Assembly (NCBI GenBank): GCA_031002005.1
Contig: CM061921.1
Coordinates: 127,688,597-127,752,596 of the forward strand
Length of the DNA stretch: 64,000 nt
Direction: 5' to 3'
From: Vandiemenella viatica
Lineage: Eukaryota; Arthropoda; Insecta; Orthoptera; Morabidae
Position 1 is the first letter of the stretch; each line of letters opens with the position of its first letter. Position numbers and translations under genes: made by a program. A model generated the notes under the pieces. The model was not told the origin of the DNA. It searched no databases and saw nothing but the letters and a program-made list of their open reading frames with translations. Shown piece by piece: positions 1 through 64,000 of the stretch.

Positions 1-149
1 AACACCTGCGTGGGTTATCAATTACAATGTGTAGCGAAGTGTGAATCTGTTTGAAGTCATAGGGAGTATCAATTTCAACCAAGTATCTATTACTGTTTTC
101 GGCGAAGTAGTAAGCTAGTTGAGGTTATAGATGGTATCGATTAAAAGGA

Positions 150-330
150 CAGGCAGGGTGCGTAAGAGGATTGGCGATGATAGGGTACTGAGACTGGTGG
201 ACTCACATTCGCGAAGAGGCAACTTCGAATCCAACAATCTAAATTTTAGTTATTCCATGGTTTCCTGAAATCACCCCACTCGAATTCCCATTAAACACCT
301 TGTCAAAATATACATCAAATAGAAAAAGAA
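150..330 (+). repeat. Diverged SINE (family A-like)
   Basis: A B-box-like segment (cttcgaatcc, about 222-232) is followed by the conserved body words of the window's main SINE family (ttccatggtttcctgaaatcaccc). The tRNA-like head is badly decayed and no target-site duplication is recognisable. It is an old copy; the ends are estimates. Confidence 0.45.
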
Positions 331-1207
331 TGAGGATCTGACAACTAACTCATTAAATTGTGGAACGTCTGTCAATAGTTGTGAGTCCAAGCATATTTTC
401 ATGATCCTTGACACTGGTGTATACATGTATAAGTTGTCAATATTTTATAAGTCATTATAGTACATACTTTCAGAGTTTTTGCTTGACGCCTTTCGTAGCT
501 TGTTCTTGAAAACTTTAGATATGTACCAATACCCGGTAATATTCATCTGTAACCGCTGTTTCTACAGGAAGTATGTATTCATCCATTTTTAGACTGTGCT
601 CTGTGCATCATTTGTCGCATGGGTTGCGATAAGAACCGGCCACATCGGGATGTTCACTATGTGCCCTTTGGGGGTTGTACACGAGATCCGTTTAGACTTC
701 GAAATAGACTCGTAAACTGGCATTGACGAAAAATTTCGAAATTATCTGACATCTTCTACAACTCAGTGGACGTTATCTTCACTGTATTTCTCCTTAAACC
801 ATTGTATTTCGACCTTAGGGATTTTGAAATAAGTGTAAAGTGAGAGAATTTTTGTGTTTGACAGTCTGCTAGCTGATGAGTAAAGATCAAATTATCTATC
901 TACAAAAACGAAAGGGTTTAAGGGTTTCTCTGCCCATGCCGAAACACAATACTGTAGGGAGGCTTGTTAGCCACGACGTAGACGGACTGCGTGGCAATTC
1001 GAAACTTGTTACATTTTAATGTGAATAACTATTCGAAGACTCCCGGCCAAATAAACAAAGTAAAATTGTCTCAAATGGCTACGAAAATATAATCATCCCT
1101 TCCTAACGGCACAAACAGCACTATACGTGTTTTTCGTTGTCCAAGTGTTTGCAGTGGCTCTAGGCGATAAACGGCTCTTTGTATCTAAAGTACTAACTAC
1201 TAAAACA
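331..1207. other. No gene recognised
   Basis: AT-rich sequence without a long open frame, conserved motif or clear repeat boundary. It is probably old intergenic or intronic DNA. Confidence 0.5.
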
Positions 1208-1405
1208 GAACCGTCGGACCGGGAATCGAACCCTCTACCTCCCGCATGACATCACGAACTTAAAAAACTCACCCACCATGCTCCATAATTAGGTCGGCAT
1301 ATAAGAAATAACTGTAAAAGGAGGACGAATAGTTCTAGCCCTCGCTTCGAGTTATTTTTGGGGTATGAAAGAAAACCAGAATTCTAACCGGTGCTGCATA
1401 TCCTC
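1208..1405 (-). repeat. Repeat G copy 1, with tRNA-like segment
   Basis: Read on the minus strand, 1215-1290 resembles a tRNA: an A-box-like stretch near ggtgggtgag and a B box ggttcgattcc (complement of 1219-1230). The same block, including the sequence up to about 1405 (ctcgcttcgagttattttt), recurs diverged at 1859-2050. This makes it a dispersed or tandemly duplicated SINE-like unit and not a functional tRNA gene, since the arms do not pair well. Confidence 0.5.
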
Positions 1406-1858
1406 GCGAACGATTGATCCGAATATTACTGCTCACTTACCAGGCTGGGTATTCTATGATCCTCTCAGCTTTCGACTTGCGATGCACGATTCCTATGATA
1501 ATAACATCAACACTGTCTTTAACGTTATATAGTTAACGTTCAAACTGTAAGAAATAACACTGTGTAAAATTCATCCTTCGTAGTGATCTTAAGAGATACT
1601 ATAGAGTGAATATAAAACCTTGTCTTGTAAACTTTGTAAACTGGTTGGTGGAGGAGATATTACTCAAACTTCCTTTGCTCAGAACCGACTTTGCTGATCT
1701 TGTAATAATCCAGTTGTCTCTATGCATTCAATATAACCTATATCTCCAACAACTGCTTATTTATTACTTTGCCTTAAAACTCACCCACCAGGCTAGATAT
1801 TCAGACCGGAATACAAGAAATAACCCTATACATAAGATGAATGGAATACACTGAAGAG

Positions 1859-2050
1859 AGAACCCGCTATCTCCCCTATGACAGTCCCAAACATTAAAAA
1901 CTCACCAATCATGATGGATATTTAGACCTGCATACACAAATTAACTCTGAATCGTGGACGAATGTAATGCACTGGAATTATTCCTGCACTCGCCTCGAGT
2001 GATTTTAGAAATGATAGAAAATTTGACTATAAGACTGTGCTGGATGTTGA
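1859..2050 (-). repeat. Repeat G copy 2
   Basis: This is a diverged second copy of the unit at 1208-1405. Shared words, in order, are gaacccgctatctccc, aaaactcacca, gcatacacaaa.taact, ggacgaat and cactcgcctcgagt. The offset between copies is about 640 bases. A shorter trace (ctcacccaccaggctagatattcagacc) lies at about 1780-1810. Between the copies there is no gene. Confidence 0.5.
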
Positions 2051-2271
2051 ACCACGATGAAGGAATTTCCCCGACAACCATTCTTTAGCCTTTCGAGATC
2101 TCGCTTTTTCCCCCTGTAAGAATTTAAACAAAAATCTGTTCTTCAAGACTCACATGCACTTCTAAATTACTGTTAGACAAATTGCGCTTCCTGTTAGTTG
2201 ATGCAACAAATTTTTGCATTTTGTTTCATTTATAATTCACTAAAAAAGAAATACTTTAATTTTAATGCCCT

Positions 2272-2508
2272 TAGTTGTACTTAGACTTTTATTTGAGATA
2301 GAGTGGCTAGGTGCTTCCGTCTTTATCTTCCTTAAGGGCACCTGCAGTTTAACGTATTATCCTAGTCATGGAATATTTTAACGTCGGACATAGCTTACTG
2401 TAAAGTCTGGTAACGGGCCTATGAGTATTCATCACTGATACAGGAATCGAACAGGAATCCTTTCACTTTCAAGTCAGACGCCTTAACCACTGAGCCACTC
2501 TAGCGCTA
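2272..2508 (-). repeat. SINE family C, tRNA-derived head
   Basis: The minus strand from 2508 reads as a tRNA-like head: A-box agtggctcagtggttaagg, then B box gttcgattcc. A body follows, ending near a motif that reads ttaaactgcaggtgccctt. The same tail motif occurs at 2700-2783 and 47089-47120, and in the plus sense near 49535, which defines a family. The plus-strand end shows a typical anticodon-arm-like spacing but the arms are degraded. Confidence 0.6.
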
Positions 2509-2693
2509 AAAGATCTGTAGTTATGTGAGATCCTTTCGTAGTAACATGAAATAAGTGCCATAAGATTTGTCTAGACAGAATTAAAATACCGACTTTATAT
2601 CTGAACCCTTGGAACATATAGGTAAATAGTAGAGCAGTTTTAGTTTCCAGTTGGAACTCTCCTGAATGAGATATACTTAGCCTTGAATTTGAA

Positions 2694-2783
2694 GTAATGT
2701 GGCCAGTTTCTTTGCTCCTTACCTTACTCTAGGGAACCTACAGTTTAATGTGGAATCCGAACCATGAAAGCTTTCAGACAAAG
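2694..2783 (-). repeat. Truncated SINE C tail
   Basis: Contains gggaacctacagtttaatg and ggaatccgaacca, the complement of the SINE C tail also seen at 47089-47115. It stops where the SINE B target-site duplication begins (2784), so a SINE B copy inserted at or beside its edge. Confidence 0.5.
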
Positions 2784-2794
2784 GTTAGGATGTC

Positions 2795-3041
2795 GCCGAC
2801 CCCGGTAGCGCGGGGCTAGCGAGCTCGCTTCGCGTTGTAGGGGTCGCCGGTTCGAGTCCGGCCCAGGGCATGGGTGGTTTTAATTAAGTGTTGTGTTTGT
2901 CCTGTGTTGTCCTGTCACTTGTAATCCTCAATAACACAAGAAGAATATACAGACACAATTGAGAAACAAAGAATAGAAAAGAAACACAGTTGCTGGCTGA
3001 ATGGCTAAAAGGCCGAATGCCACTTAAAAAAAAAAAAAAAA
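2795..3041 (+). mobile_element. SINE family B, with target-site duplication
   Basis: The tRNA-like head has a B box ggttcgagtcc inside gtcgccggttcgagtccggc; a body (gtgttgtcctgtcac, ggctaaaaggccgaatgcc) follows, then an A tail of about 16. Flanks are gttaggatgtc (2784-2794) and gttaggaagtc (3042-3052), an 11-bp duplication with one mismatch, which fixes the ends. The GC-rich 5' part against an AT-rich background suggests a fairly young copy. Transcription would be by RNA polymerase III from the internal boxes. Confidence 0.8.
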
Positions 3042-3384
3042 GTTAGGAAGTCCACCCCTATGAGAACTCAAAAGAAATTATTTGAAAAAACTTTGTAAGG
3101 GGCACTTATTTTGTAATGCAATATGTGCTGTTGAAAATTTATTTTTAATTTTCCAATGGTGGGTGAAATAAAAAAGAAATCAAATTATATAGAATGTGTT
3201 TTGATATATACTTTTCACATATAAACACCCAAATTTATTTATTAACATCAGACTTCAATTCATGAACCTATGTAGCACATTACTAGCCGAATGTCCACAA
3301 ACTTCGTATCCGGGATTAAACTATTTAATTACTATATTACTAACAACACCCAATACGAGTAAATTTTTATAAGCAAAGAGTTCA

Positions 3385-3611
3385 TGTCTTAAAAGTGTAT
3401 AGTCCAATGATGACCTAAGGAGTCGGGTTCAAATCCATTCGGTCATCTTAATTTTGGTTCTCCTTGGTTTCCCGAAACCACTCCAGGCAAAAGCTCGAAT
3501 GGTTCCCACAAAAGACTACGACTGAATGCATCCCCTATTTCTTATTACCCATCCTCTGCCGCCTGTAGTGAGCATGACGTCGACGAGGAGTAAAGCCTGA
3601 AGGGAAAAAAA
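3385..3611 (+). repeat. Diverged SINE (family A-like)
   Basis: B-box-like gggttcaaatcc at 3424-3435, then the family body: ggttctccttggtttcccgaaaccactccaggc in degraded form, and the end module gtcgacgaggagtaaagcc before a short A run at 3603-3611. The end module matches the 17165 SINE (gtcgacgaggcgtaaagcc). The left end is uncertain. Nothing else is recognised from 3612 to about 4130. Confidence 0.6.
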
Positions 3612-4129
3612 TTCATATACCTACACTCACAAGAATTTTCTGAAACTGCTATCATTGTTTGATTTCCCTGTAGACATTACATTACAACAGTCTCAGCTAT
3701 ATTTGTTTAACAAACGGAGGTATAAGTGTCTCATGTATGTTAAGTATAAATTTATTTGTACAAAACTAGCTGTCAAATTTCTTTAATAGTACCATGTTTT
3801 CAATATTTTGTACTAGTGGATTTTTTCTTAACAAATGCCACTATGGACAGGTCCATATACGGAGTCTTCATGTATACAAATAGCATTCTCTTTTCTAACA
3901 CCATATTGTTCTAATTTACCTAGAACAATCTTATCAACGACACCGTCAAAAACTCGTTGCTAGATTTTAGAAGATTCCTAGGTAATTCTTTGTACATTGA
4001 TACTAATAAGTTGTTTTTAAGGACAATAATTGCAGGCTCTTTCGAAAAATCTTACCTAAAACCAAATTTCACTTTACTGAGTAGTTCATTATTGTGCAAC
4101 TATGCATACACCTTTCTGTAAACTGCTTT

Positions 4130-5050
4130 TCAGAACATTTTGGAGTCCATGATAATATCAAGTTTACTATGGAGATGGAAATCGACAACCACCTTCCGTT
4201 CCTGGATGTATAAATTACAAGAAATGATGATGGCTCCTTGGGCCACCGAGTATACCGAAAACCAACGCATACTAATCGGTACCTCCACGCTAACTCTCAG
4301 CATCATCCAGCGATCAAAAGTGGAATTTCAAAAAATTAACTCTCCGCGCATCCGTGGTATGTGACGAAGCGAGTATGCCGCTGAAAAGAGAAATTTAAAT
4401 GATATATTTCTAGCCAATGGCTGTAGCGTAGCTGTTTGTAATAAAGCCTTGGCATCCCTTGACCGCTCCACTCTGTCTCGCACTGTAGCATTATCGGCGG
4501 AGAACAACAAATCATCTGACAAAGCAATAGCTGTCCTGCCATATATCCAAGGACTGATGGATAAGATTAGTCGGCTGCTTAATAAGAAGAACATCTATCC
4601 CGTATACAAGGCCACTAGGAAATTATCCAGCATCTTTACCAGCGTGAAAGATAGGAGAGAACATTTCCAAACACCAGGAGTATATTAAATTCCTTGCAGT
4701 TGCGGCAAGGTATACTTTGGGAAAACAGGAAGCACAGTTATGGAGATGCTCAATGAGCACTCAGCCATTTGAAAAATAACGACGCAAGCATGTCCGCTGT
4801 AGGTCTACATTCAGCCGATAGTGGCCATTCGATTTTATTTGATAAGAACATTTTTATATCCAGTAAGAGTAAATGGTGGCCTAGCGTGTAAGAGAAGCGT
4901 TAGAAATACAAAAACAGCCGAACAACATGAATGCCGACAAAGGTTTGCAACTTGACCATAATTGGTCATACCTGCTCAGGAAAACCCAAGACGTCGGCCT
5001 CAACCTACCACCTACGCGCTAGCTTCATGTTACTATATAAGGCGATAGCG
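4130..5050 (+). pseudogene. Penelope-like element relic: RT end and GIY-YIG endonuclease
   Basis: Broken frames read, in order, [26 protein letters not shown] and HHPAIKSG, the end of a Penelope-type reverse transcriptase. About 270 bases on, GVY-stop-IPCSCGKVYFGKTGS matches the start of a GIY-YIG nuclease, followed by LNEH. In live elements these lie on one protein: the transcriptase copies element RNA and the GIY-YIG domain nicks the target. Here several stops and frameshifts are visible, so the copy is dead. The 5' part (RT fingers and palm) was not found; the copy is 5'-truncated. Confidence 0.75.
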
Positions 5051-5065
5051 GCAACTGACAAAGCA

Positions 5066-5108
5066 GTCCTCTGATGAAAGCCCAGCACGATGTCAGAAAC
5101 GTTAGGTT
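5066..5108 (+). other. Hammerhead-ribozyme-like core at PLE 3' end
   Basis: The segment carries cTCTGATGAaag and, 19 bases later, GAAACgttag, the two conserved core boxes of hammerhead ribozymes. Penelope-like elements are known to carry hammerhead motifs in their terminal repeats. Stem II between the boxes does not pair well here, so the motif is probably vestigial and inactive. Confidence 0.4.
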
Positions 5109-5171
5109 TTAATAAATCGACGTGGCTCAACCTGGAGAATCGAGATAATACAAAACTGATCTCGGTCTATA

Positions 5172-7060
5172 ATTAACCGACTTCAAAAAAGGAGGAGGTT
5201 CTCAATTCGTCTGATTTTTTTTTTTTTTTAATGTATGTTCAGCGATATCTTCGCCAATTTTGAACCGATTTAAATGAAATTTTTATAGTGGCTAGAGTAT
5301 ACCTCCAAAGTGGTCCCATATGAATTTCATTGAGATACCACCACTTCTACCCTTTTACACCCCTTAACTTTTATACAAACGCACAATTTTTATCTGATTT
5401 TGATGGAACTTTGGAAATGTATAGTAAAAAATAAACAGAAAAATACTGTCAACTTTTGGTTTAAAAAAACTGAACCCCTCTCCCCCTATCCACAACTTAA
5501 TTTTTGCCAATGTTCTTTATACAAAGTTAAAGTCGACACTATTTAACTGATCTCCATTAAAGTTGGCATATACATGTAATTTTTCATGGAAAAGGTTTTT
5601 GACCTAAAAAAATAAAAAAGCACCCCTCTCTCCCTTTACACCCCTTAATTTTTATACAAACACACATTTTTTATCCGATTTCAATGGAACTTTGGACATG
5701 TATAGTAAAAAATAAAGAGAATAATGCTGTCAACATTTGGTTTGAAAAAACTGAACCCCTCTCACCCTAACCACCCCTTAATTTTTATCAATGTTATTTA
5801 TACAAAACTGTAGTCGACATCATTTAACTGATCTCCATTAAAGTTGTCATCTACATGTAATTTTTCATGGACTAGGTTTCTGACCAAAAAATAAAAAAAC
5901 CACCCCCACTCCCCATTAAACCGTTTAATTTTTATACAAAACCACAGTTTTTATCCATTTCAAATAGAACTTAGCAAACTTTTACTGTAAAACAAAGAGA
6001 AAAATAATGTCAGCTTTTGGTTTGCAAAAACTGAACCATTTTCCCCGTTTCCGCCCCTTGACTTTTGTCAATTTTCTTTTTGAAAAGCTACAGTTGACAC
6101 CATTTGACCAATCGGTATGAAAGTTGGCACATATATGTATTTTTTTATGCAGAAGATTTCTGACCTAAAAATAAAAAAACTACCCTAGCTCCCCTTTTAC
6201 ATCCCTTAATGATTGTACAAACCCACATTTTAATCCGATTTCGGAGGATCTACTTTAAAGCAAATAGAAAAAGAAACATACTACTCACATTACTTTGGCA
6301 AAAACACAAACCGTATACCCCTTTCTACCCCCTTAATTAATGTCAATGTTGATTATATAAAGTTACCGTTTCTATCTGATTTTGGAGGAAGTATGCACAT
6401 ATACTGTCTGCATTTGGTTTAGAAAAGCCAAACCTCTCTACCCCTTTCCACCCCTTCAATCTACATAAAGCACAGTTTCTATCTGATTCTGAAGAAAATT
6501 TGCACACGTAAACTTTAAAAAATACATAACAATTGTGTTTAAACTAGGTTTCAGAAGCCCAACCCCTCCTAATTTTCAATGTTCTTTATAGATACCTACC
6601 GTTTTTATCAGATTTCGATGTAACACTGCGAATGTATACTTAAGGACAAAGAGAAACATTCTGTTTAAAAAACCCAACCGCTTACTCCCCTTACCCCATT
6701 TAATTTTTCTAAATATTCTTTACACAAAGCTACAGTTTTTATCTGGTTTGGATGGAACTTTGCACATGTATACTTTAAAACAAAGAGAAAAATACTGTAC
6801 ACACTACCGTAGCAAAAAACAAACTACTCTTCAGCTCCACACTCCTTAATTAATTTTTTATACAAACCTAAAATTTTTATATGATATCAATAGAAATTTA
6901 CAAACGTATACTTTAAATCAATCAGAAAAGACAGTCTACATTTGGTATACAAAAGCCCAATCCATCTACTCCTTTACCCCCATCGTTTATAATTTCCAAT
7001 GTTCTTTACAAAATCCACAGTTTTAATTACCGTCAAAATCAATTCAGCTATTTTTAAGTC
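5172..7060 (+). repeat. Decayed tandem array of two ~100-140-bp modules
   Basis: Module 1 (tttttatcygatttygatggaactttgcacatg) recurs near 5389, 5668, 5949, 6228, 6366, 6474, 6601, 6736 and 6876. Module 2 (gatctccattaaagttggcat) recurs near 5559, 5838 and 6112. The first four units are about 280 bp apart and contain both modules; later ones are 108-142 bp apart and contain module 1 only. Every unit also carries caccccttaattttt. The array begins just after ccgacttcaaaaaaggagg (5178-5196). Module 1 is also present once in each repeat E copy (20.4, 27.4 and 28.0 kb). All frames carry stops. Confidence 0.75.
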
Positions 7061-8032
7061 ATAGCAGAATATTTGTAAAATGTATGTGTCCTAATGTCTC
7101 AACATGTACTTTAGATTTCAACTTGGACCCCGAGCTTTTACGTTGTGAAAACCAATTAAATATCTATATTTTCTGTGTGATGACGGAACGAACAGATATA
7201 ATCCAGAGACAGATTTGTGTATGTGATATGTATTCATGTCCAGATGTTACATGTTTCGATTATCGAGCAGCAGCTTAAACAGATGTTATGATTAGATCGA
7301 AACACAGCCTGGATCAAAATGAGAAAATGACATTCCTTAACACAGCATCCAACTCACCCCGTTCTGAAAGTTGTTGTAACAACAGATTTAAAAAAAAAAA
7401 AAAAAATTCGCTTTAACCACTAAGCTACCAGGAAGTTCGCAAAATGAGAACTGTTGCCACATATTTAAATACAAATTAACTTTAATGCCATTAAAAATTA
7501 AAAAATAAAATAATTGTTTAAAAAACATAAAAACCGTCTTCAAGAAAGTGAACTAAAATTTTAAAATAACTTTATTCCTTGCTTAGAAGAAATTAAATTT
7601 AAATGGACAATATTTTACATTACTGTTATTGAAATTTTTACATTAATTAGTTATTTTTTTAGTCGGTGGCAGCCAAATCAAGAAAATCAAAAGATAAAAA
7701 CAATAATAGATAACAATAATATATAAAAAATCATGTTACTACTTACCTACAAGTAATTGTAGAAACTTTTTTCAACAAAACTGAAACATATAGATGATAC
7801 ACCGATATTATACTAACTATAAAGGGTTTACTGCATGATGCAGCCTACCAACTGACACTGTAGTGCAAGAGATATGCCTGGATAACCAACGAGGCCGAGC
7901 CACATATAACATACAGTTAATTTGTTTCCCTAAACTGTCTCTCGCAATAAAACTATCTTCCTCACGATATGCTGAAAAATATTTGGAATTTTTGTTCGCA
8001 TTAATCCCATTAATACCTTTGGGGTTGTTGTG
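7061..8032. other. No gene recognised; short tRNA-like trace
   Basis: AT-rich sequence. A poly-A run (7390-7406) is followed by ttcgctttaaccactaagctaccagg, the complement of a SINE C-type A box (7407-7436). Nothing else is supported. Confidence 0.4.
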
Positions 8033-8275
8033 TCACCGAACTTGTTGGGTGAGTGGTTAAAGCTCGAGACTGGAATTCTGAAAGTCTCATGTTAGATCAC
8101 CGGTTATCCTGATTTCAGTTTTCCATGATTATCCGAAATTACTCCAAGCGAATGCCGCGACGTGTTTCCCTAATTACCATAGTTGCGATACTTGGCGTTC
8201 CTTTCCCCAGCGTCCTCCAGGCCCTAATGACCTTGTAATCGGCTAGTCATAAAGGCCTAACCAAATAAAACTTTG
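8033..8275 (+). repeat. Diverged SINE (family A-like)
   Basis: Head words accgaacttgttgggtgagtggttaa (A box) are followed by gttttccatgattatccgaaattactccaagcgaatgcc in diverged form and a final ctaatgacctt...taaaggcctaa. The order equals that of the 17165 copy. No target-site duplication could be read, and a weak A-rich end lies near 8265. Confidence 0.6.
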
Positions 8276-10520
8276 TTATGATTTCTCAGTTTGGAACTCC
8301 ATCCTGCAATAGCTGTGATGACAGCAAATTTGTTGATTCATAGATTAGACTGGTGAATATCAATCAATAATTTCCTTTCAGTACTAAGCATGCTACAGGA
8401 GACAGTTAAGATCGAAGTAACAAACCACCATTAACTGATTTAAGCGATGTGACGGAAATTGTTAGATTTTTATGATCATGAAGTTTATCCGTTCTGACTA
8501 TATAATTTTGCTTTTAACGTCAAGTACGTAGGCCTATACAAAGAAGAGAGTAGAACAATTTCTTCTGATAGGATGGCTGAATAGCATTTTGAATCAGTAA
8601 CTGCTACGCAAACTAGTTTTATCATATCGAAGCTTTGGCTTACCTTTCTAAGTTAAAAGTAAGGCTTGGAGGCTGTACTTCTTTTCATGAAATCGTTGAA
8701 GTTTTTACCAATTCTGTTGGCACTGACATTTTGGATGTCCACTTTCAAATGTCTTTGTCAGTAATTTTGTGTATTTCACGGTCACCAAAATCCATGCTTT
8801 GGTTTTCAGAGGATTAACGAAATAATTTCGGGCTAACGGGGGATTAGTTCATACTTGAATATTGTGGCCAGATTCTTTTCAGTCCTCGGTAAATAATCTT
8901 TTCCGTGATATTTCAAAAAATATAACATACTGAATTGGTAAAAAATAAACCAAGAAAGCGTTTTTGTTAGTTTATCGATACGTGCATCCTCTCCATTATT
9001 TAAGCTTCTCAGTTGGTTTATGATGTGAATTTAGTGATCCACAGTATATTAAACACAAGAAGAACGTAACAGTTCATGAAAATCACTTGTTTCCAGAACT
9101 GGACTCGAACCGTCTGCTCCAGGAACTACCGAGTGCTAGCTACCATGCTTCCGGGTTAGCACCCATGACGCCTGCAGTGCCAGCGGCTGAGTACTACCAA
9201 GACAGCAGCAGAGGGGGCAACAACTCTTATACACTTGTTGACCAGCATTACGTTTCCTTGTTTCCAGTTTCCTGTGTATTCCTCCAAACTTTATGTCTCA
9301 TAAACAACCATTACAAAATATAAAAACAATTGTTCATTGTCATTCATTATTGATAAGTATCAGCTTCTAAAATTTTGCACTTGTGAAACTTCTTGTAGTA
9401 TTCTGGGTTACCAGATGACGGGTAACAATTGTACCCCTTAAATCAGTGCAGGTTCTTTACGGACTACTGTCGGAAGAGTTCGCCGTAGTATTAACATCAG
9501 TATGGAGTAAAAAGTTGGTCTACAATAATAACTTCAAGTAGGAAAAAGTATATAAATCGCGAAATGAAGTAATGATTTCGTACGTGTCCGCTAACAAACG
9601 CAGGAGTTTGTTAATTACCAAATATTTTAAGTGCATGTCCTTGGAAACTTACCAATAACGTTTTTGGCAAGAACATCAAACCAACGATTCACCTGTCGTT
9701 TGAGTTTTAATAGCACCACCACCCACAGAATATTGCAATAGGGAAAAAGCCGTATTAGTTTTTGGTTCTTTGCCTGCTTATAAACACCACTAAAACCACA
9801 AAGGTGGCAACACTGTGTGAAATTGTTTCTTCAAATACTAAACCCTAATCGTGTTTTGTTTGTGTTTTAAAAAGAGTGGTCATCGCGCCTTAAGCAGTTT
9901 TCGATGTTAATGGTAGGTGAAAATAAGTTTTTTGACGCTAAAATACTGTCAACTCAGACTGCATTGACGACATCCCGTCACTGACAACGGTAATTAAGTT
10001 ATAAGTTTTTCCATATGTTTCTAAAATAAGTATAAATTTAGTAATAAAAGACAACATGTCTTCATAGCACACCGCAAAATTAACTAACTTCAAAAATCTG
10101 CAATTATTTGTAAACGCACTCACCCAAAACTGCCTTTACATAGCAAATATTGATTTTATCATTCAAATCAAGTTATTTTTTAGAGACAGGTCTTCCTTTC
10201 TTTTGACCATAGTGTTTGTTCAAAATTAACTTTTTGTTTGAAAACGGTAATTTTTTATGTTCTGTATGGACACGGAATTTCTCTTGAATGTTTTAAGAAA
10301 TAAAAATGAAGTGCATTCAATGTCTTCACAACTCTTTTATTAACGAAATATAATCCATATTTTCGTTTGTACATATAACGAATATGTTAAAATATATCAC
10401 TTTTTTGTGAGGTTGGTGAGTCTCAATTTTGGATATTAGCGTTAATGGACCACCTACAGGGTATATTACTGTCTTGGTAGATGTGTATAATGGGTTGAAG
10501 TCCCAGGAGGGAATGTAGCG
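8276..10520. other. No gene recognised; one tRNA-like trace
   Basis: On the minus strand 9097-9165 reads atggtagctagcactcgg (A-box-like) and ggttcgagtcc (B box), a SINE-type tRNA-like head with no recognised body. A 78-residue plus-strand frame overlapping it (9087-9323) has no splice context or family match. The rest is AT-rich and featureless to me. Confidence 0.4.
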
Positions 10521-11580
10521 ATGTGTAATTCAGGTCGTCGGATTAATATGAGCATGGTAGTACCAGTATATACAGCTGAGACCTCAACTAGTTACTCTGA
10601 ATCTGACTTAGCTCAAACCGAAATTGATTCTGATGATCATGATTATAAAAATGATCCTACATATGAAGGCAGTAGCTGTTCATCAGAACCATACTCTCCC
10701 AATCAACATGACCATATTGGCCTGACCTATCTAAACAGCAGGTTGAAGGTTTAACTTCCAGACTCAAATGTTGGAATCAAATCCAAAAAAAATTTAGGAA
10801 TACGCAGTTATGATAGCAGCCATAGTGATTTTAAAGACTGCTTTTCTGAAGAAAATGGTATTGCGTTTTGCAATGATATTGGTTCTGTTATGGAAACTCT
10901 TGGGCATCAACACCGGCCAGATAAGTGGTGATTGTTCATAGACTCATCTAAAGTTAGGTTGAAGGCTGTCCTGCTACATACAGGCAATGAATTTCCATCA
11001 ATATCTCTAGTGCATGCTGCTGGTGTGAAACAGAAATATGAAATATGAAACTAGTTTTAGAAAAAATCCAAAAAGAAAAAGAAAAATGGTATATCTTTAG
11101 TGACTTGAAGGTTTTAATGCTTGGTGTGAAACTTGAGTTCACTAAATTTTCTGTTTTTGTGAGAATGGGACAGCAGAAATAAGAAGTCTCACTACGTTGT
11201 AAAATCATAGCCTGAAGGTGAATGTCTTATCCCTGGCCAGAAGAATGTGTCACGTGTCATTTTAGTGAATTCTGAAAAAAAAAATATTTACCACCATTGC
11301 ATTTTAAATAAGGACCAATGGAAAATTTCGCAAAAGCTCTAGATTCTTGTACGTGAAATTTCCCAAAATCAGTGAAGCTTAGCTGAAGGAAGGAATAAGA
11401 GGGCAGAGCGTTAACCATTCACCCACCATGCACGGTTTCTACAATGGAAAAGAGATACCAAGGCAAGTGGAGTTTTAATATGCTGGGTGACTTCTGTTGG
11501 ACCAAGAAGACAGATATTCTAGATGCAAAATTTGCCCGAAAATCACCTTTTACCAATTTCTAGGCAAGTTAAAACAAGTA
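10521..11580 (+). pseudogene. Relic of an uncharacterised repeat-borne arthropod gene
   Basis: An acidic N-terminal frame (10521-10754; SDLAQTEIDSDDHDY) is followed after a stop by further frames reading SRLK, DCFSEENGIAFCND, LFIDSSKVRLKAVLLH, TGNEFPSI, then WDSRNKKSHY, and at the end MEKRYQGKWSFNMLGDFCW. I recall this order of motifs from a multi-copy uncharacterised protein family in insects and other arthropods; no function is known to me. Stops and frameshifts are frequent. Between about 11390 and 11420 the sequence jumps from the middle to the end of the expected order, which implies an internal deletion of several hundred bases. It may belong to an unclassified DNA transposon. Confidence 0.6.
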
Positions 11581-11589
11581 GTACTGCAA

Positions 11590-12127
11590 ATAGAGTTATA
11601 TAGTTAGTTACTAATTTTTTTTTTACAGATTATAAAAAAATCAAAGTAATATCACAAAAAAATCCTGCCTGTTGGGGAAAAACTAAAATGATATTTGAAA
11701 TCAGCAAGAAAAATACTTCAAGAATCTCATGTTTCTGTTATTGTGAAAGAAAAAAGGTCATTTTTTAGACCAGTGTAATTCATCTTAAAGTTTATCCCTA
11801 TTATTTTAATCATGAATCAATCGTCATTCATAATTTCATTACTGAAGGTTTTATTGAGTTATTATTTAATGGCTAAGCTTTGATAATTGATTTTTCTTAG
11901 TTTTTTCATTTTGTAACGCTTAAAAATAAATTATTACTGCATTGTACTCTGGCAAACTATATTCTATTTCGACTGTGGTACATATTTCTAAAGTCTGCTA
12001 ACTATTTTTTTAACGAACTGTTTATTCCAACAAACATTTCGTTCTTTTGGTGTGAGTGTGATCTCTTTCATTATCTGTTTACACGGATCAATTGATACAA
12101 ATAACAAATTAAATGATGTATATGTCT
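11590..12127. other. No gene recognised
   Basis: AT-rich flank between the relic gene and the 3' end of the LINE. No motif is supported. Confidence 0.5.
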
Positions 12128-12251
12128 ATATCTACATCTACATCCATACTTTGCAAATCATAAACATTGTGGGTGGCAGAAGGTGCTAAGCACCAATCCC
12201 AAACCCACGCATTCTAATCCCGAATGGCGCGAGAAGGAGTACATAAAAACA

Positions 12252-14652
12252 TCAGTACGGCATCTTATTCTTTCTAATCTTATCACACCAGTCATTGCGA
12301 CCTAAATAGGTTGGCGGAATAAGTATTTCATTGAACTCGAAATTTAAATTTTTTCGCATATTCTCCAATAAATTCGAACGCAAGCTACGTCGTCTGTCAT
12401 CCAAACCATCCCAGCCCAATCTATGTATCAATTCTGTTAAGCTTTCATAAGGGCTGTAGCAACAAGTCACGAATCGAGAGGCTCTCCTCTGCACCCTCTC
12501 CACTGAGTCAATCAGAACCTTGCGATACGGATCCCAAACTCCACAACAGTAATCCAGATGCGGACGCACTAGTGTTTTATACGATATCTCCTTTGTATGA
12601 GCATTAAAATTCCTCAAAATATGACCTATGAATCACATTTTAGAATTAGCCATGCCTACCACGGAAGTTACATGCTAGATCGTTTATAAACATTAAGAAA
12701 AGAAGTGGTCCTATTACACTTCCTTGAGGAACGCCCGAAGTAACATTTATCTTAGATGAGGATTCCCCGTCAACAACGACATATTGTGATCGACCAGTTA
12801 GAAAATCACGTATCCACTCGTAAATCTGAGCGGAAATACCGTAAGCACGAATCTTCGCTAAAAGTCGGTTATGTAGTACAGAATCAAAAGCTTTCTGAAA
12901 ATCCAAGAAAATTGCATCAACTTGCGAACCTGCATCGATAACGTTCATTACGTCATGGGAAAATAGGGCCAATTGTGTTTCACACGATCTCTTCTTCCGA
13001 AATCCGTGTTGACACGGTGTAAGTAACTCGTTCTCATCTAGAAACTTCATAATGTTTGAGCATATGACATGCTCCAGAATTCTGCTGCAGACAGATGTTA
13101 GAGATATGGGTCGATAATTCCTAGAATCACTCCGATCTCTTTTCTTGAAAACGGGAATTAGCTGGGCTATTTTCCAGCTAGAAGGTACTTTTCTCTCATC
13201 TAAAGATTTACGGAATATAACTGACAGAAATGATTCAATTTCCTCTCCGTATTCAGAAAATACTCTTACCGGTATACCATCGGGACCCGGTGCCTTACCC
13301 CACTTCAGGAGTTTAATTGCTCTACAATACCTATGCTATCAATTTCTATCGGATCCAGCTCTTATTCCACACGATGTGATAAAGTGGGGATGTGTTCCAT
13401 GTTTTCACGCGTGAATGAATTTTTGAATTCGGTGTTAAACACGTTGTCCTTGTCGCGGCTGTCTTCAACTTCCCGACCGTCTTTTATTAGAACTGACTTA
13501 TTGTTCCCACTGCAACTAACTTTTTTTACATAAGACCAAAATTTCTTAGTGTTTTCAGTGAGGCTCTTAGATAGAGAACTGAACGAAAGTCATTAAAGGC
13601 CTCACGCATCGCATTCTTAACATTTCCCCTTATCTCCTCTAACTTATCTAAATCAGTCCGATGCATCGTCCTTTTTGATCGTGCATGTATCTTCCTTTGC
13701 TTCTTGAGTAACCTTTTAACCTCCCATGTGTACCATGGGCGATCGTTACTTTCCCTGATGGTCCGTTTTGGTATATGCAAGTTCTTACCTTCCCCGACAG
13801 TATGTAAGAATCGATGCCACCTCTCTTCAACAGTGTCTCCTGCTACTAAGAAGGTATGGTAATTATGCCTCAAATACGTTCTAAAACACTCTTTTGAAGC
13901 CTTTTAGAATATGTAAACGGTCCACTCTTTTATCTTTTTGCGCGTCGTTGTTAGTTTTAGTGTAGCAATTACGGCTTTTTGATCACTTATTCCCGCGATG
14001 ATAGAAATATCCGTGAATAATTCAGGCCTATTTGTAACTATTATATCTAAAATATTTTCGTTACCGTTGAGACATCGCGTTGGTTCAGTTACGAGCTGCT
14101 CAAGATTGTGATCTGAGAAGAGGTCTAGAATGATTTCGCAAGCTCCTTTATCCCTGCCTCCAGTAATGTGAACGTAATTAGTCCAGTCGATATCTGGCAA
14201 GTTAAAGTCACCTCCTAGCATTATATATGGTGAAAATTGCCGTGCTATATTATTTACATTATTTCTTAAGGCCTCGGCAATATTTACGCTTGCATCTGGT
14301 GGACGATAGAAGGAGATTATCTCAAGTTTAGTCCTAGCCACGTTGAGGTTGGTCCATATAATTTAATTTCGCAGACAGTATGGATATCTACTTCGCTACA
14401 TATGGGGTTCTTACTAACAGCTATAAATACACCACCTCCTTGGGAATGAAACCTATCACCACGGAAAATGTTCATGTTACTATTAAAAATTTCGGTGGAC
14501 CTTATATCCGGTTTTAACCAACTTTCTGTGCCTATTACGATATCAGCATCTGTACTACGAATAACGTTTTCGAGTTCAGGCTGATTATTACAAACACTTC
14601 TGCAGTTAACTACTAGAACTTTTAATGTTCGGGATTCTTTTAAGCTACCCAT
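12252..14652 (-). pseudogene. LINE ORF2: APE endonuclease and reverse transcriptase, lacking the YADD box
   Basis: The endonuclease part (14652-13904) shows VVNCRSV, GTESWL, GDRFHSQGGG, GGDFNLPDIDW and LDIIVTN; the usual SDH triad reads SDQ. A basic linker lies at 13873-13526. The RT frame is open from about 13330 to 12646 with GKAPGPDGIP, NYRPISLTSV, HGFRKKRS, FLDFQKAFD and SGVPQGSVIGPLLF. The sequence then jumps to the thumb/C-terminal part (SYKTLVRPHLDYC, SVERVQRRASRF, 12617-12252). The FADD-containing segment present in the 62.5-kb copy is absent, a deletion of about 300 bases near 12650. In active relatives ORF2 nicks DNA and copies the element RNA at the nick. Several frameshifts are also present. 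Confidence 0.85.
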
Positions 14653-14717
14653 AACACGCAGTGCTCAATTTATCTTGGTTGTCCGTAACTGAATTTCCTT
14701 CTCAGGGTCACCCTCCC

Positions 14718-15692
14718 TCAGCCTAAAAAAAAAACCAATGGACCCCACACTGCCCCAGCCACCCGTGTAGCCGATTCTAGTGTGTAGTGCACCCCTGATC
14801 TATCCAAGAGATACCTACAAGACTCAAACCCAGGGCGAAGATCAAGGAATCTGCAACCATGACTATCACAGAAACGCCGTAATCTCTGGTTCAACCCCTC
14901 AACACGGCTCTGAACCAGAGGTCCACAGTCATTCCTATTGACAATGCTGCAGATGGTTAGCTCAGCAGAAATCTTACGGCCAACGGCCACAGAGTTCACC
15001 CTTTCTGCAAGTCGCCCAAAGGACGAGAGGATAACCTCCGACCCTAGACGGCAAGCATCATTGGTGCCGACATGAGCCACAATATGCAGCTGGCTGCACC
15101 CCGTCCGTTCAATGGCATCCGGGATGGCCTGTTCCACATCTCGGATCAGACCCCCCGGATTCGCCGGAATACACAATGAATGGATACCGGATTTCATCCC
15201 TATTCGCCATCTCCCTAAGGGGCTCGATATTCCGCCTAACGTTGGAGCTACCGACCACTAAAACCCCCTTCTGCAGTTGTCCAGACTTAGTGGGCTGTGG
15301 GGCTGCCAACTCACAGGCCAACGATTGCAGGACTGAATCGGTTCCAGACAATGCGTCAAACCGGTTGGACAGTGGTACAAGCTCGCCTTCCTGGGAATCA
15401 GGCTTGCACGATTGCCCCCGCATGTGGCGTCGACGTCCAGAAACCACACGCCAGCCACCACTAGGCGACGGCCGCAGAGATTCCGACGTCTCTGCCTGGA
15501 CTGCAGGTACAATGACTGGTATGGGAGAACCTGCGAGCCGCTTTGCTTCTACATGGTCACCAATACCGCCAAACTGCACTCACTTGCGGCAGCTTCCAAC
15601 TGTGTAACTCCAGTTAACAAAGCTGCAAGCTGGGTGCGCTGATCAGTCACCTCAGCCTGCGTCTGCACACAAAAACCACAGTCCGTACACAT
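14718..15692 (-). pseudogene. LINE ORF1: CxxC, coiled coil and SGNH esterase-like domain
   Basis: The frame from ATG at 15692 begins MCTDCGFC and continues with a heptad-like, Gln/Ala/Leu-rich stretch. After a frameshift near 15590, 15579-15180 gives a basic linker and LVVGSSNVRRNIEPL (block I of the SGNH/GDSL fold). After another shift near 15180, the frame to 14718 gives AHVGTNDACR (block III) and LDRSGVHYT (the Asp-x-x-His region). Esterase-type ORF1 proteins are known from CR1/L2-group LINEs and are thought to bind RNA or membranes; their substrate is unknown. Two frameshifts make this copy non-functional. Confidence 0.75.
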
Positions 15693-15780
15693 ACTACCTT
15701 ACAGAAAGAAGACTTAAGGAGTACACGAAAAACGGACTCACTATTCGTTCTCAATAGGAGGCTTTTTGGCAATAATCAAA

Positions 15781-15986
15781 TATACAGAGACGATGCTTAA
15801 GCTAACTATGCACTTTAAATTAAATTAACACCGGAGGTACTACATCAAGTAATGGTTGCCGACGAACGACCGCTGCTGCTGCTACTGACAAACAAATATG
15901 CAAAGATGAAGCTACAACTAACAACACACTTTGAATTAAATTATCACTGGAGGTTGTACTTCACGTAACCGCTGCCGACGAAAGAC
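15781..15986 (-). repeat. Two related ~116-bp units in the LINE leader
   Basis: Unit one (15781-15870) and unit two (15897-15986) share agatg...aagctaac, cactttaaattaaatta, cac.ggaggt and gccgacgaa.gac at a constant offset of about 116 bases. Tandem leader units of this kind act as promoter monomers in some LINEs. That role is an inference here. Confidence 0.6.
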
Positions 15987-16346
15987 AATTTGTTTATGAA
16001 GACATGGGACTTAATTCCTGACAGTAGCATTAAGGCTACGGTCAGGAATAGCAATGCGTTGGGCGACAATTAACACTGATTTTATGGTGTCGTTCATCGT
16101 TATTCCCACCTTACTATTTAATAGTTTTTAATAGCTAGTTTTCCATATTGTACGCATTTTATACTGCTGTCATCTGATTTTTGCCACCAGTATTTCTTAA
16201 TTGCAGACAGCTGCTCGTATTATGTACTGATTTTTTATTAAGTTTGCATTGCAGCTCAAACCGTCTATTTTTCACATACATTTTGCATCTGTGTTCCCGT
16301 CTATTAAAATATGTCTCAATGCATTATCCTGAAAACTTTTGTAGTG

Positions 16347-16603
16347 ACATATATTCACCGAGCGTGGTGGTGTAACGGCTAGCGTTCTGGCCTCGCATTC
16401 GGGAGGACGGCGGTTCGAATCCCCGTCCGGGCATCCAGATTTGTGTTTTCCATGGTTTCCCAAATCACTCTAGGCAAATGCCGGGATGCTTCCTTCAAAA
16501 GGCCATGGCCCAATTCCTTCCCTTTCCTTGCCCCCCATCCTATCCCGTCGCTAAAGACCTCGCTGTTAGAGAGACGTTAAGCAGATAAAAAAAACATGTA
16601 TTC
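16347..16603 (+). mobile_element. SINE family A, with target-site duplication
   Basis: Body 16357-16593: head accgagcgtggtggtgtaacgg (A box), B box ggttcgaatcc, then the family body gggcatccagatttg, ccatggtttccc, gccgggatgcttcc, ggccatggccc, and an A tail. The duplications are acatatattc (16347-16356) and acatgtattc (16594-16603). The head is tRNA-derived and the body is shared by about ten copies in this window. From 15990 to 16346 nothing else is recognised. Confidence 0.85.
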
Positions 16604-17153
16604 CCATAATCGTTTCTTTCTTGTGGTGTGGGACGTCGTTAACTGAGTCATTAAATGTGTACATGTTGCGGTTAATGTTGATCCAAATTAGTTTTGTGTA
16701 ATAAAAAATATTATTTACTGTTTTTAAAAGTATATTTTTGGTTTGAATAGCGAGTAACACAGTCCAGCGCCTTCTATATTTCCGATGATTCATTTCGTTA
16801 AGTCAATGCGTGGAAAATAATATGAAGTTTGGCCAATAGGACGGTATCTAACTCAGCCTACTGAATTTTTTTATTGGCAACTTATAAACGTAAAACTATA
16901 ACGACATTGATGTAAATCCTGTTTTTGCAAATTCTTTCCACTAATAATAAACTATATTCAAGCGTATAGAAATTTTAGTATTACTAAACTACAGAAACGG
17001 TCTAACACGAGCTGCGTAGTCTGGTCTTGTGAACGTATGGTACTCGGTTCGACTGTAAATAGTCAAATTTTTTTCTTTTCTTTTTTAAGCAATTATATAC
17101 TATACAGAGCATATGAGTAAAACATAACACTCATTTTTGCCAAATTTTACAGC

Positions 17154-17417
17154 TGATAATTAGTACCGAACGTGGTGGGTGAACGGTTAACGTTCTGGCC
17201 TCGCATTCGGGAGAACGTGGGTTCGAATCCTCGTCCGGGCATCCAGATTTGGGTTTTCCATGGTTTCTCCAAATCACTCCTGGCGAATGCCGGGATGCTT
17301 CCTTCAAAAAGGCCATGGCCGAATTCCTTCCCGTTCCTTGCCCCAGTCCCATCCCGCCTCTAATGACCTCGCTGTCGACGAGGCGTAAAGCCCAAGCAAA
17401 AAAAAATGATAATTAGT
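17154..17417 (+). mobile_element. SINE family A, intact copy with perfect 11-bp duplication
   Basis: Body 17165-17406 (242 bp), flanked by perfect TGATAATTAGT copies at 17154-17164 and 17407-17417. The head has gtgggtgaacggttaacg (A box) and gggttcgaatcc (B box). The end module gacctcgctgtcgacgaggcgtaaagccc contains a small hairpin (cctcg...cgagg), followed by an A tail. This is the best-preserved reference copy of the family in the window. Confidence 0.9.
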
Positions 17418-18089
17418 TTTCTTGCGTATTTTTTCCAATTTTCTTACCATGCACACAAAATTGTTTTGTCTTTAGCCATTATAACGAAACTTGGATAATT
17501 TTAACGAGCAGAATTGGAAATCGTGAATAGTTCAAAGATTTGTGTCGGCCCTTTTATTTAGAATTAAATTATTGTGAAAAATCGTGGATAGTTACCTTCC
17601 ACAATTCAAAATTTTGTACGTATGCATGGTACCAAAACATAAGTTAAAAATTTGTAGACCAGGGAATGTTGAGAGCAAGATTGCACCTTCCATTTGCTGC
17701 ATTGAGGTAATCACTTCAAGGCTATTGCTGTCCCTTTTGTCTAGTAGGTGCACATTACTGGAAATTCCCTCAATCGTGGGTGTTTACCTCGCACTGTCAC
17801 TATGTCACTAGATCGTAAAATAATTATAAGTTCTGATATTGTAGGAATTATTCACACATATCATAGGTAAAATGAGCATTCAGCAAAGTCGCCGTCATTC
17901 GTGAGTAAGAAAAGAGTCTGAAGAACTAATACAAAACGGCTAACGAATACGGGATAGCACCAAACATATTTTACTATGTTTTATTAAGATTTCATAAGCA
18001 ATTTTTTTTATTTAAAAAATTGCGGACAAAATCTTAATCACCGATTCCAGTCGAAATGTGAAGAACCGCAAAAAAATAAATAGAGAACA
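17418..18089. other. No gene recognised
   Basis: AT-rich sequence. A 75-residue frame (17584-17811) has no recognised motif and no splice context. Confidence 0.5.
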
Positions 18090-18960
18090 GGACGATCCTG
18101 AAATTGACGAGTGTGTTTAAACAAGGTAAGAACTAATCCATTTGCCTCCTTATTCGAAAGTGGAAGATTTTTCTGAAAATTTAGGGGCAGGTAATCTTAA
18201 GGCTAGCATCTACTGATTAGATAGTTTCGAGGGAAAAATGGCATCTCCTTTATGTCTTTGTATGGTGAAAGTGCAGGCAGCGATCAGATGCAGCAAGTGT
18301 TTAGAAAGACGATGTTTTACGCTTGGTGAAGGAAACGCGAAGTAAAACATTTTAAACATTGATGAAACAGGATTGTTTACTCCGAACAAAACATTAGCTT
18401 TGAAGGGAGAGCGGTGCTGTGGTGGATAAACAGTAAAGAGATTGTCACTATATTGTTTGGCGCCAAAGCTGCCTATGCTAATGACAGGAAAATTCGCTAA
18501 CCCAGGATGATTAAAAAATGTTAAATCAATACCACCAGAGTACAGATGAAATCTAAATTCTTGGATCATTGCAGAACATTGTAAAAAATTTCTGCTAAAA
18601 CTTGATGAAAACTAAGAGAAAAACTGAACTGCACATAATTCTATTCCACTTATGTAGAATGTAAAGGTGTTCTTTTTTTTCGTCACCGATCATGAATTTT
18701 GCTCTGCAACCGATGAAGTAGGCCATTAAAAAAATCTAAAGCTTTTTACAGACGCCCTGTCATATAACTTTTGCCAGTTTCTTTAGGGAACCACAAGATC
18801 ATTTCAAAGCTAAGGGTGCTTATAAATATATAATAAATGGTGACTGTGAAAGTAACTGATGTCCTTCGTTTATTTGATATTTATAATTTGTCATCTGCAA
18901 TTGAAGGAAATGGCTCAGGGAACTGTTATAATTGTCGTTGATGCGTGGTCTCAATTCACC
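18090..18960 (+). pseudogene. Tigger/pogo-like transposase relic
   Basis: Broken frames read NIDETGLFTPNKTLALKGE, then SLYCLAPKLPMLMTGKF, KNVKSIPPEYR and SWIIAEHCKKFLLKLDE, followed by a decayed LLQP-type stretch. This order matches the DDE catalytic core of Tigger (CENP-B-like) transposases: Asp-Glu-Thr at the first acidic residue, then the lysine/glycine loop. At least five stops or shifts are visible. Terminal inverted repeats were not found. Confidence 0.65.
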
Positions 18961-19880
18961 GAAACTACAAAATAAATGTATTTTGAAATCTAATCAATCT
19001 TAGAGAAAAATATGTCTTTCTACGGGACGCACGGGGAATAGCATGGTCTGATAATTGAACACCACATCACTACTGATGAAGACGTCGAGTTTGTGAAGAG
19101 CTCTCATATAAGCAGAAGTGGCGCAGTTTCATCTCACTAGAGTCGCTTCCTCAGCTGCTTGAATTTCGTCAGTATGTTTAAGGACAAAGCAAAGTAAGTG
19201 AAGCTATCTATCAGTCTCTGAATATGACTGACTATTTTAATAAGCTAAAGAGAAAAAAACTGTGTGTAAGAATCAGAAACATCATAACTCTTGGTAAACT
19301 GTACATTCCCATATGACCAGGGCCGGCGGATAATGTGGGTAGCAGTACCCAGCCGGAATTTGTGAGCGACCGAGCATGCATAGAGAGAAAAGAACTTAAA
19401 AAAAAAAGTCAGTCAGGTATGGCGTGTTATGTATTTCTGTAGTACAAACACACGCACACTCCTTTTTGGTAGGGTATAATTTTATAAACTTAGGCAAGTT
19501 ACACATTGAATTCCACATTTCCAAATCCAATTACACAAACCTAAAAAGTCCTCTTTAATATTTTTTTTCGGTGGGAGGGGGGTGAGGTGGGGGACAATGT
19601 GAAATATAATCTCTTCTATTGAATACAAAATTACAGCAGGTTTTGTATGATATTTACAATTCTGTTTACTCTTCCCCATGGCGCCGACCGTCATTCCATT
19701 CTGTTTATTTATTTATTTTCCTGGAATAGGTCTCCGTCGAAATTAAGGAAAACATGGTTCCATCAATCGTACGCTGTTGCATTGGCCGGGGGGTCTGTCA
19801 GAGGAGCCAAGAACATGAAAAATCAAATTTGTGCCTTTTTTAAGGCTCTAGCTAAAGATGTGACTGAACTGAAATCATGA
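18961..19880. other. No clear gene
   Basis: Mixed sequence with a simple A run near 19400 and a G-rich patch near 19568-19595. Open frames of 70-77 residues at 19482-19880 lack family signatures. Some of it may belong to the hAT-like relic that follows. Confidence 0.4.
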
Positions 19881-20330
19881 CTGCTAAGAGCTGCTCACAA
19901 ATAGCTTCATCATGACGGATACACCGAAATTCTTGATGTTGTGTTTACCACAGTGCTATCTGAAATCATGGAAGAAATAAGAGCACCTGATTTTTTTTTC
20001 CTATTTCTGATATTTCCAATACTGAACAATTATTCGTTTACCTGAGAATCGTTTCAGAAGATTTCATTGCAAATGAATACTTTATTGGGTTGTTTTCAAT
20101 TGCGAACACCAGGGAAGAAACCGCATTTGATCTGGTCATTGACATTTTCGCTAAGCACAATTTGCCACTCTCTAAACCCAGAGGCTACGATGAGGCTTCT
20201 AATCTTTCTTACAGTCACTAACACATAAAGAAGAGCTTTGAGCGTTATTTCTACACTGTAATGCTAATAATCTTAATTTCGTAGAGCAAAATGTAACTGT
20301 AGTAGTGAGAAAATTCATTGGAACAGTGAA
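19881..20330 (+). pseudogene. hAT/ZMYM1-like transposase relic
   Basis: Frames read FLISDISNTEQLFVY-type sequence and continue LRIVSEDFIANEYFIGLF, ETAFDLVIDIF, KHNLPLSKPRGYDEASNL. This is the pattern of hAT-superfamily proteins related to ZMYM1 (acidic residue before the D/E-x-F-hGLF segment, then the G-x-x-YDGASNM site, here RGYDEASNL). Stops interrupt it and it ends where repeat E begins at 20331. No terminal repeats were seen. Confidence 0.6.
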
Positions 20331-20593
20331 ATCTATATCTTTATATATAAAGATAAATGTATGTTTGTTTGTTTGTTCTTCATACAAATCCACAGTTTTC
20401 ATCCGATCTCGATGAAACTTTGCACACTTATCCTTTGAAACAAGGAAAAAACTACTGTCTACATTTGGTTGAAAAATTATCTGTATAAATAACACATGTT
20501 GTCTCATAACTTCGAAATACGGCGATAGACAGACTCGTTGGATATGGACGTCTCCGTACCGTGTTTCCGTATAGTGGACTGGCAGCTCAGTGG
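20331..20593 (+). repeat. Repeat E copy 1, left half
   Basis: Starts with a short TA-rich microsatellite, then gtttgtttgttcttcatac, the module tttcatccgatctcgatgaaactttgc, and gcgatagacagactcg, ending in a tRNA-like ctggcagctcagtgg. It is interrupted here by the Tx1-like LINE; the right half resumes at 26992. Comparison with the uninterrupted copy at 27376-27882 proves the split. Confidence 0.8.
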
Positions 20594-20781
20594 CAGTTCG
20601 GTGCTAGCAGCCGGCGGGTACGGACGTATAAACGGACAACTGCCGCGGAGCTCCGAGTTTACAGTGTTAAAGTGTTTAAGTGTTCCAAGTAATATTCAAG
20701 AGAGTAAAGTGATATTGTAAGAAGCTGAAGATTTACAGTCATCAGGCAGGTCATCGGCCAAAGAAACAGAAGAGGTAAGCA

Positions 20782-22178
20782 ATGGCGCATGCGACGTTAA
20801 CGAGAAAGAATACAGTGAAATTTGCGTTTGACCGAGCGTATGTTAGACCAACGGCCTTTGAGATTCACGAGTGGCTATACGACACGGTCAAACTGAATGA
20901 CGAAGAAATCGTAGGCATTCAGTTAGATTCTTTTCAGAATAGTGTTTTTGTGAAAATGACAAACGAAAAATTTTGTGAGAAAATAATTGAGTTGTACTCC
21001 GGAAACTTGAAATTCAATCACTCAGACGGAAACGTTAGCAGTTGTAAAGTATCCAATGCAGGAATGGGAATTAGACATGTGAGAATATTGAATCTTCCCT
21101 TTGAAGTAACAAGTGAAACAATACTACACGCAGTTAAACCATTCGGAACAATAATAGAGATAATGGAAGATAAGTGGAGTGGGAACATCAGATACAAAAA
21201 GTCGAACGGAGTGAGAATAGTAAAAATGGAAGTATCTAGGCATATCACATCTTACATCAATGTGTGTGGTTTCCGTGCTTTAGTAATGTATGATTGTCAG
21301 CCAAGAACTTGCGCTGTATGCAACTCCGTGGATCACGTAAGAGCAAACTGTCGAAGAATACAAACATCAACATTGCCTTTAACATATGTGAAGCGGACAG
21401 CTGTTCAGGAAAACAACAACGAAAGCCATCGACCTGAATACACACAGCAATTTCCTCCACTACTGGAAGACGACAGTATAGAGGAAACAACAGAAAACCC
21501 GTCAACAACACTGCCAAACACATATGTGAACCGGACAGCTGTTCAGGAAAACAACGGAAACCATCCACCCGTACACGCACAGCAATTCCCTCCACTGCAG
21601 GAAGCTGACGGTAAAACGAAAACGACAGAAATAACACCACAGGAAAAAGACATAGCAGGAAAAATCGTTGAAACAAACCAAACAGAAGAAGATAAACTCC
21701 CAACTAAGGAGACGGAGAACCCAAACTGTAAAGATGAGGGAAATCCAATAACAACAGAAACAATAAAGACTTAGAAGGAATACTTAAATATCCAAATGAA
21801 ATCGAGGAAGCAATGGAATCAGAAAACGAAAGAAGTGATCTCACGAAGACGAATGATACTCAGTCGACGGCTGATGAAATGTAGTGGACACCACTCGATA
21901 AGGCCGGAAGAAAGATACGCGCAAAGAGGAGACCCGAGACATAAACTATACAAACAAGGATAAAGTCAAAAGAATTGGAAAGTAATGAAAACACCAGAGC
22001 AAAAGGGAAGAAAATAAGAACACAAGCATACGAAAAAATCCAACCAATGTCAATAGAAGAACTACCCTCTGATACCAGTATGCTATTAGAAGGAGATAGA
22101 GAAAAAGCAACCATCTATCTAAGCTGGACAGACGACCGATCACAAGGGGAACCAACAGAGCGCACTCATACAGTCTGA
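20782..22178 (+). pseudogene. Tx1-like LINE ORF1 (gag-like, CCHC zinc knuckle)
   Basis: The first 330 codons (20782-21774) are open. Residues 10-100 hold a conserved N-terminal domain (TVKFAFDRAYVRPTAFEIHE), 95-165 an RRM-like fold (VRILNLPFEV), and 177-190 a C-x2-C-x4-H-x4-C knuckle (CAVCNSVDHVRANC), which would bind element RNA. The following tail carries a repeat unit twice (TYVxRTAVQENN ... QQFPPL, about 198-285). A frameshift near 21765 and later stops break a continuing acidic and basic tail (EAMESENERSD; then 21975-22178). The start ATG fits the family N-terminus. Confidence 0.8.
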
Positions 22179-22305
22179 AACCTCAGAGCATCCGTAAAGA
22201 ACTGAAACGAAGATACAGCAATAATGACAAAAAGAACCTAACAATAAAACTGTATCAGGAAATTGACAGCACTGTAAAAAGGAAACACAGCAAGTACCGA
22301 TAGAG

Positions 22306-24786
22306 ATGCAAACATATTGTATAGCAACGATAAACCTGAACAGGATAACAAGCAAAACAAAAACAGAATGTCTAAAAGACTTCCTATATGCCGCTGATGT
22401 AGATATAGCCCTCCTTCAGGAAATTTGTAATACCAATGTCCTTGACATAACAGGATATGAATACGTATATAATCAAGGCAACGAAGCCGGAACTGCGATT
22501 TTAATAAAAGATGGGATTGATCACAACAATATTATCACTATAGAAAATGGCAGAGGAATATCCGTCAAGATTAAAACAGTTACAATATGTAATATTTACG
22601 CTCCGTCCGGAACACACAAAAGAAATGAAAGATCGAAATTTTTCAAAGAAGAAATGCTACCCCTCCTACCAACAAATAACAACAGTTTGATAATAGGAGG
22701 CGACTTTAACTGCGTGCTACACCCTAAAGATCAATTCCCAAATGTTAACGCGTGTAACGATCTTAAATTAATAGTCCAAGGACTCAGATTAAAAGACACT
22801 TGGGAAACAAAACATGGGACTGAAAAATCCTATACATACGTCACCAAAGATGCAGCAAGCAGAATTGACAGGATATACGTAAGCGAAGATATTAATTCCG
22901 ATGTTACCAGTACAGAGGTATGGCCAGTGAGCTTTTCAGACCACAGCGCCTTCATCACCCACATAAATATGAGCAGACAAGAAATTCACCGAGGAAGAGG
23001 CTACTGGAAATTTAATACTATTTTTCTAAAAGATCGTGAACTTCACGAAATGCTCCAAGAAACATGGCAAATTTCTATGAGGCAATATCAGAGATATAAT
23101 AATAAACTAGATTGGTGGTTACAATGCGCGAAACCAAAACTGCGCCGTACGCTGATAGAATACGGAAAAGTAAAGAAGCAAGAACATAAGCAAACAGCGG
23201 AATTTTACTATGCCTGTCTAAGAGACGCTTACCGGAATACTGACAGATTAACTCAAGACATTATAAAAATAAAAAGAATAAAAGAGAAACTAGTAGCAAT
23301 AAAACGTTCCGAACTGGAGCAAATGATGATCAGATCGAAAACCAAATATGCTGTACCAGAGGAAAAGACTTCAATATACCACTTTATGCGGGAAAAGAAA
23401 AGAGCAAGGATCAAAATTCTTAAAAACTTGAGAATCGGTGAAGATAATTCCAATGACTTACTCAGTGTGGTGTGCAACAGACTCGACGCAAATGACAACG
23501 TACAACTGGAAAGTAGAATAACAGAAGAAGAATTAGAAGAAATTATAAAAACAAGCCCAAGAAACAAATCATCTGGCCCTGACGGTATTCCAGTAGAAGT
23601 ATACCTACACTTCTGGCCAACCATCCAACAACAACTGACGGAAGTACTTAATGATGTGCTTACAATACCTAATGTGCCCAAAAACTTCAAAGAAGGATTA
23701 ATAGTTCTGATACCAAAAAACCACAACAACAAAACCCTAGACGGAATGAGACCTATATCATTACTAAATTCAGACTATAAGTTGTTCACTAGAATACTGA
23801 CAAAAAGAATGATGCCTCTGATGAATAAAATAATTGCGGAACACCAGGTTTGTGCAGTACCTGGCAGAACAATCATGGGGACGTTAAGCGAGTATAGAGA
23901 CATCATCGCGGCCGCAGCAGTAACAGGGATAAATGCAGAGCTATTGTCTATCGACTTTGATAAAGCCTTCGACAGGGTCAGTCACGAGCACATACGAAAG
24001 ACATTAGAAAGAATGGGATTCAGTAACGCTTTTATAAAAATTATACAGAAACTGCTACATGAAGCAGAATCAAAAATTCTAGTCAATGGCTTCAGAACAA
24101 AAGCAGTGCAAATAAAAAGGTCTGTAAGACAGGGTGACCCCATATCAATGGCGCTTTTCTCAATTGCTCTGGAACCTCTATTGCGATACATAAACGCCAC
24201 AATATCTGGAATAAAATATGCAAACAGAAAAATTACTTGCAGAGCTTATGCCGATGACGTATGTGTAGTGGCCACAAACGCCGAAGAAATAAAAATTATC
24301 AGGGAAAACGTATTAACATATTGCCGTGCAGCGGGGGCAAAAATAAACTTAAATAAGTGCAAGATGCTGAAACTAGGTAGCGGCATTCCATATCAACAGC
24401 CTCACTGGATACAAGAAAGAGAAAAAATGCAAGTTTTAGGAGTAGAAATGCACACGTGCCCACTAAAAATGATAGCCAGAAACTGGAGGACAAAGCTAAA
24501 TGTGATAAGAGGAGCAGTAAGAGAACATTACACCAGGAACCTAAATATGTACCAGAAAGTGGATCTGGTCAATGAATACATAGTTTCAAAACTATTATAC
24601 TTAGGCACATATTCCCAATTCCAGCTTAAATCGCCAAGAGAATAACTTCGTGCCTTTGTAATTTCATACTAAGAGGAAACATCTTTAAGATAAAATATAC
24701 AACAGTGACTCTTGGAGGTTTAGGACTAATCGACATAGAGCTGAAGTGCAGAGAATTATTTATTACAACAATGCTGAAGATCTTAA
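22306..24786 (+). pseudogene. Tx1-like LINE ORF2: APE endonuclease and reverse transcriptase
   Basis: Open for 779 codons (22306-24645). Endonuclease: INLNR (10-13 region), LLQEI with Glu39, GGDFN 131-135, SRIDRI with Asp188, SDH 211-213. All catalytic residues appear present. RT: SSGPDGIP 422-429, MRPISLLN 481-488, SIDFDKAFD with Asp550, RQGDP 608-612, YADD 648-651, then GAKINLNKCKML. A single frameshift near 24640 separates FQLKSPRE from the continuing thumb sequence (NIFKIKYTTVTLGGLGLIDI), which runs to the piggyBac-like insertion at 24786. In an active copy it would nick target DNA and copy the RNA there. This is a nearly intact but dead gene. Confidence 0.9.
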
Positions 24787-24829
24787 CACTAGAGTGCACG
24801 CGCTCCTAAGTACTCCTTGAGCGCACGCG

Positions 24830-26079
24830 CGGGCTACAGGCGTAGCCCATTTATAGGATAATTAATTTTCGGAAACAGACAAAAAAATATATAAAACCGA
24901 GTAAATAATTATTAAATATCTTTATTTTTATCATATTGACTCATAAAATTAACAAAATTTTGTTTCTTAATTATAATTTGAAACATAAACGTAAACTTCT
25001 TAAAAATAAAATATTTTTGAAAGGTTTGAAATCTTTTAGTCTTATTTTTATTTAGGAATGTAATATTTATTATAAAATGGGTTTCCAGTGTAGTAATTGA
25101 ACCAATTATCAAAGTGATTGATAATAATTCATTCTGTTGGCATACATTCAGGACAGACGACAGCCTGAAGTTCGCTACAAATGCGCCTCATACATTTGCT
25201 GCATTGGTTGCGCGTCCTGTAAGCCCGAGCCCTGCTGCTAAAAGAACATCGACCAACTCCTCCCCGAATAGGCCAATCCTGGAAGTAGTCTGCCTTACAG
25301 TTTTATACCTTTTAGAATATATTTTTCTGGGATATACGACGCTCTATAAAAGGTCTTGCAAGATCGAATCCAACTTCTTGAAGATATTGACGACGGATCA
25401 CTTTCATATCAGGATTGTTCGTCAGATATATTACAAGACCGTTTATATTCGCCACGTTTACAAAATTGTAAAACAGCGTGCGAGGCAATTGACAACTTTT
25501 CCGAGCAACTAGTATTCTTTAGACATTTTATCAAAAATATCGACACCGATTTTGTGTGGTTATAAACTGTGATGATATCAGGTTTTTGAGCTTCACTAGT
25601 TGCATAATCAATTTTTAGCATGATTATGGAGGGTAGACAACATCAAAACTACTTAATTTCGTTTTGTCATCCTCCAGCAACCATCTTAGTATTTGGGCAT
25701 AGCTCACATTACCCCCATCTAAAAATGACAAAAACATAATAAAGTTACATGAAAAATTCATAAACACGAACAACACACATAAAAAACAGTTATTGACATT
25801 ACTTTTTGTAGTATTAATACAGAAAATATATCATATTTACCTCAATTTTGTCACTTGTATATTAAATAATTTACTTCCTCCAACGCTCGCGCGGGCTACA
25901 GGTGTAGCCCATCAACTTCAAGGGCGATTTATGCAGATGTCCTTGCGCCGTGAGAGATGGCACGCTACTGGCGGGGGCGGGGGATAGTACTTGAGGAATA
26001 CACTAAACGATTAATCTGTAGCGCGCAAAGTTTATATAATATACGACAATATTACACGTTGGGCTACATATGTAGCCCG
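24830..26079. repeat. Three subterminal palindromes of the piggyBac-like element
   Basis: The palindrome gggctac-(agg/ata)-gtagccc occurs at 24830-24849 (gggctacaggcgtagccc), near 25893-25910 (gggctacaggtgtagccc) and at 26061-26078 (gggctacatatgtagccc). Each is preceded or followed by gcgcg-type sequence. They are probable transposase binding or hairpin sites. The third, internal one is about 170 bases in from the right end. Confidence 0.7.
25110..25650 (-). pseudogene. piggyBac-like transposase C-terminal relic
   Basis: Minus strand 25621-25409 reads AQKPDIITVYNHTKS, the conserved block after the last catalytic Asp of piggyBac transposases. A frameshifted stretch (FGEELVDVLLAAGL, about 25285-25245) and the cysteine-rich end NQCSKCMRRICS...VVCPEC (about 25215-25150) follow. 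The N-terminal half and the DDD core are absent. This agrees with the TTAA-flanked ends and makes the element non-autonomous. Confidence 0.75.
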
Positions 26080-26092
26080 CGCGTGCACTCTA

Positions 26093-26719
26093 GTGTTAAA
26101 CAACCTACCACAAAGTATAACAAGCGTACTGGCAAATGAACTACAACCAATCAGCAAAACACCACCGGTGAACGTAGGAGGAATCCACCACAAATTGAGT
26201 CATATAAAGCAATACCATCTAGAAATCAGCTACCTATCACAGAAACAAAGCCCCAAGATCAAAACAAGACACCTCCTAGAAGAAATGAATTGTCAAAACC
26301 AAAGGAACAGACAAGAAGATAAATACAAACATTACAGCTGGCAGCAAATTTGGAAAAATGTCAACAATAAAACGTTAAATCTGGGGGTTAAATCCACGTG
26401 GTACAAAGTGGTCAATGATATGATAAGCACTAAAGAGAAACTACATTCACTACATCTCAGTAATACAAACAAGTGCAGCCAATGCCAACAAATCGATACC
26501 CTAGTTCACAGATTTGAGTGTGAAGAAATGAAAGAAATATGGGAATGGACTAAGGAAAAAGTCGCGATAATAAACAGGACCGCAAAAAATCAGATAAGAA
26601 CCGAAGATTTAATAAGACCACAGAGGAGAGCGTATCCCGATACAAAACATAATGCCACAATGTGGCTACTAGGACACGCCGTCTACTACACATTCTCAAA
26701 TAAGGGCAAAACAAACTAG
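26093..26719 (+). pseudogene. Tx1-like LINE ORF2, C-terminal part beyond the insert
   Basis: From 26100 the frame continues the ORF2 thumb and C-terminal domain: LPQSITSVLANELQP, TWYKVVNDMISTKEKL, and a knuckle CSQCQQIDTLVHRFEC (C-x2-C-x7-H-x3-C) typical of Tx1/L1-type ORF2 ends. It joins directly to ...TTMLKIL before the insert once one TTAA is removed. The first codons (26093-26099) are piggyBac end plus TTAA, so the apparent Met is artificial. Confidence 0.85.
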
Positions 26720-26991
26720 AATACTGGTTTTACCTAACAGAAGAATACAACAAATTGACACCCGCTCAAAATAAAAGCTCCTTTGCAAATTTCTTAATTG
26801 TGATAAACGAATAAAGTAAGAAAACACCAAAACTAGAAAAAATGAATGATAAACACATTATGGAAAAGGGGAACACCCCATGCATTAATAAACAAAGGCA
26901 TAGAGCCAGGCATAGAGCCAGGCAAAGAGCCTACTTAATGGTGAGCGAAAGGTAGGGCTGAAGGGGAGGAAGGAGGCCCAAAAAAAAAAAA
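26720..26991 (+). other. Tx1-like LINE 3' UTR and poly-A tail
   Basis: Non-coding sequence with a purine-rich end (ggctgaaggggaggaagg) and 12 As at 26980-26991. It contains a short direct repeat gcatagagccaggca at 26897-26922. The tail is followed at once by the GTGG target duplication. Confidence 0.7.
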
Positions 26992-27263
26992 GTGGTTAAA
27001 CCGCTTGCTTACTAACGTCGTGGTCTCTGGTTCAAATCTCCATGGAGGCTAAGACTTATAAAATTTGTTTTTCATCGTAAGAGTCAGGCCTGGGCCGTAG
27101 GTTATTCGGATTGAATTTTAAACTGTAGGTATCACAAAGTTAGGGGTGCAATCTGAGGCAATTCGTATGTAGTCTTGCAATACAGTATATGTACATTTTT
27201 TTTACGTTATATTGATCCATCAGGGGTGATTCGTAGTCAGTGTGTGTGTGTGATCTGCAGTAG
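26992..27263 (+). repeat. Repeat E copy 1, right half
   Basis: Resumes with gtggttaaaccgcttgc, B-box-like ggttcaaatctcc, then cgtaagagtcaggcctgggccgt and a TG-rich end (gtgtgtgatctgcagtag). It matches 27605-27882 of copy 2 step by step. From 27264 to 27375 is a short unassigned stretch. Confidence 0.8.
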
Positions 27264-27375
27264 GAATACTATAAATGCGGAAGTAAGTCTCTGTCTTATG
27301 TTACGTTTTGATAATTAAATGGCTATATCGATATTGACGGAATTTGACGAGAAAATCTGTAGGGAGTGCACTGGA

Positions 27376-27882
27376 CTTTGTTTGTTCTTCATACAAATCA
27401 ACAGTTTTCATCCGATCTCGATGAAACTTTGCACACTTATCCTTTGAAACAACGAGAAAAATACTGTCTACATTTGGTTGAAAAATTTTCTGTATAAATA
27501 ATACATGTTGTCTTATACTTTCGAAAAATTACTGGACGGCGATAGACAGACGCGTTAGATATGGTCGTCTCTGGAGTGTTTTCCGTGTAGCGGTCAGACA
27601 GCTAAGTGGTTAAAGCGCTTGCTCACGGACACGTTGGGGTCGTGGTCTCCAGTTCAAATCTCTGGAGAGGCAAAGATTTTTAAAAATTGTTTTTGATCGT
27701 AAGAGTCACGCCTGGGCCGTCGGTTGTTCAGATTGAATGTTAAACTGCAGATATCACAAATTTAGGGGTGCAATGCAAGGCAAATCGTAGGTAGGTAGGT
27801 AGGTAGTCTTGCAATGCTGTAGGTGTAAATTATATTGATACCTCAGGGGTTGTTCGCAGTCAGTTTATGTGTGATGTGCAGT
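27376..27882 (+). repeat. Repeat E copy 2 (uninterrupted)
   Basis: Full order: gtttgttcttcatacaaatc, module 1, gcgatagacagacgcg, tRNA-like centre (agctaagtggttaaagcgc at 27600-27618; B box agttcaaatc at 27650), cctgggccgtcggttg, a gtag microsatellite (27790-27810), and the end gtgatgtgcagta. It serves as the empty-site reference for the Tx1-like LINE. Confidence 0.8.
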
Positions 27883-27888
27883 AATCTA

Positions 27889-27933
<45 letters not shown>

Positions 27934-28018
27934 ATGGATGGATGGATGGATGGATGGATGGATGGATGTATGTTTGTTTGTTTGTTCTTCATACAAATCC
28001 ACAGTTTTCATCCGATCT
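27883..28018 (+). repeat. Repeat E copy 3 (truncated) with TA and ATGG microsatellites
   Basis: Directly abuts copy 2: an expanded (TA)n run (27889-27930) and (ATGG)n (27934-27968), then gtttgtttgttcttcatac and the start of module 1, cut off at tttcatccgatct (28018). Head-to-tail placement shows that E can form tandem arrays. Confidence 0.75.
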
Positions 28019-29125
28019 ACCCATCGGAACCACTGATTCGGTTCTAAATAGACACTCGATACATTCGTTTCCAGTGTTCTGGGAACATACAGGTCATTAT
28101 GTATAATGGCAGACGAAGGAGGTATTATTGTTGACCAACTCAAATGCATACACTATGCTAAACAATCAGGATTTAAACAAGTGTCAAAATTCGGTCATAA
28201 CAATTTGTCCATGACTCATTCTAAATGATAGAAGCCTTTTAAACTGTGAAACTTCTATATTTTTTTCAAACAATTTCACAAGTTAATGCCAACGAGAAAT
28301 CAAATATTGCATCACCCATATTTAATGCCGATAAAATTGAATTGGCTATTCACTATGCCTTATCCTCAGGCTGTAGTTGTCACATGTTGGGACAAAAACC
28401 TAAATCACACAGTAAATCATATAAGATTATCAGCATCTGGAATTATTAAGCAAGCAATGCATTGACAGTTATTAGGAGGAAAATTCTATCATACCAGTAA
28501 TTTATAAAACTATTATTCATAGCAATTTGTCTTTCCCAAACTATGTATTGTCATTATTCAATCAAAAATATATCATAGTCCTAAACTGATAGAATTTAAC
28601 CAAACTAACCCTACGATATTGAACACTGAAATTGCTAAACATTTGCAACAAGCCAATGACGCAGTTAAATACAACCATCTGATTGCACCAGCAGAAACAC
28701 AGATACAAACACAGTTTAGACACAAAGCTATGGTAACATCTATTAGTCTCACTTCTATTGTATCAATCTCAGTTATAATTAATTTAATAATATAAATGTA
28801 CAAATACAGTTAAAAAAACTAGGCTTAGTAATAAGGTGCAAGTACCTACAGCTTCACAGATTTTGATGAGTAATAAAGATAATCCAATTAACATCACTAA
28901 ATTTTAAAACACCAATTGAAAACTAATTGTGTAATTGACTATAATCATGTGGACTAATATTTTCTTCTGTTATCACAGGGTTGTTCAACGAACCAACAAC
29001 ACAATTTTAAATATTAAAATTATTGTAAAAACTTTGTAACCCAAAAGGTAAAATCTAGGACGCAGTCTAAAACATTTTAACTATAATAACTCTTTATAGG
29101 CTTTGAGGACAAAGCTGGTTTCCTC
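28019..29125 (+). pseudogene. Env-like C-terminal relic upstream of the LTR
   Basis: Several short broken frames. The best (about 28595-28795) reads KLIEFNQTNPTILNTEIAKH, a helical stretch (LQQANDAVKYNHL), then a probable membrane anchor (SLTSIVSISVIINLII) and a basic tail. Position just before a polypurine tract and LTR, plus an anchor near the end, suggests the env-like third ORF of an insect Ty3/gypsy element of errantivirus type. The match is by layout more than motif, and gag and pol were not found upstream. The gene is broken by many stops. Confidence 0.4.
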
Positions 29126-29139
29126 GAAGGGGGAATAAG
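29125..29139 (+). other. Polypurine tract
   Basis: cgaagggggaataag lies immediately before the LTR start TGTAAT, where plus-strand priming occurs in LTR retroelements. Confidence 0.6.
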
Positions 29140-29823
29140 TGTAATGGGTATTTTAACTAAAAAAGTAGTAAATCAATATTTTTTCATGTACGGTATTAAA
29201 CGGCGGCTGTAGTAACGCAGCGAAGCCGGGCGACATTAAGTGGATTGCTGACAGTGTTGTTGCAGCAAAAAGCGTGCACCAGTCACACGTGAGACAAAGG
29301 GTATTGAACATTCGGGAGGTCACCGACTCAAGTCACGCACCGATTTTCGAGTATACGGCAGAGACAGAAATCACGTGTACTGGCGTGTGAGTTACGCTAT
29401 AAAAACAAGGCAGCAGAGTGACTTGACCTCTCAGTTTGGAAGCATATCTACGCTGTCACTATGTCGGGTTAAGCAACGACCCTGCGACTTCGGGAAAACC
29501 AGCCGGGTCCACTCCTTGATGACAATGATAAACTGTAAGTTTACTTCTTCAGTCTGTTGGAATCTATGCCCCCTGGACACTTGCTAGCGGGAATCTTCTT
29601 GTAGTGTAACCTCTCTATGGCACAGGCGTAATAAATAGGAAATGGTATTTGAAGACTTTGCCCTATTCCGTAACCTGGTTGGTCCATGCAGTCTCCTGAA
29701 GTTACAGCTAACTGTCGCAGAGTGCCATAGTACAGAGGGTCGCCAACAATTCAACCATCCTGGCTTTCAATCGACCAAACCCCATAAAACGGTCGGTTAC
29801 AAGTATAGAATCCAGTAATTACA
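29140..29823 (+). mobile_element. Long terminal repeat (3' LTR of a gypsy-type element)
   Basis: 684 bp beginning TGTAAT and ending ATTACA, a 6-bp inverted repeat of the TG...CA type. It contains a TATA box gctataaaaac (about 29396-29406) with a possible start region tcagtttgg 32 bases on, and an aataaa signal near 29628-29634. The preceding polypurine tract fixes it as a 3' LTR. No second copy was identified in the window, so the target duplication cannot be checked. Confidence 0.7.
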
Positions 29824-32824
<3,001 letters not shown>

Positions 32825-33691
32825 TTGAAGTATTTGGGAAAAATTATGTCTGGAAAGTGTGGCGCCTGTCGCAGGAACATGAAGAATGGTGTGGGGTACA
32901 GTGAGTGTAAGAAGGAGTTTCACTGGGAATGCAGTGTAGAGGTCGCATGGGAAATAAATGAAGCTCTCCCATGGTTTTGTCCACTTTGGATTAAGGATGA
33001 AAGGATCAGGGAGATGGATGTATGGCTGAGGGAGAAAGACAAAATGATCAGAGTGTTGTTGGAAAGAGTCAGGGCCCTTGAAGCTGAGACTGTGGAGGCG
33101 AGGCCTATGGTGGAAACGCCTGTGGAGGACGTATCTGTGGGGGCCTCACCTGTGGAGGCTCAGCCTATATTGGCAGATAGATATGGTGGGTATGGAGAAG
33201 AGAGAGATACCGATATTTGGGAGCTGATAACAGGTCGTAGGGGAAAAATGGTAAACAGGAGGAAGAAGCCAAACACTACAGAAATTGTTGGGAAAAATAG
33301 GTTTGAACTTTTACCAGAGTCAGGAGGGGGGAGCCTCATGCAGATGAAGGAGTAGGTAAGGTGCAGCAACCTTTAGGAATAAGGGCGTCAAGGAAAAAAC
33401 CGAAAGAAAAGGGTTCTGCTGCTAGGTAGTAGCCACGGGAGAGGTGTAGGCCCTCTCTTGCAGGATCAGCTTTGCTCAGGTTACCAAGTCACAAGTTTAT
33501 TCAGACCTAGTGCAACATTAGATCAAGAAATAGAGGATGTAGGTTCACTTTTTAGGGGTTTCACCAAAGAGGATAGGATAATGGTAGTGGGAGGTGCGGG
33601 CAACAATATTGATAGAAATGCTAATTATAGTATAGAGAGTGATCTGAAGATAGTGTTTAAGGAGTTACAACACACAAGGTTGAGATCATGA
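32825..33691 (+). pseudogene. LINE ORF1: PHD-like finger, coiled coil, SGNH-like domain
   Basis: Residues 11-60 of the first frame (32825-33355) hold CGACRRNMKNGVGYSEC, FHWEC and PWFCPLW, the Cys/His spacing of a PHD-type zinc finger. A helical EREMDVWLREKDKMIRVLLE-like stretch follows, then Val/Pro/Glu-rich repeats (about 90-115). After two stops (33428-33432) the frame resumes with a GSSHGRGVGPLL block and IMVVGGAGNNID, equivalent to the SGNH blocks I and III of the other LINE's ORF1. The finger probably aids RNA or protein binding; the esterase substrate is unknown. Confidence 0.7.
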
Positions 33692-34049
33692 AAGTCCTAA
33701 GTCGCCATGACCAGCCGCAATTTAACCACGCTGTGATGTGGTAGACCTTGGTAAGTGGGGTTCCACTTGGCATCGCCTACACCTAAATACGAGGGGCAAG
33801 GGAATAGTTTCTGAGTTAGTAGCTAATGCTGTGAGGAACCCCACTTCCAGTGATGACGGGGTGATGTTCCTTTTTTAGGTTAGGGGCTGCTGTTGATGGG
33901 ATAAAAATGCGTAATCAAAGGGATACTAAGAGTAGATCCATAGTTAGAAAAATCGCTAATGCTAAAGAAATAGATGAAGCTTTTGAAACAATAACAAAAA
34001 GGGGGGAGGCAGATCTGAGAAGGCGAATATTAGTGCTGAAAATATCACA

Positions 34050-36550
34050 ATGATTAGAGTGTTACTGGTAAGCTGTAGAAGTATAATGAACAAAGTAATA
34101 GAATAATAGAGATACACGAACCTCAAGTAGTTATAGAGGTAGGGTCCTGGTTAAAAGAAGGAGTATTAGATAATGAGATTTTCTCCGATGGTTACAGAGT
34201 GTACCACAGAGATAGAGGAGCAACTGGGAGGGGGGGGGGGTTAGGGGGATAAATGAATGAAAAATGTGAGGCTCTCGGCGAGAAACTAAATTCATATTCA
34301 GAGTTCAGAAGTAAGCATATAATGATCATTATTTGTGGGGATTTGAACTTACTAGGTGTTAACTGGGTAGGAAATAAGATTCATTACACAAGGAAACAGA
34401 GATTTGCAAATACCTTTTAAGAGAAGGAGGCTTTACACAAGTGGTTGACCAGTAAAGAAGGGGATCAAACATATTGGATATCTTCATAATAAATCCTAAT
34501 GATAACCTTATCAGGGGTCAAGTAATCAAGGAATAAGTGACCACAATGCTGTTCTGGTGGATAAAAGGGGATTCAGTAAACCTGTGGCCAGAATTCAATG
34601 GGGAAACAGATACAATTATAAAAAGGCACAAAAGATATTTCAGGATAATTTTATTAAATGGAAGAATGGCAGAAGTGCTGTGGGGAGGGAGTGGGAAGAA
34701 TTCAAGTAAATAATAAAAAAGGGTGAAGAAATATATATTCCAAAGCAAAGAGAAGTACAGAACATACATACTATATCGGGGAGGTGAGGAGGTTAAACAG
34801 ATTGGTGATACGAGAAAATAACAGAGTGAAGAAAGAGCAAGGCAGTAGGGAATTCTTTAAACAACTAAACAAGGAATTAATAATGGTTAAGAAAATGGGT
34901 AGGGACGAATTTATGAAGAATATAATTTGTGCAGGAGGATCACTGCATGATGCATCTAGAAATTTCTGTGGCTATATCAGGAAACTGAGGGGAAGATAGT
35001 GTATTGTGACGATTATATATAAGTATGGAGAAGAAGTAACTGAGTATTTAAAAAATGGTACAGTAATTAAGTAAATGGTTCAGTGATACTATTAGGGACA
35101 ATAATTCAGGAATGGTGTAGGGGGGGGGGATATATAAGAAAACAAACCTATCTACACAGTTGGAGGTGAGAAGACTTGAAAATTTGGAATTCAATATGAA
35201 GATATCATGAAGGAACTAAAGAATCTAAAAAAAACGTAAAGGGGTTGGTATTGATAATATTACTATGGATGTCTTAAAGATAGTAGGATTTCATATTGTA
35301 CCTTATCTTGAAACATTATTTAAAATGAGTCTGGATATTTGTTGTTTACCAGATGACTCGAAAAGTGCGATAGTATTACCGTTCTATAAAGGAGGGGTGA
35401 CAAATAGGGTCGAAAACTATATGCCAATCAGCTTGACATCAGTGGTAGGTAAATTAATGGAGAAATTAGTATTCCATCAGAAGTGTCTGTGATAAACGTA
35501 ATTGGTTTTCAAGTCGGCAACATGGCCCTAGGCAAGGATATTCATGTGAATCTCAGTTAGTAGGCTATATGAAAGATATTTCTGATGAAATGGATAGGGG
35601 AGACCAAGTTGATAGTATAGCACTAGACCTTTCAAAGGCTTTTTACAGAGTGAGGCATAAAATGGTGTTAAATAGGGAAAAAAACCATTGGAGTTGATCA
35701 AAAGATGATTTGCTGGGTAGAAGAATTCTTAAAAGGTAGAAAGCAAAGAGTTAGGGTAGGAAATGCACTATCAAAAGAAGTAGGAGTGAACATGATAATT
35801 GCACAGGATATTGGAACCATTGCTATTCGTTATTATATTGGATGATTTTGTTAATAGTTTACTGTCAGAAGTTAGCTTGTTTGCAGATGACATAATGTTA
35901 TATAAAAGAATCAAATCGGTAGAAGACTGCAAACAGCTGCTGGTTGGTCTAGATTGGACAAAAAGTTAGGTTAGTCAACATGGGATGAAGATAAATGCAA
36001 AGAAGAGCTAGCTCATTATGTACAGAGATAAAAAGCTAAAGGTTCATTGTGGGGAATGAGCTACTTATTGAAGGCTCGAACTGTAATTACCTCGGCATAA
36101 TATTTGATAGTAGACTTACCTTAGCAGGACACATTGGACAGGTATTGGAGAATGAGTTCCAAATCCTTCACCTATTGGTAAAAGTGATGAGTGGTTGTAC
36201 TAGAGAAGTAAGGCAGATTGGTTATGAAACTTTGGTCAGACCACTGCTTTAGTATTGTGGATTAGTATGGGACCCAAATTTTGGGTTTCAAATACCAGAG
36301 TTGGGAGGGGGGGTGCAGAGAATGGATGCCAGATTTGTCTTTGGATACCACTGCAAAATACAATAGGTAACTAATAAGATAACGGAGCTAGAGTGGCACT
36401 CATTGGAGGATAGAAGGAGGGTGAAGAGAGTCATTGGAGCATACAGGGTAAATATTGGTGATGAGGCATAGAAAGATATTGGTGGGAAAATTAAGAGAGG
36501 TGCTTGGACCATGACCACAAGCTGGAACTTGATTTCAGGCATGAGGGCGT
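34050..36550 (+). pseudogene. LINE ORF2 remains: endonuclease and reverse transcriptase
   Basis: In order: LLVSCRSIMNK, EVGSWLKEG and ICGDLNLLGVNW (endonuclease, 34065-34370); a linker (34784-34999); then PDDSKSAIVLPFYKGG, NYMPISLTSVVGKLMEKLV (35345-35490), IALDLSKAFYRVRHKMV, FADDIMLYKRI (35880-35910), NYLGIIFDSRLTLAGHI and YETLVRPLL (36085-36250). All main RT blocks are represented but spread over at least six frame changes, and the second Asp of motif A reads KAFY instead of KAFD. Confidence 0.75.
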
Positions 36551-37033
36551 TGGAAAATTTTATTTCGTAGGAAAGGCTGTAAGGAATTTAAGAAATGACC
36601 AAGAGAAATGATGAATAATTTGCCAAATACACAAAAATATTTTACAGTAAAAGTTAGAAGAGGGCAAAAGTAAGTGGGAAGAGGAAAGGAGAAAGACGGG
36701 CGTGTAGGGATATTGCCACCGGAGCGTGTGCTCCATCGGATTCTTATCAATTATTATTATTGTTAGCACTGAAAGTTTCGCTATGGAGGGAAAGAATCAG
36801 GGAAGTCAAGCTCGCAGGAGAAAGAAGCAGGAGAATCAATAGCAATTACAATGAACTAGAGAATAAGAGAAAGTCACAATCATTTTACGACTTCAAAAGG
36901 AACCCTTATTTGGAGGCAAGTAAAAATAAAAAAGGCTGATATCTGGAGAAACATTGAAAAAAATGTATGTTACCAAATATAGCAGCCAATGAAATTTACT
37001 ATAAACATCAACTGTAAATGTAGTCATTCAATA

Positions 37034-37610
37034 TACAGGGTGATACAAAAAAAGTACGGCCAAACTTTCAGGAAACATTCCTCACACACAAACAAACAAA
37101 ATATGTTATGTGGACATGTGCCCGGAAACGCTTACTTTCCATGTTAGAGCTCATTTTAGTTTCGTTAGTATATTAGTACGCTCTCCTGACCTCAACCCTC
37201 ATGACTTCCATTTATGGGGGCATTTGAAAGCCCTTGTCTACGCAACCCCGGTACCAAATGTAGAGACTCTTCATGCTCGTATTGTGGACGGCTGTAATAC
37301 AATACGCCATTCTCCAGGGCTGCATCAGCGCATCGGGGATTCCATGCGACGGAGGGTGGATGCATGTATCCTCGCTAACGGAGGACATTTGGAATATTTC
37401 CTGTAACAAAGTGTTTGAAGTCACGCTGGTACGTTCTGTTGCTGTGTGTTTCCATTCCATGTTTAATGTGATTTGAACAGAAGTAATAAAATGAGCTTTA
37501 ACATGGAAATTAAGCGTTTCCGGACACATGTCCACATAACATATTTTCTTTGTTTGTGTGTGAGGAATGTTTCCTGAAAGTTTGGCCGTAACTTTTTGTA
37601 ACACCCTGTA
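37034..37610 (+). mobile_element. mariner-like element with 123-bp inverted repeats
   Basis: The element 37036-37608 begins CAGGGTG and ends CACCCTG, with TA on each side (37034-37035, 37609-37610), the Tc1/mariner duplication. The terminal repeats extend about 123 bp (37036-37158 and 37487-37608) with few mismatches. At 573 bp it is an internally deleted, non-autonomous copy. It interrupts the DUF7869-like relic. Confidence 0.85.
37140..37406 (+). pseudogene. mariner-like transposase C-terminal remnant
   Basis: Reads RSPDLNPHDFHLWGHLK, then VPNVETLHARIV, SMRRRVDACILANGGHLEYFL and stop. SPDLNPxD holds the third catalytic acidic residue (Asp) of Tc1/mariner DDE transposases, and the ANGGHxEYxL end is usual for this subgroup. 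The first two catalytic residues are deleted. The Met-led frame begins within the left inverted repeat (37110), so its first residues are not transposase. Confidence 0.8.
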
Positions 37611-37961
37611 TATAATCTAGAAAAATTTAAATCTTTTTTATGTTTATCCAAAATGTATTGCAAAAAGTGCCTGGATAAAGTGGCTTCACTTCATCACTCT
37701 TGTCTTGGAAGAATACACCAAAGAAGTCGCAATATTTTGTGATTTAGCTGGTGCCCAAAATAAATACTACAACCATCTTCAGCTTCAATCATTATGTAAC
37801 TCCGAATTTAAATGGTGGTTTGAAGAAGATCAAAATTATATTTCCTATGCGTGGCAATTTGCCCCTAGAGTGCAATAAAAATGTTGCAGACACCTGAAGA
37901 TTTCCAAGAAATGGTCAGTAGATGTACAAGGATGGACCAAGCCAGAAACCGGGAAAACCCA

Positions 37962-38022
37962 TGACGTCAAGAAGTGAGCAGCCAATAAGCGTTCAAGGTC
38001 TTATGACGTCACAAGATGGCGG
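37962..38022 (+). promoter_or_regulatory. Promoter-like cluster: CRE, CCAAT, CRE, YY1-like
   Basis: TGACGTCA at 37962-37969 and 38004-38011, gagcagCCAATaag (CCAAT at 37982-37986), and AAGATGGCGG at 38013-38022. The mirror set lies in the right arm at 42181-42241, where the CCAAT motif reads agccaatcag on the minus strand. Tight clustering with conservation in both arms suggests a Pol II promoter directed inward from each end. Function is inferred. Confidence 0.55.
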
Positions 38023-38751
38023 ATCGTTAGTTCATTTGGTGGCCGCTAAGGGGGCAGCACCGGTTGGGCTTGTACATACGTTAGTTCCTTGACCGGCCGC
38101 TAGGGAGCAGCATCTCCCAAGGGCTTAATTTCTTTGGGCGCAGATATTCCACTCCCTTACGAGAGAAAGGTAGCTCGGAATTCCGCCGCCCGGGGCGTGT
38201 TTACACAGGTGCGCTCGCCTGCAACTATTTCCTCAACCAAGGGATATTTCTTTTCTGGAATGCGGACGTCAGACAAGTTTCTACACGACGTGCAGTAGTC
38301 TTAGGCTGTCATGGCGGGGCATGGCTCATTTTGGGCTCGATACGCGGTTGTGAAAGCTACAAATATTTTAAGAAATATTTCCAGGCATAGTTTCATAGTA
38401 TCCTGTTTCCCGATAGATGGCGTGGCATGCTTCATTTCTCATTTAACAAGCTTTTAAGAGAAATATTTCAGGTATTCCTGTCTGCTATTATCGGTATATC
38501 AATGTGACAAGTATTTCGAAACCATGGAGTTATTCCCGACGTTCAGAAATATTAAGGTATTTCCGTTTGCCCAGCGACAAGCAGAGCCAATTATCTATTG
38601 CGAAAGCTCTGTACACAGCAAGGTGCAAATATTTGAGCACAGTAAAATATTTTCTTCGGTTCTGTGTCGTGAAATATACTTGCATTTGATTAAGCGTAAA
38701 TCATTGCAATTTTACTAAAAAAAAAAAATTCCACATTAGCGGATATTAAAA

Positions 38752-38828
38752 ACGACCTCGGTAGTGTTGTGGCTAGAGTGCCGAAGGTCGCCGGTTCGAG
38801 TCCGGCCGCGGTGTTTAAGTGTTTTGTG
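38752..38828 (+). repeat. tRNA-like segment (SINE B-type head) in the left arm
   Basis: acctcggtagtgttgtggctagag gives an A-box-like sequence, and ggtcgccggttcgagtccggc the B box, as in the SINE B head at 2795. It is followed by gtttaagtgttttgtg without a clear SINE body. The same segment occurs inverted at 41390-41466. It is not a functional tRNA: the anticodon arm is missing. Confidence 0.6.
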
Positions 38829-38878
38829 ATATTATTGAAAAAGCCGTTCCAACTTCTCAATTTCCACATAAAAATCAT

Positions 38879-39240
38879 TTAACAGAGAGGGGTGATGTAC
38901 CAGAGAAGCGAAGGACTTGGGTACAAACCCACAGTCAGTCCATTGCTTGTGTGGTGTAGTATGGAGTCCACATTTTTTGTACATCAAATGCAAGATGCAA
39001 AGGAGGGCAGCTAGATTTATCTGTGGAAAATATTCAGTAAGTGACATAATAAAGGAGCTGGCGCTGGGATGTTATTGGAAGATAGGAAGAGTGTTGAGGG
39101 GCTGTAGGTGGCATATAATGCTGTTAGAATGGATATTGGTGGAATAATTCTGAGTGGTGTATGGAGTCTAAGTTGACCATGACCACAATCTCGCACTAGA
39201 CTTTAGGTGATGAGGCCTGAGTGGATAAAATATCTAAACA
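38879..39240 (+). pseudogene. LINE fragment in the foldback centre (ORF2 C-terminus)
   Basis: KMQRRAARFICGKYSVSD and LLEDRKS-like words, with MDIGGI, match the C-terminal region of the 32.8-kb LINE family (36310-36470: VQRMDARFVFGY, SLEDRRRVK). It ends with ttgaccatgaccacaa...gactttagg, the counterpart of 36500-36540. From 39241 to about 40100 nothing is recognised. Confidence 0.6.
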
Positions 39241-40129
39241 CCCACTTTGACCTAACAATTTACGACAGTTCAAGTGTGAACACTATCTTAGGCATAATAG
39301 AACTAGTGTCTGCACCTATGGTAACGTTTTGGATACTTGTCGATGTGTGGGGATCTTCTATGAAAATGTGGGTTATGATGTTTGTTTGATGACCAAGAAA
39401 CTATCAGTTAGGTAAGAGCATTATGATAACTCTAACGTGGTTACTTGAACAAAGCATGCAATTACAAACAAATGTCACACTTGGTCCTGAATCCGAATGT
39501 TGGCGTTAGATGGGAACATTTAAACCGAATGGAGAACTCTCCTGGGTCCTGATTTATTGAAAAATAATTTCCTGGAAAAAGGGAGAATTTTCCTGGAATA
39601 CTGCAGTAGAACCACCTTAAGTAAACATTTTGGTACCTGGCTACTGATTAGGAGAAGACTTTGAATTTTGAATTTTTGGTTTACTTTAACGCACGAACAG
39701 AAGGTAACCCTGTCTGTAACTGATCAGGGGTTGGATTGGGAATCATTGGAAAACAGAAGGTGGTTTGAGGAAGTGCTGTGGGTACGTTGGCGATGAGGCT
39801 AGGGGTGGATCTTAGTGAAAGAATTATGAATAGAATATCAGTAGAAGCTGGCACTGGATTTCTTCTATAAGGGAGTGGGTAAATTTTCTGTATCTCCACC
39901 TTGGTCACAGGCGATGGTCTCAGGCATGTTCTGTGCTTAGCACTGCCTTAACGTGACTCGATTTTTATCACATAGGACAGGCGTACTTCGATTCGACAGG
40001 GGTAAAAGTAGTAAGATTAACAGACGGTATTTCGTTCCTGGAACATAAGTGCTGTGCTGTAAAAATACAGTTAAAGGTGTCAATCACTGATGTGTCACAA
40101 GGGATTGATTGGAATTTTAGACAAAGTGC

Positions 40130-40560
40130 AGCTAAGGACACTCAATTTGTGATTGCTTACGAAAGCATAACAGAATTGATACATAGATTGGTATGGATAG
40201 ACAGACGACAAAGGTTTGACCTGGATGGCAACAATTACGAGTGCGATGAGATATTTTATACCAATGGCAGCAGAGATAAATTAGAGAAATAAGGTGTTCG
40301 TACTGAAGCTTCCATTCCTTGAGTTTAGCCATGGTCAAACTGGAAACTTTGATTTTTCTAGCCTTGGTGTGGGAAAGGCTTTGTTAATCATGTCATAAAT
40401 ATTTTCAAGTGGGCTCTTGTCCAAAGACAGGGTTGAGAAATAGGCTTGAAAAAATTACAGCCTGATTGGTTTGACATCATGTAATCACTTCAGAAATGTC
40501 TGTAGGGAAAGAAACTGGTTTTCAAATCGGCAACTTTGCTTTATTTAAGCGGCTCTCAAT
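40130..40560 (+). pseudogene. Two small LINE fragments in the foldback centre
   Basis: 40150-40260 reads YESITELIHRLVWIDRRQRF, matching the C-terminus of the 12-kb LINE family (YESLTELIHRLGWDGLDDRR). 40380-40555 carries pieces similar to 35400-35545 of the other LINE (NRLEKLQPDWFDIM; aactggttttcaaatcggcaac). They come from two families and are juxtaposed, showing that the centre is a patchwork. Confidence 0.55.
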
Positions 40561-40994
40561 TTATCGAGGTTACACTTACATACATCACTAAACCCCTTCA
40601 ATGCCTCTTTGAGTTCAAAAAGTGTCTGTGTTCTCGGTCTGTTTCATTACACATAATTTAATACATCCTTTAAAATACACGGAATGTAGATGACACTCGT
40701 GAGCTATATTATATTGTTCATAACGAATCCAACATGATGTGAAGAAGTGAGTTTGTTTCCCGTCTCTTCGTCGGTGAATTAATTTTTAATGTCTGCCTGC
40801 TTCGATGAACGGAATTTATGGTTTTCCCTACCTTCGTCGGTGAATATCTGTCGGTTTCAATGAAAGGATTTCACCCATTGATGGGTTTTTGAGGCTACGA
40901 ATTTTGAAAGGAATAACGTATGTGTGGTATTGCTATATTTTATCACAATAATTTCATTTTTTTAAATTCTTTACGTCTCTCTAACAACGTGGTC

Positions 40995-41172
40995 TTTAGA
41001 GACGGGGAAAGGATGGGGGGCAAGGAATGGGAAGGAATTCGGTCATGTCCTTTTGAAGGAAGCATCCCGGTATTCACCTGGAGTGATTTGGGGGGAACCA
41101 TGGAAAACCCAAACCTGGATGCCCGGACGGGGGATTCGAACCGCCGTCCTCCTGAATGCAAGGTCAGAACAA
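40995..41172 (-). repeat. SINE family A, 5'-truncated
   Basis: Complement of the family body and part of the head (ggggattcgaaccgccgtcc B box; ccaaacctggatgcccgg). It stops at ggtcagaac, so the A-box end of the head is missing. It lies in the foldback centre. Confidence 0.75.
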
Positions 41173-41346
41173 TAAATAATTTCATGAAAACAGGTACACA
41201 TAGAATTCTTCCTCTGTTTCATATCTGGAGTTTATGATAGTTTTTTTCCATATCGAACGTTAACGTATTTTAAAGGAAAAATGTATGCTTTTCAACTTAT
41301 TTTTTATTCAATTATAACAAGTCAAGCTGGCGCCATACTCTCTAGG

Positions 41347-42286
41347 TGTGGAAATTGAGGAGTTGGAACGTCTTTTTCAATAATATCACAAAACACTTAA
41401 ACACCGCGGCCGGACTCGAACCGGCGACCTTCGGCACTCTAGCCACAACACTACCGAGGTCGTTTTAATATCCGCTAATGTGGACTTTTTTGTTGTTTTT
41501 AGTAAAATTGCAATGATTTACGCTTAAGTATATTTCACGACACAGAACCGAAGAAAATATTTTACTGTGCTCAAATATTTGCACCTTGCTGTGTACAGAG
41601 CTTTCGCAAGAGATAATGGGCTCTGCTTGTCGCTGGGCAAACGAAAATAATATTTCTGAACGTCGGGAATAACTCCATGGTTTCGAAATACTTGTCACAT
41701 TGATATACTGATAATAACAGACAGGAATACCTGAAATATTTCTCTTAAAAGCTTGTTAAATGGGAAATGAAGCATGCCACGCCATCTATCGGGAAACGGG
41801 ATACTATGCAACTATGCCTGGAAATATTTCTTAAAATATTTGTAGCTTTCACAACCGCGTATCGAGCCCAAAATGAGCCATGCCCCGCCATGACAGCCTA
41901 AGGCCACTGCACGTCGTGGAGAAACTTGTCTGACGTCCACATTCCAGAACAGAAATATCCCTTGGTTGAGGAAGTAGTTGCACGCGAGCGCAACTGTGTA
42001 AACACGCCCCGGGCGGCGGAATTTCCGCGCTAGCTTTCTCTCGTAAGGGAGTGGAATATCTGCGCCCAAAGAAATTAAGCCCTTGGGAGATGCTGCTCCC
42101 TAGCGGCCGGTCAAGGAACTAACGTATGCGCAAGCCCGGCCGGCGCTGCCCCCTTAGCGGCCACCAAATACACTAACGATCCGCCATCTTGTGACGTCAT
42201 ATGACCTTGAACGCTGATTGGCTGCTCACTTCGTGACGTCATGGGTTTTCCCGGTTTCTGGCTTGGTCCATCCTTGTACATCTACT
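41347..42286 (-). repeat. Foldback right arm
   Basis: Inverted copy of 37917-38868 with scattered substitutions and small indels by eye. It contains the mirrored tRNA-like segment (41390-41466) and the mirrored CCAAT/CRE/YY1-like cluster (42181-42241). Confidence 0.8.
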
Positions 42287-42540
42287 ATGGTCAAAGCATC
42301 GAGATGTAAACCATTCACTTTCACTGTGGTTAGCGTTACCCAAGAAATGGTGTTGGACTGGACTCAATGTACACTTCGAAAATGTCCCTTCAAAAAGTAG
42401 CCCGTTAAAGAAATACCTACTACATCTGCAACGTACAACAGAGGAATAATAACGGGCACCACGAAATGGTCAACCATCGGAGGACGGCCTATTTAAACTT
42501 TCCCCTCCAGCTTAAAATGGTATGTTAAACATCAGATGTA

Positions 42541-43859
42541 TTATTTTGAGTGAAATATTAGATGCAGATAGTGAGGTTAAGGTTTTGAAGGTGAGTGTGG
42601 ATTGTTGTGCAACCGTTTGAAACTATTTCGTGCGGACGTACAGAGGGATTGAAATTGATGTAAATAAATACAGAGAACTTGTTAGGAGCGTTTAACGTAA
42701 CGTAGAGATAATAATTGTTTAACTTTATAGTTGCGAAAAAAACTGATAGAAAATGTACATAGTGGTGTGACAACATTTTTTAGGTTCGTCACGCGGTGGA
42801 ATCTTCAAATTATATTTTATTTCAATTAAAATATCGGTTGGTGTGCTTATTTGAAAAAGAAGGATAGTTTCAATTGTAAGTCTCAGACTATTATGAACAA
42901 ATTTGTTTTGATTATGTTAGTAATTCTAAGGAAACCCTTTATATTTTTTACTGATTTTTTTTAGTTTCATGAAACTGAAGTTAGTGCTGAACGCAGTTCC
43001 GATCCTATTATAACCGACTGTTTTGTGGCTCTAGCTAGTTATGGTCAGGAATAGTCGAGTGTGGTTTTGTTCTATCAGTGGTAGTTGTAATGGCACCAGC
43101 AGGTGATGTTTCTCTGGCTAGACGCTCTTTCCGGTCCGTCCTCGCCTTTTACGTCCCTAGGTAGCTGCAATTACCTTGGCATGTAATTATGCAAGTGAAT
43201 GTCGTCTAACACTTTGCCCATATGTTCCACCAGTAGTAGAGAGTTTTACAATCCTTCGCGTTCCCTTGAGTAACTATCCAGGTGCATGAAGTTCACTTAC
43301 AGGTAGGCGCGGACCCATCTCGCTTTCGATGATCTTCTACCGATGCTTAATCGGGCATACTCGGTTTCAGGTCTGCTGCCCCTGTACCATATGTAGTCGT
43401 TTCACACACTCCTATACACTTTATTTAGTCCGAAGACCTCTGATTTTGCCCAGCTTCAGCCATCGCCCCCACATGTTCGATCTCTCGAAAACCAGCTCGT
43501 GACTTGTGGCCTGCTTCCCCACACAGTCACGTTTAATCCTGATCATTCCCCTTGCTCAAAATGCAACGAGCACACATTGCTGCTGAATCAAACAGCTGTC
43601 AGCATGTTTCTTGGGTGCCGGCTAGCGGCCCGTCACACCTTTAATAGCTGCTTTATACTCCCATACTTCTAAAATAATTATTTATTCCTTACGATTATGT
43701 TTTCCCCAAAACTGCCTATTACACTTTAAGACTGACTGATCCTTTTAAAATTCACTACGATCTGCAAACATTTGAGGCCACTTGAAGATTTAATAACGGA
43801 GAAGACTGTTACAATGCTTGTTGTTATAGTAAACGGTTTTAAAGGCTTTTGCATAAGTC
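42541..43859. other. No gene recognised
   Basis: AT-rich first half; a less AT-rich stretch (43100-43620) without open frames or family motifs. Nothing is supported. Confidence 0.5.
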
Positions 43860-44349
43860 TGGTTACCCGAAAAATAATCTTTATTTTTAAGCTATATGTG
43901 GTCACATCAAAATGATAAATACCCTGTTTTACCCGAGTGACAAAGAACTGTATATATTAATCGAAACCACTTAAACATCTCGTCAGTAGATTTTGTGTGC
44001 ACCGCGTTCAACAAAACTTAATCTCAAATTTCTTCGCTGTCTATCTTCATATCAAAATGAAACATGCCATATTTTCTTATCTGAACTTGAAGCTGCGCAT
44101 TATTCGAACTGCGGTTAAAACCGACCACTAGTTTCTTCATGAATCCTATTCATTCAAAGAGACATATCAGCACACAGACAGATTTTTTTAAAAAAAGTTG
44201 ATTCTCTCTCTTTATGCTATGAAGAGCACAAAAACCAGATTTTATTAAAAAATGTCTTAAACGTTCAGTCTGTTTCTCCGATTAGAGTCTTATTTCATTT
44301 ACATCCCAATAACTAAGCATTCCATTCACGCGTCATAGACATACCCGGC
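43860..44349 (+). repeat. Repeat F: degenerate ~100-bp internal units
   Basis: Units share atcaaaatgaaacatgcc, ttttacccg and ctgtatattaatcgaaacc with spacings near 100 bases. Similar units occur at 44625-44790, 50150-50290 and 55610-56100. The block ends with cagacagattttttt, as the 55.6-kb block does (acagacaaacaaattttac). No coding was found. Confidence 0.5.
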
Positions 44350-44359
44350 TTTAACAGCA

Positions 44360-44390
<31 letters not shown>

Positions 44391-44624
44391 CGCCTCGTCG
44401 ACGTTGAGGTCATTGGAGGCGGGAATGGACTGGGCGCTAGGAACGAGAAGGAATTCGGCCATGGCCATTTTAATGGAAGCATCCTGACATTCGCCTGGAG
44501 AGATTTGGGAAAACCATGGAAAACCCAAACCTTGATGCCCGGACGGGGATTCGAACCGGGGTCCTCCCGAATGCAAGGCCATAGCGGTAAATGCTCACCC
44601 ACCACGCTCGGTTTAACAGCTGGA
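44350..44624 (-). mobile_element. SINE family A, full length with 13-bp duplication
   Basis: Body 44363-44611 on the minus strand with a long tail (poly-T on plus, about 44363-44389) and the head ending in ccaccacgctcgg. Duplications are tttaacagcagga (44350-44362) and tttaacagctgga (44612-44624). It inserted into repeat F, whose units continue on both sides. Confidence 0.85.
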
Positions 44625-45514
44625 CTCACGGGCTGTACATTAATCGAAACCCAATCATTACGCTTAAAAAGAAATATAATCTTAAATTATTCTAACCTAC
44701 GACGTCACATAAAAATGAAACGTACCTCATTTTACCACCTAGACCACTTTCTGTGCATTAATCGAAATTCCTTAAACATCCGACTGCTATATAGGCTTGA
44801 CTCGAGTTCTAGTTCAGTAACGGGGTAGTTTTCACATGCATTATATCACGTAGAAGATTTTCTTTCTTATCTTGTATATATTGTTGAGTGATTGCAGAAA
44901 CCAAGTTTTCGACCTCCAACACCCTCGGCACAATTTTAAGTGGCAAAAAAACATAAAAATTTTGTTACTTATTTCAGTTTTTCGTCTATAACTCCTTCCT
45001 GATGAGTCCTAGCAAGAAATACCCTATTTCCAATATGAAAGAGGACAAAATTTCCTACAATGTTTGTAGTACAACCTTTTTCTGTAGGGTAAGTCCGGGA
45101 TAGTTGAACCATGTTTTTTTAAAGTGCTTTTTTTCAGAAACTTTGCAATGTCTATGATTTGTTATATATTTTTATAATATGTATATATGGCCTTAAACTA
45201 TTGTATACACCTCTTCATCTGTTACACTGATCACACTTGAAGTTATGATTTTTTCTTTTGTTTTACTCGGTGGTCCATCTATACCGAGGGTACTCGGGTT
45301 AGATGGACCACCTCCTAGGGATTGATGGACCTTTAGTATACGTTCCTAAATCATGTTGTAACACAAGAAATACGAGTTATCAAAGGTATAGACATTGTTT
45401 ATTTTCAAATATAAAGTTATAAACTGCTTGAAAAGTGATGAGTATAGGGGTATAAACTACATGAAAGAGGATACGTAAGTTTGATGTCAACATACATAGA
45501 AATTATAGGAATTC

Positions 45515-46195
45515 TAATTTATTTTCACATGATTAAGAAGATTTAATCTTTCTGCAGTAATTTTCTTTCGAGAATCTCGCTTCCCAGCCTTCATGTGTCC
45601 AGTTAGAGCATCACACACTTAAACCAATCTTCATCTAGTTTTGTTTTACTGTAGTTCTCGTTACACCAGTCACTTTCATAAAGGTTATCGTCGCAACTTT
45701 TTTATTGCTTTACGCCTCGCCGATGGCTAAGGTCATTACAGGCGGGACAAGGTACGGTATGGGCAGGAATTCGGCCATGGCCTTTTTGAAGGATGCATCC
45801 TGGCATTCGCCTGCAGTGATTTGGGGAAACTATGGAAAACCCAAATCTGGATGCCCAAAAGGGGATTCGAACCCACGTCCTCCCGAATGCGAGGCCAGAA
45901 CATTAACCGTTCACCCATGACGCTCGGTCGTTTCAAATTGTATTAATATCGATATTTTCAGATTCTGAGGACGTAAGTTCTTTCTTCTTTTCCGTTCTCT
46001 TCCTTTTATTAATCTCCCTTTAACTTCTTTTTCTTCCTCCCTGTCTTCTCTTCCTCCCTGACTTTCTTCTTTTCTTACATTTCTTTCTTCTTTCTTCTAT
46101 TTTGCTGCAGCATTAACTCCCATTTCCTTATTCTCAACAGCTTTGACTGCATTTTTCAAACTGTCTTCAGACCATTCTCCTTCCCCCGACGTGCC
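45515..46195 (-). pseudogene. pogo-like transposase remnants (N-terminal helix-turn-helix and C-terminal Cys region)
   Basis: Minus strand from 46190: GTSGEGEWSEDSLKNAV, KAVENKEMGVNAAAK, the psq/CENP-B-type DNA-binding start of pogo-like transposases. A long Lys/Arg/Glu-rich stretch follows (46115-45975, the polypurine side of a plus-strand polypyrimidine tract). Beyond the SINE, 45690-45520 reads DDNLYESDWCNENY and LDEDWFKCV, resembling the zinc-binding tail of insect members. The DDE domain between is missing. Confidence 0.55.
45698..45928 (-). mobile_element. SINE family A inside the pogo-like element
   Basis: Complement of the family: tail ctttacgcctcgccgatgg, body ccatggcctttttgaagg, B box ggggattcgaaccc, head ccgttcaccc..gacgctcgg. 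The flanks cgtcgcaac and cgtttcaaa are at best a worn target duplication. Confidence 0.8.
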
Positions 46196-47389
46196 TTTTT
46201 TTAAAATATAAAAAAGTAGGCATTTTTAAGTAAAAGAAATAAATCCCAACTTATCAGCATATGCTTTTATATTTAAAATAAGTTTTTTATACTATTATTT
46301 CATTTATATAGAAATTATATCCCTATTAGGAGAAATGGTCCGACTATCCCAGGTTTTTTTAAGTGGTCCAACTATCCCAAATTTCACTGGTCCATCTATC
46401 CCTAATTGTCGCGATAGATGGACCAGCTCCCCGTTCAGACAAACAACGCTACCGGCACGTCATTTTGGGTTAAGAATGTACCAATGTATACACTTAGGTT
46501 ATGACATTGATCTTACGTTGAAGACATTTAAACTAACTTAACCACATAACAAAGAAATCTCGTATAAAATATTTTTCAACTCACCAAAAGAAATAAACGA
46601 AGTTTTCTTCTAAAAGACATATGAAACTCCCGAGCAGAACTAAGCGTGGGTCCATTTACTCAAGAATAACAATTCCAGACACTGACTGCTGCACTGCTGT
46701 GGCAGACTAGCCAAATATTCGACTGGTCCGTCTATCCCGGTGGTACATCTAACCCGGACTTACCCTATACTTAAAACTACGCGAGCTACAGTTCTTCGAA
46801 AATCAGCCAAATTTCACACTTTACCTAAAAGTTGGATTTTTACCTGCTTTGCCGCTCAAAATGACCTGCAACTCCTGTATATATAACCGATATATATGTA
46901 TTTCTGTATTAAATAGTATATATATGTACTATACTTTGATTACTGATGGTCAATTCAATAATCATGTGTGGCATTGTTGGGCGGGAGATCCCGAAGGATT
47001 GTTCTGCCGCCAGATGACAGTGTTTTCAATTCGCCGCGCAATGCACCCCTTTGTGGCTATCTAACCTGACCAAGTAATAGTAACGGATCTAGGGAACCTA
47101 CAGCTTAAGGTGGAATCCAAACCACAGAATCGTTCTGGAATACTTCAAGTTACACAGCAAGCTGTGACAGAGGTGAGTTCTGGTCAATGGCCTTTGAAAA
47201 TCACTGCTGAGACCGGGATTTCACCTTAACCATTGAGCTACCACAATGCTCTATTACTGATGATAATCGAGTGAAAATGAATGCATAATGCTATGGCGCA
47301 AAGTTATTAAGTCATAATAAATTCGTAATAAGTTAAAAATGGTAATTAATCAGTTTCTTTTCCGTTTGGATTGTCCCAACTTGAATTGT

Positions 47390-48810
47390 GTCTCATTCAT
47401 CCGTTGCATCAGTAACAGCTTCCTCGAGGTCGAAGAACTCTTCCTTTCCTTCAACTCCTTCATTTCAGGAACGTTTTAACGAGACAGGCCAGAGCAATTT
47501 TTCAAGCAGCTGAACAGTGCAGTCCTGATTAGCGACAGCTGAAAGAGTACAAGGTTTCTTGCAGGAACATGATACAACCTTGGGAGTAAACTCAGGTGAA
47601 GCGTCTTTTTTTATGGCTTTACGCCATGTCGACGTCGAGATCATTAGAGTCACGATGGTACTGGGGCTAATGAACGGGAAGGATTTCGGCCAAGGCATTT
47701 TGATTGAAGGATCCCGGCATTCGGCTGGAATGATTTGGGGAAACCGTGGAAAACCCAAATCTGGATGCCCGGACGGGGATTCCAACCGGCGTCCTCCTGA
47801 ATCCGTTTATTATTGTAACTGGAATAAGACTGGACAAGCCTTTCCTTCATCCCCATGACAATTGGTACGTTTATCGACCCAACCATCCTTTAGTTGGTAG
47901 TACGTGCATATTGAGTGAAGCGTTGCCGCATCTGATTTTGGTGGCAACCGTATTAGCCTGAATGCATTTCTTGCGCAGAGTTCTTAAACATTTGGTATCT
48001 GATCCTTCCAATGTTCCACAAGCAATTCTTCCGTACCGTTCTAAGATGGGCTGTTCCCCTGTGTGTTCTACAGATTCTAGTCTCTGGAATTTAGGAGTTC
48101 TGAAACGTTAGCATGCATGTTACCTTCAGATATGGTTGGTACTGAATGAGGCAGCATGATTTTTCTTTCCCATAGCCGAAATATGCAGATATTGTATCAC
48201 ATCCAGTAAATCCATGGGTGAAGAGGATATGTGTAGATTCAAACTCGTAAGTGTTACCGAGGCCATTAGCAAAATGAGAAAGCAAATATACTCACTTATA
48301 ATTATCACACTGTCGGATTTTGCTGCTTGGGAAATAGCTGCGTCAACGATCAATCCACCTGCATCTTGTTTTTTTCTGTTGATCTTTGATGCCTCCTTTT
48401 TCAGTGTTTGCATTCGTATTACACGGTTCTTGCTGCTCCCATTCACTGCGTCACTGCAGCGCTTGTTTCCTCACTGAAAATGATGTCTACTGAAGTATCT
48501 GATGTTTTCAAACTACAAAACATTTCAGATGACTGTATTTCTCTTTGCGCAGCATCACTTCGGTATCCGTCAAACATAACTCTAATGTCGGATCTATAGT
48601 TCGTTGTTAAATAGGCTACATATTTTCCACAGAAGCAGCCAAGGTCTTTATTGCGATGCCACAAAAGCTTACGCAGGAAGCATAATCCGCCCATAAAATA
48701 ACTTTTTATGTAGTGTGTTGCAACTTCAAGAGATTTAAATGCTTCATATAGAGACAATTTTGTTCCCTTGAAGAACGGAAGAAATTCAAATAGAAAACAT
48801 TGTTTCAATC
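47390..48810 (-). pseudogene. Relic of an uncharacterised repeat-associated gene (TGCDT motif)
   Basis: Minus strand from 48808: AYLTTNYRSDIRVMFDGYRS, DIIFSEETSAAVTQ; after a frameshift, QDAGGLIVDAAISQAAKSDS and, in another frame, ILFTHGFTGCDTISAYFGYGK (about 48230-48165). Then comes LPTKGWLG (near 47890) and, beyond an inserted SINE, a Cys-rich end CSCKKPCTL (47575-47545) with an acidic tail. I recall this order from a multi-copy protein family in insects and cnidarians (FDGY, DAD.LIV, TGCDTTSA, Cys-rich end), of unknown function. Multiple frameshifts show it is dead. It lies between the two arms of the inverted duplication. Confidence 0.6.
47606..47805 (-). repeat. SINE family A, 5'-truncated, inside the TGCDT relic
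   Basis: Complement of the family from the tail (tggctttacgccatgtcgacg) to the B box (ggggattccaaccggcgtcc), truncated after ctcctgaat. The relic's frame lies on both sides, so the SINE is the later event. Confidence 0.75.
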
Positions 48811-48961
48811 CATTAAAACGGAAAATAAATGGATTTATGACTAATTTTTGACTTATTATGACTTAATTTTAACTGCGTAAATAAATTTTGTGCCATAACA
48901 TTATGTTTTCAATTTTGCAAATCCGTTTTTCAAACTGGTACAAATACCCTCAGGTAATATA

Positions 48962-50145
48962 ACGGACTGGTAGCTCAGTGGTAAAGGTATCTACATCTAC
49001 ATCTACATCTACATATATACTCTGCAATTCACAAAATTGTGGGTGGCAGAGGGTGCTCAGCACCAAAGCTAATCTCTTTGCTGTGCATTCCAATCCCTAA
49101 TGGTACGAGGGAAAAAAGAATTCATATAAGAATCAGTCCGGCACCTTATTTCTCTAATTTTATCTTTCCTGTCCTTCCGACTCAAATAGGTTGGTGGAAG
49201 AAGTATTTCACTACACTCATGAGTGAAAGTTGGAGTACGCATGTTTTCCAATAAGTTTAAACGAAACGTGTGTCGTCTATCTACCAGAGACTCCCAACCT
49301 AATCTACTAATCAGTTCTGTGACGCTTTCATAAGAACTGTAGCAAGCGGTCACGAATCGAGCGGCTCTTCTCTGTACTTTCTCTATACTTTCGATCAATC
49401 CCTTACGAAACGGAAGATCGAAATCCCGGTCTCAGCAGTGATTTTCAAGGGGCATTGACCTGACATTCACCTCTGCTACAAGCTGACTGTGTAATATACA
49501 GTAAGGCAGAACGAGTATGTGTTTTGGATTCCAACTTAAGCTGTACTTTTACTGGGTCAGGCTAGATAGCCACAAAGGAAAGCATTGCGCGGCGTATCGA
49601 AAACACTGTCACCTGGTGGCCGAACAATCCTTCGGGATATCCCACCCAACAATGCTTTATGATTATTGAATTTACCATCAGTAATCAAAGTATAATACAT
49701 ACATATACTATGTAATACAGAAATACATATATACCAGTAATATAGAAAATGGTTTTAGGTCATTTTGAGCTGCAAAGCAGGTAAAAACCAACTTTTAGGT
49801 AAAATGTAAAATTTGGATGGTTTTCAAAGAACTGTAGCTCATTTATTTTTTAGTTTAGAAAAAAGTTTGTATTACGAATGTTGTAGGAAACTTTGTCCTA
49901 TTTCAAACTGGTAATAGTTTTTTCCATGCTAGGACTCATCAGGTAGGAGTTATAGACGATAAACTGAAAAAAGTACCAAAATTTTTATGTTTTGGCCACA
50001 GAAAATTGTGTTGGTTTCTGCATACTCTCACCAATATATACAAGATAGGGGAAAAAAAATCTTCTACGTGATATAATGTTTGTGAGATCCCCTTTTTAAG
50101 ACCTCGTTACTGGACTATTCAGCCCAAAGAATTTCTTAATGTATC
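48962..50145 (-). repeat. Right arm of the large inverted duplication
   Basis: Inverted counterpart of 44790-47247 without the pogo-like element. It starts with a plus-sense SINE C head (ggactggtagctcagtggtaaagg, 48964-48987) that is interrupted by a LINE (48988-49418) and resumes with gaaatcccggtctcagcag (49424). The uninterrupted SINE C head is in the left arm (47219-47247). Confidence 0.7.
48988..49418 (-). mobile_element. CR1/L2-group LINE, 5'-truncated (copy 2)
   Basis: Tail (tctaca)n at 48989-49012, the 3' UTR gtgggtggcagagggtgctcagcacc, and ORF2 C-terminus 49398-49069 (SIEKVQRRAARFVTACYSSY, LISRLGWESLVDRR, LLENMRTPTF). It ends abruptly at 49418 inside the codons before SIEKV. Same family as 12128-16000. 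It inserted in the A box of a SINE C head. Confidence 0.85.
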
Positions 50146-51619
50146 TGCATCGCGAAGACACTACAAAATGTAACATACCCTGTATTAAGCGTTGAACCAT
50201 GGGCTGTGCATTAATCGAATCCCAATTCAAATTAGAGAGGTAATCTTTACGTAACTTTTGTCAAACCATAAATTATCTGGAATTTATTAGCTTTACGCAT
50301 GGAACTGAAATATAACAAATTTTCCACGGGTTGCCAGCCCTCATTTTCAACCAACTGTACAAGCACTGGCGTAGTAACAGTTTTGGCGGTCCGCCGCAAC
50401 TGTCGAAGACAAAAGCCGAATCGAGGAGATGACGTCATCCATTCTTCTGCTCCTTACCAAGCACTGTTGCTTCAACCTATTGATCGCTGGTTTCCACGTT
50501 ACACCAAGCTGGTATCCTGTTTCCCTGTTGACTAAAAGATCAGCTCTTCTGCTTTTAACAAATTCCAAAATTGTGCTGTCCATAAAAGTCTGGCACGGGC
50601 TAAAATTGTTGGTTTGTTTTCGAATTTAAATGAGTGCCGCTCTTGGGCTCTGTATTCGACCATTGCTGTATTTCTTTCTGACCGAGCGGAAAATTTCTTG
50701 CGTGCTCGACACACCACTGCAAAATACACCACTGGGTTTGAATAGAAGCCAACATTTAATTTTTTCAAATTATCTAAATATATTGACTACTGACAGTGTA
50801 CCCAGCGTTCTACGGTATGGTTTATTTATCCATCCAGTAATTTTAGTCGCACAATTTGAAACACGTGTACAAAATTCATCCATGTCTTTTAGAAAATTAA
50901 CAAATAATTTAAAAAAGTTCCACAGACATCCAAACTCACCGATTGGATTGGGGAGGAGGGTAGTTATCATTCTGAGGGTTAGATTAGAGAAGATTTTACA
51001 ATTCTTAACTTTAGTTTCTTCAATAAAGAAATTGTACCATGACGCAAGCAATTAGGACCAGAATCCCGACATGTTATATTTTTTGCGCTACACTACTGAG
51101 TACGTCTAGTATTGATCTTGTAGAAATGAGTTAAACATTACGCTAAAAAATGTAAAAAAGTAGATCACTTATGGAATTTCCTGCTATGGTGGCTGGCCAC
51201 ATATTGTCATGAGATATACTGCAGATTTTAAGTCTGATAGTAAGATTTCAAATTGAGAAAATCCCACCGTAATTTGACCATCAGTGCCTGTGTGATATTT
51301 GAACATACCTAAGTGCTATTTGATCTATGTACATAGATGCTAAAGATTTTCTAAGCAGTTAACTTCTATAATTATATAAAAAAATCATTGGACAGTTATT
51401 GGTCAGTGAGCATGTAATATCTGTAATATAGTGTAAATAGGAAACAGTAATATAATTTCTGTATCAAACACCTAAGATTGTGGAAGTGCGACCTGAGCGA
51501 AGAAGCATATGGCTTTCTGTCATAGAATTGTAAATTATGATAAATCACTTCTGTAGTTTCCTCGTATGCCATTATCATTCAATAAGGAAGTCTTTGTAGT
51601 TTAAAGGGTGAAATTCCCA
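50146..51619. other. No gene recognised
   Basis: 50150-50290 has repeat F units (gggctgtgcattaatcgaatccc). Beyond that, overlapping frames of 60-141 residues on both strands (50299-51055) carry no recognised motif. Confidence 0.45.
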
Positions 51620-52306
51620 TGTAACAGGATGTCATCTAGATTAATATTTCAGAACCTAAATAACAAAATTTTGTTAGGCTTCACAGAGGTACGCAAATGT
51701 CGAGCGAGCGTGACCAGTTTGTTCGATAAAAAAACTGGCGATCGACAGTTCGAAATGCAAGTAACACTGCTGAGCATGCAATTCAATAGTTTACCAGCGA
51801 ACAATAATACATGGATCGATCTCACTTCTTCATAAAAGGACAACAGGTAAACGTAAGGGTCTCGGACTATTAATCGCTACACCAACCTTTCCGTTTTCTT
51901 TTAGTTGTTTTCAGTAGGGCGAATAATCTTCCCTCTGTTTTACTTAGAACGGGTTATGAGATACCTCGAATTCACTGTACATCACCGACCGTAATTCTGA
52001 TACTGTTTTCTGGTGCAGAGTAAATCAGAATTCCGTAGTTGCTCCTTCAATTGCAAATAACCCTTAAGTGTCCGCTTCCTCTCCTACAAGAATACATGGT
52101 GCTTACATGAACCACGATACATTAATTCCACAGTCTGGTGTCAGATTAAAGTACACAAAGCTCAAGAAAACAAGAGTTCAAGAACAGAAGATAGTCCGCA
52201 AGTCGTAGGGTAATGTAGAGAACAATCACGAACACCCTCTAGGTAGAGAACAATCACACGAACCCACTTAACAAATAACCACTGACACGCCACGCCCGCT
52301 GTTACG
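51620..52306 (+). mobile_element. Possible 5' LTR of the gypsy relic
   Basis: Starts TGTAAC and ends GTTACG just 2 bases before a probable primer-binding site. The 687-bp length is plausible. No matching 3' LTR was found, and no clear TATA or polyadenylation signal stands out, so the call rests on position and end symmetry only. Confidence 0.3.
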
Positions 52307-52308
52307 AC

Positions 52309-52326
52309 TGGTGTCGGAAGTCCTCC
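52309..52326 (+). other. Probable primer-binding site (tRNA-Leu type)
   Basis: tggtgtcggaagtcctcc resembles the complement of a tRNA-Leu 3' end (tggtgtcagaagtggg) used to prime minus-strand synthesis. A gag-like region follows about 500 bases downstream. Confidence 0.4.
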
Positions 52327-52589
52327 ATTCACACATTGTTAGGAGTAGGGGAAAGCTCGCAGAGTTTGGTAAAGATTGGTGGAAAGGTAACAGCGAATCT
52401 TGAAAGTCAGTCTCTGTAGTCGGAGGAGCCGAGTTCGAGTCCTGAAGAAGAGTGACGGGGCATATGGTGATCTTCACGGGCGTTGCAACCAAGAGGTCGG
52501 CCTGCCAACTAGTGTCCGACCAACACATTCGTGAGCTGCAGTCAACGCAGCTCATCCCACATAACTTAACGGTAAGTCTGTAACCACTA

Positions 52590-55110
52590 ACCATGGCAGT
52601 TAATTTCGAAGGAAAAGAAGTTAGCTTATGCAACGCAGTAAATATTATAGGTCAGAAATTGCTAGAAACAAAGTAAAAAATGCAACTAGCAGTAAAAAAA
52701 CGAATTCTGCAAATGATATAATCCAGTGTTCATTATTGCTTCATCAAATTTATTTTAGGGAAAGTAGGAGAGAATGGTGAAAAAAATTTCATGAAGTTAG
52801 AGATATTTATTTTGCTGATTTGCCAAGTAAACAAAAATGAAGATTTTTCAAAACTAGATTGACCGTCGAAGCATTCTGGTTTTCGGTTTATAAAGAAAGG
52901 TGTAAAATCCTTGAAACATTCAAATCTTTTAAAGAGAAGTTAACTCAAAGATTTAGAAAGAAATACACAGCGCGGTTTTATAGAGAAGGACTATGTAACT
53001 CACGTAAATACCCAAAACCAAGATATGGAAAAATTAACAGCCGCACGGTAACTTTTAATTACAAACCCTTTTATGATACCACCATTTTAAGAGAATCTTA
53101 TCAAAAAGCGTTAGATTATTTCGTAAGTGATTTTGGTGATGAAATTAGGGTTTTTAACCCTTCGAAAACACAGAAACTCTCTCAGAACCTGTGGAATACA
53201 CAATACTTTTTGAACCAGTGAAAAACAAGCCTTCAGGTAATCGCAAAATTATCAAACATGTTTTTAATGCAAAATAAGTTGTTTCCAATGTGGCAAAAAT
53301 GGAAAAATCCATAAAAATTGCTTTTATGTGCCTATTTCTAATCTTAGAATGTATAGCGGGATTAATAATAGGTATAATAGAGGCGGTTATGTCAGATTTC
53401 ATGTGGATAACTCTAACAGAGGATTTCAGGTAGGAAGTATTCGTCACATTAATCATAAAAGTAATCATGTTGGAAGATTTTATGGGGGAAATTATTATCA
53501 GTGCCGTTGAAATAATAATAATGGAAGATTTTTAACAGAAGAGTTGATGGTGCATTTTATGAAAGAATGATAACAAAGGAGATAATTTTGGCGTACGAGG
53601 TGATAGGCAAGTTGTTAATGTGGCTGGAAAAGAAACATGTAAAGTAGAATTTTCTATCAGAAATATGGCTGTAAATATTCAAAGTGGTTTAAATGGTCAT
53701 GGATTCGACAAATGCACGTTGCCGCACCCACACAAGGAAGTAGCAGTGACAGCTTTAATTCTTAACTTAAAGTTTTACCAATGGATGTTAATTAAAGGTA
53801 AAAAGTGTAAGATGATTATTGATATAAGTGCAAAATTGTTTTTACGTACGAAAGCTATTTGTGATATACAGTGTTAATTTCCAGCAAATTTTAACATTAC
53901 GGGGTTAGGAAGAAATGAAGGAATTAAAACTTATGATAAAAAAAATATTGTAGAAAATGTATGTAGTTTTAAATTTAAATTCTTGCTATGGCGGTAGGTA
54001 CTTCAGGCATGGATCTTTTGTCAAAATACCATGCCAACATAGACGTGACAGAGAGTACACTTGACTGGAGGAAACATTCGTCAGTAGACCCACATTTCTC
54101 GTTAAAAGAATGTAATAAAGATTATTGTTCAGACAATGGAATAGCTCCATAGAATCTACCAGTTAATCTGATCTTCTGTCAACAGCTGTTAAATTTTTTT
54201 TTAGTGGAATCACCACAGGAATCTGAACGGTTAAATTCAAATCGTTATATTAAAAAAGTTTTTGTAAAATAAGATATTAATGGGAAGAAATGTTTATCTG
54301 TAGTAGTTGAGAACTATTTAGGGATGATATTGAACTTCCATAGGGACATTGTTAGACGCAGATTGAAGTATTAAGAGATAAGTAATTATCTAATAGTAAT
54401 TTTAATGTATCAAATTTTGGCGTAGAAAGTAAGTTTGTTGGTGTAGCTAAAGTAGAAACAAGTATATGTTTTTAAGATAAGTTAAGTCATTTATCAAACA
54501 ATTTGAATTGAATTTTTAATACAAAACTCTATTTTTCCATAAGCCTCCATAATCATTTACAGACTTGGTGGAGCAAAAAATCTGTTTACAAAAAATCTTA
54601 CAGGGTTCCGTTTTATCAAAGGCAATTAATTGAAGAATTTATTGATCAGCAATTAAAAGCTGGAATAATAAGACAGTCCATGGGGTTCTCCAGTCATCAT
54701 AGTTACTAAAAAAATCTAAAGATGGCTGTGGATTATAGGAGTTTGAACAAAATAACATTTACCGTTGCGTATCCATTACTAATCATAGCTGACACTGTTG
54801 AATATTTAGGCAGTTGTAAAACTGCTCCAAATTAACTTCAGTGCATTTTCTATCAATTGCTTCGAGATCATAAAACATTTCTATTCTTGTATATATTGAT
54901 GACTCAATAATATTTTCAGAAACAATTGATCATCATTTAATCATGATAAGAAATTTGTTCGAATGTTTACAAAAAGCTAATCTTACTCTATCAACTGAAA
55001 AATCCACTTTTGCTACTTCAGATTGAATACCTAAGTAAGTTGATGTCTTCTAGTGAAATTAAATTACATGAAAAATTATCATCAGCTGTGAAAGATTTTC
55101 CAGTACCCAG
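52590..55110 (+). pseudogene. Ty3/gypsy gag-pol relic
   Basis: gag: TVEAFWFSVYKERCKILETF and KEKLTQRFRKKY (52859-52960), then a zinc knuckle CFQCGKNGKIHKNC (C-x2-C-x4-H-x4-C, 53278-53320) in a different frame. Protease: KKCKMIIDISAKLFL (53800-53845; the usual D-S/T-G-A is decayed) and GMDLLSKYHANIDV (54005-54045). RT: LIEEFIDQQLKAGIIRQS (54630-54675), MAVDYRSLNKITFTVAYPL (54720-54780), ILVYIDDSIIFSETIDHHL-like (54888-54940), QKANLTLSTEKSTFA. RNase H and integrase were not seen; a Tc1 relic follows at 55.2 kb. Many stops mean it is dead. Confidence 0.75.
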
Positions 55111-55199
55111 GGCGTTTTTATCGGTTGGCTCTCTAGTCAGCTAATTACAGTGAATGTTAACATGCCCAAACCAACGGTTACAATCGTGTCAATGCTCTA

Positions 55200-55612
55200 T
55201 GTTCAGGGTAAACTCTGATTTTGACCGATAGACATCGCATAACCCTGAGAAGTAAAACTGTCAAAAATAGGGCGCAACCCACGGCTACCATCCGAAAGCA
55301 GTTTCATGCAGCAACAGCAGAATTGGTTTCGACTGGAACATTTAATACGGAGGCCCACTGGGTGACTAGATACTGGACCAGTAGAAATCGGTTCTGTGGA
55401 GTGACAAGTCGAGATTTACATTATTCCGGTCTGATGGATGTGAATAGGAGAACAACTTCTGTTTGAGTGTATAGTGGTGATGGTGGAGTGATGGTGTTTA
55501 TCCACGGCAGCATGAACAGTGAGGCCCATTGTACCATTCTGGATAATGAAATTCTCCAAACATTGTGACGTTTTTACGGAATGGACCAGTCTTACTTCCA
55601 CACCCTATTTTC
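55200..55612 (+). pseudogene. Tc1-like transposase relic
   Basis: LTDRHRITLRSKTVKNRAQPTAT-type frame (55221 on) gives LTDRHRITLRSK and the helix-turn-helix region AATAELVSTGT. Then come the RNase-H-fold pieces NRFCGVTSRD, YSGDGGVMVF, HGSMNSEAHC and ILDNEIL, followed by MDQSYF. This follows Tc1 order through the middle of the DDE domain; the third catalytic region and the 3' inverted repeat are missing. Frameshifts are visible. Confidence 0.6.
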
Positions 55613-56130
55613 CCTTGGGGACACGTGCTGTACATTAATAGAAACCAAAACAAAATCCGACAAGTAATTTTTTAATTAATTGCGTTCAATGAAGAATAAA
55701 CTTTTATCAGCTTTATAACGTCATACAAATTGAAACATTCCCTGTTCGGCCCGCGGGGCTACGAGTTGTAGATTAATTGCAACCCAAATGACATTAGATA
55801 AGCAGTACGTCACATAAAATTGAAGCATCATTCTATTTATGTATATATATAAACGTGGGAACTCTGATTGTACATTATTCGAATCCCTATAAAATAAAAA
55901 TAATAAAACCGACTGGTATTTATTGCATGTATGGTATTCAACCAAAATTAGTATGAGATTTCATTGCCTTCCGGTTCGCATATCAAAATCAAACATAATA
56001 AATTTTACCCCTTGGACTAGACGCTGCACATTATTCAAACCTACAAGTGCATGAATCACGCCCAGTCAAACAAACACACCAACAAACAGACAAACAAATT
56101 TTACAATCAACTGATTCATTTTCTGTAGGT
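55613..56130 (+). repeat. Repeat F block
   Basis: Units with cgtgctgtacattaatagaaacc, cgtcatacaaattgaaacattccctgttcggcc, and gctgcacattattcaaacc repeat about every 90-130 bases, ending with aacagacaaacaaattttac. Same family as 43860-44349. Confidence 0.5.
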
Positions 56131-57057
56131 TATGAATAGTGCCTGAAAAGCATTTTTTTAAATATATTTGTAGTCCTGTTATATATGTCCTAGAGTAATA
56201 TGATAGTTGCAAAACCGTGAAGTTATTTCACTTTTCTATGTAACGCCACGTTGAACTTCATTGCATGACGTCACTTCTGATATGCTGTGGCACTTTCGAG
56301 AAACATTGAGTACCTGCCAATAGCCTGAGGTTGATCCCTTCACATCTGCCATTGTCGTGACAAAACCAAATATGGAATGACCAAAAAAGAAATTGCGGAC
56401 ACGTGACATCACTAAAAATGGCTGTCGCATTCGTCGTAGATCAATATTAGGGCGTCTCCTTGGGATGTGTCTTGCTCTGACGTCATTGGAATGTGTCTCC
56501 TCAGTGTTTGACTTCCTGAGCGGCCTCACTGTTCGTAGGCAAAGACGCTTTATGTAATATTTACTAACTGGATTAACCAGCCATTCTAAATAACTGATTT
56601 CCTTTTTCTTTCTCAGGCTGTCTACTCACAGAATACTTTGTTTTAGGGACAAAAAAAAACCTTTTATTTTCGAGATTAGATTATCTTTTTATCCAATTTC
56701 TGTCGTAATAGAATACCACCACCAAGTATGGTACAAATACATGAAACTTCATTCCCTAAGTCGCTCTGTTGTTGATATCGCGGCTAATCAATCAATTCTG
56801 TTTTGATCATTATTCAATTTAAGTAAAAATGACACCAAAAGTATTATTGTTGGATTATTATATAAATAAGAGTCTCGGCCAATAATTGTGCTATAAAGAG
56901 CTGGATATAAACAAAGTCACTCTAATTTATGATATCTCGAATAAGCTGAATCGTGCAATGGGCTAGGTGTCCAAGTTATTTAGCAACAGCGGTTCCATTC
57001 GATGGTCATACTGTCTTCTGTAAAACTATGTCGAGAGTGTATACTACATATTTTCCC
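56131..57057. other. No gene recognised
   Basis: AT-rich, with isolated CRE-like tgacgtca sites (56268 and 56480 region) but no supported promoter or coding region. Confidence 0.45.
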
Positions 57058-57256
57058 CACAGCGTTGTATTGCTTGAAGATTTCTCGGGTGCGCAGCCGG
57101 GTCAATTGATCGCAGATGTACGAATTTTCGATGGCGTAACATGCCATCAGCCATCGACAATTCGTACATCTGCGATCAATTAACCCGGCTGCACGTCCGA
57201 GAAATCTTCAAGCAACAGATCCACCCGGAAAACTTACGATTACACAGCGTTGTATT
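57058..57256. mobile_element. Hairpin element, 146-bp palindrome with 14-bp direct repeats
   Basis: Arms 57070-57135 and about 57150-57215 pair almost perfectly (ttgcttgaagatttctcgg ... ccgagaaatcttcaagcaa; gatcgcagatgtacgaatt ... aattcgtacatctgcgatc) around a loop of about 14. The block is bounded by CACAGCGTTGTATT at 57058-57071 and 57243-57256, an apparent target duplication. The right part extends past the hairpin with agatccacccggaaaacttacgatta. The origin is unknown; a small retroposed end fragment is possible. Confidence 0.7.
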
Positions 57257-58016
57257 CCTTGGCGAGTCAACATAGAGAAAGTTTTGTGGCGCCAAGCGGG
57301 ATGTCACTGATATCACGACCAACAAGTCGTCGCATTCACAAGTTCTGCGACACTACAAAAGAGTTTATGAATACATTAAGTGACAAATTGTTGCAGAATG
57401 TAAGAGTGTTCCAATGCCTGAAAATTTTCAAGTGCAAACATTAATTGATGTGCATATTGTCATTGTAAGTATACGTAAACTACCAAAAAGATCCGCGTTA
57501 TCAGTGGATTAAACGCGTTAAAACACTACTACTTGTAGCATATAAAAAATTGATTACCATTCCTACCCTCTGGCGTTCATAGTAATTATACAAAATTTTA
57601 ACTTAAATACTCCATAACACCTACTTAATCCAATCGTTTCTTGTAGTTCCCCCCAATCAGTACAGTTAACGCTCTCCACTTATTCCAGATGTTAAGCTAT
57701 AAGATATATATCAGTTAATCTTGTCTTTACCTCCCCTCCAACCGAATCCAATTTTATGAATGTGATTTTATTGTATTTCGTTCTAAGAGAATAAATGTTT
57801 TCAGGTCTTTTAAAATATGAAAAACAACATGGTATTTTTCTCTACCGGAAGAAAATTTTTCACAAATATCTCTTGCACTCAAGTTTCAAACATTTCAAGT
57901 CAATGCCAGGCTCGTCGACTCGCAACGGGACTTCGCGTTCGTATGTGAAACTGGTACTCCATTTGAAATTTCAGCCTTCGACAAGACTATGGTGATGTCA
58001 CGACATTTAGTTGCCA
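57257..58016. other. No gene recognised
   Basis: Contains a 64-codon frame (57250-57444) and a 66-codon frame (57795-57995) without motifs or splice context. Confidence 0.4.
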
Positions 58017-58625
58017 CGTCTGCATCTATATATATACTCTGCAACTCACAAAATTGTGGGTGGCAGAATGTGTTAAGCACCAATTCTAACTCCGTGAATT
58101 CCAATCCCAAACAGCACGAGGAAAGAAAGAATATATAAAAGCATCAGTACAGCATTTAATTTCTCTAATCTTATCCCTCCTGTCATTGCGACCTAAACAG
58201 TTTGGTGGACGAAGTATTGCATTGCACTCGTAAATGAAAAAAATCAACATATCCACCAGTAAATTCAAATGAAAATGATATCGTTTGTCTGCCAGACAGT
58301 ACCAGCCCACCCAATGAGGCTTTCATAACAGCTGTAGCAAGCAGTCACGACTCCAGTTCTCTAACGCGTCTGCATCTCCATATATACTCTGCAATTCACA
58401 AAATTGTGGGTGGCAGAGGGTGCTCAGCACCAAAGCGATCACTTGCGATAAGGATCCGAAACTCCACAACAGTCATCCAAATGTGGACGCATAAGAATTT
58501 TATGCTCCATTTCTCTATTTGCTTTGTATAAGCGATACAATTCTTCAAAATACGACCTACGAATCGTATTCTAGAATTAGCTTATCTCCAACGGAAATCA
58601 TGTGCAAGTCCCATTTCATGTTGTT
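58017..58625 (-). mobile_element. CR1/L2-group LINE, truncated, with a nested 3'-end fragment
   Basis: 58017-58365 and 58437-58625 are consecutive parts of one LINE copy (3' UTR, C-terminus RAVWDWNSR, CLGRNDRRDKIREIK, then GSYRK.. and the thumb). Between them, 58366-58436 is a second 3' UTR end (tctgcatctccatatatactctgc ... gctcagcacc), i.e. a very short family member inserted into the first. Comparison with 12447-12545 shows the interrupted order. Confidence 0.7.
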
Positions 58626-59372
58626 TAGTACACGGGTATGAAAAACTGATGGATAAAGTAACATTCGCATGCTGCGTCACTGCAAAGGAATATAGCTCGA
58701 TGAAGCTTGAACCATCCATAGAAAGAACTGCTACATTATGATACAGTAGGTAACGCCACGAGGCGAGCAGAAATCATACTTTCATACAGGGACAGAAGTC
58801 AAGGCGACTCACAATGGTCCCTGAATGGCTGTGTAATCACCACGGACATCGTTACATGCTCTGCAACACGCTCCCATTGCGGGCACAAGGTTTTATATAT
58901 ATATACTTACTATCTGTTCTGCAAATTTAGCTATACAGGACAATTTTGTAATTTTACAAAACTAAATATATAAAAGTATATTATTGTAGTTGAGGTGAGC
59001 CGAATAGGGCCTCTCAGCAACTACAAAACTGTGATAAAATAAATAGTTTATGGCAAATAAGAAAGTTTTATCGTTATTAAAAAGTAATAAAAACAGTTAT
59101 CAGTTTTAAAACAGTAATGAAATCAGATAAAATGGAATTGCTTTAAAATATCTACACTTTTGTTTATGGAATACGTTTACTTTTGAGCGCTGATGAGCAT
59201 CTGGTTTCAGAATGGAGATGTATTTAATAAGTAGAATAGCAAATAGAATATAGCTGACCATATGTGACACATGTATTTTTAATTCATTTTCTGCCTCACT
59301 TCTTCTTCAGAGTCACATTTAATAGATAAAAGTCTTTAGGAATGCGTTTCTTAGCCTAGATTTACCCGTCCT
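58626..59372. other. No gene recognised
   Basis: AT-rich sequence; the end nearest 59372 may hold the 3' UTR of the jockey relic. No motif was found. Confidence 0.4.
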
Positions 59373-61845
59373 CTACCCTAGTTCATAAAATTGCACACCA
59401 GATACTATATTGATTCGCTTGATAAAATTTTTGGTTCGTTGTTTTATAAAATCATTAGTGTAAGCGACATTTAATTCTCTGTGTAGGTGACAATTACGTA
59501 CATACCATGCTGCCGCCACTGCTATCCGGACCGAGCGTGGTGGTGTAACGGCTAGCGTTCTGGCCTCGCATTTGGGAGGACGGCGGTTCGAATCCCCGTC
59601 CGGGCATCCAGATTTTGGTTTTCCATGGTTTCCCCGAATCACTCCAGGTAAATTCCGGGATGCTTCCTTCAAAAGGCCATGGCCGAATTCCTTCCCATTC
59701 CTTGCCCCCCATCCTTTCCCGTCTCTAAAGACCTAGTTGTTATAGGAGACGTTAAGCAGTTGAAAAAAAAAACTGCTAACCGGGATACTTTGTTTTGAAA
59801 TAATTGTACTCTAAGTAACTTGCTACGATTAAAATTGGTCATCCATATGTGATTAGCGGTCGTAATATCTTCTTGTATGTTAATAGGCAGCACTCTGTTT
59901 TTAATTATAATTTTTTATTTAATATTTGGTACAATTTGTGTAATCTGGCAAAGGCTTCGTTTAGTTTATTGCTGATATGTATGTTCCACGTTATCCGTCT
60001 GTGAAGGTTGACTAAAAGGTATTTAATTAATTGATTACGTGGATTACATGTTTTGTTATTTCCGATGGTGTTTTCTCAGGATGGTTTTGTGGATGTCTTA
60101 GTGAAAACATTTCTGTTTAACATTTTCTGGGGTTTAAATGTATACGCCAGTGATTCAGCCATTCGGTTAATCGCGTGATTGCTTCCTGGAGGCTATTGCT
60201 GTGCGATATGTATGTCATTGGGTGAAGTATATATGACAGTGTCATCAGCGTATATTGGAGTCGAGGTATTTGTAAGAGTTGGTATATCCGACGTGTATAT
60301 GTTGAATAATGTAGGCCCTAATACAGACCCCTGTGGAACTCCTGCTATTACTGGTCGCGTTTTGGCTATTTTTGTGCTCACTCTTAAGTTGAAATTTCTA
60401 TTCTGTAGAATGATTTCTAGGATTTTATACAAATATAGAGGCCTTACTGTATTTTTGTTTATATAGCAATCAGGTGTGCCATACATTGTCAAATGCCTAG
60501 GCAACAACAATGAAAGCTGCCGGAGTGTGATATTTAATGTCTTCAAACAGGCGTAGTATATGGTGTGAGGTTAAGTTCATCGGGCGAAAGCAAACTCGTG
60601 AGGCGGGATAGTTCCCACAGCATCGAGGAAGGATATTAGTCGCTTCCATTACTGTCTTTCCTAGTAGTTTCGATAAAGTGAAAAGTCTGCTTATCGGTCT
60701 ATAGCCAGAGGGCAGGGATGCTGGGTTGTTATATTTATATAATCTGTGATATTAACATGTTTACATTCCCTTGGGAAATATCCGGCGCAGGGAATGCTGA
60801 TGAAAAATACAGTGAGATATGCAACTGCCTTATGGGGTAATGACATCAATGCTATATTGGGTATATTATTGTGGCTTGGGGATTTTCTTACGGGGAAATT
60901 CTTAAATTTTTGTCGCAGTTCTCCCGGAGCAGTGAATTTGATATAATTCTTTGTGTCAATAGTCATATGCTGAATAGATTCATCGAATGTTGTGTTAAAC
61001 TCATAATTTATTCTTTGATTCAATTTGAAGGTGATTTCAAAGTTATCTGCTAAGGTTTCGCATTTCTCTGAGTCACTGGATATGTAAGTATTGTTCCATT
61101 TTAAGAGTGGTAAGATTGTTGGTTCTCTGAGAATTCTTTTTATGGTTCTACATAGAGCCCTATCACCAGGTTCCATTTCTGATAGATACCTTTGGTATGT
61201 TTCATAACGAAACAAGTCAAGTTCTGTTTTGACCTGTCTAACTAATTGCTTTAGGAGTCAGAATTAGTGTGGGAGACGCTGCCTTCGCCGCTGTCTGCGA
61301 GTTTGATATTTATAGTTAATTAGATCCATGATTCTTTGTGATATTACTTCTTGGAGGATATAAACGATCTATTTCTAGATTTCCTGGCGGATAGTTCTAT
61401 TTGCATGGTGAATTCCAGATGGTAGATGTCATTCACCTTCATCATTGCTGTCTTCAGTGCCTTGCCTAAAGAATGGTTATAATATTAGATTAAGGTTAAA
61501 TTTGAATAAATTCCGGTTTACTTGCTCATATGGTATCTATAAGTGTTTGTTCTAATGTTTGGGGGGTTGTGAAAATTTTCTAACACTGGGAAGTGGTCTG
61601 AATCTAATTCAGCTTCCATAAATAGTGGTAATGTCATTTTTTTCGTGGGGAATGTGAAGTATATCAGGGGCATCATTTCGATTATTAAATAAAAAGGTTG
61701 ACCTGTGTGGTGCGAAAATGTGAAGGTTACCTGTAATGTCGAGCAGTTTCCTACCTTTTCGTGTTGTTGTTCTGCATTCCCAGGCTTGGTGTTTGTTATT
61801 CAGATACCCCATTAGCAGAATAAATTGATTTTGGAATGGGCCGCA
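59373..61845 (-). pseudogene. jockey-clade LINE ORF2 relic, 5'-truncated
   Basis: Minus strand from 61845: MGYLNNKHQAWECRTTTRKG (endonuclease GDxNAKHxxW region), LHIFAPHRSTFLFNN and APDILHI. Then ETYQRYLSEMEPGDRALCR and FPVRKSPSHNNIPNIAL (61215-60691), TRPVIAGVPQGSVLGPTLFN, YTSDIP and YADDTVIY (60400-60230). Last, VQLFQNKVSRL (59850) and, beyond an inserted SINE, YVRNCHLHRELNVAY and FIKRINIV to the stop at 59384. The block order and the AGVPQGSVLGPTLYNIYTSDIP-type motif are typical of jockey. YADD is intact but frameshifts occur between blocks and the first endonuclease motifs are missing. Confidence 0.8.
59518..59783 (+). mobile_element. SINE family A inside the jockey ORF2, with 12-bp duplication
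   Basis: Body 59530-59771, duplications actgctatccgg (59518-59529) and actgctaaccgg (59772-59783). Head accgagcgtggtggtgtaacgg, B box ggttcgaatcc, standard body and A tail. It is very close to the 16357 copy, including the shortened end (gacgttaagcag), so the two form a subfamily distinct from 17165. Confidence 0.88.
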
Positions 61846-62552
61846 GAGTAGTAAGGAAAATGTGGGTACAAAATGTTTATTTCATTTATTCATTGCTACT
61901 GCGAGATGAGAATCTGCACTGGAGCAGCTGTGTGCTACAGTGGATATGATGGCGTAGTGAACTGAATTACACACTGAGTAGCATTGCATGTGTCGATCAC
62001 GTGAACATCGTGCTGTCCTTATGCAGTAATCATGGGATAATCTGACGTATTCTAGTATGGAGCAAATCTCCCACCATTATGTCGTCAAGTCAACGTCACA
62101 AGCTTCTGATTGGCTGCTCAAGCAATGGCCGCTGTCAAACCGCTTAGTCAATAAAACTACCGCCATATAATTATTCCTTCATTCTGTTAGACGCATTCAC
62201 AAGATGAAGATATAGTCGCTATGACAATGCCTGTGCAGCTAGGTAAGACGAACATAGTTTTCACTGGCCTTGGTTGCCTCATAATATCAGTACATTGGTT
62301 AGGTTTTGTAATGTTACCAAGTATTAGTTTCGGGAAGCAGTTACCTGTTGTATCTAAAATGTTATCTGTTGGAATGTTATTTGATGATGAATGTTATCAA
62401 ACAGTTTCATTTCATTTTGTAAGTGTTTGCTATTATTATGATCAGCTCAGTAACATGTTATTTCCTCAATTCGTAGTAACGTAGATAGGTAACGGACAAA
62501 CATGTAATAGTAAGGTTTTTCTTAATAAATGTTGTTAAATTGTACTTCAGCG
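61846..62552. other. No gene recognised; promoter-like motifs
   Basis: 62085-62135 has cgtcaca, ctgattggctgctc (CCAAT box on minus) and caatggccgc, resembling the motif set of the foldback arms. An 87-codon frame (62221-62484) begins MTMPVQLG followed by gtaaga, a possible donor, but has no recognised homology. Confidence 0.35.
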
Positions 62553-64000
62553 CCATCTACATCTACGTATATACTCTGCAATTCAAATTATTGTGGGTGG
62601 CAGAGGGTGCTCAGCACCAAAGCTAATCTCTTTCTTGTGCATTCCAATCCCTAATGGAACGAGGGAAAAAAGAATTCATATAAGAATCATTGTGGCACCT
62701 TGTTTCTATAATCTTGTCTTTCCTGTCATTCCGACTCAAATAGGTTGGTGGACGAAGTATTTCACTATACTCGTAAGTGAAAGTGGGAGTACACATGTTT
62801 ACCAATAAGTTTAAACGAAACGCGTCGTCTATCTACCAGAGACTCCCAGCCTAGTCTACTAATCAGTTCTGTGACGCTTTCATAAGGACTGTAGCAAGCG
62901 GTCACGAATCGAGCGGATCTTCTCCGTACTTTCTCTATACTTCCGATCAACCCCTTACGAAACGGATCCCAAATGGCACAACAATGGTCCAAATGTGGAC
63001 GCAGAAGAGATTTGTACGCTATCTCCTTTGTTTGTTCATTACAATTTTTCAAGATTCGACCTATGAATCGCAGCCTAGAATTAGCTCTACCTACAAAGGA
63101 ATCAATGTGTAAGTCCCATTTCATGTTCCTTTATACTGTTACTCCCAAATATTTCATAGAATCAATCATATCAATAACTAATTGTTTAACTCCTATTTCT
63201 CAACAATTGGATTCTTTTTCTTAGTTATGCTCATTGTCTTGCACTTTTTACAATTTAGCGTAAGATGCCACTCAGCGCACCAAGCCAAAATAATATCCAG
63301 ATCACGCTGAATTTCTAAGCAATCGGCCAAATTCCTTACTTCCCTATAAATAAACGCATCATCAGCAAACAATCTAAAAAGGCTTTTCACTTTGTCTCCG
63401 ACATCGTTTATAAAAATTTAGAAAAGAAGTGGTCCTATTACACTTCCTTGAGGTACACCCCATGTAACATCTAGATTACAAGAACTTTCTCCTTCAATGA
63501 CGACATACTGCGACCGACCAGTTAGAAAATATTTTATCCATTCACAAAGCTGATCCGATATACCGTACGCTCGAAGCTTCGCTAAAAGGCGGTTGTGTGG
63601 CACAGTGTCAAAGGCTTTCTGAATATCTAAAAAAAATTGCATCTACTTGCGTACCTGCATCAACAACTTTCATTACGTCGTGTGTAAATAGGGCCAGTTG
63701 TGTTTCACATCATCTTTTCTTCCGAAATTGTTGATTTGTTGTAAGCAAATTATTATCATCTAGAGAATTCATAATGTTCTAGCATATAATTTGCTCCATA
63801 ACTCTACCACAAACTGATGTTATAGATATGGGACGATAGTTTCCAGGATCACTTCGATCACCTTTTTTGAAAATCAGAGTTACTTGCGCGATTTTCCAGT
63901 CTGAAGGTACTTTTCGCTCTTCTAATGATTTCCTGAATATATCAGACAGAAATGGCCCGATTTCCGCCGCATACTCTGAAAATACTCTTACTGGAATTCC
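62553..64000 (-). mobile_element. CR1/L2-group LINE (copy 5), running off the window
   Basis: 3' tail (ctacatctacg) and 3' UTR gtgggtggcagagggtgctcagcacc at 62553-62620. ORF2 follows from 62623 upward: CAIWDPFRKGLIGSIEKV and RRRSARFVTACYSPYESVTEL (62805-63124), SLFRLFADDAFIYREVRNL (63390-63330), SGVPQGSVIGPLLF counterpart WGVPQGSVIGPLLF (63460-63418) and FLDIQKAFDTVPHNRLL. Frameshifts lie near 62815, 63190 and 63410. This copy retains the FADD box that copy 1 lost. The 5' part is beyond 64000. Confidence 0.85.

Follow-up and report, generated by a model that had tools for sequence, protein, structure and literature searches.

The window, a 64,000-nucleotide stretch of the Vandiemenella viatica genome, contains a gene-less, hairpin-shaped element of 4.4 kb which, as read from the assembled sequence, consists of one 3.4-kb Polinton-type end joined to an inverted copy of its own outer 0.95 kb (Table 1). 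It is probably a snap-back hairpin that belongs, as a non-autonomous member, to the Polinton/Maverick group of virus-like, self-synthesizing mobile elements.

Table 1. Components of the hairpin-shaped element and its flanks, in positions of the window.
Feature	Position	Strand	Remark
Left target duplication ATGGTC (6 bp)	37911..37916	+	Exact match to right copy
Left arm, terminus AGTAGATGTACAAGG outward; E 1-940 in inverted copy	37917..38868 (952 nt)	+	94.6% identity to right arm
tRNA-like stretch, weak, possibly a SINE head	38754..38807	+	Inner end of arm; Rfam tmRNA match of 15 bits against a cut-off of 47
Fold-back junction, 3 nt (ACA) common to left-arm end (E940) and inverted-segment start (E3421)	38866..38868	.	
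Segment E (3421 nt), a single Polinton-type end that runs from the right terminus through arm, B, X and A	38866..42286	-	Colinear with further copies of the family
Piece A of E, in the hairpin loop; contains a LINE-like scrap (frame 38896-39144)	38866..39573	-	
Piece X of E; contains LINE-like scraps (frames 39957-40289, 40450-40545) and most of a SINE	39574..41145	-	
SINE copy	40957..41170	.	Six further places in window, e.g. 59557-59768, 16384-16593
Piece B of segment E, adjoins right arm	41146..41346	-	
Right arm, terminus outward	41347..42286 (940 nt)	-	End-to-end alignment with left arm
Right target duplication ATGGTC (6 bp)	42287..42292	+	

Long inverted arms, a common outer end sequence and flanking ATGGTC hexamers had been proposed in a first-pass annotation of the window, and all three were borne out, with the arms aligning over their full lengths. 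Both outer ends start with AGTAGATGTACAAGGATGGACCAAGCCAGA, and the terminus reads AGTAGA on each side, which corresponds to five of the six letters of (AGT)2. The relic reading frame that was said to rejoin across the insertion fared less well: after removal of one ATGGTC the flanks do read through as ...TPEDFQEMVKASRCKPFTFTVVSVTQEMVLDWTQCTLRKCPFKK, but the stretch is short and lends weak support, and the joined frame gave no Pfam match at E-values up to 1. Within an arm a single direct repeat in two copies was detected (27 nt, 78%), with no array. The sub-threshold Rfam tmRNA match in the left arm recurs in the other arm at 41408-41461 on the minus strand. The presence of a tRNA gene there is not supported: ARAGORN reported no tRNA and the Rfam match fell below the cut-off.

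The description of the element as one end plus its inverted tip follows because the central sequence is the inward continuation of the right arm, with its order conserved among further copies of the family. Segment E1-940 is joined directly to inverted E3421-1 with a 3-nt overlap. The centre had been viewed initially as a LINE/SINE patchwork; LINE-like peptide similarities and a SINE are indeed present, but the sequence belongs to the family and is colinear elsewhere, and a patchwork private to this copy was rejected on that ground. In keeping with the accompanying claim that no transposase lies inside, no stop-to-stop frame of at least 120 amino acids was found within the element. The probability that the structure stems from an assembly error, or from two independent insertions in opposite orientation, is practically negligible: ATGGTC is exact on both sides, a single continuous E segment runs through the centre, and the family is present at many loci. 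Nothing was found that favours either origin, and an assembly error in particular is unlikely with arms that differ by 5%.

Comparison of the family copies had been recommended for defining the termini and the duplication length; those that were located share AGTAG-type ends and 6-bp duplications. Among 12 copies with located ends, the flanking hexamers were identical in seven, matched at 5/6 positions in three, and matched at 4/6 and 3/6 in one copy each (L011L012 and L013L014, respectively). Control sets comprising 132 mismatched (cross-pair) flanks and 36 6-mer pairs shifted outward by 6, 12 or 18 nt yielded no 6/6 match, and 5/6 matches in two and one instances, respectively. The 24 ends read AGTAG (22), AGTTG (1) or GGTAG (1), which were the only three motifs accepted in the survey, and AGTAGT was present at both ends of 5/12 copies. 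Two further duplications that were judged by eye also did not match (C6490, 4/6; C1655, 2/6). The L019 copy was left out of the count as its inverted repeat exceeds the element and its ends were not located. The 5/6 duplication of L021 is doubtful: the inverted repeat extends ~340 nt beyond its terminus, and at 4300 there is another AGTAG end. The palindromes of L021 and L019 include neighbouring DNA, and a chromosomal inverted duplication could make such structures.

The first-pass annotation had stated that the ends match no nameable superfamily. This view did not hold, as AGT-type ends, 6-bp duplications and a relative that bears a DNA polymerase B (PolB) gene point to Polinton/Maverick. 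The relative is a 5.5-kb element (C8:128351335-128356867) with ~400-nt terminal inverted repeats (TIRs) and an exact 6-bp duplication, GTAGCT. Its TIR resembles the window arm in the outer ~20 nt, at nt 87-143 (91-93%) and at nt 163-235 (86%). The element contains PF03175, the protein-primed DNA polymerase B, in a broken gene; thus, a relative with a shared outer end, as the first-pass annotation had advised looking for, was recovered, though its autonomy is doubtful with PolB disrupted. PolB was not found in the window element, nor in the non-coding relatives with the one PolB query that was used. A PolB gene close to the lone arms L022, L023 and L024 was rejected also, as one PolB query against the ~9-10 kb fetched at each locus gave no match at an E-value of 1e-5. 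An open frame resembling reverse transcriptase, judged by eye, lies beside the L022 arm.

The case is strong that the window element is a decayed, gene-less, non-autonomous Polinton/Maverick, an assignment based on the ends, the 6-bp duplication and the partial TIR homology, with no Polinton gene in the window copy itself. The element displays AGT-type inverted termini, a 6-bp duplication and long TIRs, and PolB is contributed by the similarly ended relative with its partly homologous TIRs. It is very improbable that the element is instead a Foldback-like DNA transposon, moving by cut and paste, that is unrelated to Polintons, belongs to another superfamily with 6-bp duplications and grew long arms. 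Its fold-back shape and the lack of any Polinton gene found inside would suit such an element, and 6-bp duplications are known in other groups of DNA transposons too. However, the element resembles, at its termini and just inside them, a PolB-bearing element with like ends and its own 6-bp duplication, which argues against this origin, as does an end motif near to that published for Mavericks (PMC8097293). Vertebrate Mavericks have ends of (AGT)2//(ACT)2 or (AG)3//(CT)3, 6-bp target site duplications and TIRs that span 46-1447 bp, and intact copies are gene-bearing and measure 12.7-24.6 kb (PMC8097293), whereas the window copy is a 4.4-kb gene-less hairpin that ends in AGTAGA.

Other members of the family share the layout with different dimensions. 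In coordinates of E, the stem end and loop start are 940|3421 (window copy), 1493|2644 (L015), 1264|2053 (L018) and 901|2442 (L021), and the loops of these four consist of E alone. The loops of L017, L009L010, L020 and L028 extend beyond E3421, with stems of ~2103, 2968, 833 and 932 nt, respectively. The junctions show overlaps of 0-3 nt or a 2-nt insert. Three near-symmetric palindromes (L011L012, L013L014 and L019) belong to the same family. Left and right arms were sisters in 11/11 elements in the arm comparison, into which only L013L014 (C3843) of the look-alikes L013L014 and L025 (C4537:199.4M) was taken; the arms of L028 matched each other at 91.6%, below the best match elsewhere of 94.7%. 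The L009L010 and L024 copies have a junction in common, but their flanks are common too, and the shared junction was rejected as support for mobility in favour of segmental duplication.

Four of the eight asymmetric stems end close together (833, 901, 932 and 940 nt), as would be expected of a conventional TIR of ~940 nt with internal deletions. An ordinary non-autonomous Polinton with such an ancestral TIR, in which internal deletions shortened some copies and the longer stems were extended later, would make snap-back unnecessary for the window copy, and published Maverick TIRs of up to 1447 bp would accommodate this length (PMC8097293). Nevertheless, this history is improbable: the four other asymmetric stems span 1264-2968 nt, the near-symmetric copies pair well past E3421, and the loci fetched included no parent that combines a 940-nt TIR with two different interiors.

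Larger palindromes carry PolB. Neighbouring PolB pairs, drawn from 91 PolB matches, were convergent in 13/13 cases. A 14.6-kb palindrome on C6 has a loop of ~33 nt and AATAAC flanking both ends, and TATAGT flanks both ends of a palindrome at C4537:228.63M, so that two PolB palindromes carry exact 6-bp flanking duplications. The C4537:228.63M palindrome and that at C6490:180.03M have centre and ends in common and unrelated flanks; by this sequence comparison at least one PolB palindrome would predate its arrival at two loci. Two candidates were discounted as independent evidence: the C8192 palindrome shares its flanks with the C6 palindrome and is probably a haplotig, and the centre of C8746 is 99.2% like that of C4537 and may be a haplotig. 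A further palindrome, the ends of which were not located, lies at C7729:123.96M.

The related copies suggest that hairpins form while the element is being copied and then insert ready-made in chromosomes. To our knowledge, the Polinton replication cycle has been inferred and never seen. In the proposed scheme a protein-primed polymerase would copy a linear, displaced strand and switch back onto its own product, using at most a few bases of homology. The product would be a terminus-arm-loop-arm'-terminus molecule with the end of the element at both ends, which Polinton integrase supplied in trans would insert via a 6-bp staggered cut. As both ends would be the recognised terminus, the hairpins would need no coding capacity and may be viewed as defective genomes that parasitise full Polintons. 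The PolB palindromes support snap-back ahead of insertion, and for the window copy we infer it; loss of the centre after insertion would give an identical layout. A palindromic or ordinary Polinton derivative might have been inserted and then rearranged in the chromosome, by uneven loss of the centre or by inverted copying of an arm in place, so that a stem of 0.95 kb and a loop in single copy were left. The near-symmetric palindromes of the same family, junctions that resemble those of end joining, and the reach of the L021 and L019 inverted repeats into neighbouring DNA are compatible with this course of events. It is rather unlikely, however, as a separate event that spared both termini would be required for each copy (n = 8) and at least one PolB palindrome apparently existed before reaching two loci.

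Drosophila Foldback (FB) elements have 9-bp duplications and arms of short tandem direct repeats. The window element resembles FB in its long inverted arms and single-copy central part but has a 6-bp duplication, Polinton-type ends and no tandem-repeat array in the arms; on the duplication and the arms, membership of the FB family was rejected, whereas the fold-back anatomy, ends and 6-bp duplication behind the original Foldback-like designation are real. Copy-back and snap-back defective viral genomes comprise one genome end and its tip repeated in inverted orientation, with stems and loops of variable length, a plan that the window element and its relatives reproduce. Vierula and Bertrand reportedly described in 1992 a deletion derivative of kalilo, a linear plasmid, that forms a hairpin. 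This derivative would likewise consist of one end plus its inverted tip. Kalilo, like Polintons, has a protein-primed polymerase (PMC11071308). Unlike copy-back genomes and the kalilo derivative, the products described here are fixed in chromosomes, several within 6-bp duplications. Among open-licence papers retrieved on palindromic, non-autonomous or defective Polintons, represented mostly by titles and abstract openings, no description of palindromic Polintons was found, which is no proof of absence. Such elements were not met in the available portions of PMC2836005, PMC8097293, PMC6431247, PMC11071308, PMC12721341 and PMC8504770, and the word stem palindrom- has 0 occurrences in PMC6431247, PMC11071308 and PMC12721341.

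It is quite possible, although put forward tentatively, that the genome preserves a chromosomal record of Polinton snap-back in which the polymerase repeatedly produced hairpin and palindromic half-genomes, with or without PolB in each arm, which were accepted by the integrase and of which some bred true as palindromes, giving rise to gene-less Polinton satellites. If so, chromosomal hairpins and palindromes bounded by exact duplications would be fossil traces of an intermediate that is linear, primes itself and inserts from its ends, and would connect Polintons with defective genomes known from other replicons with protein priming. Moreover, in large genomes, Polintons could be recognised in AGTAG-ended long inverted repeats with 6-bp duplications that otherwise would be classed as foldback or remain without a name.

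The first-pass annotation of the fold-back element at 37911-42292 had described inverted arms, their outer ends and flanking ATGGTC sequences, all of which were borne out at the coordinates claimed. Both arms carry the outer end AGTAGATGTACAAGG. The centre had been read as a patchwork of LINE and SINE sequences. LINE-like scraps and a SINE indeed are present, but the pieces that contain them, A, X and B, adjoin the arm in unchanged order in other family copies as part of one segment, E. Because the pieces recur in order elsewhere, the LINE-like scraps and SINE predate the separation of the copies. Segment E, read inward from the right terminus from which its positions are counted (order arm, B, X, A), is a single stretch of 3421 nt, and in the element its outer part, E1-940, runs forward and then passes straight into the whole segment in inverted order, E3421-1, the two sides of the joint having 3 nt (ACA) in common. 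In the longer family copies, E continues inward for a further ~2.9 kb in sequence that is common to these copies.

Coordinates of the window element, of further copies of its SINE, and of stems and loops at other fetched loci (E positions)
Feature	Position	Remark
Left arm	37917-38868	inverted pair with right arm, 94.6% identity
Right arm	41347-42286	inverted pair with left arm, 94.6% identity
Target duplication ATGGTC	37911-37916 and 42287-42292	
Piece A	38866-39573	recurs in other copies
Piece X	39574-41145	recurs in other copies
Piece B	41146-41346	recurs in other copies
SINE, further copy	16384-16593	
SINE, further copy	17192-17390	
SINE, further copy	44374-44592	
SINE, further copy	45756-45906	
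SINE, further copy	47663-47802	
SINE, further copy	59557-59768	
SINE, seventh copy	3426-3555	weak
L015	stem end 1493, loop start 2644	loop of E only
L018	stem end 1264, loop start 2053	loop of E only
L021	stem end 901, loop start 2442	loop of E only
L017	stem ~2103	loop extends beyond E3421
L009L010	stem 2968	loop extends beyond E3421
L020	stem 833	loop extends beyond E3421
L028	stem 932	loop extends beyond E3421

The SINE within the element has six further copies in the window and one weak seventh. Peptides of the centre resemble parts of a LINE-like stretch at 32840-36600 that by eye looks decayed. At 37040-37615, ~300 bp to the left of the fold-back element, reading by eye shows another short element, whose ends are inverted (CAGGGTG...), together with a transposase-like scrap, SPDLNPHDFHLWGHLK; from its motif it looks like a mariner/Tc1-type remnant.

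In the genome searched (G000, 3.72 Gb), in which the window lies on contig C8, at least 57 stretches matched the window arm (best 40 of 4084 candidates) and, among the matches listed, many form inverted pairs at 3-11 kb spacing. The outer 32 nt had 17 matches with ≤3 mismatches and the reversed control had none. Over the outermost ~160 nt (E1-160) several copies diverge from the window copy, while remaining alike from E163 onward. A single-armed copy (L035/L058, contig C7729 from 352409525) lacks exactly piece X and extends beyond E3421; its common sequence stops at a GA-repeat, and a matching terminus was sought for this copy and not found.

Ends were compared in 12 copies in which they were located: the window copy, nine other arm pairs, a palindrome on contig C6 and an element on C8 that bears protein-primed DNA polymerase B (PolB). 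Left and right flanking 6-mers agreed at 6/6 positions in seven copies, 5/6 in three (including L021, whose ends are doubtful), 4/6 in one and 3/6 in one. Cross-pairings between copies gave 6/6 in 0/132 and 5/6 in 2/132, and pairs moved outward by 6, 12 or 18 nt gave 0/36 and 1/36, respectively. The 24 ends start with AGTAG (22), AGTTG (1) or GGTAG (1), as located by a script that allowed only these motifs near arm ends. Passages of a paper on vertebrate Mavericks give (AGT)2//(ACT)2 ends, 6-bp duplications and terminal inverted repeats (TIRs) of 46-1447 bp (PMC8097293); the window end, AGTAGA, agrees with (AGT)2 in five of six letters. A genome search with the PolB profile PF03175 yielded at least 91 matches (best 91 of 1591 candidates), many within long open frames; the 14 control genomes gave no match. 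The match on C8 sits inside a 5533-bp element that is flanked by GTAGCT left and right and has TIRs of ~400 nt. These TIRs resemble the window arm over the outer ~20 nt, at arm nt 87-143 (91-93%) and at nt 163-235 (86%). This similarity, short yet in register at both ends, is what directly ties the window arm to an element bearing PolB. A relative with the same outer end thus exists, but its PolB reading is interrupted. The ends previously were considered to fit no nameable superfamily; given these ends, the 6-bp duplications and the similarity to the PolB element, the window element very probably belongs to Polinton/Maverick.

The interpretation of the window copy as a stem-loop made from one Polinton-type end is supported. 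A protein-primed polymerase would have turned back onto its own strand to produce a molecule whose two ends carry the identical terminus, and a trans-supplied integrase would then have inserted this molecule with a 6-bp stagger. Such a snap-back origin, preceding insertion, is reasonably probable for the window copy. Its anatomy also fits a conventional ~940-nt repeat with internal deletion, which could explain why four of the eight asymmetric copies, among which stem lengths vary, have stems that stop close together (833, 901, 932 and 940); L011L012, L013L014 and L019 are near-symmetric. Later rearrangement of an inserted element in the chromosome fits the anatomy as well. In its favor, two copies have inverted repeats that run into neighboring DNA: in L021 the repeat goes on for ~340 nt past the terminus, possibly an inverted duplication that included this DNA, and in L019 the overrun from the usual start is some 230 nt. 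Chromosomal inverted duplication could be the source of both overruns, which therefore count against one mechanism for all copies. The L021 repeat (184-522 and 3904-4300) includes a second, partial AGTAG terminus (arm 1-65) at 4236-4300. In an arm tree built on E163-940 (L021 from E396 only), the left and right arms of one element were sisters in 11/11 elements (support 0.81-1.00), and within-element identity exceeded that to any other arm in all except L028 (10/11), whose own arms are 91.6% identical vs. 94.7% to another arm. The arms of each element thus arose, or were homogenised, after the elements separated. The sole common junction noticed among the fetched loci, in L009L010 and L024, was rejected as a sign of a moving stem-loop: the element and left flank are common to both loci at 94.5%, and because the junction comes with common flanks the pair is a segmental duplication.

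Snap-back before insertion also can be viewed against PolB loci. Among the 91 matches listed, 13 neighboring PolB pairs lie within 50 kb and all are convergent (tandem 0, divergent 0), counting pairs that are not all separate (C8192 is the C6 locus over again, and C8746 may be a repeat of C4537). The C6 pair forms a 14.6-kb palindrome with 98.8% self-identity, a ~33-nt loop and ends that read AGTAGT, each flanked by AATAAC. Its 1308-aa PolB frame (L050:1894-5817) also matches Endonuclease_7 (PF02945) directly before the polymerase domain, at 23.9 bits just above the cut-off of 23.6. Four further pair centers were fetched and each was palindromic through the center. The C4537 and C6490 palindromes have the same center, including a common left-right asymmetry, and the same ends, with similarity halting at the terminus (87 + 64 nt of C4537 flank compared). 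With the same center and ends and unlike flanks, they are therefore one palindrome at two places that was palindromic beforehand, which supports the existence of PolB-class palindromes before insertion at these loci. The C4537 palindrome has TATAGT on both sides; the poor flanking 6-mer match in the C6490 copy (4/6) and C1655 palindrome (2/6) tells against a tidy duplication rule. The portions of open-licence papers covered on palindromic, non-autonomous or defective Polintons held no description of palindromic Polintons, which leaves absence unproven. The window element would be a variant within the known Polinton/Maverick kind.
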